From Aureibaculum flavum (GTDB lineage: Bacteria > Bacteroidota > Bacteroidia > Flavobacteriales > Flavobacteriaceae): DNA of 64,000 nucleotides. Positions 1-64,000 of the stretch are shown here, piece by piece (the stretch's first letter is position 1; each line of letters opens with the position of its first letter). Both the position numbers and the translations under genes were made by a program. The stretch spans positions 1-64,000 of the forward strand of contig NZ_JAEHFJ010000004.1 of NCBI RefSeq assembly GCF_016406085.1, written 5' to 3'. The notes beneath the pieces are model-generated. The model was not told where the DNA came from. It saw only the letters and a list, made by a program, of their open reading frames with translations, and searched no databases.

Positions 1-1698
1 GCTAATGGAAACATAGCGTTAAAAGTTACCAGAATCGTAAATGTAGTAGACACAGATCTAATTGCTCCAATAATTACTTTAATTGGAGATAATCCACAAA
101 CCATCCAACTTGGCGATGGTTACACTGAACTAGGAGCAACAACCGATGATGGTTCACCAATTGCGATCGATGCTTCTGACTTTGTTGATGCGGTAGGTAG
201 TTATCCAATATTTTACAATTCAACAGATGCTAATGGAAACATAGCGTTAAAAGTTACCAGAATCGTAAATGTGGTAGCTACAGATGTAATTGCTCCAATA
301 ATCACCTTAATTGGAGACAATCCACAAATCATAAATCTTGGCGATGGATATACAGAACTAGGAGCAACAACTGATGATGGGTCAGCAGTAGTAATTGATG
401 CTTCAGAGTTTGTTGATGCTGTTGGAAGTTACACGATTTATTATAATGCCACAGATGCTAGCGGAAATATAGCTGTTGAGGTTACCAGAACGGTAAATGT
501 GGTAGATACAGATGTAATCGCTCCAGTAATCACCTTACTTGGAGACAATCCACAAATCATAAATCTAGGTGATGGATATACAGAACTAGGAGCAACAACC
601 GATGATGGAACAACGGTCGATATAGATGCAACTGCTTTTGTTGATGCTGTAGGAAGTTATACTATTTATTACAACGCTACAGATGCTAGTGGAAATATAG
701 CTGTTGAGGTTACCAGAACCGTAAATGTGGTAGACACAGATGTAATTGCTCCTGTAATTACTTTACTTGGAGACAATCCACAAATCATAAATTTTGGCGA
801 TGGATATACCGAACTCGGTGCAACAACCGATGATGGAACAACTGTTGTGATTGATGCTTCGGAGTTTGTGGATGCAGTAGGAAGTTATACTATTTATTAT
901 AACGCTACCGATGCTAGTGGAAACGTAGCTACAGAAGTGACTAGAACTGTAAATGTGGTAGCTACTGATGTAATTGCTCCAATAATCACTTTACTTGGAG
1001 ACAATCCACAAACCATAAATCTTGGTGATGGTTACACAGAACTAGGAGCAACAACTGATGATGGTTCTACAGTTGTAATTGATGCATCGGAGTTTATAGA
1101 TGCAGTAGGAACGTATACCATTTATTATAATGCCACAGACGCTAGTGGAAACGTAGCTACAGAAGTGACTAGAACTGTAAATGTGGTAGACATAGATGTA
1201 ATTGCTCCAATAATCACTTTACTTGGAGACAATCCACAAACCATAAATCTTGGTGATGGATATACCGAATTAGGTGCAACAACCGATGATGGAACAACGG
1301 TTGTGATTGATGCATCGGAGTTTATAGATGCTGTAGGAAGTTATACCATTTATTACAACGCTACCGATGCTAGTGGAAATGTAGCTGTTGAGGTTACCAG
1401 AACGGTCAACGTATTAGGTATGCCTGTTAAAATTCCTAAAGCTTTTTCTCCAAATGAAGATAATATAAATGATACTTGGGTAATCGAGAATATAGAACAT
1501 TATCCCAATTCAGAAATACTTATTTATAATAGGTGGGGAGCAAAAGTTTATCATGTTAAGAATTATAAAAACAACTGGGGAGGTGTCTCAAAATTCTCAG
1601 GAAATAAAAAATTAGCAATCGGATCATACTTATATATTTTAAAGTTTAATGATTCTAAAAATGAGCCTATTCAAGGTTGGATTTATATTAATTACTAA
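1..1698 (+). CDS. Secreted repeat adhesin, type IX secretion type B sorting domain (5' partial)
   Basis: The reading frame is open from base 1, so the gene starts outside the window; an apparent GTG start at 271 lies in the middle of a repeat. It encodes more than six tandem 76-residue immunoglobulin-like modules (DUF5011-type, each with IAPVITLLGDNPQ, GDGYTELGATTDDG and YYNATDASGN), then a roughly 90-residue C-terminal domain (KAFSPNEDNINDTW, IYNRWG, GSYLYIL). That last domain is the CHU_C / gliding-motility type B sorting signal used for type IX secretion. The protein is therefore probably exported to the surface or medium and may act in adhesion. The PorP/SprF gene directly downstream is the usual partner of type B cargo. 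The modules are nearly identical at DNA level, which suggests recent duplication or recombination. Substrate unknown. Confidence 0.9.
   Translation, partial: ANGNIALKVTRIVNVVDTDLIAPIITLIGDNPQTIQLGDGYTELGATTDDGSPIAIDASDFVDAVGSYPIFYNSTDANGNIALKVTRIVNVVATDVIAPIITLIGDNPQIINLGDGYTELGATTDDGSAVVIDASEFVDAVGSYTIYYNATDASGNIAVEVTRTVNVVDTDVIAPVITLLGDNPQIINLGDGYTELGATTDDGTTVDIDATAFVDAVGSYTIYYNATDASGNIAVEVTRTVNVVDTDVIAPVITLLGDNPQIINFGDGYTELGATTDDGTTVVIDASEFVDAVGSYTIYYNATDASGNVATEVTRTVNVVATDVIAPIITLLGDNPQTINLGDGYTELGATTDDGSTVVIDASEFIDAVGTYTIYYNATDASGNVATEVTRTVNVVDIDVIAPIITLLGDNPQTINLGDGYTELGATTDDGTTVVIDASEFIDAVGSYTIYYNATDASGNVAVEVTRTVNVLGMPVKIPKAFSPNEDNINDTWVIENIEHYPNSEILIYNRWGAKVYHVKNYKNNWGGVSKFSGNKKLAIGSYLYILKFNDSKNEPIQGWIYINY
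61..1428 (+). repeat. Six in-frame 228-bp tandem repeats
   Basis: The codons for IAP recur exactly every 228 bp at 61, 289, 517, 745, 973 and 1201, and part of another copy precedes 61. Each unit encodes one 76-residue Ig-like module. Unit length never varies, so repeat number can change without breaking the frame. Confidence 0.95.
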
Positions 1699-1763
1699 AA
1701 AACAAGCCATTAAACAGGGATGCTAAAAACTAAATCACTCAACAGAATGATTTATAGCGAACA

Positions 1764-1787
1764 GTCCCAATCTCGAAACGTTGGGAC
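1764..1787. other. Hairpin between adhesin and porP/sprF genes
   Basis: GTCCCAA and TTGGGAC form a perfect 7-bp stem around a 10-base loop. It is followed by G-rich sequence, not a T tract, so it is not a classic terminator. It could be an RNA processing or attenuation hairpin between the two genes. Function unknown. Confidence 0.4.
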
Positions 1788-1825
1788 GGGACGGGATGAC
1801 CATTAAAAAATAATAAAAAAACCAC

Positions 1826-2710
1826 ATGAAAAATATTAAATATATACTATTCGTAATAGGATTTAGTTTGCTCACAACTAAAGGAATTGCACAACAAGAC
1901 TTTCATTTTAGTCTATATAAATACAATATGAATGCAATTAATCCTGCTTATGCCGGTTCCAATAAAACATTTGAAGCTACTTTGGGTGCCCGCAGCCAAT
2001 GGACGGGAATTGAAGGATCTCCGGAAACGTTGAGTTTAAATGCAAATTCGTATTTAGGAAGGGGACTGGGTATTGGCTTTAATGCCATTGTCGATAAAGT
2101 ATATGTGCAATCTGAAACTCATCTCTATGCTGATTTCTCTTATCGAATTCCACTTTCAAAGACGACGAATTTATATGCAGGCCTAAAAGTTGGAGGGACG
2201 TTTTTAAATGTAGATGCAGAAAAGCTTGAAATTGACGATGATCCGTTATTGTCTGAAAATGTAAATACTTTTAATCCAAATGTTGGAGTTGGGTTTTATG
2301 TTAAAGGAGAAAATTACCACATCACCCTATCAACACCTGCTTTTTTAAAAAATAGACGCTTAGAAGATGAAAAAGTTTCTTTTGCTGCTACTTCAGATAA
2401 AATACACGTTTTTCTCGGAGGTGGCTACGATTATTTTTTTAGAAATAGAGAATGGGTATTTACACCTTCTGTAATGATGAAAATGGTTACAGGTAGTCCA
2501 ATCTCAGTAGATGTAACAACAGCATTTGAGTTTAGAGAGCGAATGGAATTTGGTGTAAATTATAGGATAGATGAAAGTTTTACAGGCTTTATAACCTCCA
2601 ACGTTTTTGGGGATAAATTGAAAATTGGATACGCTTTTGAATATGCAACAACACCAATACAGAAATACGGTGGCACATCTCATGAAATTGTATTGAAATT
2701 TTCAATGTAA
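1826..2710 (+). CDS. PorP/SprF family type IX secretion membrane protein
   Basis: A 294-residue protein with an N-terminal signal peptide (about residues 1-22, ending GIAQ). The mature start QQDFHFSLYKYNMNAINPAYAG is the signature of the PorP/SprF family, outer-membrane beta barrels tied to type IX secretion and gliding. The remainder alternates beta-strand-like segments, and the chain ends in a phenylalanine-rich terminal strand (VLKFSM). It lies about 130 bp after the type B adhesin gene on the same strand, the usual arrangement of such cargo with its dedicated partner. I infer that it helps export or anchor that adhesin. It is a paralogue class and not necessarily the core PorP or SprF. 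Confidence 0.9.
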   Translation: MKNIKYILFVIGFSLLTTKGIAQQDFHFSLYKYNMNAINPAYAGSNKTFEATLGARSQWTGIEGSPETLSLNANSYLGRGLGIGFNAIVDKVYVQSETHLYADFSYRIPLSKTTNLYAGLKVGGTFLNVDAEKLEIDDDPLLSENVNTFNPNVGVGFYVKGENYHITLSTPAFLKNRRLEDEKVSFAATSDKIHVFLGGGYDYFFRNREWVFTPSVMMKMVTGSPISVDVTTAFEFRERMEFGVNYRIDESFTGFITSNVFGDKLKIGYAFEYATTPIQKYGGTSHEIVLKFSM

Positions 2711-2858
2711 AATAGGGTAGTGGATTTTATTTTAAAAATAGAGTTGGTATTAGATTTTATGGATACAAATAACTTTTGCGTTAAATAATTAATCGATTGC
2801 GTTATTGAAATATTTTAAAAAAGTTAATTTTCCATTACTTTTTTAAAACTATAAATAA

Positions 2859-3767
2859 TTGGAAAACACGACACCATCATCAAAATTCAAAATAACTGAT
2901 TTACCCTCTTTATTGATTAAAACGTATAAAGCCTGGGATGCTGAAAACCCATTCAGATTAAGTGCTGTTGTTGCTTATTATGCCATTTTATCTATGCCAG
3001 GGTTATTGGTAATCATCGTAAATGTGATCGGTGCTATTTGGGGACCTGAAATTGTACAAGGCGAATTAACTTCTGAAATTTCAAGAGCATTAGGGAGAGA
3101 TGTGGCTAATGCTGTTGAAACCATGATTACTGAAACCCAAGACAGTGAGAAGAATTTGATTTCAACTATTATTGGTATTGGTACCTTACTCTTTGGAGCT
3201 TCAGGTGTGTTTTATCATCTTCAAATTTCTTTGAATCAAATTTGGAAAATTGATTCAGCTCCGCAACAGAAGTTTTGGAGAATGCTTCTTAATAGAGCCA
3301 GAAGTTTTACTTTTATCTTAGTGATCGGATTTTTATTATTAATTAGTTTTATTATCACAGCAGGTCTTTCTGCACTCACTAATTTCTTAAATCAAACTTT
3401 TCCCGATTTTATCGTATATATAGCTTACGGTTTAGATATTTTGTTATCTCTAGGTATTGTTACACTATTATTTGCTTTGATGTTTAAATATTTACCAAAT
3501 GCAAAAATAAGATGGAAATCAGTATGGGTTGGAGCTATAATTACCGCTGTATTGTTTGTATTAGGAAAGTTTTTATTAGGACTCTATTTTGGGCGTGCAG
3601 ATTTTGATTCGACGTATGGCACGGCAGGGACCATTGTTTTAATCTTACTTTGGGTATCCTATTCTTGCTTAATTTTATTCTTTGGGGCTGAATTTACATG
3701 GGTATATTCAGAAAAATATGGTTTTGGAATTAAACCAACTAAACATTCATCCAAAATTAAAAAATAA
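2859..3767 (+). CDS. YihY/BrkB family inner-membrane protein
   Basis: A 302-residue polytopic protein with about six membrane segments (near 38-60, 102-122, 148-170, 185-208, 219-241, 255-278). Typical YihY/BrkB (UPF0761) motifs are AVVAYYAILSMPGLL near the N-terminus and YGTAGTIVLILLWVSYSCLILFFGAEFT near the C-terminus. The molecular function of the family is unsettled. The frame has a stop at 2856-2858, so the start must lie after it. TTG at 2859 is the first plausible initiation codon and the next Met is well inside the fold. GCGTTAAA and GCGTTATT occur 21 bp apart upstream (2778, 2799). Confidence 0.88.
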   Translation: MENTTPSSKFKITDLPSLLIKTYKAWDAENPFRLSAVVAYYAILSMPGLLVIIVNVIGAIWGPEIVQGELTSEISRALGRDVANAVETMITETQDSEKNLISTIIGIGTLLFGASGVFYHLQISLNQIWKIDSAPQQKFWRMLLNRARSFTFILVIGFLLLISFIITAGLSALTNFLNQTFPDFIVYIAYGLDILLSLGIVTLLFALMFKYLPNAKIRWKSVWVGAIITAVLFVLGKFLLGLYFGRADFDSTYGTAGTIVLILLWVSYSCLILFFGAEFTWVYSEKYGFGIKPTKHSSKIKK

Positions 3768-3973
3768 CCTATTTGTTCGTATCCTAACGATCACTCAGGT
3801 AGTTATTTCTTCACTTTTTTAGCATTACGGTTAACATATTAATTGAAAAGATTAAAACCTAAATGTGGCAAATCTTAATTTTACAATATTAAAGCATTAC
3901 AAATTCAAGGTTTTCGAATTAGTACGATTACCACTTATCAATTTAGTAATTAGCAAGAGATCAATTATGATTG

Positions 3974-5050
3974 ATGAGCAATTTAAAACGACGAAGAAAT
4001 AGTTACAAATCTTTAAAATTAACAACAGTGAAATATATCAGTCCCAAAATAATAAATCAATTGTTTTTATTACTTGTATTACTTTTTATAGGAATTCTTA
4101 TTTTCTTTGAGATGTTACCTTACTTATCAGGTGTTTTGGGTGCCATAACCATATACGTTTTATTACGTAAGCCCATGAAAAGATTGGTGAATAAAGGATG
4201 GAACTCACCGTTGGCAGCTATTGTTTTATTATCATTATCATTTATTGGAATAATGTTGCCTGTTGCAGGAATTGTATTTATGTTGGGCAATAAAATTAGT
4301 GACGCGGCTTCTAACTCGGAGAGGGTACTAAATGCTTTAAAAATTGAACTAGAAAATATTCAAAATTATGTAGGAATTGATTTAAGTTCTAAAATAGATA
4401 CTTCAGAAGTTTCTTCAGTGGTATCAAGCAAATTGCAAAGTTTAGCGGGTAGTACTTTTGAAGTAATACTTGCTGTTTTTATAATGTATTTTTTGCTGTA
4501 TTATATGTTAACCAACCGAAGAAAATTAAAAGAAAGTTTATTTGAATATATTCCTTTAGATAAAGATAATTTGAAAATTATTGGTGAGGATGTTAGTAAA
4601 ATGGTAAGGTCAAATGCATTGGGAATTCCTTTGGTGGCTATTTCACAAGGGATTGTGGCACTTATAGGTTTTTTTATTTTTGGAATTGAAAATCCTATAT
4701 TTTGGTTTGTTATGGTTACCGTTGGTTCCATGATTCCTTTTGTAGGTGGGTTGTTAGGTATTGTACCCGCCTTTATTTTAACCTATGCTAACGGTAATGC
4801 TTTTCAAGCTTGGGGTATACTGTTATACGGTATAGTAATAGTAGGTTCTACAGATAATTTGATTCGACTTTTTGTATTAAAAAAAATAGACAATGTACAC
4901 CCTTTAATAACTTTAATAGGAGTAATAATAGGAGTTCCACTATTCGGATTTATAGGGTTAATCTTCGGTCCGCTATTGTTAAGTTTGTTTTTGGTAATGA
5001 TAAAAATTTATAAAAAAGAATATAGCGATAAGAAAACTGAAAAATCATAA
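3974..5050 (+). CDS. AI-2E family transporter (permease)
   Basis: A 358-residue integral membrane protein of the AI-2E/UPF0118 family. Hydrophobic hairpins lie near residues 28-60 and 75-105, followed by a soluble loop (about 110-155) and a C-terminal bundle (about 160-345) with the family-typical PFVGGLLGIVPAFILT and HPLITLIGVIIGVPLFGFIGLIFGPLLLSLF. Members export small molecules or ions, but substrate cannot be read from sequence. ATG at 3974 is chosen over the TTG directly before it. The ArsC-like gene follows after 15 bp, so the two are probably co-transcribed. Confidence 0.88.
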   Translation: MSNLKRRRNSYKSLKLTTVKYISPKIINQLFLLLVLLFIGILIFFEMLPYLSGVLGAITIYVLLRKPMKRLVNKGWNSPLAAIVLLSLSFIGIMLPVAGIVFMLGNKISDAASNSERVLNALKIELENIQNYVGIDLSSKIDTSEVSSVVSSKLQSLAGSTFEVILAVFIMYFLLYYMLTNRRKLKESLFEYIPLDKDNLKIIGEDVSKMVRSNALGIPLVAISQGIVALIGFFIFGIENPIFWFVMVTVGSMIPFVGGLLGIVPAFILTYANGNAFQAWGILLYGIVIVGSTDNLIRLFVLKKIDNVHPLITLIGVIIGVPLFGFIGLIFGPLLLSLFLVMIKIYKKEYSDKKTEKS

Positions 5051-5065
5051 AAAATCAAAAGAAAT

Positions 5066-5449
5066 ATGGGTATGATATCAAAAGATAACCGACAAATAAA
5101 ATTGTATTACAATTCAGAAACCTCAATTGGTAGGCAAATATTACCGTTTGTAGAGGCTTCTGAAAAAAAAGTGCTAACTATTGATATTTCCACTACGAAA
5201 GTAACAGGAACTCAGTGGTTAGAAATAGCAGATCATTTGAAAATGTCTATTTCTGAATTAGTAAATGTGAATCATCCAGATTTTGTAAAAAATTACGGTA
5301 ATAAAGCGATGAACTTAAACGAACACGATTGGTTAAAATTGATCGAAACGCACCCAATAATTATTAATTATCCTATCGTTATCCATGGTAACAATTTTAT
5401 GCAAATAAAATCGCCTTCTGATTTGGCGAAATATTTGGATAAAGAATAA
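5066..5449 (+). CDS. ArsC/Spx-like thioredoxin-fold protein lacking the catalytic Cys
   Basis: A 127-residue protein with the arsenate reductase-like layout: an opening beta strand with a YYNSETSIGR loop, a middle segment TQWLEIADHL, and a C-terminal IINYPIVIHGN followed by a short helix. In ArsC the first loop carries Cys-x5-Arg; here Arg is kept but Cys is replaced, and the protein contains no cysteine at all. It therefore cannot do the usual thiol chemistry and may be a regulatory or binding member of the fold. It probably shares an operon with the upstream permease and converges on the aldehyde dehydrogenase gene. Confidence 0.75.
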   Translation: MGMISKDNRQIKLYYNSETSIGRQILPFVEASEKKVLTIDISTTKVTGTQWLEIADHLKMSISELVNVNHPDFVKNYGNKAMNLNEHDWLKLIETHPIIINYPIVIHGNNFMQIKSPSDLAKYLDKE

Positions 5450-6808
5450 CTATCTAATATAAATGGTCTTTTCATTTACAAATGCTAACATACCTTCTTT
5501 TGAAAGTTCTCTTCCATAACCCGATATTTTGGTACCGCCAAAAGGAAGTCTAGCATCTGATTTGGTCATTTCATTGACAAAGAAGGAGCCATCATAAATA
5601 TTTTCTATTTGCATTCTAGCGGCATCAATGTCTTCCGTAAAAAGCATGGTTCCTAAACCAAATTTTGTTTTTGTGGCTATTTCTATTGATGCTTCTCTGT
5701 CTTTTACTTTAATTATTGCAGCAACGGGACCAAAAACTTCTTCATCAAATAAAGGCATTCCCGGTTTAACATTTGTGATAATAGTTGGTTCGTATGTAGT
5801 CTTATTACACGAGTTTCCAGTGTGGATTTTTGCACCTTTTATTAGTGATTCGTTAACCTGCTCTTGAACTATTTTTGCTAAATCAGGTCTTGCCATGGTT
5901 GCAATATCTGTATCACTATCCATCGGATTACCAGTTTTTAAAGTGGTTACTTTTTTGGTAAATTGCTGTAAAAATTCTTCGTAAATAGCTTCCACTACAA
6001 TAAACCTTTTAGCGGCTATACAGCTTTGCCCCGCATTTAACATTCGGGAATTGACTATCGTACTAATATATTTGTCCAAATCAGCATCTTCCCAAATAAT
6101 ACACGCATTATTTCCTCCTAATTCTAATACTGTTTTCTTTAAATTTTGACCTGCAATTGAAGCTATTTTTCTTCCTGCTTTTTCACTTCCCGTTAAGGTC
6201 ACGGCTTTAACAATATCATTTTCTATAATTTTTTCAATGCCATTATGATCTGTTAGAACAGTTTGGAAACAACCTTCAGGATAACCTGCCTCTATAAATA
6301 AATCTTGAATAGCTAAAGCACATCCTGTGGTATTGGAAGCATGTTTTAAAATAGCTGTATTACCAGCAGTTAATGTTGGGGCCGCGAAACGAAAGACTTG
6401 CCAAAATGGAAAATTCCAAGGCATAATGGCTAAAATACATCCTAAAGGATCGTAACTAATAAAGCTTTCTTGAGCTTCGGTTTCAATAAGTTCATCTGAT
6501 AAGAAATCATCTGCATTTATAGCATAAAACTCGCAAACTGTACGACACTTTTCTATTTCAGCTACACTTTGCTTGATGGGTTTACCCATTTCTTTCGTAA
6601 TTAATTGAGCCAATTCCGCTTTTTTCCGAATTAATAAATCACCTAAATTATTAAGTAACGCAACCCTTTCAGAAATGTCTTCTTTTCTCCATTCTTCAAA
6701 AGTATCTTGAGCCTTTTTAAGTATTTGACTTATTTCTTTTTTGGAATGTTGTTCATGTTCAGCAATTAACTCTCCGTTATATGGGTTTCGTGTTTTTATT
6801 TTTTTCAT
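5450..6808 (-). CDS. NAD(P)-dependent aldehyde / succinate-semialdehyde dehydrogenase
   Basis: A 452-residue aldehyde dehydrogenase, close to the SSADH group that begins with 'NPYNGEL'. Catalytic residues are visible: Asn132 in PWNFPFW, Glu229 in LELGG and Cys263 in NAGQSCIAAKR. The C-terminal motif is LPFGGTKISGYGREL. It oxidises an aldehyde, plausibly succinate semialdehyde, to the acid using NAD(P). Its stop codon abuts the convergent ArsC-like gene. Length is normal for the family. Exact substrate is inferred. Confidence 0.88.
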   Translation of the reverse strand: MKKIKTRNPYNGELIAEHEQHSKKEISQILKKAQDTFEEWRKEDISERVALLNNLGDLLIRKKAELAQLITKEMGKPIKQSVAEIEKCRTVCEFYAINADDFLSDELIETEAQESFISYDPLGCILAIMPWNFPFWQVFRFAAPTLTAGNTAILKHASNTTGCALAIQDLFIEAGYPEGCFQTVLTDHNGIEKIIENDIVKAVTLTGSEKAGRKIASIAGQNLKKTVLELGGNNACIIWEDADLDKYISTIVNSRMLNAGQSCIAAKRFIVVEAIYEEFLQQFTKKVTTLKTGNPMDSDTDIATMARPDLAKIVQEQVNESLIKGAKIHTGNSCNKTTYEPTIITNVKPGMPLFDEEVFGPVAAIIKVKDREASIEIATKTKFGLGTMLFTEDIDAARMQIENIYDGSFFVNEMTKSDARLPFGGTKISGYGRELSKEGMLAFVNEKTIYIR

Positions 6809-6873
6809 TTGTATATATTTTATGCAACCTTGTAGGCTATTGATACTTACATCGGTTGGTCTGATTATTTTAA

Positions 6874-8181
6874 TTAAAGTACGGTATCAAAAACGTTGGT
6901 TTCTAATAATACCATTAAATTTTCTTTATCAAATTTATTATTAATATTTTTATCGATATCATTTTTTAACGCTTCCAATTCCCTTTTGACAACTAATCTG
7001 TTTTCTTTTGAAATGTTTGGGTTCATTGAAATATACTGTAAAGATTTAATAAGAACATAAATTACGGAATTATCTTTTTTTGAATACAAACGAATAGGCT
7101 GAACTAAGATTCGCATTAATTCTTTTGCACAAATATTGTTTTCAGTAATTATTAATTTACTATTTGTCATTGGTGTTGAAACCATGTCAGGGTATTTTAA
7201 GAACTCACACAATAATGACCCAATTTTATTAATAGCGTCAATAGCGGTTCCTGGGTCATTAATGCCAGGCGACATTGCTTTTACAGTAATTTCCATCAAT
7301 TTTATCATACCGGTAATACCTCTATCGCCTTCGTGTCTATCTGTAGAAATATTAAAACAAAAAAGTAGATTTTCCATTTCTTCTTCTGAAACAGGCTCTT
7401 TACTTTTTAATACAGGCATCCCTTTCCAAATATGTTCATTAATGTAAGGTATTATTTCAATATGATTCTCTTTGTTTTTTATAGAATCTTTCATCAAAGA
7501 GATATCAAAATCTCTGTAATATCCCGTCTTATCAATGGATACAGTATTCCAATTTTCCGTATTTATGGAATTTATTACAATTTTATTTTCTTTTTGTTTC
7601 TCCAGTCTGTTTTGAAGATAGTTACTACTGGTGTCAAAAATTCTGTCAATGATATTATGAATTTGAATGGCTCCGGAAATACTATTTATAAAATATACAA
7701 AAAGTGCTATACAAGCTAAACTTGATAAAGCCGCTATCATTGTAGAAAGACCGACTGAATTTGAATCGTTGCCATAGGCACCTAACGTTGTTAAAATAAT
7801 AATACAGTAAAGTAAAGTCCCAATGTAAAATCCTAAAATGATTTGATGCTTTTTATTTGAGATAAGACTGGGTAATAATCGAGGCGAGAAATTAGATGAA
7901 GCCTGATTTAGAACTACCATAACCATAGAAAAACTAAATACAGTTAAAGATAAAATTCCACCTATGATAGTTGATAGTATAGATCGGGCTGTTTCAAAAT
8001 CTTCAATAAAAAGATATGGAATTTTTTTCTTTACCGAATTTATTATTTCTAAATTTTCAATTTGTAAAGCACCAATAGCTAGAAGTAAAAACGCAATACT
8101 TAGAAGTACAGGGAAAAATGCAATACTATGTATTACATCCTGGTATTTTTTTTTGAAGAATTTTAAAATAGTTTTGAACAT
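6874..8181 (-). CDS. DUF2254 domain membrane protein
   Basis: A 435-residue protein with four N-terminal membrane segments (about 20-40, 68-92, 112-134, 140-166) and a large soluble C-terminal part. SILSTIIGGILSLTVFSFSMVMVVLNQASSNFSPRLL-type sequence (read from about 67 to 103) and SPGINDPGTAID near residue 305 are typical of DUF2254. Function is unknown; members often lie near stress or ion-homeostasis genes. It forms a same-strand group with the genes at 8278-9559, though spacing suggests separate transcripts. Confidence 0.87.
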   Translation of the reverse strand: MFKTILKFFKKKYQDVIHSIAFFPVLLSIAFLLLAIGALQIENLEIINSVKKKIPYLFIEDFETARSILSTIIGGILSLTVFSFSMVMVVLNQASSNFSPRLLPSLISNKKHQIILGFYIGTLLYCIIILTTLGAYGNDSNSVGLSTMIAALSSLACIALFVYFINSISGAIQIHNIIDRIFDTSSNYLQNRLEKQKENKIVINSINTENWNTVSIDKTGYYRDFDISLMKDSIKNKENHIEIIPYINEHIWKGMPVLKSKEPVSEEEMENLLFCFNISTDRHEGDRGITGMIKLMEITVKAMSPGINDPGTAIDAINKIGSLLCEFLKYPDMVSTPMTNSKLIITENNICAKELMRILVQPIRLYSKKDNSVIYVLIKSLQYISMNPNISKENRLVVKRELEALKNDIDKNINNKFDKENLMVLLETNVFDTVL

Positions 8182-8277
8182 CTACATAGTGTTAATTTTA
8201 ATCAATTTAATAATTAAAGTGGTAAAACCAAAATGTTGGAATTACCACTTAGCTAATAAAGTTTGACTATAGCGTTC

Positions 8278-8679
8278 TTACAAATCACAATTGACCATCC
8301 AATGGATTCCAAATTTATCTGTACACCTGCCATATAATGCACCCCAGCTTTCTTCATTAAAAGGGTTATTAATCTGTCCGCCTTTAGATAATTTTTTAAA
8401 TATGTCTTTTGCCTTATCAGCATCATTTAAATCTATGCTCATATGGATTTTATTACCACCGTTTAGAGGCGTGTCTGGTGCAGCATCATAGGCTAAAATA
8501 TGAACTCCTTTTCCTTTTACTTCTGCGTGTTGCAATTTTTTTCGATACGATCCTGGTATGTCTTTTTTAGCATCTTCGTAAGTGATTCTATTTGTTACAT
8601 CTGCATCAAAACATTCAGCATAAAAATTTATTGCTTCTTGACAATCGCCTGAAAAGGCTAAATATGGTTTTACTTTCAT
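8278..8679 (-). CDS. VOC family protein, PhnB-like
   Basis: A 133-residue protein of the PhnB/3-demethylubiquinone methyltransferase-like branch of the vicinal oxygen chelate superfamily. It begins KPYLAFSGDCQEAINFYAECF and ends WGALYGRCTDKFGIHWMVNC, both standard for the branch. The two beta-alpha-beta modules are complete. Most PhnB-like VOC proteins have no proven enzymatic role, so a specific reaction cannot be assigned. Confidence 0.87.
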   Translation of the reverse strand: MKVKPYLAFSGDCQEAINFYAECFDADVTNRITYEDAKKDIPGSYRKKLQHAEVKGKGVHILAYDAAPDTPLNGGNKIHMSIDLNDADKAKDIFKKLSKGGQINNPFNEESWGALYGRCTDKFGIHWMVNCDL

Positions 8680-8704
8680 AATTGTGTATTTTTAAAATTA
8701 ATAA

Positions 8705-9241
8705 TTATTTTTTTACTCCTTCAAGAATCCAATCTTCAACCTCTAAATTTATGTCATCAGTATGTATCACACTGATGTCTCCTGTGGCTTCAAAGACCAC
8801 AGCTCTTACTTGAGATTTTTTCAAGATATTTGCTTCTCTCAATTTACTAACTAAGTCACCTTTGGTTACTCTAGCTTTTAGCAAATTATCATAAAGTATA
8901 TGCTCTCCATCCATTAATAGTAGTGGCTTATTGTCTACTAATGCTTTAAACCAATGATATCTTCTTGCAAATGCAGCCGTCAATTGAATTAAATAAATGG
9001 CACCTAAACCCACAAATCCCTGCACCATTGTAACTGACGAGGAAACTACAGTAGTGGCTATAATTGAACCGATAGCCACCGTCATGGAAAAGTCAAAACT
9101 TGACATTTTCGAAAAACTTCTTTTACCAAAAATTCTAGTGTAAATCATTAAGGCTACAAATGTGCCTAACGCTGTTAAGAAGATAATAGTAAAGGAATCT
9201 ATACTCAGATTAAAAAGTTTTTTTGAAATGTCAGCGGTCAT
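8705..9241 (-). CDS. DUF421 (YetF-like) membrane protein
   Basis: A 178-residue protein with three N-terminal membrane segments (about 15-35, 48-66, 70-90) and a cytoplasmic DUF421 domain. The motifs RIFGKRSFSKMSSFDFSMTVAIGSI and KPLLLMDGEHI are characteristic of YetF/DUF421. Relatives are linked to cell-envelope or spore functions in Bacillus, but the role here is unknown. It starts 15 bp downstream of the HPF-type gene, which suggests one stress-linked operon. Confidence 0.87.
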   Translation of the reverse strand: MTADISKKLFNLSIDSFTIIFLTALGTFVALMIYTRIFGKRSFSKMSSFDFSMTVAIGSIIATTVVSSSVTMVQGFVGLGAIYLIQLTAAFARRYHWFKALVDNKPLLLMDGEHILYDNLLKARVTKGDLVSKLREANILKKSQVRAVVFEATGDISVIHTDDINLEVEDWILEGVKK

Positions 9242-9256
9242 TGGTCAGTTTTTTAG

Positions 9257-9559
9257 TTAGTAATTAATCATTTTCTCTTTGCGTTTTCTCAACTGTCTTT
9301 GTAAATCATTGATAGATTCAGCGATTGACGATTGAAAATTATCATGAGTGGCTTCAGCAAATAGCCTTGGTCCTGGAAGACTTAATCTGATGTTACATAT
9401 AAATCCTGTTTCATCTGAACTTGTATTTTCCTTTTTGAAGAATACATCGGCTCTGATAACAAAATCATATTTTTCTTCTAAGTTGTTTAATTTCTCAGTG
9501 ACAAAGCTTTCTAAGTTCGTACTGGAGTTTACATCATGGTATTCAAAAATTATTTGCAT
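9257..9559 (-). CDS. Short ribosome hibernation promoting factor (HPF/RaiA family)
   Basis: A 100-residue protein with the single beta-alpha-beta-beta-beta-alpha fold of short HPF/RaiA: MQIIFEYHDVNSSTNLESFV, an internal NIRLSLPGPRLFAEA strand pair and a basic C-terminal helix (RQLRKRKEKM). It would bind the 30S decoding region and silence ribosomes in stationary phase or stress. It lacks the C-terminal dimerisation domain of long HPF. On the minus strand, GCGTTAAT (9608-9615) lies about 50 bp upstream, a motif also seen before other stress genes in the window. Confidence 0.85.
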   Translation of the reverse strand: MQIIFEYHDVNSSTNLESFVTEKLNNLEEKYDFVIRADVFFKKENTSSDETGFICNIRLSLPGPRLFAEATHDNFQSSIAESINDLQRQLRKRKEKMINY

Positions 9560-9671
9560 TGTTGTTTGTTTTTATGAATACAATTTTAGTAAATATAAAA
9601 TGAGCTCATTAACGCAAATAGTTATTAAATTGCCGTAATAAATTAAAGTATGGAAAAATACTTTTTCGTGT

Positions 9672-9679
9672 TACCTTTG
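9672..9679 (+). promoter_or_regulatory. -7 box TACCTTTG, nearly leaderless gene
   Basis: TACCTTTG fits the Bacteroidota -7 consensus TAnnTTTG. It ends only 4 bp before the ATG at 9684, so transcription from it would give a leaderless or near-leaderless mRNA. A clear -33 TTG at the right spacing is not visible. Confidence 0.4.
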
Positions 9680-9683
9680 TAAG

Positions 9684-11093
9684 ATGAATTTCAAGGAATC
9701 AAAATTTTCAATAGTTGATGTAGAGACTACAGGTGGTGTTCGTGTGGGTAGAATGACGGAAATATGTATTATTACCGTAATAAATATGGAGATTGTCGAC
9801 GTTTATCAATCCCTTATAAATCCTGAGACACCTATTCCAACGTATATTACAGCATTAACAGGAATAAGCGATGAGATGGTTTATGATGCTCCAAAATTTC
9901 ATGAAATTGCTGAAATTATAGAAATGAAAATGAGAGATTCTATATTTGTAGCTCATAATGTGAATTTTGATTTCGGGTTTTTAAAAAAGGAGTTCGAAAT
10001 TGTTGGAGAAAAATTTTTGAAGGAAAAACTATGCACAGTAAGATTATCTCGTAAACTAATACCAGGTTTACCATCATATAGTTTATCGAAATTGTGTAGA
10101 TCGGTTGGAATAGAATTAAATGGTGCTCATAGGGCAGAGGCAGACACAAGAGCCACAACGATTCTTTTTTTAAATTTATTAAAACTAGACAGCAAATCAG
10201 AGTATGAAGTTTTAAATAAACATCTCGGTAAGTCGTCAGTGCAGACTGCATTACCTGCAAATTTACCTATTAAAGATTTTGAAAAGCTACCCAGTACACC
10301 GGGTGTTTATATTTTTAAAGATCTGGGTGGAAAGATTATTTATGTTGGTAAGGATAAGAATATTAAAAAAAAGGTATTAGCTCACTTTTATTCTAAATCG
10401 CAAAAAATAATAAATATCTGCAATGAAACGCATGCATTAGATTTTGAGAAAACTGGAAATGAGCTAAGTGCATTACTTTTGGAGGCTGATTATATTAGCC
10501 AATACACTCCTAAATTCAATCAGACACAGAAAAAGCCAACTAGTGTTTATCAAATTATCTCTTATGAAAATCAATTGGGAGTATTGCAATTGGCATTGCA
10601 TAAAGGAAAGGTCAGTAACACTTCAGTTGAAACCTTGTTTAGTACTTCCATAGCCACAGAAACCCTAACCAAGTTATGTGAAAAGTTTAATTTATGTCCA
10701 AAGTATTGTTCGTTGCAAGTAACCAATGGATCTTGTTCACATTCTAAAATTAAAAATTGTTTAGGCATTTGTTCCCAGCAAGAGGATGTTGATTCATATA
10801 ACGAACGTGTTAAACAAGCTTTATATAAAGTACAAAACGAACAAAAATCTTATGCAATTGTAGAAAAAGGTAGAACTTCTTCCGAAACGTGTGTTATACT
10901 AATTGAAAATGGCGAATACAAAGGATTTGGTTTTATAGATAATGAGAATGTCATAGAGCATTTTGAGGGATTTAAAGACTATGTAAAGCACTACAACAAT
11001 AACTTTTTCACTTCTAAAATAGTGAGTGCTTACTTACATAAAAATTCAAAAAGTTTAAAAATTATTAAAGCGGATACAACCCGTATAAATTAG
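9684..11093 (+). CDS. DEDDh 3'-5' exonuclease fused to a UvrC-like GIY-YIG nuclease
   Basis: A 469-residue two-domain protein. Residues 1-175 are a DnaQ/epsilon-type exonuclease (Asp12 and Glu14 in IVDVETTG, HNVNFDFGFL, and a later HRAEADTRAT carrying the His-Asp pair). Residues about 200-280 are a GIY-YIG domain (LPSTPGVYIFKDLGGKIIYVGK, then LSALLLEADYISQYTPKFN). A cysteine-bearing segment follows (CPKYCSLQVTNGSCSHSKIKNCLGIC). This matches DinG-less epsilon/Cho-like fusions seen in many bacteria and probably acts in DNA repair. A -7 box lies directly upstream. Complete. Confidence 0.87.
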   Translation: MNFKESKFSIVDVETTGGVRVGRMTEICIITVINMEIVDVYQSLINPETPIPTYITALTGISDEMVYDAPKFHEIAEIIEMKMRDSIFVAHNVNFDFGFLKKEFEIVGEKFLKEKLCTVRLSRKLIPGLPSYSLSKLCRSVGIELNGAHRAEADTRATTILFLNLLKLDSKSEYEVLNKHLGKSSVQTALPANLPIKDFEKLPSTPGVYIFKDLGGKIIYVGKDKNIKKKVLAHFYSKSQKIINICNETHALDFEKTGNELSALLLEADYISQYTPKFNQTQKKPTSVYQIISYENQLGVLQLALHKGKVSNTSVETLFSTSIATETLTKLCEKFNLCPKYCSLQVTNGSCSHSKIKNCLGICSQQEDVDSYNERVKQALYKVQNEQKSYAIVEKGRTSSETCVILIENGEYKGFGFIDNENVIEHFEGFKDYVKHYNNNFFTSKIVSAYLHKNSKSLKIIKADTTRIN

Positions 11094-11166
11094 ATCATTG
11101 TCATTTTTTTTCCAATTTTGTAATAATTTATGGTACTATTTATTTGAATAGACATGAACAGAGTAG

Positions 11167-12174
11167 TTAAGAAACGATATACCCTTTAGATTTAGCATGT
11201 TTAATAATTTGTGCGGTATTTTCTGCCAGTAGTATTTCGACATGAGTAATATCCTTTATCAATTGAACCACTTTTTTTAACTTTTTCGTGTTTGTAATAC
11301 TTCTAATATAAATACAATGAATTCTATTGGGAAATTGCTTTGCTATTTCTAAATAAATTTCAGAATCTAAATCGTGAGCATCACCCATAAGGATAAAAGG
11401 CATTGATGGATAAGTTTCAAGTATATGCTTAATTTTTAAAAATTTATTTCCCTCTAAAAAAGATTTTTTTCTTTTATTTTCTAAACCAATATCTCGTAAT
11501 AATAAGGTGCCTTTTGGGAAATTATTTTTTTCTAAAAATGCCTGCAGATAATCATATAAATTCCATGGACTATTGGAAAGATAAAAAAATGGGTTCTCAT
11601 TATACCCCGTGCTTCCCCCATAAAGTTGGGCACATAATTTCTGAGACCCTTCAATAGGCAAACGTTGATCACTCGATTTAACAATAGTATTTATAATTAC
11701 TTTCCATTTTAAAAAGGAGTAAAGCCCTGTATCTAAAATGGTTTCATCAACATCACTAATAACTCCAAATTCAGCATTGGAAGCAGGTTTCATTATAGAG
11801 TCAGTAATTGTAAATAGGGTTTTACTATCTTCTTTTAGAGCATAAGTTATCGGAATCCATATTGTTTTTTTATGTTTTAGATCAAGACCATGATTGGTAT
11901 TTAGATAGACATAACCCTCACGATCAGAAACCAATACGATCTCTTTATTTTGCCAAGTAACTTTTACAGAAACGTTGGCCTTTTCATCCGTTTCAAAACG
12001 CTTAAAAGACCGAACTATATTTTTTGAAAAAGAATTATCAATCGTTGTGGCGATACCTTCATCTTCTAGGACTCTAGCTTGGGCATATATTTTATTATCA
12101 TTTGCAAATCCACCAAAAGGAATAATAATTACAGGATCAGGATCGCCTATTAATTGTGAAATGTAATTAAACAT
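11167..12174 (-). CDS. App1-family phosphatidate phosphatase (DUF2183)
   Basis: A 335-residue soluble protein. The catalytic HAD-like motif is SDVDETILDTG with Asp141 and Asp143, preceded by a beta-rich region (about 20-130). Later motifs are PFFYLSNSPWNLYDYLQAFLEKNNFPKG and FILMGDAHDLDSEIYLEIAKQFP. The set defines the App1/DUF2183 family, whose yeast member dephosphorylates phosphatidate. A role in lipid turnover is inferred. Start ATG at 12174 is the first after a long non-coding stretch. Confidence 0.85.
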   Translation of the reverse strand: MFNYISQLIGDPDPVIIIPFGGFANDNKIYAQARVLEDEGIATTIDNSFSKNIVRSFKRFETDEKANVSVKVTWQNKEIVLVSDREGYVYLNTNHGLDLKHKKTIWIPITYALKEDSKTLFTITDSIMKPASNAEFGVISDVDETILDTGLYSFLKWKVIINTIVKSSDQRLPIEGSQKLCAQLYGGSTGYNENPFFYLSNSPWNLYDYLQAFLEKNNFPKGTLLLRDIGLENKRKKSFLEGNKFLKIKHILETYPSMPFILMGDAHDLDSEIYLEIAKQFPNRIHCIYIRSITNTKKLKKVVQLIKDITHVEILLAENTAQIIKHAKSKGYIVS

Positions 12175-12481
12175 TATAAAATAATTTTATTGTTAATTCA
12201 TTCAAATATACTTTTTTTGATAGGTTTTATTCCATCAAAGTACCTTGAGGTCTAAATTAAATAAAATGCTTTAAAAAATCTATTCTATGCTAAAAATAGT
12301 ACTTCAACTGACATGAGATTTCATCTAAAACTATAGCTTGGACTCTTGTTTTAGTTACTTTAAAATGAATAGGATGCTATTTTATCATAAATAGTATTTG
12401 CATTAATTTTTTTTGCATTGAGGGTAAACCAATTAGTAATGCAAACCTAAGTTTACCTACTGATTTAATAAAGTAAATTCA
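12175..12481. other. Intergenic region with no recognisable element
   Basis: About 307 bp between the divergent App1 and topoisomerase genes, so it must hold both promoters. I see no convincing -7 box, hairpin or repeat. Confidence 0.5.
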
Positions 12482-13555
12482 ATGGCGGTATCAAAAGGAA
12501 AGCTAATACAATTGTTAAAAACTCCGGAAAAAATCATTAATCAATATAATCTTGTTTATGTTAAGGATAAGGACTTTCCTATTCTGAGGAAAAAATGGGG
12601 TAGAGGCTTTACCTATTCCTTTAATGGAATACGTTTAAAAGATAAAAATGAGTTAAAAAGAATAAAGAGTTTAGTTATTCCTCCAATGTGGGATGATGTT
12701 AAAATTACAGATTTAAAAGAGGGGCATTTACAAGCGATGGGTCGTGATGCTAAACGTAGAAAACAATATCGTTACCATCCTAAATGGACAAAAATTAGAA
12801 ATCAGACAAAGTTTTATAAAATGACGGCGTTTGGAAAACAACTTCCTAGTATTAGACAGCAAGTAGATGCCGATTTAGATCAAAAGGGATGGCCGAAAAC
12901 TAAGGTTATAGCTTTGGTTATTCGTCTTATGGAAGAAACTCATATTAGAATTGGAAATGAACAATATGCTAAACGCAATCAAACTTATGGTTTGTCAACT
13001 TTAAGGAAAAGGCATGTTGAAGTCAATAAAAGCAAGTTAAAATTTGAATTTATTGGTAAAAAAGGTAAGGAACATTCCATTACTATTCGCAATAAACAAT
13101 TAATCCGATTGGTTAGTCGCTGTGAGGAAATACCCGGTTGGGAATTGTTTAAGTATTATGATGACGATGGTGATAAACAATCTATTGACAGTAGCATGAT
13201 TAATGAATACTTGCATGCCATTTGTGGAGCGTTTTTTTCTGCAAAGGATTTTAGAACTTGGGCTGCTTCTGTATTGTTTTTTGAAAAATTAATGGAATTG
13301 AAAGAACCCGAAACAAAAAAAGAAAGACATAAAAATACATTGTTAGGTTTTGATGCTGCTGCCAAAGGATTGGGGAATACAAGAAATGTTTGTAGAAAAT
13401 ATTATGTACATCCTATGTTAGTTTCTTTGTACGAGAAAGATTCATTAAATCAGTATTTTCAAGATGTTAATTTTGCTACCAAACAATCAACATACTTTAC
13501 CAAATCAGAATCAGTAATTCTTCAATTAATAGCAAATTTTAACCCCCAATTTTAG
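12482..13555 (+). CDS. DNA topoisomerase IB
   Basis: A 357-residue type IB topoisomerase of the poxvirus/bacterial kind. The N-terminal domain (about 1-100) contains KKWGRGFTY and IPPMWDDVKI plus the GRDAKRRKQYRYH loop. The catalytic domain (about 105-330) shows the active residues: Arg in LRKRHV, Lys in the following hairpin, Arg in KDFRTW, and the nucleophilic Tyr near 308 in RKYYVHP. It relaxes both positive and negative supercoils by a 3'-phosphotyrosine intermediate. In bacteria it is non-essential and sporadic; the neighbouring genes are stress-related. Confidence 0.92.
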   Translation: MAVSKGKLIQLLKTPEKIINQYNLVYVKDKDFPILRKKWGRGFTYSFNGIRLKDKNELKRIKSLVIPPMWDDVKITDLKEGHLQAMGRDAKRRKQYRYHPKWTKIRNQTKFYKMTAFGKQLPSIRQQVDADLDQKGWPKTKVIALVIRLMEETHIRIGNEQYAKRNQTYGLSTLRKRHVEVNKSKLKFEFIGKKGKEHSITIRNKQLIRLVSRCEEIPGWELFKYYDDDGDKQSIDSSMINEYLHAICGAFFSAKDFRTWAASVLFFEKLMELKEPETKKERHKNTLLGFDAAAKGLGNTRNVCRKYYVHPMLVSLYEKDSLNQYFQDVNFATKQSTYFTKSESVILQLIANFNPQF

Positions 13556-13700
13556 GATTTCATTCGTTTTTATCGATACGATTAAAATTTATATGGATAG
13601 CGTTAAACTGCAAACTTGAATCTTTTTAATTTTACATCAGTAATGATGCTGAGTAGCTTAGCATCAAAAAGAATAAGCTATTAATTTAAAAACAATAACG

Positions 13701-14153
13701 ATGAGTACGACATACACTGAAAAATTAGGTGAAAAATTAAATACTTTACTAGAAAAAAGTTATGATGCTGAAAAAGGGTATCATAAAGCCGCAGAAAATG
13801 CTAAAAATCAAGGATTGAAAGGTTATTTTGAAAGAAAATCAAAAGAGCGAAATCAATTTGGACATGCTATAAAATCTGAAATTAAAAACTTTGGACAAGA
13901 AGTTGAAAAAGGAGGGAGTGCGGCTGGCTCAATACATCGTACGTGGATGGATGTAAAATCTTTTTTTTCTGCGGATAGTGACGAATCTATGTTAGAAGCG
14001 GCCATTACAGGTGAAAAGGCTGCTATTGACGACTATCAAGATGTTCTGAATGAAATAAACTTACCTACAAGTACGGCAAAATTGCTTACAAATCAAGTAA
14101 GTCAAATAAAAAACGATTTGAATACTGTTAAAAATTTGGAAGACTTAGCGTAA
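13701..14153 (+). CDS. DUF2383 / PA2169-type four-helix-bundle stress protein
   Basis: A 150-residue, wholly alpha-helical, ferritin-like four-helix protein. It begins YTEKLGEKLNTLLEKSYDAEKGYHKAAENA and carries GSAAGSIHRTWMDVK in the middle, both typical of the PA2169/DUF2383 group. Biochemical function is unknown; members are commonly stress-induced. ATAGCGTTAAAC lies 92 bp upstream of the start and an identical 12-mer precedes the ferritin gene at 20661. A strong terminator follows at 14192. Confidence 0.85.
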   Translation: MSTTYTEKLGEKLNTLLEKSYDAEKGYHKAAENAKNQGLKGYFERKSKERNQFGHAIKSEIKNFGQEVEKGGSAAGSIHRTWMDVKSFFSADSDESMLEAAITGEKAAIDDYQDVLNEINLPTSTAKLLTNQVSQIKNDLNTVKNLEDLA

Positions 14154-14191
14154 GCTATAAAACCTATTGTATAACAACAAAATATGTTATC

Positions 14192-14227
14192 ACCCTGTTC
14201 GGTCTTAGACTGGGCAGGGTTCTTTTA
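14192..14227 (+). terminator. Rho-independent terminator after the DUF2383 gene
   Basis: ACCCTG (14192-14197) pairs with CAGGGT (14215-14220), with an inner GTCT/AGAC stem, followed by a T-rich TTCTTTT run. Confidence 0.8.
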
Positions 14228-14502
14228 TCTCATAAGTATTGTTGACTATATTTCTTAGATAGCCTGAGAATTGTAAAACAAAATTATCTAATGTTAAAAT
14301 TGATAAGGATGTAGACAATTCTTGTTTACCATCTTCTACAGATCGAGCATAAAATAGGTAATGCGTTAATGTTTATTGCGTTAGCGTCAATTTGATTATG
14401 AATTTTTAAGGACTTTTGTATAAGAAGATTGAGAAATACCATAGCTCAATTATTATTTATTAATCATCCTTGTCAGTCAGACAAGCTTAAAACAGAAAAA
14501 TT
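14228..14502. other. Intergenic region with GCGTTA motifs and a hairpin leader
   Basis: GCGTTAAT at 14363-14370 and GCGTTAGC at 14378-14385 resemble motifs before other stress genes in this window. CTTGTC (14469-14474) and GACAAG (14480-14485) form a hairpin 17 bp before the next ATG. Confidence 0.4.
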
Positions 14503-14664
14503 ATGTTACGTTGGACAATCACATTTATAATCTTAGCCTTAATAGCTGGAATTCTTGGTTTCGGTGGAATAGCCGCTGGAGCTGCCGGAATTGCAAAAGT
14601 CTTATTTTTTATTTTTTTAATACTTTTTATTTTCTCGCTATTAACAGGTAGAAAAAAAGTTTAA
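14503..14664 (+). CDS. DUF1328 (YtjA-type) small membrane protein
   Basis: A 53-residue protein with two membrane segments: [26 protein letters not shown], then a second hydrophobic helix ending LLTGRKKV. The LRW start and GFGGIA(A)GAAGIAK core are the DUF1328/YtjA signature. Members are stress- or envelope-related, with no known mechanism. The lipoprotein gene follows 39 bp later and is probably in the same transcript. Confidence 0.85.
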
Positions 14665-14703
14665 ACACAAAAAACAATTTAAAAACACTAAAAACTATTA
14701 ATT

Positions 14704-14922
14704 ATGAAACGAGTAATATATGTAATGCTTATACTTTTTGTAACATCAATGTCATTTGCGTCATTGACAAGTTGTAAAGAGAAGAAAAAGACACCAGAGG
14801 AAAAGGTTGAAGAAGCTATTGATGAAATTGGTGATGGATTAGAAGAAGGTGGTGAAGAAATTGAGGATGCTGCTAAAGACGTTAAAGAAAATGTTGAAGA
14901 AGCCTTAGACACCATAAATTAG
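14704..14922 (+). CDS. Small acidic lipoprotein
   Basis: A 72-residue protein with a signal sequence and lipobox LTSC (Cys about 24), followed by a highly acidic helical stretch of EEKVEEAIDEIGDGLEEGG-type sequence. The mature part is essentially one charged amphipathic helix. Probably anchored in the membrane; function unknown. It is followed by a strong terminator and co-oriented with the DUF1328 gene. Confidence 0.75.
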   Translation: MKRVIYVMLILFVTSMSFASLTSCKEKKKTPEEKVEEAIDEIGDGLEEGGEEIEDAAKDVKENVEEALDTIN

Positions 14923-14970
14923 AGAGCTTAAAGACAAAATTTACAATAGTAAATTACCGAAATCGATTAA

Positions 14971-15004
14971 ACGAGTATTTCAAATTGAATACTCGTTTTT
15001 TTTA
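14971..15004 (+). terminator. Rho-independent terminator
   Basis: ACGAGTATT (14971-14979) pairs perfectly with AATACTCGT (14988-14996), followed by a T tract. It ends the DUF1328/lipoprotein transcript. Confidence 0.9.
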
Positions 15005-15092
15005 TTAAATAATGTGTATTTTCAATGCCTCTTTATGTTGAAAATAGTGATAAAACAATAGTATTGACCATTTATTTTGTAAAAATTAAGTT

Positions 15093-15110
15093 AACTTGAT
15101 TAATCAAGTT
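15093..15110. promoter_or_regulatory. 18-bp perfect palindrome upstream of the AraC/RR/HK operon
   Basis: AACTTGATTAATCAAGTT is a perfect palindrome about 35 bp upstream of a -7-like TATATTTG box (15145-15152). It could be an operator for a dimeric regulator of the operon at 15244-18427. The regulator is not known. Confidence 0.4.
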
Positions 15111-15243
15111 TATTTGAGCAGTGTTTATTACAATTTAAAATAATTATATTTGATATATACTTAATTAGTCAATTATAGTATATTCGTTGCAAGTGCAATT
15201 AGTTAATTTTAAATTAGAATTTTTGACGAACAAAAATGTATTT

Positions 15244-15804
15244 ATGAAAATTTATGTAACATTCGATTTTGACGTGGCGTGTAATGCTATTCTTGAAGAA
15301 CAGTTAAGTAAATTGAATGTAGAATATTTTATTAATGGTACCAGAGAAATTTTATTTAATAAACAATTAACAGAGCAACAACAATCAGTTTTAGCAACAT
15401 CTTTGAAAAAATACGGAGTTGAAGTAATAGACAATCAAAAAACGGAACTTATACAACGAATAAAAGACGCTATTCAAGAAATGCTAAAAGATGATGAAGC
15501 TAATTTGTATAAAATATCATCTTATCTATCAGATAAATTAGATTATTCATATGCTTATTTGTCAAATCTATTTTCAGAAGCTACCTATACTTCAATTGAA
15601 AATTTTGTAATTCTTCAAAAAGTAGATTATGTAAAAGAGTTAATTGCCACAACAGATTTAACATTGACAGAAATTGCTTATCGGCTAAATTATAGTAGTG
15701 TTGCACATTTATCAGGTCAGTTTAAAAAAATAACAGGGTTAACACCAACAGTATTTTATAAAATTATTGAAAAACGAAAAGCAGTTAAATCTAAAACAGT
15801 ATAA
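15244..15804 (+). CDS. AraC-type HTH transcriptional regulator (short)
   Basis: A 186-residue protein from ATG 15244; an upstream in-frame TTG at 15187 is less likely. The first 75 residues have no recognisable sensor domain (KIYVTFDFDVACNAILEEQL, then ILFNKQLTEQQQ, GVEVID), possibly a small alpha/beta partner domain. The rest is the two-HTH AraC DNA-binding domain, with LYKISSYLSDKLDYSYAYLSNLF and LTEIAYRLNYSSVAHLSGQFKKITGLTP. It is followed after 2 bp by a response regulator and then a histidine kinase, so it is likely the transcriptional output partner of that signalling system. Confidence 0.85.
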   Translation: MKIYVTFDFDVACNAILEEQLSKLNVEYFINGTREILFNKQLTEQQQSVLATSLKKYGVEVIDNQKTELIQRIKDAIQEMLKDDEANLYKISSYLSDKLDYSYAYLSNLFSEATYTSIENFVILQKVDYVKELIATTDLTLTEIAYRLNYSSVAHLSGQFKKITGLTPTVFYKIIEKRKAVKSKTV

Positions 15805-15806
15805 AA

Positions 15807-16253
15807 ATGACTATTAAAAACTTAATTGTTTTTCTTGCAGAAGATGACGAAGATGACAGATGGCTTTTTGAACAAGCTTTGGAGAACATAAAAATTAAGA
15901 CGGAACTATCCATGTTTAAAAATGGAAAGGAACTGATGGATTTTTTAAAGAAACCTGACTCCATTCAGCCACATATCGTTTTTTTAGATTTAAACATGCC
16001 CATTAAAAATGGTATGGAATGTTTAAAAGAAATGAAACAGCATGATAATTTAAAAAGTATTCCCGTTGCTATTTACTCAACGTCATCGTCTGAAAAAGAT
16101 ATTGAAAATACGTTTGTAAATGGAGCTAATATTTATATAAATAAACCAAACAAGTTTTCGGCACTTAAAAAGGTTATTGAAAAGGTGTTGCAACTTAATT
16201 GGCAGTACCAAACATCAAATTTAAATAAGGAAAATTTTTTATTTAGAATATAG
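15807..16253 (+). CDS. Stand-alone response regulator (Rcp1-like receiver)
   Basis: A 148-residue single receiver domain with no output domain. The acidic pocket is Asp13 and Asp14, the phosphoacceptor is Asp61 in VFLDLNMP, and the conserved Lys is Lys113 in INKP. It is of the Rcp1 type, common beside phytochrome-like or PAS kinases. It lies between the AraC gene (2 bp) and the kinase gene (5 bp), which makes it the probable phosphoryl acceptor of that kinase. Confidence 0.92.
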   Translation: MTIKNLIVFLAEDDEDDRWLFEQALENIKIKTELSMFKNGKELMDFLKKPDSIQPHIVFLDLNMPIKNGMECLKEMKQHDNLKSIPVAIYSTSSSEKDIENTFVNGANIYINKPNKFSALKKVIEKVLQLNWQYQTSNLNKENFLFRI

Positions 16254-16258
16254 AAAAC

Positions 16259-18427
16259 ATGGATTTTAGAGAAATATTGTCTTCGACGAAATCATATAAA
16301 ATAGCCTTAGTTGTGGCTGTAGCATTACTATTATTATTGTCGAGTATTTCTTATCGACAAATCAATAATATGAGAAAGTCTTCTGACTTGGTTTCGGCAT
16401 CGTTGATGGTTGATAGAGAAGTCAATAACCTATTTTCAAAATTTAGTTTAATTGAAGCTGCCGAGTATAGATCATTGCTCGTAAACGATTCTACATTTAG
16501 TGAAGTTTATAAAAAACATAAACGTGAAACGGAGATTTCGTTTTTAAATCTATTAGAGCTTACTAAAGATTTACCAGAGCAAGTTCAATATTTAGATACA
16601 ATAGGTCAATGGAGAGATAGTTTGGACCTTTCTATCAATAAACTTAATAAATATCGTGGACTATTAGAGGATGATATAGAAGCAAAAGTAATGGTAGAAG
16701 TTAGTAAGATGGCTTCCATTTTTTTAAAATTAAATACGCTAAGGACAGGAATGTCTAAAAGAAAAGAGGCGTTATTTAAACAACGAATGGTCGACTATAA
16801 AACGGAGACCTTTTTTACACCATTTATATCCTTATTATTGATGCTGTTTTCAATATTGGTGTTTTGGCTTGCTTTTAGAAAGATTAATAATTCGAGAAAA
16901 GAATTGGCTGGTACTCAGTCGTTTGTTGAAAATATTATTACCAATAGTAATAACCTTATTAATTATTTTGAACCGGTTAGAGATGATAAAGGAAAAGTTA
17001 TTGATTTTATATTTAAATATTCTAACAGTAAAATAGAAGACATTACAGGTGTGCCTGTAGAAAATATATTAGGAACCAGATTGACAGCTAGTTTTCCTGA
17101 GACTATAACAAATGGCCTCTTTGATATGTACGTGAAGTGTATAGAAACAGGAGAGTCAAATGATTTGACGCGTCGTTATATATTTAATGATACAGAAGTC
17201 TGGTTAAAAAGCTTAGTTTCGAAATTGGAAGAAGGTGTTAACGTTACCACTTCCGATGTTACTCAAGAAAAGGGCAAAACGGATGACTTGAAAAAACTTA
17301 ACGATACTTTATTCTTAAAAAATACGGTTTTAAATAATGCCGAAGTAATAGCGAAAATTGGAAGTTTTACTAGGTATTCAGAAATGGGTACTACAGATAT
17401 GTCAGATAATCTATATAGATTGATTGGATGTGAACCTGGTGAATTTAAGCCTGACTTTGAAAATTATATGACATTTGTGCATCCTGAAGACGTGCAAGAA
17501 ATAGAAAAGTCACTAGTTAAAAATTTAGAATCAAAAGAAATTTTTGAGACTAGTTACAGAGTGTTTACAAAGAATGGAAAGCTAAGGCATTTTAAATCAG
17601 CAACCTTAATGATTGTTGAAAATGGTAATAAGAAAATGGTAGGGGTAGTTCAAGATATAACTCAAAGCGTTAAGAAAGATAAAAAATTAGAACGTAAAAA
17701 TAAAGCCTTAATCCGAACCAACGATGAGCTAGCTTCTTTTAATCGTGTGGTTAGTCACGACTTACAGGAACCATTGCGGAAAATACAAATGTTTATTTCA
17801 TTATTATCGGAAACGGAACGTACTAATTTATCGGATAAAGGTGTTACTTTTTTTGATAAGATTGACGATTCGGCGGGTAGAATGCAACTGCTTATTAAAA
17901 ATTTATTGACCTATTCTAGAATTGATGATAGTCATGAGGATTTTCAAGAAATTGATTTAAATAAAAAATTAGAAAAAGTAGAGGATAATCTTTCGGAAAG
18001 AATTAAAGAGTCTAATATTTCAATAGTAAAAAAGAATTTACCTATTATTAATGGTATCCCATTTCAGATGGAGCAATTGTTTAACAACCTACTTTCCAAT
18101 GCAATTAAATATAGAAGTAAAACTGAAAAGGCTAAAATATTAATTGATGTTACAACAGTTCATAAAGATCAAATTCCATTACCTTATAAAAAGCCTGCAA
18201 AAAATTACCATAAAATTATAATAAGTGATAATGGTATTGGTTTCGATCAGGAGAATGCAGAAAAAATCTTCGAAATTTTTGAGCGTCTACATCAGAAAAA
18301 TGAATACTCAGGGACTGGTGTTGGATTGGCAATTTGTAAAAAAATTGTAGATAATCATCACGGGTTTATCCATGCTACAAGTGAACTTGGAAAAGGTACT
18401 ACCTTTTATATTTATTTGCCTCTTTAG
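16259..18427 (+). CDS. Membrane PAS sensor histidine kinase with CHASE3-like sensor
   Basis: A 722-residue kinase. Membrane segment about 13-32, a helical extracytoplasmic CHASE3-like domain (33-185), membrane segment about 189-208, then PAS about 222-335 and a second PAS/PAC about 355-472 (HPEDVQEIEKSL, KMVGVVQDITQ). HisKA contains the phosphoacceptor His in VVSHDLQEPLRKI, and the HATPase domain shows NNLLSNAIKY, DNGIGFD and GTGVGLAICKKI. Complete. It autophosphorylates on an unknown extracytoplasmic or cytoplasmic cue and probably signals to the adjacent receiver and AraC regulator. Confidence 0.92.
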   Translation: MDFREILSSTKSYKIALVVAVALLLLLSSISYRQINNMRKSSDLVSASLMVDREVNNLFSKFSLIEAAEYRSLLVNDSTFSEVYKKHKRETEISFLNLLELTKDLPEQVQYLDTIGQWRDSLDLSINKLNKYRGLLEDDIEAKVMVEVSKMASIFLKLNTLRTGMSKRKEALFKQRMVDYKTETFFTPFISLLLMLFSILVFWLAFRKINNSRKELAGTQSFVENIITNSNNLINYFEPVRDDKGKVIDFIFKYSNSKIEDITGVPVENILGTRLTASFPETITNGLFDMYVKCIETGESNDLTRRYIFNDTEVWLKSLVSKLEEGVNVTTSDVTQEKGKTDDLKKLNDTLFLKNTVLNNAEVIAKIGSFTRYSEMGTTDMSDNLYRLIGCEPGEFKPDFENYMTFVHPEDVQEIEKSLVKNLESKEIFETSYRVFTKNGKLRHFKSATLMIVENGNKKMVGVVQDITQSVKKDKKLERKNKALIRTNDELASFNRVVSHDLQEPLRKIQMFISLLSETERTNLSDKGVTFFDKIDDSAGRMQLLIKNLLTYSRIDDSHEDFQEIDLNKKLEKVEDNLSERIKESNISIVKKNLPIINGIPFQMEQLFNNLLSNAIKYRSKTEKAKILIDVTTVHKDQIPLPYKKPAKNYHKIIISDNGIGFDQENAEKIFEIFERLHQKNEYSGTGVGLAICKKIVDNHHGFIHATSELGKGTTFYIYLPL

Positions 18428-18807
18428 ATTTAATAGATAAATACTTTTCAAAATTTGATGCGTATTTATATTAACATTAGTCATACCTATTCTTTTGTTT
18501 ACCAACAATTTTTAAAGGAAGCGGTATCTTAATCATATGAATTTACTTTCTATTTCATCAATTTTTTCTGCTATCAATTAAAGCAAAATATCAATAATTA
18601 TCAATCGATTAAAAAATAAATTTAAGTATAAAAAACTTCAATTTCTTCTATTTTTTACTCAAAACAGGCTCTTTTCACACCATTTTCAAGCAAAAACGAA
18701 TAATTATATAACGAAATCCTAAAACTATGTAACGTGGAAGGGTAGTGTATGAGTGACCTTTGTAATGTAAAGTGAAAGAGGTGTATAAATCGCAAAAAAA
18801 CTATCAA
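18428..18807. other. Intergenic region without clear features
   Basis: AT-rich sequence after the kinase gene. A weak -7-like GACCTTTG lies at about 18755-18762 before the next small gene. No repeat or terminator is evident. Confidence 0.4.
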
Positions 18808-18954
18808 ATGAAAAATAAGAATTCTAAGCTAAAACAATTTTCTCGAGTAGGAAAAGTCTTTTCAAAAAACCTAAAAAATACTTTAGAGCAGAACGTGAAA
18901 TTCGGTTCGGTATTGGGAGTGTCAGAGAGTACTTTTAAAATTATTAATAAATAA
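18808..18954 (+). CDS. Small basic hypothetical protein
   Basis: A 48-residue frame from ATG 18808 (an in-frame GTG lies at 18772) encoding MKNKNSKLKQFSRVGKVFSK and ending SESTFKIINK. It is lysine-rich, soluble and not recognised. It is co-directional with the following small membrane protein (27 bp gap), which supports a real gene, but length alone makes it uncertain. Confidence 0.4.
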   Translation: MKNKNSKLKQFSRVGKVFSKNLKNTLEQNVKFGSVLGVSESTFKIINK

Positions 18955-18980
18955 TAATAGAATCAATAACACACTATAGT

Positions 18981-19127
18981 ATGTCTAAATTATTATATGG
19001 ATTGGCAATTATCTTTTTAATTGTATGGGCAATTGGCTTTTTTGCTTATGGTCTGGGCTTAATAATTCATATTTTTTTACTCGGTGCTGTTGTTGCGATG
19101 ATCATAAAGCTTACGAAAGAAAAATAA
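18981..19127 (+). CDS. lmo0937-type (DUF5670-like) small membrane protein
   Basis: A 48-residue protein starting MSKLLYGLAIIFLIVWAIGF, with two membrane helices, and ending MIIKLTKEK. The L(L/W)..A.I.L..W..G motif with two short helices matches the lmo0937/DUF5670 family, often found near stress genes. A second member lies at 20275. Function unknown. Confidence 0.7.
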   Translation: MSKLLYGLAIIFLIVWAIGFFAYGLGLIIHIFLLGAVVAMIIKLTKEK

Positions 19128-19154
19128 TTAACAATTAAACTAAAATTAAACAAG

Positions 19155-20445
<1,291 letters not shown>

Positions 20446-20456
20446 TTAAAAAAAAC

Positions 20457-20504
20457 AATAAAGTCGTATTTATCTTATTAGTTTATGATAAATACGACTT
20501 TATT
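20457..20504 (+). terminator. Long bidirectional terminator hairpin
   Basis: AATAAAGTCGTATTTATC pairs perfectly with GATAAATACGACTTTATT over 18 bp around a 12-base loop. One of the longest stems in the window. Confidence 0.85.
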
Positions 20505-20624
20505 TATAGCTCAAACGGAAGTAACCATTGATGCTTTAGAATTTTATAGTACCACAAATAGCATTCACAATCAATAGCGTTAAACATTGTTTTTTTTATG
20601 GCAATCCTTAGTATAAACAGATCT

Positions 20625-20632
20625 TATTTTTG
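20625..20632 (+). promoter_or_regulatory. Ferritin -7 box
   Basis: TATTTTTG matches TAnnTTTG and lies 28 bp before the ferritin ATG. ATAGCGTTAAAC (20574-20585), shared with the DUF2383 gene, lies 39 bp further upstream. A -33 TTG is not at the canonical spacing. Confidence 0.45.
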
Positions 20633-20660
20633 TGTGTATAACCGTAAAGAATAGAAGAAA

Positions 20661-21203
20661 ATGGAAAACAAAAGAATTTCAAGTAAAATGGAAAAAATGT
20701 TGAATGAACAAATGACGCGAGAAGCTTATCAGGCTCAAGTGTATCTTTCATATGGATGCTGGGCAGAAGAAAACAGTTTTGTAGGTGTTTCTCAGTTTTT
20801 ATATAAGCACATGCAAGAGGAACGTGAACATATGTTTAAATTTGTAAAGTATATTTTAGATAGAGGCGGTAGTATAAATGTTGATTCAATTAAAGCTGCC
20901 CCGAAAAGTCCAAAAGATATTGGTGATTGTTTACAAAAAATTCTAAAACATGAAATTGACAATTCTAACGAAATTGACAAGATTGTAAATTTAGCACATG
21001 AAGAAAAGGATTGGGCAACATTTAATTTTGGTCAATGGTTTGTTAAAGAACAAATTGAAGAAGAAACATTAATCAATGAACTCATAGATAAATATACGTT
21101 AGCTTCTAAAGAAACTAAAGATAATGCTAATTTATATGAAATGGACAAGGATTTGGCAAAGGCTTCACAGGAAGCAACTATTCCTAGAGAAGAGCAGATA
21201 TAA
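20661..21203 (+). CDS. Ferritin
   Basis: A 180-residue non-haem ferritin of the FtnA type. Iron-site residues are visible in the first two helices (REAYQAQVYLSYGCWAEE; MQEEREHMFKFVKYI) and in the third and fourth (HEEKDWATFNFGQWFVKEQIEEE). It stores iron as a 24-mer and limits Fenton chemistry. A -7 box lies upstream and a strong terminator downstream, so it is monocistronic. The C-terminal 20 residues are an extra polar tail. Confidence 0.93.
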   Translation: MENKRISSKMEKMLNEQMTREAYQAQVYLSYGCWAEENSFVGVSQFLYKHMQEEREHMFKFVKYILDRGGSINVDSIKAAPKSPKDIGDCLQKILKHEIDNSNEIDKIVNLAHEEKDWATFNFGQWFVKEQIEEETLINELIDKYTLASKETKDNANLYEMDKDLAKASQEATIPREEQI

Positions 21204-21239
21204 TAAAATTAAATTTAGATATAATATTTCCTTTTTTAT

Positions 21240-21267
21240 GGGTTGTCAATTTTGACAGCCCTTTTTT
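21240..21267 (+). terminator. Ferritin terminator
   Basis: GGGTTGTCAA (21240-21249) pairs with TTGACAGCCC (21252-21261), followed by six T. Confidence 0.9.
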
Positions 21268-21630
21268 AATTTAACGCAGTAAAAAAACAATATCTAAGCT
21301 ACTTTTGTTCTTTTCTAATTTTTGGAGTTATTATTTGATTGGATAACAATACTGTTTTACTACGCTTGGAACTGTTTTAGAGTAGTAATTAAATTAAAGA
21401 AAATCGGACTTTATAAATTATGACAAAAAAGAAGCAATACAACGAAAAGATTACCAAGAATGATGGAAAGAGATTGGAAATAAATATTGAAATTTACGCA
21501 ATGATTCTGGTATAAATTTGAAGAGAATTTACGCTTTAAAAATAATTGATAATAGAATAAGATTGATTTGTGAATTCTCGTAAAATTAAATAGAGATTTC
21601 ATAAAAGAATAAGTGATATTTAGATACATT
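21268..21630. other. Non-coding stretch between ferritin and csbD
   Basis: No convincing gene. A 31-codon frame from ATG 21420 has no recognisable content and may be decayed coding sequence. TTTAACGC at 21271 is a reverse copy of the GCGTTAAA motif. Confidence 0.35.
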
Positions 21631-21668
21631 AAAACCTCCAATTTTTTTAAAATTGGAGGTTTTTTTTA
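21631..21668. terminator. Bidirectional terminator
   Basis: AAAACCTCCAATTTT (21631-21645) pairs with AAAATTGGAGGTTTT (21649-21663), with T tracts in both directions. It serves the minus-strand csbD-like gene. Confidence 0.85.
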
Positions 21669-21690
21669 TGTGTTTTAAATTTTAAATCAT

Positions 21691-21876
21691 TTAAAAGTTA
21701 TCAATTTCTTCTTTTAATTGCTCTTTAGTTTTTCCAGTTTTTTCTTGGATTTTACCTAGCATTTCGTCAAATTTCCCTTCCGCATAGGTTAGGTCATTAT
21801 CCGTTAAATCACCATGTTTTTGTTTTAATTTTCCTTTGGCCTGATTCCACTTGCCTTTTAATTGATCTGTGTTCAT
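21691..21876 (-). CDS. CsbD family stress protein
   Basis: A 61-residue protein beginning [20 protein letters not shown] and continuing [29 protein letters not shown], the textbook CsbD/YjbJ pattern. It is a small hydrophilic helical protein of the general stress response; molecular action unknown. The 5' leader holds a CCTGTA/TACAGG hairpin (21894-21910), and a -7-like TATCTTTG lies on the minus strand at 21936-21943. It converges on the ferritin transcript. Confidence 0.92.
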
Positions 21877-22030
21877 ATTTTTATTTTTTTAGGCCTGTAT
21901 TAGTTACAGGCGAGATTAATATTTTATTCTTATCCCAAAGATAAGGATAGACTTAGCTGAACATTAGTCCAATAAAATTTAATATTGACTTTAAAAAAAG
22001 TTGAATACAATGGTTCAATAGAATTTGAAA

Positions 22031-22792
22031 TTAACTTTTCTCAATAAGGTATTTCCAATATCTTTTGGGTACATGTTGAAGGTGCAATTTCATGTTTTTT
22101 CTTGAAGAAATATTGGTGCTTTTAAAATATGATTTCCACAGTTTTTGAAATTCAATTTCTGAAGGGTCTAGATTAATAGTGAGCTTTTGATTTTGTTCTT
22201 TCGCATTAACTTCTAAAATTACAAATTCAACCTTTTCTTGATTATAATAAATTCCTCTATTTCTTTTTAAATCATATATCAACCAATTTTGATCTGCATA
22301 TCTCGATTTAAAATGGTTACTAATTAATGGTAAGACATCAAAATCGGGTTCGATGAAGGCATAGTAAGTTCCATCATTGGCCAACTTAAACCGAACAAAT
22401 GCATTCATTCTATGACGCTCTCTATTAATTTTTTTTAAAACTTGCTTAATTTCTAATACTGCAGGGTGACCAAAATCACTTAAGATGTTTTTTTTACACT
22501 CTAAAGCATAACGAATAACTTTTAAAATATCATCTTCTATAGATTCCAGTTCACTTAATAATGTTTTTAGGAGAGACTGAAATCCGTTTTTATTTAAAAT
22601 AGATGTGAGTTTTTCTGAAACCCTTTTAGCCTTATCAAAATTTGTCCTAACTTCTATAATTTCTGCAAATAACTGTGGCATTTCTAAATTGTTTTTTCTA
22701 ATTGCCACTTTGTCTAATTTGAGCTCGTAAACTTCAAAAACGGCAGTTAAAAAACCTTCAATTGTAGTATCATAAATAAGGTAGGTCATCAA
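22031..22792 (-). CDS. TIGR03915-type DNA repair-associated protein
   Basis: A 253-residue protein that begins MMTYLIYDTTIEGFLTAVFEVYE and contains FVRFKLANDGTYYAFIEPDFDVLPLI and FKSRYADQNWLIYDLKRNRGIYY, marks of the TIGR03915 family, which is always found beside the radical SAM TIGR03916 protein. Here it overlaps that gene by 4 bp (ATGA type), so the two are translationally coupled. The family contains a uracil-glycosylase-like label in some databases; function is only predicted to be DNA repair or base modification. Confidence 0.85.
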   Translation of the reverse strand: MMTYLIYDTTIEGFLTAVFEVYELKLDKVAIRKNNLEMPQLFAEIIEVRTNFDKAKRVSEKLTSILNKNGFQSLLKTLLSELESIEDDILKVIRYALECKKNILSDFGHPAVLEIKQVLKKINRERHRMNAFVRFKLANDGTYYAFIEPDFDVLPLISNHFKSRYADQNWLIYDLKRNRGIYYNQEKVEFVILEVNAKEQNQKLTINLDPSEIEFQKLWKSYFKSTNISSRKNMKLHLQHVPKRYWKYLIEKS

Positions 22793-24045
22793 AAAAGAGA
22801 AAGTTGATTTGAAAAGTTCTTTTTATATTTACTAGTGCTGAAGTGTAAAATTTCACTTTTTAAACGGTTATGGTCAAAGTCTTTAGTAAAATAGTAGTTT
22901 TTACAGATGATAAAATATTTTGCTCTATTTAGAGCGATACCTATCTTTTTTAGCTGCTCATAACTTAAATAAGCATGTTTTCGAGCAGCAATAATTTTTT
23001 GTGCAGATCTAACACCTACTCCTGGAATTCTAAGTATCATATGATAATCTGCGGTGTTAATATCCACTGGAAAATAATCCATATTTCTTAAAGCCCAAGA
23101 TAATTTAGGATCAATTTCTAAATCTAAATTCGGATAAAATTCGTTTACTATTTCTTGCGGTTTAAATTTATAAAATCGAAATAACCAATCTGTCTGATAG
23201 AGCCTATTTTCTCTCACCATAGGTACTGGTGTTCCTAGAGTGGGTAGTTTGTTGTCTGAAAGCACGGGTACATAACCAGAATAATAAACTCTTTTAAGGT
23301 TGTATTTTTTATAGAGAAACGTTGATGTTTTCACAATGTCAAGATCACTTTCGTTAGTGGCTCCTATAATCATTTGACTAGATTGGCCAGCAGGTGTGAA
23401 TTTTGGAGATGATTTAATTAACTTCTTCTCTTCTTTATATATTTGAATACCTTGCTGGATGGTATTCATAGGAGCTAGCATTGTTTTATGGTCTTTATCT
23501 GGAGCTAGCAATTTTAATCCTGATTTAGTTGGAAGTTCAATATTCACACTAAGACGATCTGCATACAATCCAGCTTCATACATTAATTCGTCACTTGCTC
23601 CTGGTATTGTCTTTAAATGAATGTAGCCATTAAATTTATAATCTAATCGCAATTTTTTAGCAACGAGGACTAATCTTTCCATAGTATAATCAGGATTTTT
23701 AAAAATTCCTGAGCTTAAAAAGAGTCCTTCTATATAATTCCTTCTATAAAAGTTTAACGTTAAATCAACCACTTCTTCTACTTTAAAAGCAGCTCGTTTA
23801 ATGTCGTTACTTTTTCTGGAAACACAATATAAACAATCGTAAATACAATAGTTCGTTAATAATATTTTTAGGAGTGAAACACAACGACCATCTTCAGTAT
23901 AGCTATGGCATATCCCTACGCCAGAAGAATCACCTAAATTCTTACCTTTATTTGTTCGTTTACTCCCACTGGAAGAACAGGATACATCATACTTGGCAGC
24001 ATCTGCTAAAATTGATAATTTCTCATTTATTCTGTCCCAATTCAT
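22789..24045 (-). CDS. Radical SAM protein with HhH motif, putative DNA modification/repair (TIGR03916)
   Basis: A 418-residue radical SAM protein. The Fe-S triad is Cys67, Cys71 and Cys74 in NYCIYDCLYC, and other cysteines lie at 23, 46 and 55. The C-terminal part (about 335-385) is a helix-hairpin-helix of the DNA-binding kind (LRIPGVGVRSAQKIIAARK). This pairing defines TIGR03916, predicted to act on DNA with the partner protein encoded next to it (4-bp overlap). The reaction is unknown. The FTPAGQSSQMIIGATNES segment is characteristic of the family. Confidence 0.88.
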   Translation of the reverse strand: MNWDRINEKLSILADAAKYDVSCSSSGSKRTNKGKNLGDSSGVGICHSYTEDGRCVSLLKILLTNYCIYDCLYCVSRKSNDIKRAAFKVEEVVDLTLNFYRRNYIEGLFLSSGIFKNPDYTMERLVLVAKKLRLDYKFNGYIHLKTIPGASDELMYEAGLYADRLSVNIELPTKSGLKLLAPDKDHKTMLAPMNTIQQGIQIYKEEKKLIKSSPKFTPAGQSSQMIIGATNESDLDIVKTSTFLYKKYNLKRVYYSGYVPVLSDNKLPTLGTPVPMVRENRLYQTDWLFRFYKFKPQEIVNEFYPNLDLEIDPKLSWALRNMDYFPVDINTADYHMILRIPGVGVRSAQKIIAARKHAYLSYEQLKKIGIALNRAKYFIICKNYYFTKDFDHNRLKSEILHFSTSKYKKNFSNQLSLF

Positions 24046-24243
24046 TAAATAAGTTATTTATATAAAGTTGTGTTTCTTTATTGTAAAAATAAGAGTTTAC
24101 TATTGAAAAATTAAAGTTATTATTGAAAATCCTTCTACAAAGTTAATGGCATAATCAACTGAATCATAAGTTTTATGTTAAGTATTGAAAACACGAATTC
24201 GCTTTGTGTTAAAAATAAAGAATGGTAAAAAAGAGTTACCCCT

Positions 24244-24675
24244 TTAAATACTTTCAATATTTGTTAATTTGCCGTCACCTAGAACGCGTCTAACGGTTGC
24301 CCAAAAGCTTAAAAGAGCACTAGAAGATTTTTCTGCAAAATCAGAAAATAAAATTAAATTTTCGACAAATTGTTTAACATCATCATTGTTTGGATTGTGG
24401 AAAGCCATATTCCATTCTCCGAAATACCGCTTTGCATTATTTTCCCATAACAAGGTCACATCCTGATGTCTTTCATCGGCTTTAATTTTTTCATATAATT
24501 GCAGCACTTCACTTTCTTCTCCTTCAAGAATTTGAACAAATCTACTGTTATGATAAACCAGACAACCTGTGATATCGAGTGTAGAATTCTTGGATTTTGC
24601 ACGCTCAAGAATGTTGTTTAAATCTGTAAAATTCATTGCAGATTTTGATTTAGAGACATATGTTAGTTGAAACAT
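24244..24675 (-). CDS. BLUF-domain blue-light sensor
   Basis: A 143-residue protein composed almost entirely of one BLUF domain. Tyr6 (LTYVSKS), Asn30 and Gln48 (FVQILEG) are the flavin hydrogen-bonding residues. FGEWNMAF supplies the C-terminal Trp/Met switch strand. A short helical tail (about 110-143) follows. BLUF proteins bind FAD and change contacts on blue-light absorption. With no output domain it probably acts through a protein partner. It is monocistronic and next to stress and DNA repair genes. Confidence 0.9.
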   Translation of the reverse strand: MFQLTYVSKSKSAMNFTDLNNILERAKSKNSTLDITGCLVYHNSRFVQILEGEESEVLQLYEKIKADERHQDVTLLWENNAKRYFGEWNMAFHNPNNDDVKQFVENLILFSDFAEKSSSALLSFWATVRRVLGDGKLTNIESI

Positions 24676-25019
24676 TGAAAGGATTTATTTGCTTTATTAT
24701 AAAACCCTTTTATTCTTAAATTGAAAAATAATATTAAAACTTATAGAATTATTCTTTCTAAATTAAGGGGATTCTTAAGGTTGTAAATATATAGAAAAAA
24801 ATAGTTATGGCTATAGATATTTGTATGCTCATATGGTATGTTTTATTTATCTGAAGAATAATTTCTTAAAATTAAGAAACAGTTGTTTTATAATAAATTA
24901 TGCTTAAAAAAGTGAGATCTAAATTTTTTTTAACTCTTTTGCTAAAATGATTAACTCGATATGTTTATAAGTTTTTTAAGGAAATTCTAATCATTATATT
25001 GTTGTTTAAAGTGTAAAAA
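24676..25019. other. Intergenic region without visible features
   Basis: 344 bp of very AT-rich DNA between divergent genes, so both promoters must lie here. No clear box, palindrome or repeat is seen. Confidence 0.4.
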
Positions 25020-25559
25020 ATGAATAAATCAATACCCAAGTGTATAAAAGGAAATGTTGTAAAAGCATTATCCTATTATCCTGAATTAGTGAATACTTCC
25101 ATAACATTTAAGATTAAAAAAAACATAAAAAAGTCAACTATGCAGGCCCAACCAATTTGGGACTTCCTATGGAAATCTAGAAAAAATAGATCTTATGTTA
25201 TTTTAATAAGTAGTACGTTTAAAATTGAAGGAAAAGAGTTTAATACGTTAGACATTCCCTCGGAAGTTTTTATTGGATGGATTGGTCATGAATTAGGACA
25301 TATTATGGATTATGAAGAGCGAAGTAAACTAAGTTTAATTTTATTTGGAATAAACTATTTAATTTCTTCTAAATCAATTCAGAAAGCGGAAAGAACAGCA
25401 GACACTTTTGCAGTTTCACATGGAATGGCAACATATATTTTAGCCACTAAAGACTTTATTCTCAATAATGCGTCCATAGCAAAGAAATATAAAGAAAGGA
25501 TTATTAAATACTATCTCTCACCAGAAGAAATAATGGAATTGGTTGAAGAAAAAAAGTAG
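25020..25559 (+). CDS. Putative soluble zinc metallopeptidase (HExxH)
   Basis: A 179-residue protein with a zinc motif GHELGHIMDYEER near residue 90 and a third-ligand-like AERTADTFAVSHG about 38 residues later, the spacing of M48-like or minigluzincin peptidases. No signal peptide is evident. The substrate is unknown. It stands alone, is complete, and has no recognised partner. Assignment rests on the motif only. Confidence 0.65.
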   Translation: MNKSIPKCIKGNVVKALSYYPELVNTSITFKIKKNIKKSTMQAQPIWDFLWKSRKNRSYVILISSTFKIEGKEFNTLDIPSEVFIGWIGHELGHIMDYEERSKLSLILFGINYLISSKSIQKAERTADTFAVSHGMATYILATKDFILNNASIAKKYKERIIKYYLSPEEIMELVEEKK

Positions 25560-25632
25560 ACCTTCAGTTAGATTTAAGAAATGAATAATCGTTCAGCTAA
25601 AATAAGTCAATACTATTTCAACTTGCACTATC

Positions 25633-27153
25633 TTATTCGTTTAAAAATTTTTCCCATTTTTCAAATTTTTCTTCCCCCATGACCCGCTCCATTTTAACTT
25701 GACCACCTTTCTTCTTATTATAATCATTCCAATCATGAAAAACGAAAGGTTTTATAAGCTTAACATGCACACCTTTCAATGCTTTTGACCTAGCAACTTT
25801 ATAATTTTTATTTGCTTTTTTTAAGGCGTTGTCTAATGTTTCTGCAATTTTTTTTGCATCTATTTCTGTATTTTCAGTACCTAGGTACCAGCTGTGATAA
25901 TAATCGCCATTAATTCGTTTAGCTGAAATGGTATATTCTGTAATCTTTATATTAAAGTGATTTTCAAGTTCTTTTACGGCATCATTCATTTTATTTACTG
26001 ATAATTGCGAACCAACCACATTTAGAAAAAATTTGGTTCTACCTGTAATTTTGATTTCAGCTCGTTTAATATCTGTAAATTCAATTGTATCGCCAATTAG
26101 ATAACGCCATGCTCCAGAAACTGTACTAATTACTAAAACGTAATCTTGACCTAATTCAACTTCCGCTAAGGTTTTAACTTCCGCGTTGGGTGCTAAAGAA
26201 CCGTCTTCCTTTATGTACTCTGGTTTAAAGGGGACAAACTCATAGTAGATACCGTTATCAGTTATTAATTGCATTGCCGAAGTTTCAGGACGTGCTTGAA
26301 AAGCAATAAATCCCTCAGAAGCTAAATAGGTATCAATTATGGTTATGGGCTTTCCTAATAAGGCATTAAAACTTTTTTCATAAGAATCAAAAGCAACACC
26401 ACCAGAAGTATATACTTGTAAGTTAGGCCAAATTTCATGAATATTATCCACATCATGATAATTGATAACTTCTTGCAACATCAGTTCCATCCATGAAGGA
26501 ATACCACTTAACGCTCCGATATCCCAATTTTTAGCATTTTTAGCAATTTTTTGTACTCGGGTGTCCCAGTCATAAATTTGTGCAATTTCTTTCCCCGGTT
26601 TATAATAAGGTCTAAACCAAAAAGGAATGTTACTTGCACTAATACCACTAATTTCACCTTCTAAATGATCATTCTGCTCTTTTAATTCTGTAGAACTTCC
26701 TAACATCATAATTTCCTTTTCGAAAAAATCAGGTGGTAAATCAAAATTAGACAACTCCAATACTTGATTGATACCAGCCTGTTTTATGGCGTCTAGCATA
26801 TCGTTGGTAACAGGAATTCTTTTGCTAGTTTTACCCGTGGTTCCAGAACTTAGTGCAAAATAATCAGGTGAACCTGGCCAAGTTATATTCTCTAATCCGT
26901 CATGCAATTTTGTCCACCATTCCGAATTCATTTTGTTATAATCAAAAAATGGAATTTTGTTGGAAAAAGTAGTTGCTACATTTTCTGATTTTAAAATAGT
27001 ATTGAAATGATAATGGGTACCAAATTCTGTATTCTTTGCTTTTTCTAAGAGTTCTTTTAAGACCCTTTTTTGAGCAATGACTGGGTTATTATCTGAAGCT
27101 AATTTGTCCGTTATTTCAATTACTCCTTTAATTATATTTCCTAAAATGGCCAT
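25633..27153 (-). CDS. GH3-family acyl-adenylating enzyme
   Basis: A 506-residue member of the GH3 (plant auxin-conjugating) family within the ANL adenylating superfamily. ATP-binding motif 1 is FALSSGTTGKTSKRIPVT (about 100-118), followed by YTSGGVAFDSYE and IDTYLASEGFIAFQARPE, and motif 3 GAWRYLIGDTIEFTD. C-terminal DWNDYNKKKGGQVKMER closes it. It would activate a carboxylate as AMP ester, perhaps to conjugate it with an amino acid. Bacteroidota members have no proven substrate. It shares its strand with the DUF892 gene. Confidence 0.88.
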   Translation of the reverse strand: MAILGNIIKGVIEITDKLASDNNPVIAQKRVLKELLEKAKNTEFGTHYHFNTILKSENVATTFSNKIPFFDYNKMNSEWWTKLHDGLENITWPGSPDYFALSSGTTGKTSKRIPVTNDMLDAIKQAGINQVLELSNFDLPPDFFEKEIMMLGSSTELKEQNDHLEGEISGISASNIPFWFRPYYKPGKEIAQIYDWDTRVQKIAKNAKNWDIGALSGIPSWMELMLQEVINYHDVDNIHEIWPNLQVYTSGGVAFDSYEKSFNALLGKPITIIDTYLASEGFIAFQARPETSAMQLITDNGIYYEFVPFKPEYIKEDGSLAPNAEVKTLAEVELGQDYVLVISTVSGAWRYLIGDTIEFTDIKRAEIKITGRTKFFLNVVGSQLSVNKMNDAVKELENHFNIKITEYTISAKRINGDYYHSWYLGTENTEIDAKKIAETLDNALKKANKNYKVARSKALKGVHVKLIKPFVFHDWNDYNKKKGGQVKMERVMGEEKFEKWEKFLNE

Positions 27154-27206
27154 TTTTTTTATTTATAGATGGATAGTTTGAATAATTTACGATTATACAA
27201 ATTTTT

Positions 27207-27701
27207 TTACTTTATTTGCTCCAAGGCTTTTCTATTGACCCTGTTTTCCGCAATTTCATTTAAGGTATGATCAGCATTATATTCTTCATTAAGAATTTCC
27301 TGTAAATTTTCAGCAACTTGTCTTAAACCTAATTCCTTAGCATATCTAACAGCAGTTCCATAACCCGAAATTTCATAATGCTCAATGCGTTGTGCTTCAG
27401 CTATCAATCCGGCATCCATTACTTCATTATCTTCTACTGCATTCATAAAGATTTTGGCCTCTTTTATTAAACCTTTCATTGCATGACATTTAGCACCGGA
27501 TGGAGAAATATTTAATTCCCTACAAATGGTTTCAAGTTTACTCTTTTGCTCTTTCGTTTCTTTTAAATGATTTTCAAATGCTTTGATTAGTTTTTTATTG
27601 TTAGCATTTTTTGCCATTTTGGGAAGTGCAGAAAGTAATTGTGTTTCAGCACTGTATAAATCCTTTATTTGATGATTGAATAAATCGTTTAATGTTTTCA
27701 T
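27207..27701 (-). CDS. DUF892 (YciE/YciF) ferritin-like protein
   Basis: A 164-residue helical protein starting MKTLNDLFNHQIKDLYSAETQLLSALPKMAKNA, with GAKCHAMKGLIKEA and EAQRIEHYEISGYGTAVRYAKELG, all hallmarks of the YciE/YciF DUF892 family. The four-helix ferritin-like fold carries Glu/His metal ligands (AQRIEHYE). Members are induced in stress. It lies 53 bp upstream of the GH3 gene on the same strand. Confidence 0.92.
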   Translation of the reverse strand: MKTLNDLFNHQIKDLYSAETQLLSALPKMAKNANNKKLIKAFENHLKETKEQKSKLETICRELNISPSGAKCHAMKGLIKEAKIFMNAVEDNEVMDAGLIAEAQRIEHYEISGYGTAVRYAKELGLRQVAENLQEILNEEYNADHTLNEIAENRVNRKALEQIK

Positions 27702-27845
27702 ACCTTTTTATTTTTCAATTAGAAGACTAAAATAAGGCGTATACAAATGGACGATTAACTATAAAAAGGAAAGTATTAACTCAAATGAAGAAATGGATTT
27801 ACATCAATGATTATAAAGGTTTAGAAATAAAAAAGATTACAACAG

Positions 27846-29633
27846 TTAATTGTGGTTATTTTCAATCCAGTTCATATGTCTTTTTACGGCTTCTTTAGAC
27901 CATGATTTAGGTCTTTCACCGAAACATTCGAGAATTGCATCAACACCAATGATGGTACCTTTTGCAAGTCTTCCTAGTAATGCGATAGGAACGAATTTTT
28001 TATGATCATTTGGGATTATGTATCCATTTTTATCCGTTAAAATACCTAAATCATCATGAACGGGTTTTATTAAATCATTTAAAAGGAGCAGTTTGACAAT
28101 GGACGAATTTACAGATTTTATTTTAGGGGAATCCAATACAGAATCAATCATGAAATGAACCATTTTATGCTTACCATCCGAAGTGAAATTCCATCCCTCA
28201 CTAGTAGGTTTAATTTCTGGGTCATTAATAAAATCAAAAGTCATCACACCGGCAGAAACCAAAGCTAATAGTTGTTGAATACTCTCCACAGGTGGACCAT
28301 ATGCATATCTTTTCATTCTTTCATCTAAGTTTATTATTTCTGCGAAGACTTCATTATTACATTCATTATAGGAGAGTTGTTTGTAAATTGAAGGTTGGCA
28401 ATGTCTCCAAACTTGACCAATGCAGAAGTCTAAACTAATGGTGTAGTTTCCCACTGCCATACCCACATAATTTTCCATTAGTTGAGTTGTGGATAATTTC
28501 TTAGAGGTAATGATAGCATGTTCAAAAGAATCATAATTCAACCAGTTCTTTACCAATCTTGTTATTTCTATTGGGTCTAAACGCTGTTGTGAATTTGAGG
28601 TTGGTAAATTTAAATAAATCTCTGCGGCAATGTTTGATATGGCATCGATTTAAAAATCAGAATTAGTTGCACTTCTTTGAAGAGATGGGTTCCCGATTTC
28701 ATCTTCAAAATTAGAAATATGTTTTAGCGAAGGTTTAAATAATTCATCAATTTCTGCATTTAAGGGTTTTGGAGCAGGAGGGAGGCCGTCAAGAGAAAAA
28801 GGTATAAACCAATTTTTTATGTCAAACGTCGTAGTGTATTCACATGCCTGGGTTTGTTCATCTATTATGGTAAAATTACCATATTCGCTGGCTATACCTC
28901 GTACTACATCAATCATCGCTAAACCAAATCCGCGTACACCAATGGCGTTTTTTGTGTCTAAATCTGAACAATTCAATATGTTTTGAATGGGATAAGGTGC
29001 CTTCAAAAGTGTTACGTTTTCATTTTCCTGAGCGTATTTTTCCCATGCTATGAGTTGTTTTGATAATGCTGTAGGTTGATGTCCAATTGTAAGTAGAATT
29101 TCATCTAAGTAATCATAAGTATTTAAATTGGTCTCCACTTTTAATTTATTATTTTCTAAAAGGTCTACAACCTGAACTTTTTCTTTAAATAAAGTGACCA
29201 TTTCTATTGCTAACAAAGGTTTGATAAAAGTTTCGAATCGTTGGTGTAAATAGGCTCCAACCTTGGCTCTAGGAGGATAATTGTCAGGTTCTTTATTACT
29301 GAGTAGAGAAAATTCTTTGCTTATCCATTCATGATATGAAGGGAACTTAGGAATTGTAATTGTATCCAAAATTATCTTTGGTCTACTTTCTAAGATTAAT
29401 ATGCGTTCTGAAATATTAATCCAATTTGTTTCTACTTGATTCAATCTATAAATAGCTCCATTACCAAAATATTCAGTTTCTTCAAAGAGTAGTAGATGTA
29501 TATTCTTTAAAGAATTCTTTTCACTTAAACCAATGATTAGATTTTCTAGTGCATATAATCCTCGTGGTCCCATTCCTATAATCCCTAAAACACGTTTATT
29601 AGAAAGATTATTATTCTTATTAAGGTAATTCAT
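27846..29633 (-). pseudogene. FAD/NAD(P)-binding protein gene interrupted by an in-frame TAA
   Basis: One continuous reading frame of 594 sense codons from ATG 29633 to the stop at 27846, broken only by TAA at 28650-28652. The N-terminal 327 codons hold the dinucleotide-binding start (LGIIGMGPRGLYALENL) and FEETEYFGNGAIY, typical of the FAD-NAD(P)-binding (NAD_binding_9) family. After TAA the same frame continues for 31 codons (IDAISNIAAEIYLNLP) into the C-terminal part (ERMKRYAYGPPVES, LLALVSAGVMTF, FINDPEI). The two parts are in exactly the same phase, so it is a nonsense change, not a frameshift. Either a recent pseudogene, sequencing error or readthrough. Reaction unknown. Confidence 0.85.
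28650..28652 (-). other. Premature in-frame TAA codon
   Basis: The codon interrupts the FAD/NAD(P)-binding gene between ...SATNSDF and IDAISNIAAEIY. The distance from this codon to the downstream apparent start is a multiple of three. Confidence 0.9.
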
Positions 29634-29961
29634 ATGAAAATATTAAAGGTGAAAGTGATATTTATTTTTATAATGAATAAGATAATGATAATGGAATTCT
29701 GCGATTAGTCATGTCTTTATAATTTAAAAATCATAGTGTATTGGTTCTAAGAATTCTTATTTATCAAAAATACATTATAAATGTAAAAGGTAAAAATAAC
29801 AGATTTTTTGCATTTCTACGTCGCTATCCTTTTAGTGGTAAGATTTTTAATATAGGTACTTATAGAATACTACTCGCGTATTCTCGCAATGTTGATTGTA
29901 TTGAAAAGAAGAATATCAATTGATGTTTAAGTAGTAATAAAGCTTTAATTTTACAGACCAA
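29634..29961. other. Intergenic region without clear features
   Basis: 328 bp of AT-rich DNA between divergent genes. A 60-codon frame inside it starts with a rare codon and has no recognisable content, so it is not called. Confidence 0.4.
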
Positions 29962-30906
29962 ATGCAATTCAACAACAACAAACGCTACAACGATTACTCG
30001 TCCTATATCAAACGGACATTTTCTGAGCGTGTTCAAAAAATTTCGTTAGATACAGGTTTTACATGTCCAAACAGAGATGGTACTAAAGGAGTAGGAGGTT
30101 GCACCTATTGTAATAATAGTACCTTTAATCCTTATTATTGTAAACCTAACAAGAGCATTACCCAACAGTTAGAAGAAGGCATTGCATTCTTTTCCAAAAA
30201 ATATAAAACACAGCAATATTTAGCCTATTTTCAAGCGTATACCAATACTTACGCAGACATTAATTTGGTGAAGCAATTGTATTACGAGGCCATCAATCAT
30301 CCAAAAGTAATAGGCTTGGTTATTGGGACACGACCAGATTGTATCAATGTCGATTTAATTGATTTTTTATCGGATTTAGCAAAGGACAACTACATTTCTT
30401 TAGAGTTTGGAGTGGAAAGTACCTTAGAAAGAACCCTTAAAGATGTAAATCGTTGCCACACGTATAAAGAAACGGTTGAAGCCTATGAACTCGCTAAAAA
30501 CAGGGGCTTGCATTTAGGTGCTCATATGATTATAGGCTTACCTGGAGAAAGTAAAGCTGATATTTTAAACCACGCCAAACAATTGTCCAAACTGCCTATA
30601 AATAGCTTGAAATTGCATCAATTACAAATAGTAAAACATACCATGATGGCAAAACAGTTTAAGGACAATCCAGAACAGTTTCGTTTATTTACGGTTGAAG
30701 ATTATGTAGATTTTATAACTGATTTTGTGGCCTTGTTAAGACCAGATATTATTATAGAACGGTTTATTAGCGAATCGCCAAGTCATTTATTAATTGCACC
30801 AAAATGGAATTTGAAGAATTTTGAAATTGTTGCGAAAATTGATAAAAAATTAGTTGAAAAAGACCAATGGCAAGGGAAAAGTATTGAACCGTCATTGCAA
30901 TCTTAA
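29962..30906 (+). CDS. TIGR01212/YhcC-type radical SAM protein
   Basis: A 314-residue radical SAM enzyme. Cysteine motif: CPNRDGTKGVGGCTYC in the first 50 residues, followed by GTRPDCINVDLIDFLSD, LEFGVEST and HLGAHMIIGLPGE, and a closing SPSHLLIAPKW. These match TIGR01212 (YhcC). The family's reaction is not firmly established. Only 20 bp after its stop codon the repeat array begins, and two tRNA genes follow on the other strand. Confidence 0.9.
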   Translation: MQFNNNKRYNDYSSYIKRTFSERVQKISLDTGFTCPNRDGTKGVGGCTYCNNSTFNPYYCKPNKSITQQLEEGIAFFSKKYKTQQYLAYFQAYTNTYADINLVKQLYYEAINHPKVIGLVIGTRPDCINVDLIDFLSDLAKDNYISLEFGVESTLERTLKDVNRCHTYKETVEAYELAKNRGLHLGAHMIIGLPGESKADILNHAKQLSKLPINSLKLHQLQIVKHTMMAKQFKDNPEQFRLFTVEDYVDFITDFVALLRPDIIIERFISESPSHLLIAPKWNLKNFEIVAKIDKKLVEKDQWQGKSIEPSLQS

Positions 30907-30926
30907 AACCGTTATACTTATTACGA

Positions 30927-31740
30927 GGATTACGCCTCGTTCCTCGTCGTAAATTTTTATAAAGAAAGATATTAAATTTTAGATTGTGAGAATTCACAGG
31001 ATTACGCCTCGTTTCTCTTGGTGATTCTTATGGAGTGTTTTATTTAAATAAAAAAAAATAAAACTTTAGATAATGGAAATAAACAGGATTACTCCTCGTT
31101 CCTTGATGTGATCGTTGATTAATTTTATATAGTAAAATTCAGTTAATAAATAGGATTACGCCTCGTTCCTCGTCGTTATCATTATGGAGTGTTGTTATAT
31201 AGAAAGATATAAAATTTTAGATATTGAGAATAAACAGGATTACTCCTCGTTCCTCGTCGTGATCGTTGATTAATTTTATATAGTAAAATTCAGTTAATAA
31301 ATAAACAGGATTACTCCTCGTTCCTCGTCGTGATCGTTATGGAGTGTTTTTATAAAGAAAGTTATTAAATTTTAGATAGAGAGAGTATGGCAGGATTACT
31401 CCTCGTTCCTCGTCGTGATCCTGTGATGGGGTTTCATATAAAGAGATTATAAATTTTAGATAGTGAGAATAATCAGGATTACTCCTCGTTCCTCGTCGTG
31501 ATCGTTGATTAATTTTATATAGTAAAATTTAGTTAATAAACAGGATTACGCCTCGTTCCTCGTCGTGATCCTTATGGAGTGTTTTTATAAAGAAAGTTAT
31601 TAAATTTTAGATAGTGAGAATAAACAGGATTACTCCTCGTTCCTCGTCATGATCCTGTGATGGGGTTTCATATAAAGAGATTATAAATTTTAGAAAGTGA
31701 GAATAAACAGGATTACGCCTCGTTCCTCGTCGTGATCCTG
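30927..31740. repeat. Eleven-copy higher-order imperfect palindromic repeat array
   Basis: A core of about 28 bp (GGATTAC, then CCTCGTTCCTCGTCG, then TGATC) recurs at 30927, 30999, 31086, 31153, 31237, 31318, 31393, 31476, 31543, 31627 and 31710. Copies with a G form a stem of GGATTACG with CGTGATCC. Between cores lie three spacer types: A (TTGATTAATTTTATATAG), B (TTATGGAGTG...) and C (TGTGATGGGGTTTCATATAA). The order is B B A B A B C A B C C, so the block A-B-C of 31237-31475 is repeated at 31476-31709. Not coding. Spacing is 67-87 bp. Confidence 0.9.
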
Positions 31741-31768
31741 TGATGGGGTTGTTGCTCATTAAAAGCCT

Positions 31769-31800
31769 AAAATGGCGATGCCATTTTTGCGTCTTTTTTT
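31769..31800 (+). terminator. Hairpin with T tract after the repeat array
   Basis: AAAATGGC (31769-31776) pairs with GCCATTTT (31780-31787), and a run of seven T occurs at 31794-31800. It could terminate the radical SAM transcript. An outer 17-bp inverted repeat (31794-31810 with 31835-31851) surrounds a 24-base loop. Confidence 0.6.
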
Positions 31801-31846
31801 ATTTGTTTACTTATGCTCAACTTCGTTGGCAATGTAAACAAATAAA

Positions 31847-31881
31847 AAAAGCCTAAAGAATCAAAGATTCTTTAGGCTTTT
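31847..31881. terminator. Bidirectional terminator of tRNA-Pro
   Basis: AAAAGCCTAAAGAATC pairs perfectly with GATTCTTTAGGCTTTT over 16 bp around AAA. It lies at the 3' end of the minus-strand tRNA genes. Confidence 0.9.
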
Positions 31882-31886
31882 AATGG

Positions 31887-31961
31887 TCGGGGTGGCAGGA
31901 TTCGAACCTGCGACCTCCGCGTCCCAAACGCGGCGCGATAACCGGGCTACGCTACACCCCG
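31887..31961 (-). tRNA. tRNA-Pro (anticodon TGG)
   Basis: The minus strand reads a full cloverleaf. The acceptor stem CGGGGTG pairs with CACCCCG, with discriminator A. The anticodon stem-loop is CCGCG-TTTGGGA-CGCGG with TGG, and the T loop is TTCGAAT. CCA is not encoded. A terminator lies directly downstream. Confidence 0.95.
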
Positions 31962-32077
31962 AAAAAAACAGTTATCACTGTAAAACAATATTTCAAACAT
32001 CAATTGATGCTTTGTTGGTTATGGATGGGATTAACAATGTTGTTCCCTTTTACCACATACTGCAAATTTTATCCTCT

Positions 32078-32108
32078 CAAAGTTTTACAAGCAAGCTTGA
32101 CAACTTTG
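32078..32108. other. Hairpin between the two tRNA genes
   Basis: CAAAGTT pairs with AACTTTG, with an inner CAAGC/GCTTG stem. It may help processing of a tRNA-Ser/tRNA-Pro precursor or be a weak terminator. Confidence 0.35.
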
Positions 32109-32144
32109 TTCTGCTAAAATTTTACTCGCAGCTTTAATTGATTG

Positions 32145-32231
32145 CGGAGAGGAAGGGATTCGAACCCCCGGTACCCTTACGAGTACAACTCCTTAGCAGG
32201 GAGCCCCGATCGACCACTCCGGCACCTCTCC
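32145..32231 (-). tRNA. tRNA-Ser (anticodon GCT)
   Basis: An 87-nt class II tRNA. The acceptor stem GGAGAGG pairs with CCTCTCC, discriminator G. The anticodon loop is CTGCTAA with GCT, followed by the long variable arm and TTCGAAT T loop. It is transcribed in the same direction as tRNA-Pro 183 bp downstream, so the pair could be one unit. Confidence 0.95.
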
Positions 32232-32420
32232 AAAATTTTAATGAACAGCATTAATTTTTTAATGCGAGTGCAAATGTAATAAAATTTGATAATTTAAAAC
32301 CAAAAATAACGAGAGAAATTATAAAAAAAAAGAGAAAACGCAGTATTTCTCTTTTTAAAACAATTCAATGCTTTGTCTATCATTAATTTATGTCAGAAAT
32401 TTAGAATAAAACATTTTTAA

Positions 32421-32789
32421 TTATTCTTCTTCTGTGTAATCGTCAATATCTCTTCTGTCTTTTTTAGTAGGTCTACCAGTTCCTTTTTTTCTGTAATAAT
32501 CTTTAGAGTACTTTAAGACTTCTGAATTTTCAAAGGCTTCTTTCGGTGTGGTGTCTTTACGATAAAGATCTACAAGTTTGGCACCAACGCGGTTAGGAGG
32601 TAAGTCTAACACCTCTAATTCATAATTAATCTGATTTTTGCGGACTACAATTTTTTCACCTATATAAACCTCTTTTGAAGGTTTACAGTTAGATGCGTTT
32701 ATTTTTATATGCCCTTTTTTACAAGCATCTGTAGCTTTACTTCGGGTTTTGTAATACCGGGTTGTCCATAAATATTTATCTATTCGCAT
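32421..32789 (-). CDS. S4-domain RNA-binding protein (Hsp15-like)
   Basis: A 122-residue protein with an N-terminal S4 domain: MRIDKYLWTTRYYKTRSKATDACKKGHIKIN, then KPSKEVYIGEKIVV. A basic and then acidic tail follows (KKGTGRPTKKDRRDIDDYTEEE). It matches the Hsp15/YrfH group, which binds stalled large ribosomal subunits carrying nascent chains. Complete, and 12 bp after the terminator of the upstream S41 gene. Confidence 0.9.
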   Translation of the reverse strand: MRIDKYLWTTRYYKTRSKATDACKKGHIKINASNCKPSKEVYIGEKIVVRKNQINYELEVLDLPPNRVGAKLVDLYRKDTTPKEAFENSEVLKYSKDYYRKKGTGRPTKKDRRDIDDYTEEE

Positions 32790-32801
32790 AGTCTAAAACT
32801 T

Positions 32802-32838
32802 AAAAAGCTCATTTTACAATTTGTAAAATGAGCTTTTT
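32802..32838 (-). terminator. Terminator of the S41 peptidase gene
   Basis: AAAAAGCTCATTTTACAA pairs perfectly with TTGTAAAATGAGCTTTTT over 18 bp, with A/T tracts on both sides. Confidence 0.9.
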
Positions 32839-32852
32839 CTTAATATAATATA

Positions 32853-34340
32853 TTAATTTAATTCTTGAGGGATGATATACATTTCCTTAGAGAATTGTCT
32901 TTTATCAGCAGAATTAAATACTTTTTCATTTTTTAATTCAGGGCCTTTTATTGTTTGACCTTTACTTACTGTACCTCTAATATTATCTAAGGCAATTTTT
33001 AATAATGGCTCGTTTAAATCTCCAAATGGTTTCATATCAGAAATGTATTCAACTTGCTCTATATCTGGATTGAACCCAGCGGTATAATCACTTTGATCTA
33101 ATTTATTAAATATTTTAAAAGTGATGGGTTGCATAGCATTGGTATGATTTGTATTAATATTTGTAGAACTAAAATCAGGAGAATCATAAAGAGTAAAAGA
33201 ACCTACATTTTTACCATAAGTTGTTGTTCCAATTAAAATAACATTAGCATCTCCCATATAGGCTCTTAAGCCATTGATTACCATTTCACTTGCCGAAGCG
33301 GTGTCATCAGAGACTATGACATATAGTTTATTCAAGTTGGTTAACCTATTTAAAGTGAAATCTCCAGTATTATCACCATCTATGTCATAAATATATCCTT
33401 TATCAAAAAAAGGATAATAGGAGTCATCATCACTATTTTTAGAGTTATTGATTAATTTAGCAAAAACTTCATTCTCTGATGCGTTTCCATATATCATACT
33501 CGATAAATAGGCACATGTTAATACGGAACCACCTCCATTATATCTTAAGTCTAAAACCAATTCTTGAATATTTTGAGATTTAAAATCACCAAAAACAGCA
33601 TTCATTTCAGCATGGAAGGTATATTTGAAGCCATTATAAACTAAATAACCCACTTTTTTTCCGTCAATATCTAAAGTACTAGAATAATGAACAGGGTTTT
33701 CTACTACTTCTCGTAATGTTAAATTAGCTTCCTTGCCATTTGAAATAACAGACGCCTCCGAATTGTTAAATTCTAAAGTAGCAAACTTCATAGAGATACT
33801 ATTATCGCTGTAGTATTTATTTACTACTGAATAATTATCCAGATTTAATGAAACACCATTAAAAATGTTAAAAACATCACCCCTTTTTAATCCCGCTTCA
33901 GATGCCGGAGTATTAGGAACAATGTAGGTTATGTAACCTATAACTTCATCACCATCACTATTTAATCTAGCTAATGAAAATTCAAATCCGAATGCATCAT
34001 TAATGCCTCTACTTGAAGCATCTGAAGCTCTGTAATCGTCAATAAACCACGAAAACCTGTCAGAAGTACCTTTTTGGTATAATAAGGATTCAAATAATTC
34101 TTCAGGGTCATTATAACTATTTAAATAAGTATTGTAGTCACTTAATACATCATTTTTTGTGTCATCTAAATTTGCTACATCGCTTTGCCAATAATAATGA
34201 GTATTCAATCCTTTCCAAACAAAATCGTTAATTTCACTATTCAACTCAACGGTTGGTTCTTGAGGTTCATCTTTGTTTTTATCGCAATTGATAAATAATA
34301 AGGTAAGGAGAGTAACGGTGGTTAATACCAATTTCTTCAT
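32853..34340 (-). CDS. S41 family C-terminal processing peptidase, lipoprotein
   Basis: A 495-residue protein with a lipoprotein signal (LLTLLFINC, Cys about 19). An acidic linker is followed by a helical cap (about 40-100), a PDZ domain (about 110-200; NTPASEAGLKRGDVFNIFNG) and the S41 protease domain, with ELVLDLRYNGGG, the nucleophile in SDDTASASEMVINGL and the Lys base in TTTYGKNVGSF. It probably degrades or processes periplasmic or surface proteins. ATG 34340 is the only sensible start. Complete. Confidence 0.9.
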   Translation of the reverse strand: MKKLVLTTVTLLTLLFINCDKNKDEPQEPTVELNSEINDFVWKGLNTHYYWQSDVANLDDTKNDVLSDYNTYLNSYNDPEELFESLLYQKGTSDRFSWFIDDYRASDASSRGINDAFGFEFSLARLNSDGDEVIGYITYIVPNTPASEAGLKRGDVFNIFNGVSLNLDNYSVVNKYYSDNSISMKFATLEFNNSEASVISNGKEANLTLREVVENPVHYSSTLDIDGKKVGYLVYNGFKYTFHAEMNAVFGDFKSQNIQELVLDLRYNGGGSVLTCAYLSSMIYGNASENEVFAKLINNSKNSDDDSYYPFFDKGYIYDIDGDNTGDFTLNRLTNLNKLYVIVSDDTASASEMVINGLRAYMGDANVILIGTTTYGKNVGSFTLYDSPDFSSTNINTNHTNAMQPITFKIFNKLDQSDYTAGFNPDIEQVEYISDMKPFGDLNEPLLKIALDNIRGTVSKGQTIKGPELKNEKVFNSADKRQFSKEMYIIPQELN

Positions 34341-34624
34341 ATGTTTTTTTTAAAGTTTGTCGCAAAATAAGGAAATTTATTACAAATGCTAACAGGTTTG
34401 TAACAAAAATACAACTGGTTCGTCTTAAATTATAGACAACAGATTTGAAACATTAGAGTTAAGATTAAAACAATTTCTAATCATTGAATTTAAGTCACGC
34501 AATAATCAAACCAAAAAAAACATTAGTAACAAAATAAGCACTTAATCGTCTTTAAAATAGAGATGAGACGATGGAATAAATAAATTCGTGTTAATTTGTG
34601 ATATTAGTGCCAAACCAAACCAAA

Positions 34625-35134
34625 ATGCAACAAACTGAATTTTTAAATACAGTTTTACCGTTAAAAGACAAAGTTTTTAGATTAGCTAAAAGGTTGTTGG
34701 TCTCTATTGATGAGGCAGAGGATGCAACCCAAGAGTTATTCTTAAAATTATGGAAGAATAAAAGTAAGCTGAAAAATTATAGCAGTGTGGAGGCTTTCGC
34801 AATGACCATGACAAAAAATTATTGTTTAGATCAGCTAAAAGCTAAACGTTCCAATAATTTAAAATTAGTACATAGTAATTATAAGGATAATAATATCTCA
34901 TTAGAAAGAGATATTGAGGTAAAAGATAGTGTAAGTAAAGTACATGAGTTGATTGAAAATTTACCAGAAAAACAGAAATTAATAATACAATTAAGAGATG
35001 TTGAGAATTTTGAATTTGAAGAAATTGGCAAGATTCTTGACTTACAGCCAACAGCGGTGCGTGTAGCATTGTCGAGAGCAAGAAAAACAATAAGACAACA
35101 ATTGATAAAACAACATAACTATGGAATTAGCTAA
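34625..35134 (+). CDS. ECF-type RNA polymerase sigma factor
   Basis: A 169-residue sigma-70 family factor from ATG 34625; an in-frame GTG at 34598 is less likely. Region 2 contains LPLKDKVFRLAKRLL and EAEDATQELFLKLW; region 4 contains LPEKQKLIIQLRDVENFEFEEIGKIL and AVRVALSRARKTIRQQL. The stop overlaps the start of the putative anti-sigma gene by 14 bp, so the pair is co-translated. It probably directs transcription of the downstream DUF4252 genes or of envelope stress genes. Confidence 0.9.
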   Translation: MQQTEFLNTVLPLKDKVFRLAKRLLVSIDEAEDATQELFLKLWKNKSKLKNYSSVEAFAMTMTKNYCLDQLKAKRSNNLKLVHSNYKDNNISLERDIEVKDSVSKVHELIENLPEKQKLIIQLRDVENFEFEEIGKILDLQPTAVRVALSRARKTIRQQLIKQHNYGIS

Positions 35135-35558
35135 CATAGAACAACTAATTGAAAAATATGAAAATGCTGAAACTTCTTTGCAAGAAGAACAGGTATTGGC
35201 AACTTATTTTCAACAAGATAATACACCGGCACATTTACTAGAATATAAAGCAATGTTCGGTTATTTTAATGAGAGTAAAGCAGAACGTTTTACGAAGACC
35301 ATTCCTTTAAAAACTAAAAAGTCGTATTGGAAATGGGCTTCAGTAGCCGCTGCAGCAATCTTATTAGTTAGTATTTATACGGTTAATACCTCTGATAGTA
35401 TTTCAGATCAAGAGCGTAAAGATGCCAAACTAGCTTATCAAGAAACTCAGAAAGCATTCCAATTGATTTCTCAAAATCTAAATAAAGGAGAAAGTGTTGC
35501 TATTGCTGGATTACAAGAGTTTCAAAAAACACAGAATAAAGTATTTAAAAACAATTAA
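35121..35558 (+). CDS. Putative anti-sigma factor, single-pass membrane protein
   Basis: A 145-residue protein. The N-terminal 65 residues are acidic and helical (ELANIEQLIEKYENAETSLQEE), then a single membrane segment (about 74-90, YWKWASVAAAAILLVSIY) and a short extracytoplasmic tail. The overlap with the sigma gene and the topology suggest a membrane anti-sigma factor, but no zinc-binding motif is present, so the role is inferred from context. Confidence 0.7.
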   Translation: MELANIEQLIEKYENAETSLQEEQVLATYFQQDNTPAHLLEYKAMFGYFNESKAERFTKTIPLKTKKSYWKWASVAAAAILLVSIYTVNTSDSISDQERKDAKLAYQETQKAFQLISQNLNKGESVAIAGLQEFQKTQNKVFKNN

Positions 35559-35648
35559 AAAATAGAAATGATGAACACACTATATAATACTAAAGAAATG
35601 AAGTTTTCAACGAAAAATAACGATCTCAAAACAAATAATAGAAATATA

Positions 35649-36200
35649 ATGAATAAAACTAAAAATTTAATAATTGCATTAGCCTTAGTAATAGCACCTT
35701 TAGCAACTTTTGCACAATCAACATTTGATAATTTTGCTGATATGGATGATGTATCTGTAGTCACGGTAAATAAAAAAATGTTTGAGCTAATGGGTAAAGT
35801 AGCTGGAGAAACAGATGATGCAAAAGAGTATATTAGCCTTGTAAGTGGTCTTAATAGTTTAAGAGTGTTGGCTACTGAAAATGTTTCTATTGCCGCAGAA
35901 ATGAAAGCTAAAGTAGCTAGTTACTTAAAGTCTTCTAAGTTATCTGAGCTAATGAGTGTTAAGGACAAAGAAGGTAATGTTAAAATTTATATTAGAGAAG
36001 GTAAAGATGCAGATCATGTAAAAGAACTTTTTATGTTTATAGATGGTATTAGTACGGATATTGGCGGTGCAGATCGTGATGCAAAAGCTGTAATTGTTTC
36101 TATAACAGGTGATATTGATTTGAATAAAATTTCTAAGCTAACTGAGCAAATGAATATTCAAGGAGGTGAGCATTTAAAAGATGTAAAAAAGAAGAACTAA
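35649..36200 (+). CDS. DUF4252 domain protein, exported
   Basis: A 183-residue protein from ATG 35649, where a classic signal peptide begins (KTKNLIIALALVIAPLATFAQ). The in-frame extension from 35568 would bury it. The mature part is a DUF4252 domain (MFELMGKVAGETDDAKEY, then VKIYIREGKDADHVKELFMFIDG and ISKLTEQMN). The family is common in Bacteroidota behind ECF sigma factors. Function unknown. The next gene is a lipoprotein paralogue. Confidence 0.85.
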   Translation: MNKTKNLIIALALVIAPLATFAQSTFDNFADMDDVSVVTVNKKMFELMGKVAGETDDAKEYISLVSGLNSLRVLATENVSIAAEMKAKVASYLKSSKLSELMSVKDKEGNVKIYIREGKDADHVKELFMFIDGISTDIGGADRDAKAVIVSITGDIDLNKISKLTEQMNIQGGEHLKDVKKKN

Positions 36201-36272
36201 GACGCTGTAAAGTCATGGTAATAGGGCATTCCTTTTTAAAAGTAATTTGATAATCTCAAAACATATATTCCG

Positions 36273-36818
36273 ATGAAAACTATAACTAAAATACTATCTA
36301 TTTCAATTGTAATGCTATTATTTGCTTCTTGTGGAAGTAGTCCATCTTTACAAAAGTATTATATTGATAATCAAGACGATGATAACTTTAGATCTTTAGA
36401 TTTACCCGCAAGTTTGGTGAGTTTAAAAGATGATGCATCGGCAGAAGCACAGAGTACCTTAGCATCTATAAAAAAATTAAATGTGCTTGCCTTTGTGAAA
36501 AACGAAGCAAATGAGGCTCAGTATGCTTTAGAAAAAGCAAAAGTAAAAGCCATTATTAAAGATAAAAAATATGTTGAACTGATCCGTTTTAAGGATAAGG
36601 GTAGAGATGTTGTTGTTAAATATGAAGGAAGTGAAGAAGATAATTCTATCGATGAATTGGTTGTTTATGGAAATGATAAATCTCAAGGTTTTGCTTTAGT
36701 CAGAGTGTTGGGCGATAAAATGGAACCTGGTAAAATTCTTAAAATGATGAATGAAATAGGAGATATTGATGGAGATGGTTTTAAAGGCTTAAAAGATTTA
36801 GCAAAGAATATGAAATAA
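36273..36818 (+). CDS. DUF4252 domain lipoprotein
   Basis: A 181-residue lipoprotein (lipobox LLFASC, Cys about 20). A DUF4252 domain follows: SSPSLQKYYIDNQDDDNFRSLDLPASLV, VELIRFKDKGRDVVVKYEG and a C-terminal LKMMNEIGDIDGDGFKGLKDL. It is paralogous to the gene 72 bp upstream and ends with a terminator, so the sigma, anti-sigma and two DUF4252 genes form one operon (34625-36818). Confidence 0.85.
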   Translation: MKTITKILSISIVMLLFASCGSSPSLQKYYIDNQDDDNFRSLDLPASLVSLKDDASAEAQSTLASIKKLNVLAFVKNEANEAQYALEKAKVKAIIKDKKYVELIRFKDKGRDVVVKYEGSEEDNSIDELVVYGNDKSQGFALVRVLGDKMEPGKILKMMNEIGDIDGDGFKGLKDLAKNMK

Positions 36819-36873
36819 TTCTAATTAGGATAAATAATAGCAAGTGTTCTGCTTGTTGTTAAAAAAAAGTATA

Positions 36874-36907
36874 AACCTGAACACACATTGCGTTCAGGTT
36901 TTTTTTA
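36874..36907 (+). terminator. Terminator of the sigma/DUF4252 operon
   Basis: AACCTGAAC pairs with GTTCAGGTT around a 9-base loop, followed by a T tract. Confidence 0.9.
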
Positions 36908-37031
36908 TGTTTTAATTTTCTTTTGTAAAAAGACATCTATCACTTTCAATAAATCATCAAAAACCAAGTCGTTATTGTTGTGGTTTATTTCCAAACCGTA
37001 AGTGAATTCGCCTTGTCGCCTAAAAAAACGA

Positions 37032-37061
37032 TTGAATAATTTCTATAAAAGATTATCTTTG
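37032..37061 (+). promoter_or_regulatory. Promoter of the M1 aminopeptidase gene
   Basis: TTG at 37032-37034 and TATCTTTG at 37054-37061 are separated by 19 bp, fitting the Bacteroidota -33/-7 pattern. The start codon lies 22 bp downstream. Confidence 0.65.
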
Positions 37062-37083
37062 TGGCCTAAATATACTATAAACA

Positions 37084-39543
37084 ATGAAAAAAATAATTCT
37101 AAGTTTTCTAATTGCAGTTGCAATTTTTAATTTCTCTTTTGCTCAAGAGGCAGATTCTACCTCGGTAAAACAAGTATACCAAGCTGAAAGAGAGAAGATT
37201 AATGATTTAGTGCATACTAAGTTAAAAGTTTCATTTGATTTTGCTAAAAGTCAAATGGCAGGTGAAGCGTGGATTACGCTAAAACCTCATTTTTATCCTG
37301 TTCAAAGCGTAACTTTAGATGCGAAGGGCATGTTGATTCATAAAGTCTCTAGAGATGGTAAGTCTTTAAAATATGACTATGATGGAAGTAAGTTGATTAT
37401 AAAGTTAGAAAACATCTATGTAAAAGATGAAGAATACACTTTACATATAGCTTATACTGCAAGACCAGAAGAAGTAACGCAAGAAGGAAGTGCAGCTATT
37501 ACAAGTGCTAAAGGTTTGTATTTTATTGACCCTTTAGAAACTGATCCTGACAAGCCAACTCAGATATGGACGCAAGGAGAAACTGAATCGAGCAGTTGTT
37601 GGTTTCCTACCATTGATAGTCCTAATCAAAAGACTTCAGAAGAAATCTATATGACTGTGCCTAATAAATATGTTACACTGTCTAACGGATTGTTAGAGAG
37701 TCAAACTGAGAATGGTGACGGAACGAGAACTGATTATTGGAATTTTGATAAAAAGCATGCACCTTATTTATTTTTTATGGGTGTAGGTGAATTTAGTATT
37801 GTTAAAGATACTTGGAATGATATAGCTGTAGATTATTATGTAGAAAAGGAATATGAGCCTTATGCAAAAGAGATTTTTGGAAACACTCCAGAAATGATTA
37901 CTTTCTTTTCTGAATTGACGGGTGTAAAATATCCTTGGCAAAAATATGCTCAAATCGTTTGTAGAGATTATGTAAGTGGAGCTATGGAAAATACAACAGC
38001 AGTAATTCATGCTGAAAATGCAAATCAAACGACGGGTCAACTTATCGATGAGAATACGTGGGAAAATACAATTGCCCATGAGTTATTTCACCATTGGTTT
38101 GGTGATTTAGTTACTGCAGAGAGTTGGAGTAATTTATCAGTAAACGAATCATTTGCTAATTATAGTGAGTACTTATGGCAAGAGCATAAATACGGAAAAG
38201 ATTATGCAGATGCTCATCGTTACGATGATTTACAAGGATATTATATGGGCGGTAATGAATCTAAAAATTTAGTTCGTTTTCATTATAGTAGTAGAGAAGA
38301 TATGTTTGATGCAGTATCTTATAATAAAGGTGGCGGTATTTTACATATGTTAAGGAATTACTTAGGTGATAGAGCTTTCTTTGCAGGGTTAAAAGAGTAT
38401 TTAACAACGAATAAATATAAAACGGGTGAAGCTCATCAATTGCGTTTAGCGTTGGAAGAAGTAAGTGGAAAAGATTTGAATCCGTTTTTTAACCAATGGT
38501 ATTTCAATTCTGGACATCCTAAATTAGATGTGAGTTATATTTATAATGATGAAGGTAATTCAGTAACGGTATTGATAAAACAAACTACTGATAAACTTTT
38601 TGATTTTCCTTTAGCTATTGATGTTTATGAGAATGATGAAGTAGAGCGTTATAATGTCACTATAAAAAATAAGGAAGAGAAATTTACTTTTAAATATAAG
38701 ACAAAACCACAATTGATAAATGTTGATGCTGATAAAATTTTATTGGCTCAAATAAAAGATGAAAAATCTATTGAAAATTATATTTATCAATACAATATGA
38801 AAAGTGCTAATTATTTAGATAGAAGAAAAGCTATTGAGATATTAGCGGCAGATCAAGATAATAAAGAATCCTATAAAACATTGACAAAAGCCTTAAATGA
38901 CAACTATTACGGTTTGAGAATTTTAGCTCTAGACAAAATAGATGTTAGTAAAGATAAAGGTGTTTTAAAGATGGTTGAGAAATTAGCAACTTCTGATGAT
39001 AAAACATTAGTAAGATCAAAAGCTATTAATGTCCTTGGTGGTTTAAGCGATACTAAATATGCTAGTATTTTTAAAGATGCAATGGAAAGTAAATCATACT
39101 CCGTGAAATCAAATGCCATTGCTGCACTTTATAAAATAGATAAAAGAACAGCTATTGACAAGGCGATTAGTATAACCAATCCCATAGATAAAAAAGGGAT
39201 GGTAGATGGTTTGTTAGAAGTTTATGTAAGTGAACGCTTAACTCAAGAAATGCCATTTATTGCTGATAAAATTATTGCAGGATTGTTTTTTAATTCAGAT
39301 CCTAAAGTACAAGCGTTGTATGGTCAAGCATTTCAATGGATTGCTACGAGTGACAATGTAAAAGCTACGCAAATTATGGTTGATGATTTTGTGTCAAAAG
39401 CAGAACAATTTAAAAAATATGGTGCAGATGCTATTATAAAACAAATGTTACAACAAGTACAGGTTGGTAAAGAGCAGTTAAATTCTTCTAATAAAGAGGA
39501 GCTAATCGCAATTGTTAAAAAGGGGATTGCAGCTATTAAGTAA
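37084..39543 (+). CDS. M1 family metallo-aminopeptidase
   Basis: An 819-residue zinc aminopeptidase with a signal peptide (about 1-20, FSFAQ). The substrate-binding GAMEN motif is at 299-303 and the zinc motif HELFHHW has His332, Glu333 and His336, with third ligand Glu355 in NESFANY. Up to about residue 590 is the catalytic core, and the C-terminal 220 residues are helical HEAT-like repeats. It cleaves N-terminal residues from peptides in the periplasm or at the surface. Promoter and terminator are visible. Confidence 0.95.
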   Translation: MKKIILSFLIAVAIFNFSFAQEADSTSVKQVYQAEREKINDLVHTKLKVSFDFAKSQMAGEAWITLKPHFYPVQSVTLDAKGMLIHKVSRDGKSLKYDYDGSKLIIKLENIYVKDEEYTLHIAYTARPEEVTQEGSAAITSAKGLYFIDPLETDPDKPTQIWTQGETESSSCWFPTIDSPNQKTSEEIYMTVPNKYVTLSNGLLESQTENGDGTRTDYWNFDKKHAPYLFFMGVGEFSIVKDTWNDIAVDYYVEKEYEPYAKEIFGNTPEMITFFSELTGVKYPWQKYAQIVCRDYVSGAMENTTAVIHAENANQTTGQLIDENTWENTIAHELFHHWFGDLVTAESWSNLSVNESFANYSEYLWQEHKYGKDYADAHRYDDLQGYYMGGNESKNLVRFHYSSREDMFDAVSYNKGGGILHMLRNYLGDRAFFAGLKEYLTTNKYKTGEAHQLRLALEEVSGKDLNPFFNQWYFNSGHPKLDVSYIYNDEGNSVTVLIKQTTDKLFDFPLAIDVYENDEVERYNVTIKNKEEKFTFKYKTKPQLINVDADKILLAQIKDEKSIENYIYQYNMKSANYLDRRKAIEILAADQDNKESYKTLTKALNDNYYGLRILALDKIDVSKDKGVLKMVEKLATSDDKTLVRSKAINVLGGLSDTKYASIFKDAMESKSYSVKSNAIAALYKIDKRTAIDKAISITNPIDKKGMVDGLLEVYVSERLTQEMPFIADKIIAGLFFNSDPKVQALYGQAFQWIATSDNVKATQIMVDDFVSKAEQFKKYGADAIIKQMLQQVQVGKEQLNSSNKEELIAIVKKGIAAIK

Positions 39544-39571
39544 ATTCTTATTTAACAGATTGTAGCCCGTT

Positions 39572-39607
39572 AAAAAAGCCTCACATTAAAAAATGTGAGG
39601 CTTTTTT
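39572..39607. terminator. Bidirectional terminator
   Basis: AAAAAAGCCTCACATT pairs with AATGTGAGGCTTTTTT around a short A loop. It serves the aminopeptidase gene and the convergent XRE gene. Confidence 0.9.
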
Positions 39608-39661
39608 TATGCGTTGCATTTTTTGATATTTAAAAGTGAAATTGAAATTACGCAATTGCAA

Positions 39662-40036
39662 TTAGTTGCTTTTTTCAGTATAATTTTCAAATGTTCCGTC
39701 TTTGTAAAAAATGATAATTCGGTCAATATTATTTTGAAGGCTCTTTTCCTTTAATTTAATAATGGGGGCATCGTTATTGGAAATAGTGGTGGAGGAGGAC
39801 GCCTCTTTTTTAGATGGGAATGTTCCCTTGCCTTTTAACAACCAATACAATTCAACTTCTTTAAAGTGCTCCAAAACCTTCAAAACAAAATCTAAACTGG
39901 GTTTGTTTCTACCTGATAATAAATGTGAAATACTAGAGCGTTGCACCCCAATTCTCTCGGCAAAAACAGTAGCAGAGAGTTGGTAATATTCCATCACCAT
40001 ATTTAGTCGTTTCGAAAAGTCTATGTTGTTAATCAC
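39662..40036 (-). CDS. XRE-family HTH regulator
   Basis: A 124-residue regulator. An XRE HTH occupies residues about 8-65 (LSATVFAERIGVQRSSISHLLSGRNKPSLDFVLKVLE). The tail (about 75-124) is polar, ending IDRIIIFYKDGTFENYTEKSN, and may bind a ligand or partner. It is divergent from the M14 gene, and TTACA/TGTAA palindromes in the shared region overlap both promoters (see 40051-40276), so it is probably an autorepressor that also controls the M14 gene. Confidence 0.88.
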   Translation of the reverse strand: MINNIDFSKRLNMVMEYYQLSATVFAERIGVQRSSISHLLSGRNKPSLDFVLKVLEHFKEVELYWLLKGKGTFPSKKEASSSTTISNNDAPIIKLKEKSLQNNIDRIIIFYKDGTFENYTEKSN

Positions 40037-40050
40037 ATTATTATATTAAG

Positions 40051-40062
40051 TTACAAATGTAA
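40051..40062. promoter_or_regulatory. Operator 1 over the XRE -7 box
   Basis: TTACAAATGTAA. On the minus strand it contains TACATTTG, a perfect TAnnTTTG -7 box, 17 bp from the XRE start. Binding here would block XRE transcription. Confidence 0.6.
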
Positions 40063-40186
40063 ATAAATAGATTTTGATTACACGTTAAATAATTAAAATA
40101 TTAATTATATTATTGAATTAAAACTTCATTTAAAGTTGTTTTAATTATTGATTTATAGTATTTTATCTGTTGTGTTTATTATTTAT

Positions 40187-40198
40187 TTACAATTGTAA
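40187..40198. promoter_or_regulatory. Operator 2
   Basis: TTACAATTGTAA, a perfect 12-bp palindrome in the divergent intergenic region. Confidence 0.55.
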
Positions 40199-40240
40199 TT
40201 ATCTGATGAGAATTAGGGAGGAGAAGATCGATAATATATT

Positions 40241-40252
40241 TTACAATTGTAA
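40241..40252. promoter_or_regulatory. Operator 3 near the M14 -33 element
   Basis: TTACAATTGTAA, identical to operator 2, 54 bp downstream. Its TTG (40247-40249) lies 16 bp before the -7 box in operator 4. Confidence 0.6.
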
Positions 40253-40264
40253 ACATTACTTTAT

Positions 40265-40276
40265 TTACATTTGTAA
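40265..40276. promoter_or_regulatory. Operator 4 over the M14 -7 box
   Basis: TTACATTTGTAA includes TACATTTG (40266-40273), a perfect -7 box ending 4 bp before the ATG. It is the reverse complement of operator 1. Confidence 0.6.
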
Positions 40277-40277
40277 A

Positions 40278-41381
40278 ATGAATATAACAGATTTAAACAC
40301 ATTAGTTTCTTGGAGTAAAAACCATAAAGAAAATAATCTATTTGGAAGGTATCTTACCTATGCTGATATTGAACCTATATTGAAGAATTTATCACAGAAA
40401 TTTTCTAAAGAAATTATTGGACATTCTTATAAAGGAATACCAATTCATAAAATTACCATTGGTAGTGGTAAGATAAAAATATTGCTCTGGTCACAAATGC
40501 ATGGTAATGAAAGTACAGGTACAAAAGCCTTATTTGATTTGTTAAAATGGTTAGATGATGATACTCATTTAATGGTAAATGAGATTTTGAAAGCGTGTAC
40601 TTTGGTGTTTGTACCAATGTTGAATCCAGATGGTGCTGCTGTATATACGCGAGTAAATGCTCAAAATATTGATTTAAACCGTGATGCCGTTGCGGTAAAA
40701 GCACCTGAAAGTAAAATATTACAAGCTGTTTTAAAAGATGTTAATCCTAAATATTGTTTTAATCTACATGATCAGCGTACTATATTTAATGTAGGAGACT
40801 ATCCGGCAACCATTTCTTTTTTAGCACCGTCAGAAGAAGAATCGCGTGAGGTAACTGAAGGTAGAAAAATAACAATGTCAGTTATTAATGCGATGTTTAG
40901 TTCGTTAGCACAGGTAATTCCTGGGCAAATTGGCAGGTATACAGATGAGTTTTACCCTACTGCTACAGGTGATAATTTTCAGAAAGCAGGATACTATACC
41001 ATATTAATAGAGGCGGGGCATTATCAAGATGATTATAATAGGGAAGAGGTTAGGCGATTTAATTTTATAAGCTTAGTAGCTGGAATTTCCTTTATAGCGT
41101 CAGAGAAAGATAATTCAAATTATGAAGCTTATTTTGAAATTCCGAATAATGAAAAGTCATTTTTAGATATTATTTACAAAAACATTGAGTTGGTAGAAGA
41201 AAATAGGTTGGTAGATGTAGGTGTTTTATTTAAAGAAACACTTGAAGATAAAAAAGTGATTTTCAGACCCACTATTGAGATAATTGGTAATTTATCAGAG
41301 TATAATGCCAATACTATAATCAATAAAAATGGTGAAAAATTCGAAACCAAATTATCACTTAGTAAACTTTTTGACAATTAA
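40278..41381 (+). CDS. M14 family zinc carboxypeptidase
   Basis: A 367-residue protein from ATG 40278; an apparent upstream start at 40170 would run through the operators. Zinc ligands are His75 and Glu78 in SQMHGNEST and His164 in FNLHDQ. NLNRDA-like NIDLNRDA binds the substrate carboxylate, and YTILIEAGHYQ holds the catalytic Glu. The C-terminal 100 residues are an extra domain. No signal peptide, so cytoplasmic. The substrate is unknown. Its transcript may be leaderless. Confidence 0.88.
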   Translation: MNITDLNTLVSWSKNHKENNLFGRYLTYADIEPILKNLSQKFSKEIIGHSYKGIPIHKITIGSGKIKILLWSQMHGNESTGTKALFDLLKWLDDDTHLMVNEILKACTLVFVPMLNPDGAAVYTRVNAQNIDLNRDAVAVKAPESKILQAVLKDVNPKYCFNLHDQRTIFNVGDYPATISFLAPSEEESREVTEGRKITMSVINAMFSSLAQVIPGQIGRYTDEFYPTATGDNFQKAGYYTILIEAGHYQDDYNREEVRRFNFISLVAGISFIASEKDNSNYEAYFEIPNNEKSFLDIIYKNIELVEENRLVDVGVLFKETLEDKKVIFRPTIEIIGNLSEYNANTIINKNGEKFETKLSLSKLFDN

Positions 41382-41448
41382 ATCACATTTTATTAGTTTT
41401 TTAAGGGAAAAAGTAAGAATTTAGTATTTTTAATGAAAATAACATAAT

Positions 41449-41934
41449 ATGTCAAAATTCAAACTAGACGAAATAGATCATCAGATAATTGATGTTCTTA
41501 TCGAAAATGCTAGAACCCCATTTACAGATATTGCAAAAAAATTGCTAGTTTCTGCAGGAACGATTCATGTTCGCGTAAAAAAGATGGAAGAGGAAGGTGT
41601 AATAAAAGGTTCAACTTTAACGGTTGACTATGATAAAATGAATTATTCCTTTATAGCTTATATAGGTGTATTTATTGAAAATTCATCTTTCACTCAACAG
41701 GTTGTTGATGAGTTGCTTAAAATACCGGAGGTAACAGTTGCACACTTAACAACGGGTAAATTCGCTGTTTTTTGTAAGATAAGAGCAATTGATACGAAAC
41801 ATGCTAAGGATGTTATTTTTAGAATTGACGAAATCAAAGGTGTTTTAAGAACAGAAACGTCAATTTCTCTAGAGGAGGTTATCAATGATAAAAAGAGGTT
41901 GATGCATGCTATTTTTGATGCGTATAAAATATAA
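41449..41934 (+). CDS. Lrp/AsnC family transcriptional regulator
   Basis: A 161-residue protein: N-terminal winged HTH (LDEIDHQIIDVLIENARTPFTDIAKKL, then TIHVRVKKMEEEGVIKG) and a C-terminal RAM ligand-binding domain (about 65-145). Probably controls amino-acid metabolism. It lies 88 bp upstream of the branched-chain-type E1 dehydrogenase gene, separated by a terminator, so a functional link is plausible but unproven. Confidence 0.93.
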   Translation: MSKFKLDEIDHQIIDVLIENARTPFTDIAKKLLVSAGTIHVRVKKMEEEGVIKGSTLTVDYDKMNYSFIAYIGVFIENSSFTQQVVDELLKIPEVTVAHLTTGKFAVFCKIRAIDTKHAKDVIFRIDEIKGVLRTETSISLEEVINDKKRLMHAIFDAYKI

Positions 41935-41957
41935 TTAATTATAAATTTTAATTTATT

Positions 41958-41989
41958 AAACGCTTTCAATACATTTGAGAGCGTTTTTT
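41958..41989 (+). terminator. Terminator of the Lrp gene
   Basis: AAACGCTTTCAA pairs with TTGAGAGCGTTT with one mismatch, followed by a T tract. Confidence 0.85.
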
Positions 41990-42022
41990 TTTGTTTATAT
42001 AATTCACACATCAACTCAATCT

Positions 42023-43993
42023 ATGTATTTTAAGAAAAATCTTTCCAATAAAAAGCTGTTAGAATTATATAAAGGATTGCTTTTGCCGCGATTAATTGAA
42101 GAAAAGATGTTGATTTTATTACGTCAAGGTAAAATTTCTAAATGGTTTAGTGGTATTGGTCAAGAAGCTATTTCTGTAGGTGTAGCATCTGCACTAGAAA
42201 GTGATGAGTATATTTTGCCAATGCATAGAAATTTAGGTGTTTTTACTTCAAGAGGTGTTCCGTTGCATCGGTTATTTTCACAATGGCAAGGTAAACTTAA
42301 TGGATTTACCAATGGGCGAGATCGAAGTTTTCATTTCGGTACACAAGAGTTTCATATTGTTGGAATGATATCTCATTTAGGTCCACAATTTGGGGTTGCT
42401 GATGGTATTGCCTTGGGGAATTTACTTAAAAAAAACAATCAAGTTTGTGCAGTGTTTACTGGTGAAGGCGGAACTAGTGAAGGGGATATTCATGAAGCGT
42501 TAAATGTGGCTTCTGTATGGAGTTTACCCGTACTTTTTTGTGTTGAAAATAATGGGTATGGATTATCGACACCTTCAAAAGAACAATTTAATTGTGAGCA
42601 ATTGGCTGATCGAGCAAAAGGATACGGTATGGAAAGTCATGTTGTTGACGGGAATAATGTACTCGATGTGTATCAAAAAGTGGCTGACATTGCTAAAAGT
42701 GTGCGTAAAAATCCACGACCAGTTTTTATAGAATTTATGACTTTTAGAATGCGTGGTCATGAAGAGGCTAGTGGGACGAAATATGTGCCACAAGAATTAT
42801 TAGATACATGGGGTGCTAAAGATCCGTTAGAAAATTATCAAGAGTTCCTTAAAAATAAAGACATTTTGACTGAAGAAATGGAGGTTGAAATTAAGATTGA
42901 AATGGCTCATCAAATTAATGATAATTTAGAGCTTGCATTTAACGAAGAGCGATTGGTTCCTGATTTAGAAAAAGAATTAGGTGATGTTTTTAAATCATTT
43001 AAATATCAGGAGGTTAAGTCTAAAGGTAATTATGAGAATATTCGTTTTGTAGATGCTATTTCTCAAGGTTTAAAACAGTGCATGGAGCGTCATGATGACT
43101 TGGTGATTATGGGGCAAGATATTGCTGAATATGGTGGTGTTTTTAAAATCACAGAAGGTTTTGTGGAGGCTTTTGGTAAGGAAAGAGTGCGAAATACTCC
43201 GATATGTGAATCGGCTATTGTTTCCGCTGCTTATGGATTGTCGATTAGTGGTATTAAGTCGGTCGTTGAGATGCAATTTGCAGATTTTGTAAGTTCGGGC
43301 TTTAACCCAATAGTAAATTTACTAGCAAAATCAAATTACAGATGGGGGCAACATGCAGATGTTGTTATACGCATGCCTTGCGGAGCGGGTGTAGGAGCTG
43401 GTCCTTTTCACAGTCAAACGAATGAGGCTTGGTTTACGAAAACGCCAGGTTTAAAAGTGGTTTATCCTGCATTTCCTTATGATGCAAAAGGTTTATTGGC
43501 CACTGCAATTGAAGATCCAAATCCTGTATTGTTTTTTGAACATAAAGCCTTGTACCGAAGCATCCGCCAAGAAGTGCCTGAAGATTACTTTACATTACCT
43601 TTAGGGAAAGCGGCATTACTAAAGGAGGGAAGTGCTATCACTATTATCTCTTTTGGATATGCCTTACATTGGGTTTTAGATTATCTCAAAGAAACTTCTA
43701 TTGCTGCAGATGTCATTGATTTACGAACTTTAAAGCCATTGGATACAGAGACGATATATGCTTCTGTTAAAAAGACGGGTAAGGCTCTTGTTGTTCAAGA
43801 AGATTCTTTATTTGGTGGTATCGCAAGCGATATTTCAGCGTTAATTCACGAAAATTGTTTTGAATATTTAGATGCGGCGGTGAAACGTGTGGCTAGTATT
43901 GATACGCCTATTCCTTTTGAGCCTCAATTAGAAGCTCAATATTTAGGCAAAGACAAACTGGGAGCGGCAATAAATGAGCTTCTAAACTATTAA
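42023..43993 (+). CDS. Thiamine-dependent 2-oxoacid dehydrogenase E1, fused alpha and beta subunits
   Basis: A 656-residue fusion from ATG 42023; the frame from 41975 starts inside the terminator. Residues 1-310 are the E1 alpha part with the thiamine site (GEGGTSEGDIHEALNVASVW, then VENNGYG). Residues 330-656 are the E1 beta part (MGQDIAEYGGVFKITEGF, PICESAIVSAAYG, VIRMPCGAGVGAGPFHSQTNE). Such fusions decarboxylate pyruvate or branched 2-oxoacids with E2 and E3, which are not encoded nearby. Sequence suggests the branched-chain type. Confidence 0.88.
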   Translation: MYFKKNLSNKKLLELYKGLLLPRLIEEKMLILLRQGKISKWFSGIGQEAISVGVASALESDEYILPMHRNLGVFTSRGVPLHRLFSQWQGKLNGFTNGRDRSFHFGTQEFHIVGMISHLGPQFGVADGIALGNLLKKNNQVCAVFTGEGGTSEGDIHEALNVASVWSLPVLFCVENNGYGLSTPSKEQFNCEQLADRAKGYGMESHVVDGNNVLDVYQKVADIAKSVRKNPRPVFIEFMTFRMRGHEEASGTKYVPQELLDTWGAKDPLENYQEFLKNKDILTEEMEVEIKIEMAHQINDNLELAFNEERLVPDLEKELGDVFKSFKYQEVKSKGNYENIRFVDAISQGLKQCMERHDDLVIMGQDIAEYGGVFKITEGFVEAFGKERVRNTPICESAIVSAAYGLSISGIKSVVEMQFADFVSSGFNPIVNLLAKSNYRWGQHADVVIRMPCGAGVGAGPFHSQTNEAWFTKTPGLKVVYPAFPYDAKGLLATAIEDPNPVLFFEHKALYRSIRQEVPEDYFTLPLGKAALLKEGSAITIISFGYALHWVLDYLKETSIAADVIDLRTLKPLDTETIYASVKKTGKALVVQEDSLFGGIASDISALIHENCFEYLDAAVKRVASIDTPIPFEPQLEAQYLGKDKLGAAINELLNY

Positions 43994-43997
43994 AAAG

Positions 43998-44738
43998 TTA
44001 TTCTTCTTCAGATCTGCCAAATACATATTGTATACCACCTAAAACATGAGCTAAGAAGTTAGTATCTGCATAAGCTTCGTTAGTGTGGCCCATGCCTGTA
44101 TAGAACATTTTACCTCCGTCATATTCCTGAACCCAAGAAATAGGGTGGTGACTACCATTTTCACCACCCGAATAACTCGATTCATCTAAATTTGCAAGTA
44201 CATATAAATCTTTACTAATATCTTTAAAATTGTACCATTCGTCAAAAAGGGACCATTTTTTTGGTAGCATTTTGGTTGCCATATGTTTGTGGTCAACAAT
44301 ATCTAAAGTGGCTTGTTGTTGCTTAGGATGTGAAATAAAATAGGCACCAATTAATTTACCATACCATGGCCAATCAAACTCTGTATCTGTCGCAGCGTGA
44401 ATTCCTACAAATCCACCACCAGATTGTATAAACTTTTTAAAGCTATTTTGTTGTTCTTCATTAAAAATATCACCAGTAGTGCTTAAAAATAAAACAGCCG
44501 TATAGTTTTTTAAGGTATCAGTATTAAAATAGGTAGCATCTTCAGTGGCAGTTACATTAAAATCATTTTCTTTCGCTAATTTTTGTATCGCTACAATTCC
44601 TGCATCAATCGATTTATGACGATAGCCTTCCGTTTTAGAGAAAATCAATAAATTTTCTGATTGTGCTTGTAAACACGGGGTCATTAGCATTAAAACGCAA
44701 AAGACAGAAAGACTGATTGATTTACTTTTCATATTCAT
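43998..44738 (-). CDS. ThuA-domain protein (trehalose-utilisation-like), secreted
   Basis: A 246-residue protein with a signal peptide (about 1-25, LQAQ). ThuA motifs: LIFSKTEGYRHKSIDAG, VLFLSTTGDIFNEEQQNSFKKFIQSGGGFVGIHAATD, WVQEYDGGKMFYTGMGHTNEAY. The glutamine-amidotransferase-like fold is complete. In Bacteroidota such proteins accompany sugar-oxidising enzymes, but no partner is visible here. It ends 5 bp from the convergent E1 gene. Confidence 0.9.
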   Translation of the reverse strand: MNMKSKSISLSVFCVLMLMTPCLQAQSENLLIFSKTEGYRHKSIDAGIVAIQKLAKENDFNVTATEDATYFNTDTLKNYTAVLFLSTTGDIFNEEQQNSFKKFIQSGGGFVGIHAATDTEFDWPWYGKLIGAYFISHPKQQQATLDIVDHKHMATKMLPKKWSLFDEWYNFKDISKDLYVLANLDESSYSGGENGSHHPISWVQEYDGGKMFYTGMGHTNEAYADTNFLAHVLGGIQYVFGRSEEE

Positions 44739-44814
44739 AAATATTCGATTATCAACAAATATAGTAAAATGATTCTCTATATTTGATTTTAAATGAACGT
44801 TAAAAATTTTAAAA

Positions 44815-45138
44815 ATGACTCAAGGTAATTTTGCTCATAACGTATTTTTTTGGTTAAAGAATCCAGATAATGCAGTCGATCGAGCGGCTTTTGAAAAATC
44901 GTTAACTAACTTTATAAATCAGTCCGTTTTTATTAAAACCAAACATGTTGGAACTCCTGCTCAAACGGATAGAGAAGTTATTGATAGTACCTATACCTAT
45001 AGTTTACTTCTCACTTTTGAAACTAAAAAGGACCATGATTCCTATCAAATAGAGCCGAATCATAAACAATTTATTGAAGAGTCTTCACCACGTTGGAAGA
45101 AAGTAGTTGTTTATGATTCTGTGAATATTTTACATTAA
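44815..45138 (+). CDS. Dabb-family (stress-responsive alpha/beta-barrel) protein
   Basis: A 107-residue protein: FAHNVFFWLKNPDNAVDRAAFEKSL, and later YTYSLLLTFETKKDHDSYQ and the typical end KVVVYDSVN. It matches the Dabb dimeric ferredoxin-like barrel. Members bind small hydrophobic ligands, with no fixed enzymatic role. It is divergent from the ThuA gene. Confidence 0.88.
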   Translation: MTQGNFAHNVFFWLKNPDNAVDRAAFEKSLTNFINQSVFIKTKHVGTPAQTDREVIDSTYTYSLLLTFETKKDHDSYQIEPNHKQFIEESSPRWKKVVVYDSVNILH

Positions 45139-45359
45139 AATTCGATGTCTATTTTCCAATAATTTATAGCGGTTTCTTTTGGTATATGTATTCATATTGG
45201 AATTTTCAATAAGTGTATTTTATATTAACACTTGATAATCAATATTTTAATTGCTTTTTGTGTATTTCTTCTTTTTTAGTGAAAACTAATAAATATCATG
45301 TTTTTTACGACTTTCTCTTCTTAGCTTTAGGCTTCTAATTAATTCCTAAATCTATAACT

Positions 45360-47462
45360 ATGAAAATATATGACGACAAACATATCAAAAATGTAGTCTT
45401 TGTAGGGGCTCACAACAGTGGTAAAACAACACTTTCAGAAACTATGCTTTTCGAAGCGGGACTAATCAATAGAAGAGGAGCGGTAGAAACGAAAAACACG
45501 ATATCAGATTTTCATGAGGTTGAACAAGAACGGGGTAATTCTGTGTTTGCCACGCCTTTACATACGGAATGGAGAAACTACAAAATAAATATTATAGACA
45601 CTCCTGGTTTAGATGATTTTATTGGTGAAATTATTTCTTCAATTAGGGTGGCTGATACTATTGTTACCGTGTTAAATGCACAATATGGAGTAGAAATAGG
45701 TACAGAAATCATATGGAATTATGTAGATAGATATAGTAAACCCACACTTTTTGTTATCAATCAAATAGATCATATCAATGCTAATTTTGATGAGAGTTTT
45801 AAGAGCATAACCTCGTTGGTTGGGAAAAATGCGATGAAAATTCAATACCCTATAAAAATAGATGGGGCACAGTGTATTGTTGATGTTCTAAAAATGAAAG
45901 TTTATAAATTTAAACCTACCGGTGGTAAGCCAGAGAAATTACCAATCCCAGATGATCAGATCGAATTGGCTAATAAACTGCATAATGAATTGATTGAGAA
46001 AGCAGCGGAAAATGACGATGAATTGTTGGAGTTATTCTTTGAAAAAGGGACTTTGAATGAAGATGAGATGCGAAAAGGGATTAAAGCCGGGATGTTGAAA
46101 CAAGAGTTGTTTCCTGTATTTTGTGTTTCTGCTTTAAATGATATGGGTACGGGCCGTTTAATGGGCTTTATAGATAATGTAGCTCCGGCGGCAGCGGATT
46201 TAAATATTGAGCAAACTCTAGAAGGCAAAGATATTATCGGTAAGAAAGAAGCACCAACAAGTTTATTTGTATTTAAAACGCTTAACGAGCCTAATTTAGG
46301 TCAAATCACGTATTTCAAGGTGGTATCAGGAGAGATTAACGTAAATGATAAAATGGTAAATTCTAGAAATGGAGAAACGGAAGCGATCAATCAATTGTTT
46401 ATTATGGATGGTAAAAAGCGTGAACCTGTTTCAAAATTAACTGCTGGAGATATTGGAGCTACCCTGAAATTAAAATATACGGAAACTAATGACACGCTTC
46501 ACGAGGTTGGTAAATCCATAACTATCAAACCTATAAAATACCCAGAGCCTAGAATCCGCAGGTCTATTGTGGCGGAGAATAAAAAGGATGAAGAAAAATT
46601 AAATGAGGCTTTAAAGAAAATTCACAATCAAGACCCGACTGTAACTATTCATTATGCGAAAGAATCGAAACAGTTAATTTTAGGATGTCAAGGGGAATTA
46701 CATCTGGCCATTGTAAACTGGCAGTTAGAGAATGAATATGGCATAAAAGTACGCTTTGAAAAACCGAAAATCACCTATAGAGAAACAATAAAACGATCAT
46801 CAACATCTAGTTATAAACATAAAAAACAATCTGGTGGTGCAGGACAGTTTGCTCAAGTACATATGAAAATTGAACCTTGGGAAGAGGGGATGCCAGATCC
46901 TGAAGGATTTAATATTAGAGGTAAGGAAGAAGTAGATTTACCTTGGGGTGGAAAGCTTGTTTTTTATAATTGTATTGTAGGAGGGGTTATTGATTTGCGA
47001 TACCTACCATCTGTAATGAAGGGGGTTTTAGAGGTGATGGAATCGGGTCCACTAACGGATTCGTATATCAGAGATGTGCGTGTAATGGTTTATGACGGAA
47101 AAATGCACTCTGTAGATTCTAACGATATTTCATTTAAAATTGCGGGAGCACATGCGTTTAAAGAAGCTTTTTTAAATGCGAACCCAAAATTATTAGAACC
47201 CGCACAAGAATTAACCGTAAAAGTACCTGAAGAGATGGTTGGGAATGTGATGACCGATTTACAATCGAGACGCTCCATTATTCAAAGTGTTGAAAGTAAC
47301 GGACATTATCAAATTTTAAAATGTATAGCACCAGCTGCGGAGCTTTTTGGCTATTCCACTAGTTTACGCTCTTTAACACAAGGGAGAGCTTCTTTTAGCT
47401 CTAAATTTTCGGCTTATCAGCCTGTGCCAAGTAATGTGCAACAACAATTAGTAAATCATTAA
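45360..47462 (+). CDS. EF-G-like GTPase paralogue without the catalytic His
   Basis: A 700-residue five-domain EF-G paralogue. G1 is GAHNSGKT (16-23), G4 is NQID and G5 SAL. The G3 motif is DTPGLDD (80-86) where EF-G has DTPGHVD, so the catalytic His is Leu84. Domains II to V follow (IKPIKYPEPRI, SGGAGQFAQVHMKIEPW, LQSRRSIIQSVESNGHY). An EF-G paralogue without GTPase activity is known in Bacteroides; this may be its counterpart. The canonical fusA is not in this window. The following gene is 24 bp away. Confidence 0.87.
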   Translation: MKIYDDKHIKNVVFVGAHNSGKTTLSETMLFEAGLINRRGAVETKNTISDFHEVEQERGNSVFATPLHTEWRNYKINIIDTPGLDDFIGEIISSIRVADTIVTVLNAQYGVEIGTEIIWNYVDRYSKPTLFVINQIDHINANFDESFKSITSLVGKNAMKIQYPIKIDGAQCIVDVLKMKVYKFKPTGGKPEKLPIPDDQIELANKLHNELIEKAAENDDELLELFFEKGTLNEDEMRKGIKAGMLKQELFPVFCVSALNDMGTGRLMGFIDNVAPAAADLNIEQTLEGKDIIGKKEAPTSLFVFKTLNEPNLGQITYFKVVSGEINVNDKMVNSRNGETEAINQLFIMDGKKREPVSKLTAGDIGATLKLKYTETNDTLHEVGKSITIKPIKYPEPRIRRSIVAENKKDEEKLNEALKKIHNQDPTVTIHYAKESKQLILGCQGELHLAIVNWQLENEYGIKVRFEKPKITYRETIKRSSTSSYKHKKQSGGAGQFAQVHMKIEPWEEGMPDPEGFNIRGKEEVDLPWGGKLVFYNCIVGGVIDLRYLPSVMKGVLEVMESGPLTDSYIRDVRVMVYDGKMHSVDSNDISFKIAGAHAFKEAFLNANPKLLEPAQELTVKVPEEMVGNVMTDLQSRRSIIQSVESNGHYQILKCIAPAAELFGYSTSLRSLTQGRASFSSKFSAYQPVPSNVQQQLVNH

Positions 47463-47486
47463 TGTGTAATTTAAAACAATAGTAAT

Positions 47487-47867
47487 ATGGAGACCAAAGT
47501 GTTGTATTTAAGCGATTTAAAATTTAATTTAGAGATTTGGAGACGAGAATTGAAGTTTCATGCCAAGGAAATGGATTTGTTTGAAAAAAAACTTGAAGAG
47601 ATAGCTAGTAGAGAGTTCAGTAAGAAGGCTTTAGTTCCTTTGGAAAGTTTTCAAAATAAGATAATGATAGAGCAAGACGTCATTTCTAAATTACAACATC
47701 GGTGTAAGGCAAAAATTAAGAGTATTAAAGCTGCTGATTTAAACGAAGAAGTGGATGGTAGACTGCAAAATGACCAACATAATTTGCGTAATGATATGCG
47801 TACCTATACGAAATTGCATCGTCAACTTAAAGAAGAAATGATGGATTATTTTTTGGAATGGTTGTAA
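47487..47867 (+). CDS. Coiled-coil hypothetical protein
   Basis: A 126-residue all-helical, charged protein (LKFNLEIWRRELKFHAKEMDLFEKKLEEIA, SKLQHRCKAKIKSIKAADL, TYTKLHRQLKEEMMDYFLEWL) with heptad-like spacing of hydrophobic residues. I do not recognise a family. The gap to the EF-G-like gene is 24 bp, which suggests co-transcription and possibly a linked role. Confidence 0.65.
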   Translation: METKVLYLSDLKFNLEIWRRELKFHAKEMDLFEKKLEEIASREFSKKALVPLESFQNKIMIEQDVISKLQHRCKAKIKSIKAADLNEEVDGRLQNDQHNLRNDMRTYTKLHRQLKEEMMDYFLEWL

Positions 47868-47918
47868 AAACAGTTATCGTTTTTGGGTAACTAAAACAGT
47901 ATACGTTATACCTTATTG

Positions 47919-49142
47919 TCATACCTCTTTAATATGTGGTGCAAAAAGCCTGAGTTTTCCTCTTTTTAAAAGTAATAATACTATAAAAGCAAGCATACCA
48001 CAGATAAAGAATCCAACAAATAGGGGAAGGGCAGTGTCGTTTATGAACCTACCAATATAGGTGCTAATGGATACTGCCATTAACGTGGAGATAAAACCAG
48101 TAATTGCAGCTCCTATCCCAGCTATATGGCCTACGGGTTGCATTGCTAACGCTCTTAAGTTTCCAAAAAGGAATCCTATAGATAGGAATTGTAAAGCAAA
48201 AAATCCAATTAAAATGGCTACAGGCGGATTGCCTGTATTGTAAAAGAATATACAATACAGAAAGGACGACGTCAAAAAGCCTAGCAACGCAAAAGTAACC
48301 AGTTTTTCCATGCCGAAACGCAATACCAAGGTGCCGTTTAAAAAAGTGGCTGTACCTACTGCAATAGCTAATCCTGCAAAAATAAATGGGAATTGATCGA
48401 CCATTAAATATTGTTTTTCAAATATTTGTTGACTTCCACTTAAATACACAATAAAAGCCCCTGTTATAAATCCCGAAATTACGGTATACCCAATGGTTGT
48501 TTTATGTTTTACTATTTCTCTTAAGCCATTCATAAAGATATGCGAAGAAAATGGTAATCGATTTTCAACGGCTAAGGTTTCATCTTGTCGTTTCCAAAAC
48601 CAAATGGATATTAATACGCTAAATATCAATTGACTATAGAAAATAGCTTGCCAATTGTAATGGTCAAGAATAAACTTTCCAGTTGCAGGTGCCACCGTAG
48701 GCACTAGTAAAAACACAACGGTAATAAACGACATAATTCTCGCCATATAATCTCCACTATATTTATCTCTAACCATAGCAATAGCAATGGTTCTAGGAGC
48801 TGAAAGTCCAATTCCTTGTAAAATTCGCCCGGCAATCATCATGTTTAAGCTGGTCGCATAAATACAAACAAAACTGGCAATTATAAATAAACCAAATCCC
48901 ATATAAACCACAGGTTTTCTGCCTAAGCTATCAGAAATAGGACCGAACAATAAAGGGCCTATCCCTAAACCTAAGAAGATCATGATAATGATCAATTGAT
49001 TGTCTGTTTCTTGTAAAGTGCCAATAGTGATGCCTATATACGATAATGCAGGTAATAATGCGTCTATAGCTAGTGCTACAGCAGACATTAATGACGCCAT
49101 TAAGGCGATAAATTCAATCTGACTCGATTTTTTTATTTGCAT
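47919..49142 (-). CDS. Bcr/CflA-type MFS drug exporter
   Basis: A 407-residue major facilitator protein with twelve membrane helices. GPISDSLGRKPVVYMGFGLF (helix 2-3 loop) and RILQGIGLSAPRTIAIAMVRDKY (helix 4) are the signatures of the Bcr/CflA subfamily, which uses the proton gradient to export drugs. Substrate cannot be predicted. Monocistronic, convergent with the coiled-coil gene. Confidence 0.9.
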   Translation of the reverse strand: MQIKKSSQIEFIALMASLMSAVALAIDALLPALSYIGITIGTLQETDNQLIIIMIFLGLGIGPLLFGPISDSLGRKPVVYMGFGLFIIASFVCIYATSLNMMIAGRILQGIGLSAPRTIAIAMVRDKYSGDYMARIMSFITVVFLLVPTVAPATGKFILDHYNWQAIFYSQLIFSVLISIWFWKRQDETLAVENRLPFSSHIFMNGLREIVKHKTTIGYTVISGFITGAFIVYLSGSQQIFEKQYLMVDQFPFIFAGLAIAVGTATFLNGTLVLRFGMEKLVTFALLGFLTSSFLYCIFFYNTGNPPVAILIGFFALQFLSIGFLFGNLRALAMQPVGHIAGIGAAITGFISTLMAVSISTYIGRFINDTALPLFVGFFICGMLAFIVLLLLKRGKLRLFAPHIKEV

Positions 49143-49291
49143 CGGGCAAAATTAGAGTAATTATATAAGGTGATTTAATTAAATGCTTAATTTTTAACAA
49201 ATAAATAACCTTAGTGTTCGTTAGAAATAGTAGCTCAAATAAAATATGATAATCCAATAATTGTAAATACTTAATAAAGTATATTTATCTC

Positions 49292-52159
49292 ATGAAAAAA
49301 TTACTCTCTTTGCCTACTAATCTGATCAGCTATTTTCATGAAATTGAAGATAAAAATAACGATGAATGGTTTTGTGCAGCAGACCCTGAAAATACACCTT
49401 TAGGTTCTGGAGGTGGTACAGCTTGGTTGTTGAAAGAATGTTGGGTAGATGATAAATCGGAAAGTTTTAGCCAATGGCTAGGTAAAGAAAAGAGAATTTT
49501 AATTCATGCTGGTGGACAAAGTAGACGCTTGCCCGGATATGCTCCTTCGGGAAAAATATTGACACCTATACCCGTTTTTCGATGGGAAAGAGGTCAGCAA
49601 ATTGATCAGAATTTATTGGACTTACAGGTTCCATTATATGAGAAAATCTTAAAAAAGACACCTAAAAACCTAAATACACTTGTGGCTAGCGGTGATGTGT
49701 ATATCCGGTCAGAAGGGCAGATTAATGAATTGCCAGATGTTGATGTTGCCTGTTATGGTTTATGGGTAAATGCGGAATTAGCGTGTAATCACGGGGTTTT
49801 TATATGTAATAAAAGCAATCCGGAAGAGTTGCTTTATATGCTTCAAAAGCCTCCCACACATGAGTTACAAGAATTATCGCAAGATAAATTGTATTTAATG
49901 GATGTTGGTATTTGGGTGTTGAGTGATAGAGCTATTGAGGTGTTGGTAAAACAGTCTGGATACAGTAAAGATGATCAAGGAAATTTAATAACTGAAAAGC
50001 CATTGAACTTCTATGATTTATATGGTGATTTCGGATTAAAAATGGGGATAAAAGAAGGTGGTGATGCTCCAGAAGTGAATGAGCTTACCGTTGCTATATT
50101 GCCTTTACCCAACGGAGAGTTTTATCATTTTGGGACCAGTAAAGAGTTGATTTCATCAACCTTAGCTATCCAAAACAGAGTGTTAGATCAACGTTCTATT
50201 TTGCATAAGGATGCAAAGCCACATCCTTCTATGTTTATTCAAAATGCAGATGTAAAAGTTAGTTTACATGCTGATCAGCGTAATTTATGGTTAGAAAATT
50301 CATTTATTGGAGCTAATTGGCAATTGACCTCTGATCATATTATTACTGGAGTTCCCTTTAATGATTGGAACCTCAATTTACAGAAAGGCATTTGTTTAGA
50401 CATTGTACCTGTTGATGATGATTTATATTGCATACGACCGTACGGGTTTAATGATAAATTTAGAGGAGCGGTTGGTGATGAGCAAACCTTTTGGTTAGAA
50501 CAAAGCTTCCAGACATGGTTGTCAGATAGAAATCTATCACTAGATGAGTTGTCTATTGACAAACAAACAGACATTCAAGATGCCGCTATTTTTCCGGTAG
50601 TACGTAAAGTGGATTTAACCGAGGAGCTTATTTCGTTTATGATTTCCGGTAATGACCCTAGTATTACCATGGAATATATGAATGTGGAGCGTATTTCTGC
50701 TTCACAGATAAGTAATAGAGCCAATTTAAACAGGTTGTATATAGGACGCGAAGCTTTTCGAAAAGATAATTATAGTTTGCTTCATAAAAACTATAAGAAA
50801 AGTATTTTTTACCAGATCGATTTAGATGATGTTGCAAAGCGAGTTGCTAAGGACAATTTGGTACTGTCTCTTGATCATGATCCTGCTGATCCGTTTTTAC
50901 AAATGCATGAGTTTATGTTTCAAGCAAAAGTAAAACAATATCAAAATAAAGACTTTAGTACAGAAGAGCACAAAGCCTTTAAAGTACTTCAAGAAAACAT
51001 TATTAATACGTTGTCTTTTAATAATTTACACCCTAAATTAAATGTGTATCAAGATCAGATTGTTTGGGGTAGGAGTCCCATACGAATAGACCTTGCTGGC
51101 GGTTGGTCAGACACGCCTCCGTACAGTTTAATACATGGTGGAGCTGTGGTGAATATGGCAATAGAATTGAATGGTCAACCACCATTACAGGTGTATATAA
51201 AGCCTTCAAAAGAGTATAAAATTATTTTGCGATCTATTGACATTGGCACTAGAGAAGATATTAGCACCTATGAAGAGTTATCTCAATTTAATGAAATAGG
51301 TTCTGCATTTTCAATTCCCAAAGTAGCCTTAAGTCTTGCGGGTTTTCATCCTAATTATTCAGAAAAGAGCTATAACAGTCTTTCTGATCAATTGAAAGAA
51401 TTTGGTTGTGGTATTGAAATATCTACCTTGGCAGCTATTCCTAAGGGTTCAGGTTTGGGTACAAGTTCTATATTAGCAGCTACCGTTTTAGGTGCTTTAT
51501 CTGACTTTTGTGGTTTTGGATGGAATCCCAATGAAATTAGTCATAGAACCTTGGTGTTAGAGCAGTTATTAACCACTGGTGGGGGTTGGCAAGATCAATA
51601 TGGTGGGGTTTTACCAGGTATAAAATTAATACATACGCAAAAGGGGAGTAGTCAACTTCCTGAAATTAAATGGGCACCAGAGTTTATCTTTTCTGAGCCT
51701 GAGCACAAAGCACGGATGTTGCTGTACTATACAGGAATAACACGGGTTGCAAAAAACATTTTGTCTGAAATTGTAAGAAGTATGTTTCTCAATGAAAACA
51801 AAAATAACACCCTTTTAGGAGAGATAAAACAGCATGCTTTTGACACTTTTGATGCATTACAGCGTGGTAATTTTACCAATTTCAGTAATTGTGTTGCTCA
51901 AACTTGGGTGCAGAATCAGCAATTGGATGCGGGTACTAATCCACCAGAAGTGCAACAAATACTGACTTTAATTAAAGACTATACTTCTGCTTTTAAATTA
52001 CCCGGTGCTGGTGGTGGTGGTTATATTTTTATCATTGCCAAAGACCAAGAGGCTGCCGGTAAAATAAGGCAAACATTAATTAGCAACCCACCCAATAGTT
52101 TAGCTCGTTTTGTAGATATCGATTTATCGCGTACAGGTATTCAGGTTACACGATCTTAA
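49292..52159 (+). CDS. fkp: Bifunctional L-fucokinase / fucose-1-phosphate guanylyltransferase
   Basis: A 955-residue protein, matching the length of Bacteroides Fkp. The N-terminal half (about 1-430) is the pyrophosphorylase (LIHAGGQSRRLPGYAPSGKILTPIPVF). The C-terminal third (about 590-955) is a GHMP kinase (IRIDLAGGWSDTPPYSLI, PKGSGLGTSSILAATVLGAL, LPGAGGGGYIFIIA). It converts L-fucose to GDP-fucose by the salvage route, for capsule or surface glycoprotein decoration. Stands alone with no fucose catabolism genes nearby. Confidence 0.92.
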   Translation: MKKLLSLPTNLISYFHEIEDKNNDEWFCAADPENTPLGSGGGTAWLLKECWVDDKSESFSQWLGKEKRILIHAGGQSRRLPGYAPSGKILTPIPVFRWERGQQIDQNLLDLQVPLYEKILKKTPKNLNTLVASGDVYIRSEGQINELPDVDVACYGLWVNAELACNHGVFICNKSNPEELLYMLQKPPTHELQELSQDKLYLMDVGIWVLSDRAIEVLVKQSGYSKDDQGNLITEKPLNFYDLYGDFGLKMGIKEGGDAPEVNELTVAILPLPNGEFYHFGTSKELISSTLAIQNRVLDQRSILHKDAKPHPSMFIQNADVKVSLHADQRNLWLENSFIGANWQLTSDHIITGVPFNDWNLNLQKGICLDIVPVDDDLYCIRPYGFNDKFRGAVGDEQTFWLEQSFQTWLSDRNLSLDELSIDKQTDIQDAAIFPVVRKVDLTEELISFMISGNDPSITMEYMNVERISASQISNRANLNRLYIGREAFRKDNYSLLHKNYKKSIFYQIDLDDVAKRVAKDNLVLSLDHDPADPFLQMHEFMFQAKVKQYQNKDFSTEEHKAFKVLQENIINTLSFNNLHPKLNVYQDQIVWGRSPIRIDLAGGWSDTPPYSLIHGGAVVNMAIELNGQPPLQVYIKPSKEYKIILRSIDIGTREDISTYEELSQFNEIGSAFSIPKVALSLAGFHPNYSEKSYNSLSDQLKEFGCGIEISTLAAIPKGSGLGTSSILAATVLGALSDFCGFGWNPNEISHRTLVLEQLLTTGGGWQDQYGGVLPGIKLIHTQKGSSQLPEIKWAPEFIFSEPEHKARMLLYYTGITRVAKNILSEIVRSMFLNENKNNTLLGEIKQHAFDTFDALQRGNFTNFSNCVAQTWVQNQQLDAGTNPPEVQQILTLIKDYTSAFKLPGAGGGGYIFIIAKDQEAAGKIRQTLISNPPNSLARFVDIDLSRTGIQVTRS

Positions 52160-52181
52160 TACTTTATAATATAAGAATTAC

Positions 52182-54371
52182 TTACTGTTTGATTATCTTT
52201 TCGTAATGAACTGAATGGTCAGAATTACTTGTAATTTTAGTGAAATATACACCTTTATTTAGGTTCATTAAGCTTAATGTAATAGTATTGGTTTGTTGTT
52301 CTATGTTCTTGTTATATATCAGTTTACCTGTAGAAGTGAATATGTCAATTTGAAAAGTATCAGCGTTTTCTTGTTGTAGTGTAATTTCATTGTCAAATGG
52401 AATAGGGAAGAGGCTCCATTCATTGTTGCTGTCACCACTGTTAATGTCCTCTCCGTTAAAATACTTGACTGCTAAATTAAAAGTTTCAATGCCAATTTTC
52501 TCTCCTATTTTCCGCCCTCTTATATCGTCAATTGGTGGATGAATTCCTCCCCAGATTCGTGATAAACTTGTTTGATCTGAGGCATCTCTATAGGTTGCCC
52601 ATTGTAAGGTTAAGTCCTGCGTGGGACCTTGTTCAAAAACGAGAAAGTCATTTTGCTTGATATCAAAAATTCCCATTCCTCCAGGAAAATATTCATTTCC
52701 GGTAAGTAGAGTCATTACTTCAGCAGCCGCTCTAGAAAAGGTAGAATGTCCAGAAACATAGCCTGCAAAAGGTGGCGTCACAAAGGTACCACGTTGATAT
52801 GGCCACCAATGCGTTCCTAGAATCCAATCGACACCAGCAACATCAGTTTCAGGATTGTCAATAAAGTCGGGACCTTTCCAAGCATATATTTTTATTTTAC
52901 CTACATTTTCATTGTTGGTTCCTGCCAAGGCATCACCAACTTCAATAACAGCGGTTAATCCGTCTACCAAAGGAATACCATGGGCATTGTAACTCGGTAA
53001 TTCTTTATCGGTACTTTGTCCTTTACTGGCCATATATCGAATGGCAGAAATAGGGCGTACATAATCGTAATATCCTTTTATTCCCCACGTGTTCACCGCA
53101 CAATCATGCATGGCACCGCCTAGCATTACATACGATTTCACATCCCATTCTAAATCGCTCATTAGAGCACCTTCGCCACCTAATCTTTTTTCAAGTGATG
53201 GATGGTCGTTTACATAATTTAAGATGGTAAACCAATGTCCCGGAGGTGTCTCTGAATCAGGACCATCTGCCCAAAACTCAGCCAACACACGTGCGTAATC
53301 AGATCTTTTTACCAATTGTGGAGCGTACGGTAGGTTAGTAACAGGGTTTAATGCATGACCGGTACCTGAATCTCCACCATCCGTAAAATCGTAAAAGGAT
53401 TTATAGGCAACAAAGGTATCTTCAAAATTTTCAATATCTGCATTGCCTATGGCAGCAGGTGAAATGTCAATTAATGTGTTGTCAGTCGGGTCTAAATGTG
53501 CAGACCAAGCAGCAACCAATAAAAAGTTCCATTTATAGGCATCATCAATTCCGTCTTCATTTGAATTTTTAATGTAAGGTGGTGGCCCCGGGTTATTATA
53601 TACATAACTATTAAAGTTATGGTTTAACACCTTAAGATCCTTTTGTTGTAATGAAAATGGCGTTACTTGACCCCATTCAGGACCTAGAAAATCAGGTGTT
53701 TTAGAATTGGAAACATTCCCACTTTGATCTATAAATACATCAAAGGCGAGGGGTTGCCAACGGTTGGGATCGATATCAATGTTTTCGGTATAGGTGTTTA
53801 GTTGTATGGGTGTATTTACAGGTTGATAAAACTGATTGTCAAAATTATTGGCTTCATTAGACCCGTCTTGCAAACCAAAAGCAATCATTTCTGCTCCTAA
53901 ATAATTACCTAAAGCGGCATAAGAACCGGTACTATAATCAGTTGCTGTAAAATTAGCGTCATAGCCATAAGAAATGAAAAGGTCTAAAAAGGATTTTTTA
54001 GTGGTGCTGACCAAAGGTGAATTTTGAAATCTATGGTTTAATAGCCTAAATAAGGCGTAACTCATCACTTCGTGAACGGCAGTTTCCGTATTGTCAGCTT
54101 GTTGAATGCCGTTAAAAATAGAGGTGTAGTTGCCTAATTTTTTTCCTAGTAATACCGTTTCTGCTTCATCATTAAAAATAGCCCAAGCATCATACATAAC
54201 CACGGAACTATGAAAAAGGTTACGGGCATGTGATGTTGGTCTAGCCACGTCATTACGGATGGCATCTAGTAATTGCTCATTCCAATCTCTAGCTACAGAA
54301 TGTTGACCAAAACTTGAAAGTATAGTACATGAACTAATTATAAGAAAAATGATGTTTTTTCTTGAAATCAT
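52182..54371 (-). CDS. Vanadium-dependent haloperoxidase-like PAP2 protein with type A sorting domain
   Basis: A 729-residue secreted protein (signal peptide about 1-22). The PAP2/haloperoxidase core is at about 510-625: WPYQRGTFVTPP, SGHSTFS with His542 and RIWGGIHPPIDD with His611, the vanadate-binding His. The last 80 residues (WSLFPIPFDNEITLQQ, IFTSTGKLIYN, LNKGVYFTKI) are a type IX type A sorting domain. It could oxidise halides or act as a phosphatase; the sequence alone cannot tell. Right next to the repeat array. Confidence 0.9.
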   Translation of the reverse strand: MISRKNIIFLIISSCTILSSFGQHSVARDWNEQLLDAIRNDVARPTSHARNLFHSSVVMYDAWAIFNDEAETVLLGKKLGNYTSIFNGIQQADNTETAVHEVMSYALFRLLNHRFQNSPLVSTTKKSFLDLFISYGYDANFTATDYSTGSYAALGNYLGAEMIAFGLQDGSNEANNFDNQFYQPVNTPIQLNTYTENIDIDPNRWQPLAFDVFIDQSGNVSNSKTPDFLGPEWGQVTPFSLQQKDLKVLNHNFNSYVYNNPGPPPYIKNSNEDGIDDAYKWNFLLVAAWSAHLDPTDNTLIDISPAAIGNADIENFEDTFVAYKSFYDFTDGGDSGTGHALNPVTNLPYAPQLVKRSDYARVLAEFWADGPDSETPPGHWFTILNYVNDHPSLEKRLGGEGALMSDLEWDVKSYVMLGGAMHDCAVNTWGIKGYYDYVRPISAIRYMASKGQSTDKELPSYNAHGIPLVDGLTAVIEVGDALAGTNNENVGKIKIYAWKGPDFIDNPETDVAGVDWILGTHWWPYQRGTFVTPPFAGYVSGHSTFSRAAAEVMTLLTGNEYFPGGMGIFDIKQNDFLVFEQGPTQDLTLQWATYRDASDQTSLSRIWGGIHPPIDDIRGRKIGEKIGIETFNLAVKYFNGEDINSGDSNNEWSLFPIPFDNEITLQQENADTFQIDIFTSTGKLIYNKNIEQQTNTITLSLMNLNKGVYFTKITSNSDHSVHYEKIIKQ

Positions 54372-54454
54372 TGGTTAGTTAAAATAATAGTGATCATTAT
54401 CTCTTTTATTAACGTAGAGATTGGAAATTTATTTGTTGTGATTTTCATTAAGCA

Positions 54455-54917
54455 GTTCTCGATACTCCTGAAGCGTCGGGATTCATTCTTCAAGATCACT
54501 CGAACGGACGGTATCATTTAACTTTTTATTGAACGTCACTTCGAGTGGTTATAGTAAAGTGATAACTTTACTATAAATGTATCGAGAAGCAATTGGTTTG
54601 TAAATCTTAACTCGAATTAGACAGTTCTCGATACTATCTTTCGTTCCTCAAGATCACTCGAATGGACGTTGAAGTTTGAATTCTAGTTACAATTATAAAT
54701 TATACGTCTCTTCGAGTGTTTTTAATAATGCGGTAGCATATTGAAAAATGTATCGAGAAGCGTTTATCACGTTACTTAAAAGTTCTCGATACTATCTTTC
54801 ATTCTTCAAGATCACTCGAACGGACGGATAGGTTTAACTTTTAAGTAACAAACATATATTGTACGTCACTTCGAGTGTTTTTAATTTGCGACAGTAAAGT
54901 AAAAATGTATCGAGAAG
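54455..54917. repeat. Palindromic repeat array, left part (units 1-3)
   Basis: Units run 54455-54589, 54624-54760 and 54782-54917. Each opens with GTTCTCGATAC and closes with GTATCGAGAA, with CACTCGAACGGACG pairing imperfectly with CGTC..TTCGAGTG inside. Unit 1 also contains the ATAGTAAAGT/ACTTTACTAT hairpin; units 2 and 3 have a divergent right arm (TCGAGTGTTTTTAAT). They lie between the haloperoxidase and GIY-YIG genes. Confidence 0.9.
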
Positions 54918-54994
54918 TAATTTCAATATCAATAGACCAAACGGTTAGGGACGGAAAGGTTTTATTTTTAAATAATTATACCTAGTTTTACTAA

Positions 54995-55285
54995 ATGCAA
55001 CTTTCTTTTGTTTACATATTAAAATGTAATGATGATTCTTACTATACTGGAGTAACTTCGGATTTGACCAAAAGAATATTTCAACATGAAAATGGTATTT
55101 TTAAAGGCAGTTATACTTACCAAAGACGTCCAGTAGTTTTAGTGTTTTATGCAGAATTTACCGATATTAACTTAGCTATAGTTACTGAAAAGCAAATTAA
55201 AAAATGGTCAAGAGCGAAAAAAGAAGCGTTGATAAATGATGAATATGATTTGCTTCCTAATCTGGCTAAGAAGAAATTTAAGTAA
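54995..55285 (+). CDS. Small GIY-YIG nuclease embedded in the repeat array
   Basis: A 96-residue stand-alone GIY-YIG domain of the UPF0213/YhbQ type. VYILKCNDDSYYTGVTSDLTKRIFQHENG carries the GIY/YIG strands (YTG), Arg and His, and IVTEKQIKKWSRAKKEALI holds the catalytic Glu and basic helix. It is the only gene inside a 1.84-kb palindromic array, and unit 4 begins 2 bp after its stop codon. It could nick or cut DNA at these repeats, which would make it a REP/RAYT-like partner with a different fold. No signal or other domain. Function inferred. Confidence 0.9.
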   Translation: MQLSFVYILKCNDDSYYTGVTSDLTKRIFQHENGIFKGSYTYQRRPVVLVFYAEFTDINLAIVTEKQIKKWSRAKKEALINDEYDLLPNLAKKKFK

Positions 55286-55287
55286 GA

Positions 55288-56298
55288 GTTCTCGATAATA
55301 TCTTTCGGTCCTCAAGATCACTCGAACGGACGATATCATTTAACTTTTTAGTGAACGTCACTTCGAGTGGTTAAAGTAAAGTGATAACTTTACTATAAAT
55401 GTATCGAGAAGCAAGTGGTTTGTATATCTTAACTCGAATTGGACAGTTCTCGATAATATCTTTCGTTCCTCAAGATCACTCGAACGGACGGATAAGTTTT
55501 AGTTAGAATCATTAATTTAACGTCACTTCGAGTGGTTATAGTAAAGTGATAACTTTACTATAAATGTATCGAGAAGCAAGTGGTTTATATCTTAACTCCT
55601 ATTAGACAGTTCTCGATAATATCTTTCGTTCCTCAAGATCACTCGAACGGACGGATAAGTTTTAGTTAGAATCATTAATTTATCGTCACTTCGAGTGGTT
55701 ATAGTAAAGTGATAACTTTACTATAAATGTATCGAGAAGCAAGTGGTTTGTATATCTTAACTCGAAATGGATAGTTCTCGATACTCCCGAAGCGTCGGGA
55801 TTCGTCCCTCAAGATCACTCGAACGGACGATATCATTTAACTTTTTAGTGAACGTCACTTCGAGTGGTTATAGTAAAGTGATAACTTTACTATAAATGTA
55901 TCGAGAAGCAAGTGATTTGTATATCTTAACTCGAATTGAATAGTTCTCGATACTCCCGAAGCGTCGGGATTCGTCCCTCAAGATCACTCGAACGGACGTT
56001 AATATTTAACTTTTTAGTGAACGTCTCTTCGAGTGTTTTTAATTTGCGATAGCAAAGTAAACCCCGAAGTGTCGGGAGTATCGAGAAGTAAGTGGCTTGG
56101 TATATCTTAACTCGAATTGGACAGTTCTCGATACTCCCAAAGCGTCGGGATTCGTCCCTCAAGATCACTCGAACGGACGGGAAGGACTTGTTTCTATAGA
56201 TGTAATTATGAAAGGGACGTCACTTCGAGTGGTTATAGTAAAGTGATAACTTTACTATAAATGTATCGAGAAGCAATTATTTAAACAGTTCTCGATAC
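55288..56298. repeat. Palindromic repeat array, right part (units 4-9 plus a half unit)
   Basis: Units: 55288-55411, 55446-55576, 55609-55739, 55774-55908, 55943-56088, 56124-56273 and a left arm only at 56288-56298. Lengths are 124-150 bp. Outer stem GTTCTCGATA/TATCGAGAA; stem two CACTCGAACGGACG against CGTCACTTCGAGTG (12 of 14 pair); hairpin ATAGTAAAGTGATAACTTTACTAT; in units 7-9 an extra hairpin of CCCGA..TCGGG type. In unit 8 the right arm carries GTCGGGAGTATCGAGAA, extending the outer stem to about 16 bp. Spacers of about 33 bp also repeat. Confidence 0.9.
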
Positions 56299-56311
56299 AA
56301 TCTTAGGAATT

Positions 56312-56346
56312 AAAAATCCCTCAATGTTAACAAAGAGGGATTTTTT
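56312..56346. terminator. Bidirectional terminator
   Basis: AAAAATCCCTC pairs with GAGGGATTTTT, with A/T tracts on both sides. It serves the minus-strand remnant, and may end transcription through the array. Confidence 0.75.
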
Positions 56347-56373
56347 CTATTTATAAAGTAAATGTGCTTATGC

Positions 56374-56553
56374 TTATGATGTCGTTTCCAACAATTCTAT
56401 GGTTCCAAGATCTAAAGCAGTCCCCACTTTTACTAGTAACGCATCGGTGGAATCATAAGGGTCAAAACCATAGTGTTCAATACTGATTTTATATTCGCCA
56501 GCATCAAGACCTTGAATTATAAAATCGCCATTTACATTAGTTATTTCTATCAC
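56374..56553 (-). pseudogene. 3' remnant of a carboxypeptidase-regulatory-like (Ig-type) domain gene
   Basis: About 60 codons read EITNVNGDFIIQGLDAGEYKISIEHYGFD and then a short tail ending ELLETTS. The GDF.I.GLDAGEYKIS pattern is the carboxypeptidase regulatory-like domain. The frame is closed upstream by TAA at 56557-56559 and no start or signal is present, so it is the end of a lost larger gene. It sits beside the repeat array, possibly where an insertion or deletion removed its 5' part. Confidence 0.55.
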
Positions 56554-56680
56554 ACATTAATAAATCCTGTATATGTGTTCATGTATGGGATTTTTTAATA
56601 ATTGAATGTGGCATTTGATTTCTAAGAGTAGGGCAGAACTACAATTCTCCTTCATTATTTAAATTGTATTATATGCACAG

Positions 56681-58171
56681 TTATTTCATTGTTTCCGCGA
56701 GTTCTTGCATGGTTTTGTACAGGCCTTGAATTTTAGGAGAATTACATTTTCCTGAAATCTGACCTTCTAAAAATTGAATTGCTTTATATCTATACATTGC
56801 CGAATTTTTCATCTGATTCACTGTATTTCTTACATTACCAGTAAATATTTTGGATAACATATTTAAGGCATAATCTTTTTCAAAGGCTTTATATGTAGAT
56901 AAGTATTTTTTCTCTATAAAGACATCTACTGGCGGACCAACATCATCTATATGAGATTTAAAACCATTACTATCATAATGTTGCCGATATGTGACTGTCG
57001 TTATTTTCCACGGTTCCTTCAAAAAACTTTTACAATTATCGCCATAGGCGACTAAATAATCGATGTAAAAGGTTTTAAATAACGGCGAATAATGTTCTAA
57101 GGGTTCAAAATCTTTCCGTTCTAAATGATCCATTACTTCGGTATAAGAATCGAGGATTGGGCCATCATATAATGCATAGCTAAAATCTGAGTTATCAATT
57201 TTCCAATTGGTAGCTTTTGACGCCTTTATCATACAGTCGGTTCCTTCCTTACATGTATAGTCGGCAGGCATATAGGCTAAGGTAAATTTAATTTCCTCTA
57301 CGTCTGGGCATTGTTTACGATACTGTTTAATTGCATCATTAGCGGCAGCTTTAAAATTCAATAGATTTTCAGATCGTTGATAATTCTGATTTTGCTTGTA
57401 GTCTATAAAAGTGGGTATAATAGCTAATGTTGGATTAATTTCGCAAGGTCCACTATATTTTACAGTTAATAACTTTGTGTCAGGGTAGAAGTACTTTTCT
57501 GAATCAGATTTCGGTTCTTTTGCATCAATGTTGATGGTATAATAATCATTAGTAGTATCAACACCATTTTTCAATTTCCAATTGTTCGAATTATCTAATG
57601 TACCGGCATATTCAATTGTTTCTCCGTTTGAGTAAACATTAAATTTAATAATAATTGCTTCTAACGATTCACATTGGGCTTTAAATCCTTTGGTAATTGC
57701 TGCTAATAAATCGTGAATAGGGAGGTCTTCCACGTTTTTACTTTGTTTAAAGTCATCAATTATTGTACTTCGATCAAAGTTTAAACCACCAATTAAATTA
57801 ATTTGCTGTGCACATGGACCGTAAAACTCAATATAGATATCATTATTTAGATTTCGTTTAGTACCCGTTTTCGGATCAATATTGTTAACTATCGCACGGA
57901 ATATCGTTTTGTCTTTTTTATTATAGTTGTTCATTTTTTGGAACAGGGCTTGAATTCCGTTTACTTCGTAAGAAATTGACCCAGAACGCGTTGGATGTTC
58001 CCATATTTTACCTGTGTAAACTGCAACCTGCTCAGTCAATGGTTTTTTCTTCTTTTTCTTATTAAAAATAATACCTCGTCGTCTTTGGGATGTAGCTGAA
58101 AAAATGAAGCTAAATAAAAGTATGCAAAGCATAAATTTCTTAGATGTCATTGCTGTCACATACTTTTTCAT
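56681..58171 (-). CDS. Secreted hypothetical protein
   Basis: A 496-residue protein with a signal peptide (about 1-29, FSATSQ) followed by a basic patch (RRRGIIFNKKKKKK). Two internal regions look related to each other (ISYEVNGIQALFQKMNN...FYGPCAQQI and YFYPDTKLLTVKYSGPCEI), each with FKAQCE or YRKQCPDVEEIKF nearby, which suggests a duplicated domain. Cysteines are frequent in the middle part. I recognise no family. It lies between two repeat clusters, in the accessory part of the window. Confidence 0.7.
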   Translation of the reverse strand: MKKYVTAMTSKKFMLCILLFSFIFSATSQRRRGIIFNKKKKKKPLTEQVAVYTGKIWEHPTRSGSISYEVNGIQALFQKMNNYNKKDKTIFRAIVNNIDPKTGTKRNLNNDIYIEFYGPCAQQINLIGGLNFDRSTIIDDFKQSKNVEDLPIHDLLAAITKGFKAQCESLEAIIIKFNVYSNGETIEYAGTLDNSNNWKLKNGVDTTNDYYTINIDAKEPKSDSEKYFYPDTKLLTVKYSGPCEINPTLAIIPTFIDYKQNQNYQRSENLLNFKAAANDAIKQYRKQCPDVEEIKFTLAYMPADYTCKEGTDCMIKASKATNWKIDNSDFSYALYDGPILDSYTEVMDHLERKDFEPLEHYSPLFKTFYIDYLVAYGDNCKSFLKEPWKITTVTYRQHYDSNGFKSHIDDVGPPVDVFIEKKYLSTYKAFEKDYALNMLSKIFTGNVRNTVNQMKNSAMYRYKAIQFLEGQISGKCNSPKIQGLYKTMQELAETMK

Positions 58172-58865
58172 AGGAATAGGAAGGATTTAGGTTATGGAAT
58201 ATGGTTAAAGATAGTAAATAATAGCGGAGGAGGTTTTGAAATATTCTATTTAACATAATATAAATTATAGGACAAATAAAGTAATTTGCGGATAGACGCT
58301 TTTGCGGCTATTTTACATAATTATAGATATGATGCCTTTAGGCTCATATCGTCAATAATTATGTTAAAGCAAATTACGGCTCGTTTAAAACAAAACAAAA
58401 TTAATTTGCGGTCAGCTTGCTGATTGACATAATATCAGATATAATAACACGCCAGTGTTTTATATCGACAGATATTATGTTAAAGCAAATACGAAGTATT
58501 CATGAACTCCTTTAAAAAACAATATGAATAACGTGAATAAATTACGGTTCTCTAAACAGAATTACAATTGGTTCTATATTAAATCCTATTCCAGCCGCAT
58601 CAACTGTCTCAAAAATACAATCATCCACTGGATGATTCCATTTTATGAAATATGTTAAAGCAAATACGAAGTATTCATGAACTCCATAAAAAAAATAAGA
58701 ATAGCGTGAACTAAATTACGGCTCGTTAAAAACAGAACTTTTATATTTGCGAATAGCGTAGCTATTTGACATATTTTACATTGTTGCTTTAGCCTGTGGC
58801 TGAAGTAATATTCAAGAAAGTTGATGCGGTTGGAAAAACTGTAAAAAAAAACTATTACTTTAATT
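58172..58865. repeat. Dispersed nested-palindrome repeats (second family)
   Basis: Copy A (58284-58371): outer stem ACATAATTAT (58315) with ATAATTATGT (58355), inner GATATGA with TCATATC. Copy B (58411-58488): outer ACATAATATC (58427) with GATATTATGT (58471), inner ATATAATAACAC with GTGTTTTATAT. The stems differ between copies but remain complementary. Both share TTGCGG at the left and GTTAAAGCAAAT at the right. Further partial copies lie at 58650-58690 and 58744-58830. No gene is seen. Confidence 0.75.
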
Positions 58866-59807
58866 TTAGTCTTTATTGTCTACATATTTTTTCCTATAAT
58901 CTTCTCTCGTCAAAAAGTATATTTCTTCCTTAATAACCGCTTCCATCAAGAGAATTAGATTTTCTATTTTTTGGAGACCTTGATTGTTATCATCTAATAA
59001 CGCAACATGATCACCTATAATCCCGATTATATCACCATCTTTTAAAGTAATATCATCATACCCATAAAATGGATCTGTGTGTGCTACGCTTTTTTTATTA
59101 TCAATATATATCGGAACAATTGCATCAATACGTTGGCCATATTTTTCAGCCCAACCCGAGATACCATTTGCAGGATCACCCTTAATTTTAGCAGTCAGAA
59201 CTACATTCAATTTCTTAATTTTCGCAACAGATGTGGGATTATCAGGATCAACCGCTATCGCGATGTGCGTATGTGCATAACCTTCATAAGACCGCTCACC
59301 ATTACCGCCTTTAACAATACCACTATTGAAGAAGTACTTCATATACTGAAAAAACTCTTTCGGTGTATTATCACTCATATCAGAAAGTGGTACCACAGGG
59401 ATGCCAAGTGAACCATCTTCTTGCGGGAAAAGTGGAAATTTTCCAGCTTTTGCAGCCATACTAATAGTAAGTGGATCAACACTATATTTCATTTTGAGAT
59501 CTTCTTTTCTCGGAATTTTAAATAATTCTTGTAAGAAATTCTCAAGATTGCTTGCATTGAAAACTTTAGTAGCCTCAATACTTTCAACCTGATTTTCGCT
59601 ACTATATGCAGTCTCGAAATTCACAGACTCCTCTAATGGTGAATCAATATCCAGACTTGTTTGCCCCTCAGCCTGAGTAACTATAAGACTCAGCGTTGCT
59701 ATAGCAATCATTGATTTTAATGAAGTTAGTAAATTAGAGAATCCAAAGCCTTTAATTTCGTTAACGATCCATTCTTCAGGTTTGTGTTCTTCTTCATTGC
59801 TTACCAC
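58866..59807 (-). CDS. Hypothetical protein with N-terminal membrane segment
   Basis: A 313-residue frame with GTG start at 59807; the frame stays open to 59825. An N-terminal polar stretch (EEEHKPEEWIVNEIKG) precedes a hydrophobic segment about 26-48 (LTSLKSMIAIATLSLIVTQAEG) that could be an internal signal. The mature part is mixed alpha/beta (DPLTISMAAKAGKFPLFPQEDGS, HTHIAIAVDPDNP, DAIVPIYIDNKKSV). It is not a family I know. HTHIAIAV could be a metal site, but the second half is absent. Confidence 0.6.
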   Translation of the reverse strand: MVSNEEEHKPEEWIVNEIKGFGFSNLLTSLKSMIAIATLSLIVTQAEGQTSLDIDSPLEESVNFETAYSSENQVESIEATKVFNASNLENFLQELFKIPRKEDLKMKYSVDPLTISMAAKAGKFPLFPQEDGSLGIPVVPLSDMSDNTPKEFFQYMKYFFNSGIVKGGNGERSYEGYAHTHIAIAVDPDNPTSVAKIKKLNVVLTAKIKGDPANGISGWAEKYGQRIDAIVPIYIDNKKSVAHTDPFYGYDDITLKDGDIIGIIGDHVALLDDNNQGLQKIENLILLMEAVIKEEIYFLTREDYRKKYVDNKD

Positions 59808-59825
59808 ATCTGTATTTTTTACGAG

Positions 59826-60140
59826 TTAAAAAAAATATTTTTTTTAGAATTAATTATAATGTGTTAATCAATCTCAAGCGGTTGAAACTCTATTTAAAAC
59901 AATATAAAGCTATAAAGTAACCTTATCTATTAAAATCTCAATTAATTCTTTGGACTATATTTAAAATATTGCTCACTAAAGTAATCTTCAGTCGTTTTTG
60001 AACGGTCTTTATTTGCTAAACATATAAATTAAATGGTTTTCATTTAATATACTTCCTTAACTCGTTGTAATAATAAAACCTACCTCTTCCCTACTCCTAG
60101 CCCATCCGTAGCTTTGCAAGGAGCATTTTTTAAAATGTTC
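59826..60140. other. Intergenic region
   Basis: 315 bp of AT-rich DNA between two minus-strand genes. GAGCATTTT/AAAATGTTC (60121-60140) forms a weak hairpin just after the AraC stop codon and may end its transcript. No other element is visible. Confidence 0.4.
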
Positions 60141-61034
60141 TTAATTCGTTCTATTACGAAATTGTGTAGCCGTAATACCCATATTTCGCTTAAAAAATTG
60201 ATTGAAATTAGCGACTTCATTGAAATTTAAGGCATAAGCAACTTCTGCCACAGATTTATTCATTTGGTGTAGTAATGTTTTCGCATATAACATTTTATAA
60301 TCAATAATAATTTTCTGAGCACTTTTACCCGTTGCTTTTTTAACACATTCTGTTAAGTATATGGGACTTATGTTCATTTGTGAAGCATATTCTTGAACGG
60401 ATAAAAATTGATTATTACTATTCAGTATCACTTGTTCAAACTGAGACATTATCGCATCAAATCGATTCATCGTTACAATACCATTATTATGTTGCGTGGC
60501 TCTATCTATCTTGTATAGTAAGACCAAAAGCAAAGACCGTACTATTTCTCGATTATGTATTTTAGAACTTCTAGATTCAGTATGTAGTTCTTCTGCTAGA
60601 TTTAAAACATTTTTAAAGTCAAGATCTGATAGTTGATAAATTGGCATGGTATGCATTTTGAAAAAAGGAAATTCATTTTGTAATCCATAAGACTGATTTA
60701 GATTCGTGAAAATGGATGCATTAAAATAAAGAATATAGCCTTTATCATCATTAGGAGGAATCTCACTATAATTAATGATTTGAAATGGAGAAACAATCGC
60801 TAAACTATTGGTCATATCCTGAAGGGTTTGATTTCCTATTTGAATATTTTTTGTACTGCGTTCTAAAACAGCAATTTCAAAAAAATCTCGTTTATGTGGA
60901 CCAGAGAATTTTTTATCTGGTTCTACAAGTTTTTCAGGCTTAGCCATTCTTCTAATGTAAAAACTATTGGAGTAATCATTGGCAGGGTCTAAACCGTTTA
61001 CAAAGTAGTTGTTTATATCATTAAAGACTTCCAT
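60141..61034 (-). CDS. AraC family transcriptional regulator
   Basis: A 297-residue regulator. The N-terminal 190 residues are a cupin-type ligand domain (KRDFFEIAVLERSTKNIQIGNQ, LAIVSPFQIINYSEIP). The C-terminal double HTH is FLSVQEYASQMNISPIYLTECVKKATGKSAQ and SVAEVAYALNFNEVANFNQFFKRNMGITATQFR. It is divergent from the MATE pump gene and an inverted repeat (61091-61116) lies between, so it is probably its regulator. Confidence 0.9.
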   Translation of the reverse strand: MEVFNDINNYFVNGLDPANDYSNSFYIRRMAKPEKLVEPDKKFSGPHKRDFFEIAVLERSTKNIQIGNQTLQDMTNSLAIVSPFQIINYSEIPPNDDKGYILYFNASIFTNLNQSYGLQNEFPFFKMHTMPIYQLSDLDFKNVLNLAEELHTESRSSKIHNREIVRSLLLVLLYKIDRATQHNNGIVTMNRFDAIMSQFEQVILNSNNQFLSVQEYASQMNISPIYLTECVKKATGKSAQKIIIDYKMLYAKTLLHQMNKSVAEVAYALNFNEVANFNQFFKRNMGITATQFRNRTN

Positions 61035-61090
61035 TGCAGTAGTTATTCAGTTTAAAATGTTAAAGATACGCAAAACCTAAATAGTAATCT

Positions 61091-61116
61091 ATTATACATA
61101 AATTACAATGTATAAT
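61091..61116. promoter_or_regulatory. Inverted repeat between AraC and MATE genes
   Basis: ATTATACAT (61091-61099) and ATGTATAAT (61108-61116) are perfect arms with an 8-bp gap, about 50 bp before the MATE start. A plausible operator for the AraC regulator. Confidence 0.5.
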
Positions 61117-61165
61117 ACAGTCTTTTATCAATATACCTTTGTCCCTATATAACCACGAAAACATA

Positions 61166-62620
61166 ATGAGTAATCTGAAGACTATATTTCATAATCTATT
61201 TCTTTTCTTTAAAGACAAGAAACAGGTGTTTGTGAGTCTCTTTCGTAAAAATAATAAAGCGTATTCTCTTAAAGAGGATTCTATTTTAAAACTATTGATC
61301 GTTTTTGTTGGTCCTGCTGTTTTAGGGATGCTCGTTAATATACTTTATAATGTAGTAGATCGCATATTTGTTGGTCAATTTGTTGGTGCAGAAGGTATAT
61401 CTGCAGTAACCTTAGTATTTCCAATCAACTTTTTTCAGTTCGGATTTGTTTTACTATTTGGTAGTGGAGCGGGGATTTTAATCGCCAAATATTTAGGAGA
61501 AAATCGCTTAGATAAAGCCGAAGAAGTATTTGGTACCATGTTGGCAGGATTATTAATTGTAATGGTTCTTTTTACAACTGCAGGTCTATTTTTTTATGAA
61601 GATATATTAATTTTATTTGGTGCAGAAGACCTGCTTTTGCAATTATCTAAAGAATATTTATTTGTTATCATTTTAGGTTTTCCACTTAGTTTTTTCATTG
61701 CTTTGGAATTTACCTGTCGTGCAGAAGGAAATCCACATTTACCAGCAAAACTTGTTTTAATTTCTTCCCTAATCAATGTTAGTTTAGATTATGTTTTTAT
61801 GAAAATATTTGGTTTGGGAGTACAAGGAGCGGCGTTAGCTACGGTAATAGCCCAAGGAACTAATGCAGTGCTTTTGCTTTATTATTACTTCAACGGAAAA
61901 AGTCTGGTAAAACTAGTTTGGAAACAGATTAAACTTAAAAAAGAAATTATACTACCAATTCTTGCTGTAGGTTTAGCACCATTTGTTATGGACATTTCAG
62001 TGAGCTTTCAAAATGCATTTGCCAATCATTTGTTATTAGAATCTGGAGGATCAGATGCTGTTGCTGTTATGGGAATTATTTTTGGAATTAATGTGTTTTT
62101 TATGATGACCGCTCTGGGAACAGGAGATGGTATGCAACCAATTATCAGTTATAATCATGGTGCAAAACAGTATGGTCGTGCTTTAACAACATTAAAATAT
62201 GTATTGGTTTTTGTGCTTTTTGCAGCCTTTTTAGGGATTACAGTTATAGCATTTTTCCCAGAATCTATTATAGGTATGTTTATTAATGATAATGCAGAAA
62301 TTGTAACGCTTACTAAATCTGCTTTAGAAATATTTGTGATTTCTATCCCTTTTTTTATGATACAAGTGGTGGTAACACGTTACTTTCAAGCCATTCAAAA
62401 GAATACAGTCGCAACTTTTTTAGCAATACTTCGTCCTGTATTATTATTTATTCCGATCTCATATGTATTAAATAGTAGCTATGGTTTGGTTGGTATATGG
62501 GTTGCCTTTGTGCTGAGCGATAGTTTAGCAGCTATTATATCCTTATTACTCGTTAAAAAATACGCCTTAAAAGAAAATAGAAGACGGCAATCTAATACTA
62601 CCCAATTTGTTGCTGAATGA
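61166..62620 (+). CDS. MATE family multidrug/cation efflux pump
   Basis: A 484-residue protein from ATG 61166 (the frame from 61139 uses TTG). Twelve membrane segments, with the first MATE half near FVGPAVLGMLVNILYNVVDRIFVGQFVGAEGISAV and the second near GLAPFVMDISVSFQNAFANHLL. It exports cationic drugs or toxins using sodium or proton gradients. Divergent from an AraC regulator that may induce it in response to a substrate. Confidence 0.92.
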   Translation: MSNLKTIFHNLFLFFKDKKQVFVSLFRKNNKAYSLKEDSILKLLIVFVGPAVLGMLVNILYNVVDRIFVGQFVGAEGISAVTLVFPINFFQFGFVLLFGSGAGILIAKYLGENRLDKAEEVFGTMLAGLLIVMVLFTTAGLFFYEDILILFGAEDLLLQLSKEYLFVIILGFPLSFFIALEFTCRAEGNPHLPAKLVLISSLINVSLDYVFMKIFGLGVQGAALATVIAQGTNAVLLLYYYFNGKSLVKLVWKQIKLKKEIILPILAVGLAPFVMDISVSFQNAFANHLLLESGGSDAVAVMGIIFGINVFFMMTALGTGDGMQPIISYNHGAKQYGRALTTLKYVLVFVLFAAFLGITVIAFFPESIIGMFINDNAEIVTLTKSALEIFVISIPFFMIQVVVTRYFQAIQKNTVATFLAILRPVLLFIPISYVLNSSYGLVGIWVAFVLSDSLAAIISLLLVKKYALKENRRRQSNTTQFVAE

Positions 62621-62673
62621 ATTTTTACACAAAATCTAATTAATAACAATAAAGAAAAAATAACATTATACAA

Positions 62674-62821
62674 ATGAAAATTAAATCATTATACACATTT
62701 ACCTTATCCATAGGATTAATGGTAGCTCTAAAATTCAAGAGCCGCTATAAGCAGTGCAAAAGCTCAAATAAGCTCGGCACAATTAACTGAAGCGAAAGCC
62801 AAGCCTTTGGTAGAAACCTAA
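62674..62821 (+). pseudogene. Frameshifted remnant of an exported protein
   Basis: ATG 62674 opens a signal-peptide-like sequence (MKIKSLYTFTLSIGLMVAL), then the frame goes into unlikely codons and stops. One base out of phase the sequence continues as AAISSAKAQISSAQLTEA and ends KPLVET before TAA at 62819. A single-base insertion near 62735 would join the two. The product is too short to name. Decayed gene or short truncated one. Confidence 0.45.
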
Positions 62822-62950
62822 ATCATTAGCTTTTTCAATCTGTCTTCTTATCGCTTTCTGTCCTATTTTACCATAATTATCTGAGGCCGTCAAAAAAAGG
62901 ATTGGCTTTTATTTAACAAAATATTACAGATAATCAACCAAAGTCACTTT
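62822..62950. other. Non-coding gap before the restriction-linked genes
   Basis: 129 bp of AT-rich DNA with no visible gene or repeat, between the remnant and the minus-strand restriction-associated operon. Confidence 0.4.
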
Positions 62951-63670
62951 CTACCTAGTAAGATTTCTAGCTGAATTCTTCATTTCAACACCCCAAGGAA
63001 AAATTCTAGTTGCAAAATATGCGATAGGCATGGCTGCTCCCAATTGAGTTGTCCTTGATTCATCTTTTCTAATTACTCTAGAAAACCACCTATCTCCTCT
63101 ATTTGATTCTTCACAAATTAATAAACCAGCAAAAGTAAATGCTAAAACTATAGCAGGTATTTCTCCTCTTGATGTATTCAAAGGTTGATATGATGAATTA
63201 TTATTTATAGGAAAAAAATTATTTACTACTTTGATTAGCTCATCAAAAATAAAATCAATTGTAATTGGTGTTATTCCTTTGTGAGTAGTTTTACCAGCTA
63301 GAGAAGAAACATCAGGAACATTACCTAAAGTATTAAATGATAAACTTGAAAAGAAAGGTAACAACCCAAAATTTCGAGATGATGACCAATCCATTAGTGC
63401 GTCAATTATATCTTGATGTGAAGGAACACCAATTAAATTTCCATGATTTCTTAATTCTAAAAGTAAATCATGTTCATGTTCAATATGATCATCACATAAG
63501 CCAGAAGTTCTTCTTATGTTAATTTGATTTTCACAACCATTTACTTTACAAGTTTTATCATTTGACAAAAAATTTAATTTATTTGGATTAGGCTTATTTC
63601 TTCCTGTAGTTCCATTATCTAGTATTCTAATTTCCCAACCCGAAATTGATTTATTTACAGTATTTATCAT
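62951..63670 (-). CDS. Restriction-linked hypothetical protein with a Cys/His cluster
   Basis: A 239-residue protein. It has a short possible zinc knuckle near residues 41-67 (CKVNGCENQ and SGLCDDHIEHEH). The rest is helical with LLPFFSSLSFNTLGN and GDRWFSRVIRKDES segments and is not recognised. Its ATG overlaps the stop of the restriction endonuclease gene by 4 bp (63667-63670), so it is translationally coupled and may control or assist that enzyme. No methylase is visible inside the window. Confidence 0.6.
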   Translation of the reverse strand: MINTVNKSISGWEIRILDNGTTGRNKPNPNKLNFLSNDKTCKVNGCENQINIRRTSGLCDDHIEHEHDLLLELRNHGNLIGVPSHQDIIDALMDWSSSRNFGLLPFFSSLSFNTLGNVPDVSSLAGKTTHKGITPITIDFIFDELIKVVNNFFPINNNSSYQPLNTSRGEIPAIVLAFTFAGLLICEESNRGDRWFSRVIRKDESRTTQLGAAMPIAYFATRIFPWGVEMKNSARNLTR

Positions 63671-64000
63671 TTACTTATTTGTTTTAAAATATATCTACTA
63701 TTAAGCCAATAACACTTCTTTTTTTTAAACTTTCCTAACGGAGTTTCCATTAAATCTTTAGAATTAGCTCCTTTTGGTCTAACGTGACAAATTTTATGAT
63801 CTTTTAATTTCCAAAAATTTTCATAGTCATCATTTTGAATGGAAGATTTAGTATGATTCCAAAATTTCTCTGCAATTTCTAAATCTTTAGAAGGCATAGT
63901 CCAAAACATTACTTTTTTGAGTCTTGCAATATTATTTTTATCTTTTTGAAAAATAACAAAGAAAAAACGTTTTGTAAGTATAGAATACCAATAAGATTCA
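63667..64000 (-). CDS. Sau3AI/MutH-type restriction endonuclease, C-terminal part (5' end outside the window)
   Basis: The frame is open to the window edge; an internal ATG at 63909 is not the start. Visible sequence: EIAEKFWNHTKSSIQNDDYENFWKLKDHKICHVRPKGANSKDLMETPLGKF (63700-63890 region), ending KKKKCYWLNSRYILKQ. The pattern HVRP.(G)..N..D...P.G....KKC(F/Y)WLN..YI is the C-terminal end of the Sau3AI/MutH-like restriction endonucleases. It would cut a short DNA site unless methylated. A methylase should lie beyond the edge. Confidence 0.75.
   Translation of the reverse strand, partial: ESYWYSILTKRFFFVIFQKDKNNIARLKKVMFWTMPSKDLEIAEKFWNHTKSSIQNDDYENFWKLKDHKICHVRPKGANSKDLMETPLGKFKKKKCYWLNSRYILKQISK

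Follow-up and report, generated by a model that had tools for sequence, protein, structure and literature searches.

A small stand-alone GIY-YIG nuclease gene and the GTC-tagged hairpin repeats around it quite probably form one cognate system with a REPtron-like layout, and the array seen here was most likely expanded by local duplication. In a REPtron, the gene of a RAYT, a Y1/HUH tyrosine transposase, is bracketed by inverted GTAG-tagged REPs, and inverted pairs without a gene are dispersed over the genome. The case for a comparable pairing here is built on observed co-occurrence, close bracketing, clade-repeat specificity, stem covariation, purifying selection and one presence/absence difference, from which we infer binding, cleavage and mobilisation of the repeats. 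The recurrence of the pairing in the genome sequences of many bacteria suggests that the enzyme recognises, and perhaps spreads, the repeats.

The array lies in a 64,000-nt stretch of DNA from a genus of Flavobacteriaceae, called the window here, to whose positions the coordinates of units and gene refer; the genome that the window comes from is G000. As the initial annotation had described, nine units (re-measured as 125-151 bp) and one half unit surround a single intact GIY-YIG gene, which is the sole credible gene in the array; an 80-aa GTG ORF on the minus strand (55926-56168) falls entirely within the repeats. The units, to which no strand is assigned, occupy 54454-54589 (unit 1), 54623-54760 (unit 2), 54781-54917 (unit 3), 55287-55411 (unit 4), 55445-55576 (unit 5), 55608-55739 (unit 6), 55773-55908 (unit 7, the query of the DNA searches), 55942-56088 (unit 8) and 56123-56273 (unit 9), and they are followed on the plus strand by the half unit at 56287-56297, which is the left outer box only (family D6). 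From unit 1 onwards each is an inverted pair of half-units (TTCTCGATAC, variable middle, CACTCGAAnnGAC) with the GAC/GTC ends turned towards each other on the two sides of a variable centre. The gene is bracketed upstream by the right half of unit 3, at a distance of 78 bp from its start codon, and downstream by the left half of unit 4; the gene's stop codon ends at 55285, so that unit 4 does begin directly behind it, as had been claimed.

Successive left ends of the units are 158-181 bp apart, with one exception of 506 bp where the gene intervenes, and Tandem Repeats Finder (TRF) scores the array at 897 and 712. Because unit and spacer recur at a nearly constant period, local tandem duplication of both is the most likely way in which the array expanded, rather than direct production by transposition. 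The related genomes G001 and G002 share the site, together with the gene next to it (window 52182-54371, protein 88% identical), and the site holds nine complete units in G000, five in G001 and four in G002. Two further tandem repeats occur in the window: GGATTACTCCTCGTTCCTCGTCGTGATC-type repeats at 30998-31750, near two tRNA genes and with no GIY-YIG gene, which may be a degenerate REP sequence, and a 228-bp repeat in 6.2 copies at 1-1403, which probably corresponds to repeated domains of a large protein. An Rfam search of the window returned two tRNAs and nothing else.

The gene (54995-55285, plus strand) encodes 96 amino acids, and in a profile search its product matches PF01541 alone (E 1.4e-15). 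GIY-YIG domains are recognised by conserved residues, namely a Tyr, a Tyr-x-Gly, an Arg and a Glu, and the corresponding Y7, Y17, G19, R27 and E65 are invariant among 31 sequences, which places the protein in this superfamily. An AlphaFold model (pLDDT 86) has the GIY-YIG fold, with UPF0213 and Slx1 as the nearest solved structures. PADLOC and PHROGs gave no match to the protein, and its NCBIfam matches are weak and all below the curated cut-off. The gene is under purifying selection, as judged from codon comparisons with its relatives (dN/dS 0.075 against G001 and 0.088 against G002; the value of 0.36 between G001 and G002 comes from five changes only). A GIY-YIG match is present in 16 of the 17 genomes of the genus, and the five closest proteins (66-100% identical, its own included) all lie within the repeat family of the array.

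The half-unit follows the pattern GTC-n-NTTCGAGTG-hairpin-GTATCGAGAA-n. Among 154 distinct half-units the base before the GTC tag is C in 86 and T in 63, so that 149 end in CGTC or TGTC. In the same set, N2 (after the GTC tag) pairs with n2 (beyond GTATCGAGAA) in 92% of cases, compared with 43 +/- 4% after permutation, and these pairs are split almost evenly between G-C (72) and C-G (64); pairing at N1 is no better than permutation (24% against 29%). When the arms were left free, in 190 elements, the stem positions paired at frequencies of 0.91, 0.96, 0.99 and 0.97, against 0.41, 0.87, 0.98 and 0.94 for permuted arms, with compensated changes even at the usually fixed TTC of the stem. The predicted stem is thus supported by compensatory changes. 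Inward of it, GA stands opposite GA, which may form sheared tandem G-A pairs, followed by a G-C pair. The middle of the half-unit is a hairpin of variable sequence, with a mean stem of 5.4 compared with 2.8 in permuted sequences (135 middles) and only a modest excess at individual positions. Folded as DNA, two copies from the window far surpass their shuffles (z -4.4 and -4.2).

The initial annotation had proposed a REP-like system that uses a GIY-YIG nuclease, and had named repeats equally common in genomes lacking the gene as an outcome that would speak against it. Across the family this is not what is found. Of 299 family genomes, 121 contain the strict half-unit pattern, as do 105 of 236 genera, while a reversed control pattern occurs in none of the 299. 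Forty-eight genomes score at least 110 bits in a family-wide search with the protein and are taken to carry its clade, clade A; the half-unit is present in 45 of these and in 76 of the 251 others (Fisher p 3e-17). Copy number, which was also to be compared with the presence of the gene, has a median of 8.5 half-units in genomes with the clade-A protein and 0 in the rest. The three clade-A genomes lacking the pattern hold a diverged copy (G047), a type-B-like repeat (G306) and remnants only (G288). Within the genus, the search with a whole unit matched six of 17 genomes: G000, G001 and G002 strongly, G004 and G006 with one weak match each, and G008 in short fragments.

Of the 121 genomes that carry the repeat, 76 lack a clade-A protein above the 110-bit cut, and the gene is therefore not needed for the repeat to persist. 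Among the 16 repeat-richest genomes lacking this protein in intact form, G177 alone holds clear pieces of the clade (fragments 70% and 62% identical); in four others (G142, G191, G218, G275) the matches contain stop codons, are 33-46% identical and may belong to other clades, and G086 and G297, both repeat-rich, have no match to the gene at all. The fragments in G177 fit a later loss of the gene in that genome, and leave the other repeat-rich genomes unexplained.

The same genomes bear on the idea that a RAYT or another Y1 transposase moves the repeats, which would then be ordinary REPs, with the GIY-YIG gene as a bystander. A Y1 match is present in 28 of the 66 genomes with at least five repeat copies, and G000 has one, a partial Y1_Tnp match at C27:319588, outside the window, which is its only one at E <= 1e-5. 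The other 38 copy-rich genomes are without Y1, however, the tag is GTC and not GTAG, and the Y1 domain is not associated with the repeat (49/105 against 72/194, p 0.11). On these counts a RAYT was rejected as the mover and we hold this reading to be highly improbable; the earlier wording, that a GIY-YIG nuclease acts in place of a RAYT, fits the counts.

The position of the repeats relative to the gene points in the same direction as co-occurrence. Thirty-four clade-A loci were chosen by protein similarity, namely the best-scoring matches of 29 genomes and the five genus loci, and they contain 36 genes, one of them a fragment. A half-unit lies within 25 bp of the stop codon in 30 of the 36 (25 of those with GTC outward) and within 150 bp upstream in 32 (again 25 outward), so that genes of this subgroup are not normally far from such repeats, the other outcome that would have told against the proposal. 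The nuclease gene is accordingly bracketed by inverted repeats, as in a REPtron. Dispersed pairs comprise 8 outward, 5 inward and 4 same-direction pairs, and the gene occupies the place of the 15-40 bp spacer found in the outward ones. Together with the co-occurrence, this bracketing supports a REP-like system with a GIY-YIG nuclease. The 34 loci represent 25 distinct gene neighbourhoods, which is no proof of mobility since gene order drifts between genera anyway.

A chance arrangement, in which a common small gene sits in repeat-rich intergenic DNA and the repeats are terminators or mRNA stabilisers, would agree with the good folding of the window copies and with the fact that neighbour genes in these loci sometimes touch repeats too (13/83 on the stop side within 25 bp, 21/83 upstream within 150 bp). 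It is at odds with the close bracketing at the stop codon and with the clade specificity of the repeats described below. In the genus, moreover, repeated flanks are found at 25 of 47 GIY-YIG genes but at 6 of 251 control genes. Control genes, here and in the other comparisons, were taken from loci fetched around GIY-YIG genes, so some of them have the repeats in common with those genes; coding sequence is also more frequent in their flanks. We regard coincidence as the least credible of all the readings; a regulatory role of the repeats on top of the association with the gene is possible.

The repeat differs between clades of the enzyme. The type-A repeat, that of the window, flanks 30 of 33 proteins at least 60% identical to the window protein and none of 151 other GIY-YIG proteins, even though 26 gene entries among these others derive from 16 genomes picked as type-A-rich; 112 of the 151 have other GTC-tagged repeats. 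Of 37 proteins at 45-60% identity, 20 carry type B, GTC-n-NNNN-GAGCGCAGTCGA-N'N'N'N' or near it, and of 114 proteins below 45% identity, 64 carry a GTCATTCC-type repeat, labelled D, a loose pattern that would match some flanks by chance, and 34 have no recognised repeat (41 of all 184 distinct proteins have none). The 4-bp stem of type B pairs in 80-93% of cases compared with 26-50% after permutation (55 elements); type C gave no covariation signal in 10 elements, and type E is represented by one element only. As single type-B and type-C hairpins fold no better than shuffles, the type-B structure rests on covariation and that of type C is unsupported. In three loci with type-B genes (L198, L104, L193) the repeat downstream of the gene reaches into its 3' end, and the last residues of the protein are encoded by repeat sequence, for example GLDYARPDIEE in L104. 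A tree of 180 proteins is poorly resolved, with stars on 24 of 177 branches; mapping the repeat labels onto it takes 13 changes among the labelled rows, and whichever label is considered, none of 500 shuffles is as clustered. Repeat type follows protein clade, and repeats and enzyme thus appear to evolve together.

The pairing extends beyond the family. In a multi-phylum set consisting of the best 80 of at least 453 confirmed loci, 43 of 73 genes have inverted-repeat flanks (score >=30), compared with 6 of 239 controls, and 38 of 77 genes have a GTC-outward hairpin at each end, compared with 3 of 260 controls. One locus of these best 80 (L270) comes from a Micavibrio aeruginosavorus assembly, a species listed as a CGTC-1 host by Di Nocera et al. 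(PMC3733652). We tentatively raise the wider idea, to which we give somewhat less than an even chance, that GIY-YIG nucleases could supply the mobilising activity that is missing for the GTC-tagged REP superfamily as a whole, with one hairpin type per clade; genes between inverted half-repeats would be the autonomous elements, dispersed pairs their miniature derivatives, and the whole a second class of REPtron over many phyla.

Two other functions of the nuclease have to be weighed against this background. In a role like that of the Ssn proteins, the nuclease would act on single-stranded DNA entering the cell, cut it at the cognate repeat and so tune natural transformation, the repeats spreading by recombination and uptake with no mobile element involved. 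The small single-domain protein, the purifying selection on its gene and the many members of the wider set with GTCATTCC-type repeats at both ends would suit such a role, which does not require the close inverted bracketing by half-units or the gene-in-spacer layout; we think it rather unlikely, and less so than the other rivals. Alternatively, the gene could be a homing parasite that inserts by cutting between the halves of gene-less pairs whose repeats are of independent origin. That it replaces the spacer of dispersed outward pairs would be expected of such a parasite, but repeat type tracks protein clade, and at the 110-bit cut two gene copies are present in only four of the 48 clade-A genomes (G029, G163, G259, G284) and one in the others, set against the median of 8.5 half-units. 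Homing is improbable on this evidence.

Traces of mobility were sought at sites shared with close relatives. One dispersed outward pair (G000:C1:567948-568073) sits in a 198-bp stretch for which G001 and G002 have no counterpart; in G004, a more distant relative, the matching region is free of half-units, so a gain in the G000 lineage is the simplest reading. The stretch is not a clean footprint of transposition: it is 28 and 44 bp longer than the element, and the matches on either side of it have an overlap of no more than 7 nt. Three more candidates for an empty site are not clean either: L047, where about 1 kb is replaced relative to relatives; L179, which is present with the element in G002 and has unmatched flanks in G001; and L048 3091-3358, a gene-less type-A pair whose intergenic site in G001 and G002 holds a GIY-YIG gene of another clade (G001:C1:2486438-2486943). 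At G000:C1:565253-566202 (L042 1754-2703) the repeat family forms a separate array that lacks a GIY-YIG gene and has four complete units and the left half of a fifth; the corresponding site holds two complete units in G001 and a single one in G002. A different GIY-YIG gene, which lies downstream of tRNA-Phe, has undergone tandem duplication along with part of the tRNA 3' end, into which a palindrome is inserted; there are two copies at G000:C20:187539-188329 (L041 1540-2330) and four, at 377-bp steps, at G001:C1:4923866-4925212. The one-mismatch matches to TTCTCGATAC beside these copies belong to that gene's own 3' end and are not the array repeat.

For the cognate system that we favour, a sequence of steps can be proposed. 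The 96-aa protein would recognise the half-unit as a folded single strand, composed of the GTC tag, one free base, a 4-bp stem (N-TTC with GAA-n), the GA/GA internal loop and a closing G-C pair, to which clade A would add the variable hairpin, and would probably nick the DNA so folded. The dispersed form would be two inverted half-units, GTC outward, around a spacer of 15-40 bp, and the gene-bearing form the same outward pair around the nuclease gene, corresponding to REPIN and REPtron. Pairs may spread through ends made by the nuclease and their repair, and the array in the window would then have been lengthened by local duplication of unit and spacer. With covariation-backed DNA structures for two repeat types, the question of the enzyme becomes a simple cleavage assay, and if the proposal is true, the clades would offer many natural enzyme/substrate pairs for structure-specific cutting of single-stranded DNA.

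The pairing shares with RAYT/REP systems the nuclease gene between inverted repeats and the dispersed inverted pairs without a gene, but its enzyme is GIY-YIG rather than Y1/HUH and its tag GTC rather than GTAG, so that it is not a RAYT system despite the REPtron layout. UPF0213 and Slx1 resemble the window protein in fold and, distantly, in sequence; Slx1 works with Slx4, whereas the window gene is associated with a repeat, an association that we do not know of for UPF0213. The Ssn nucleases of Neisseria, reported in Nat Commun in 2025, are reportedly small GIY-YIG proteins specific for single strands, with a cognate multi-copy genomic repeat and site-specific cleavage restricted to single-stranded DNA. 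The two have in common a small single-domain GIY-YIG protein with a multi-copy repeat of its own, and the general pairing of GIY-YIG gene and repeat may already have been reported for Ssn; the class-D GTCATTCC-type repeats look similar to the Neisseria dRS3 repeat. The clade in the window, known here from sequence alone, differs in its two-box repeat and in the nine units around the gene.

The CGTC-tagged REPs stand closest on the side of the repeats. According to Di Nocera et al. 2013 (PMC3733652), they are short palindromes with a terminal CGTC or TGTC, often in inverted pairs, from five phyla including Bacteroidetes, with stems of 8-9 bp and loops of 4-5 nt, and are said to lack a dedicated transposase. 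The half-units of the window are alike in their CGTC/TGTC ends and inverted pairs, and unlike in their 4-bp stem, GA/GA internal loop, large variable hairpin and linked GIY-YIG gene; pairs of CGTC-tagged REPs have their tags mainly outward, and of the dispersed pairs counted here 8 are outward, 5 inward and 4 same-direction. For repeats so widespread and, on that 2013 account, apparently without a dedicated transposase, the clade-wise pairing supplies a concrete candidate enzyme.
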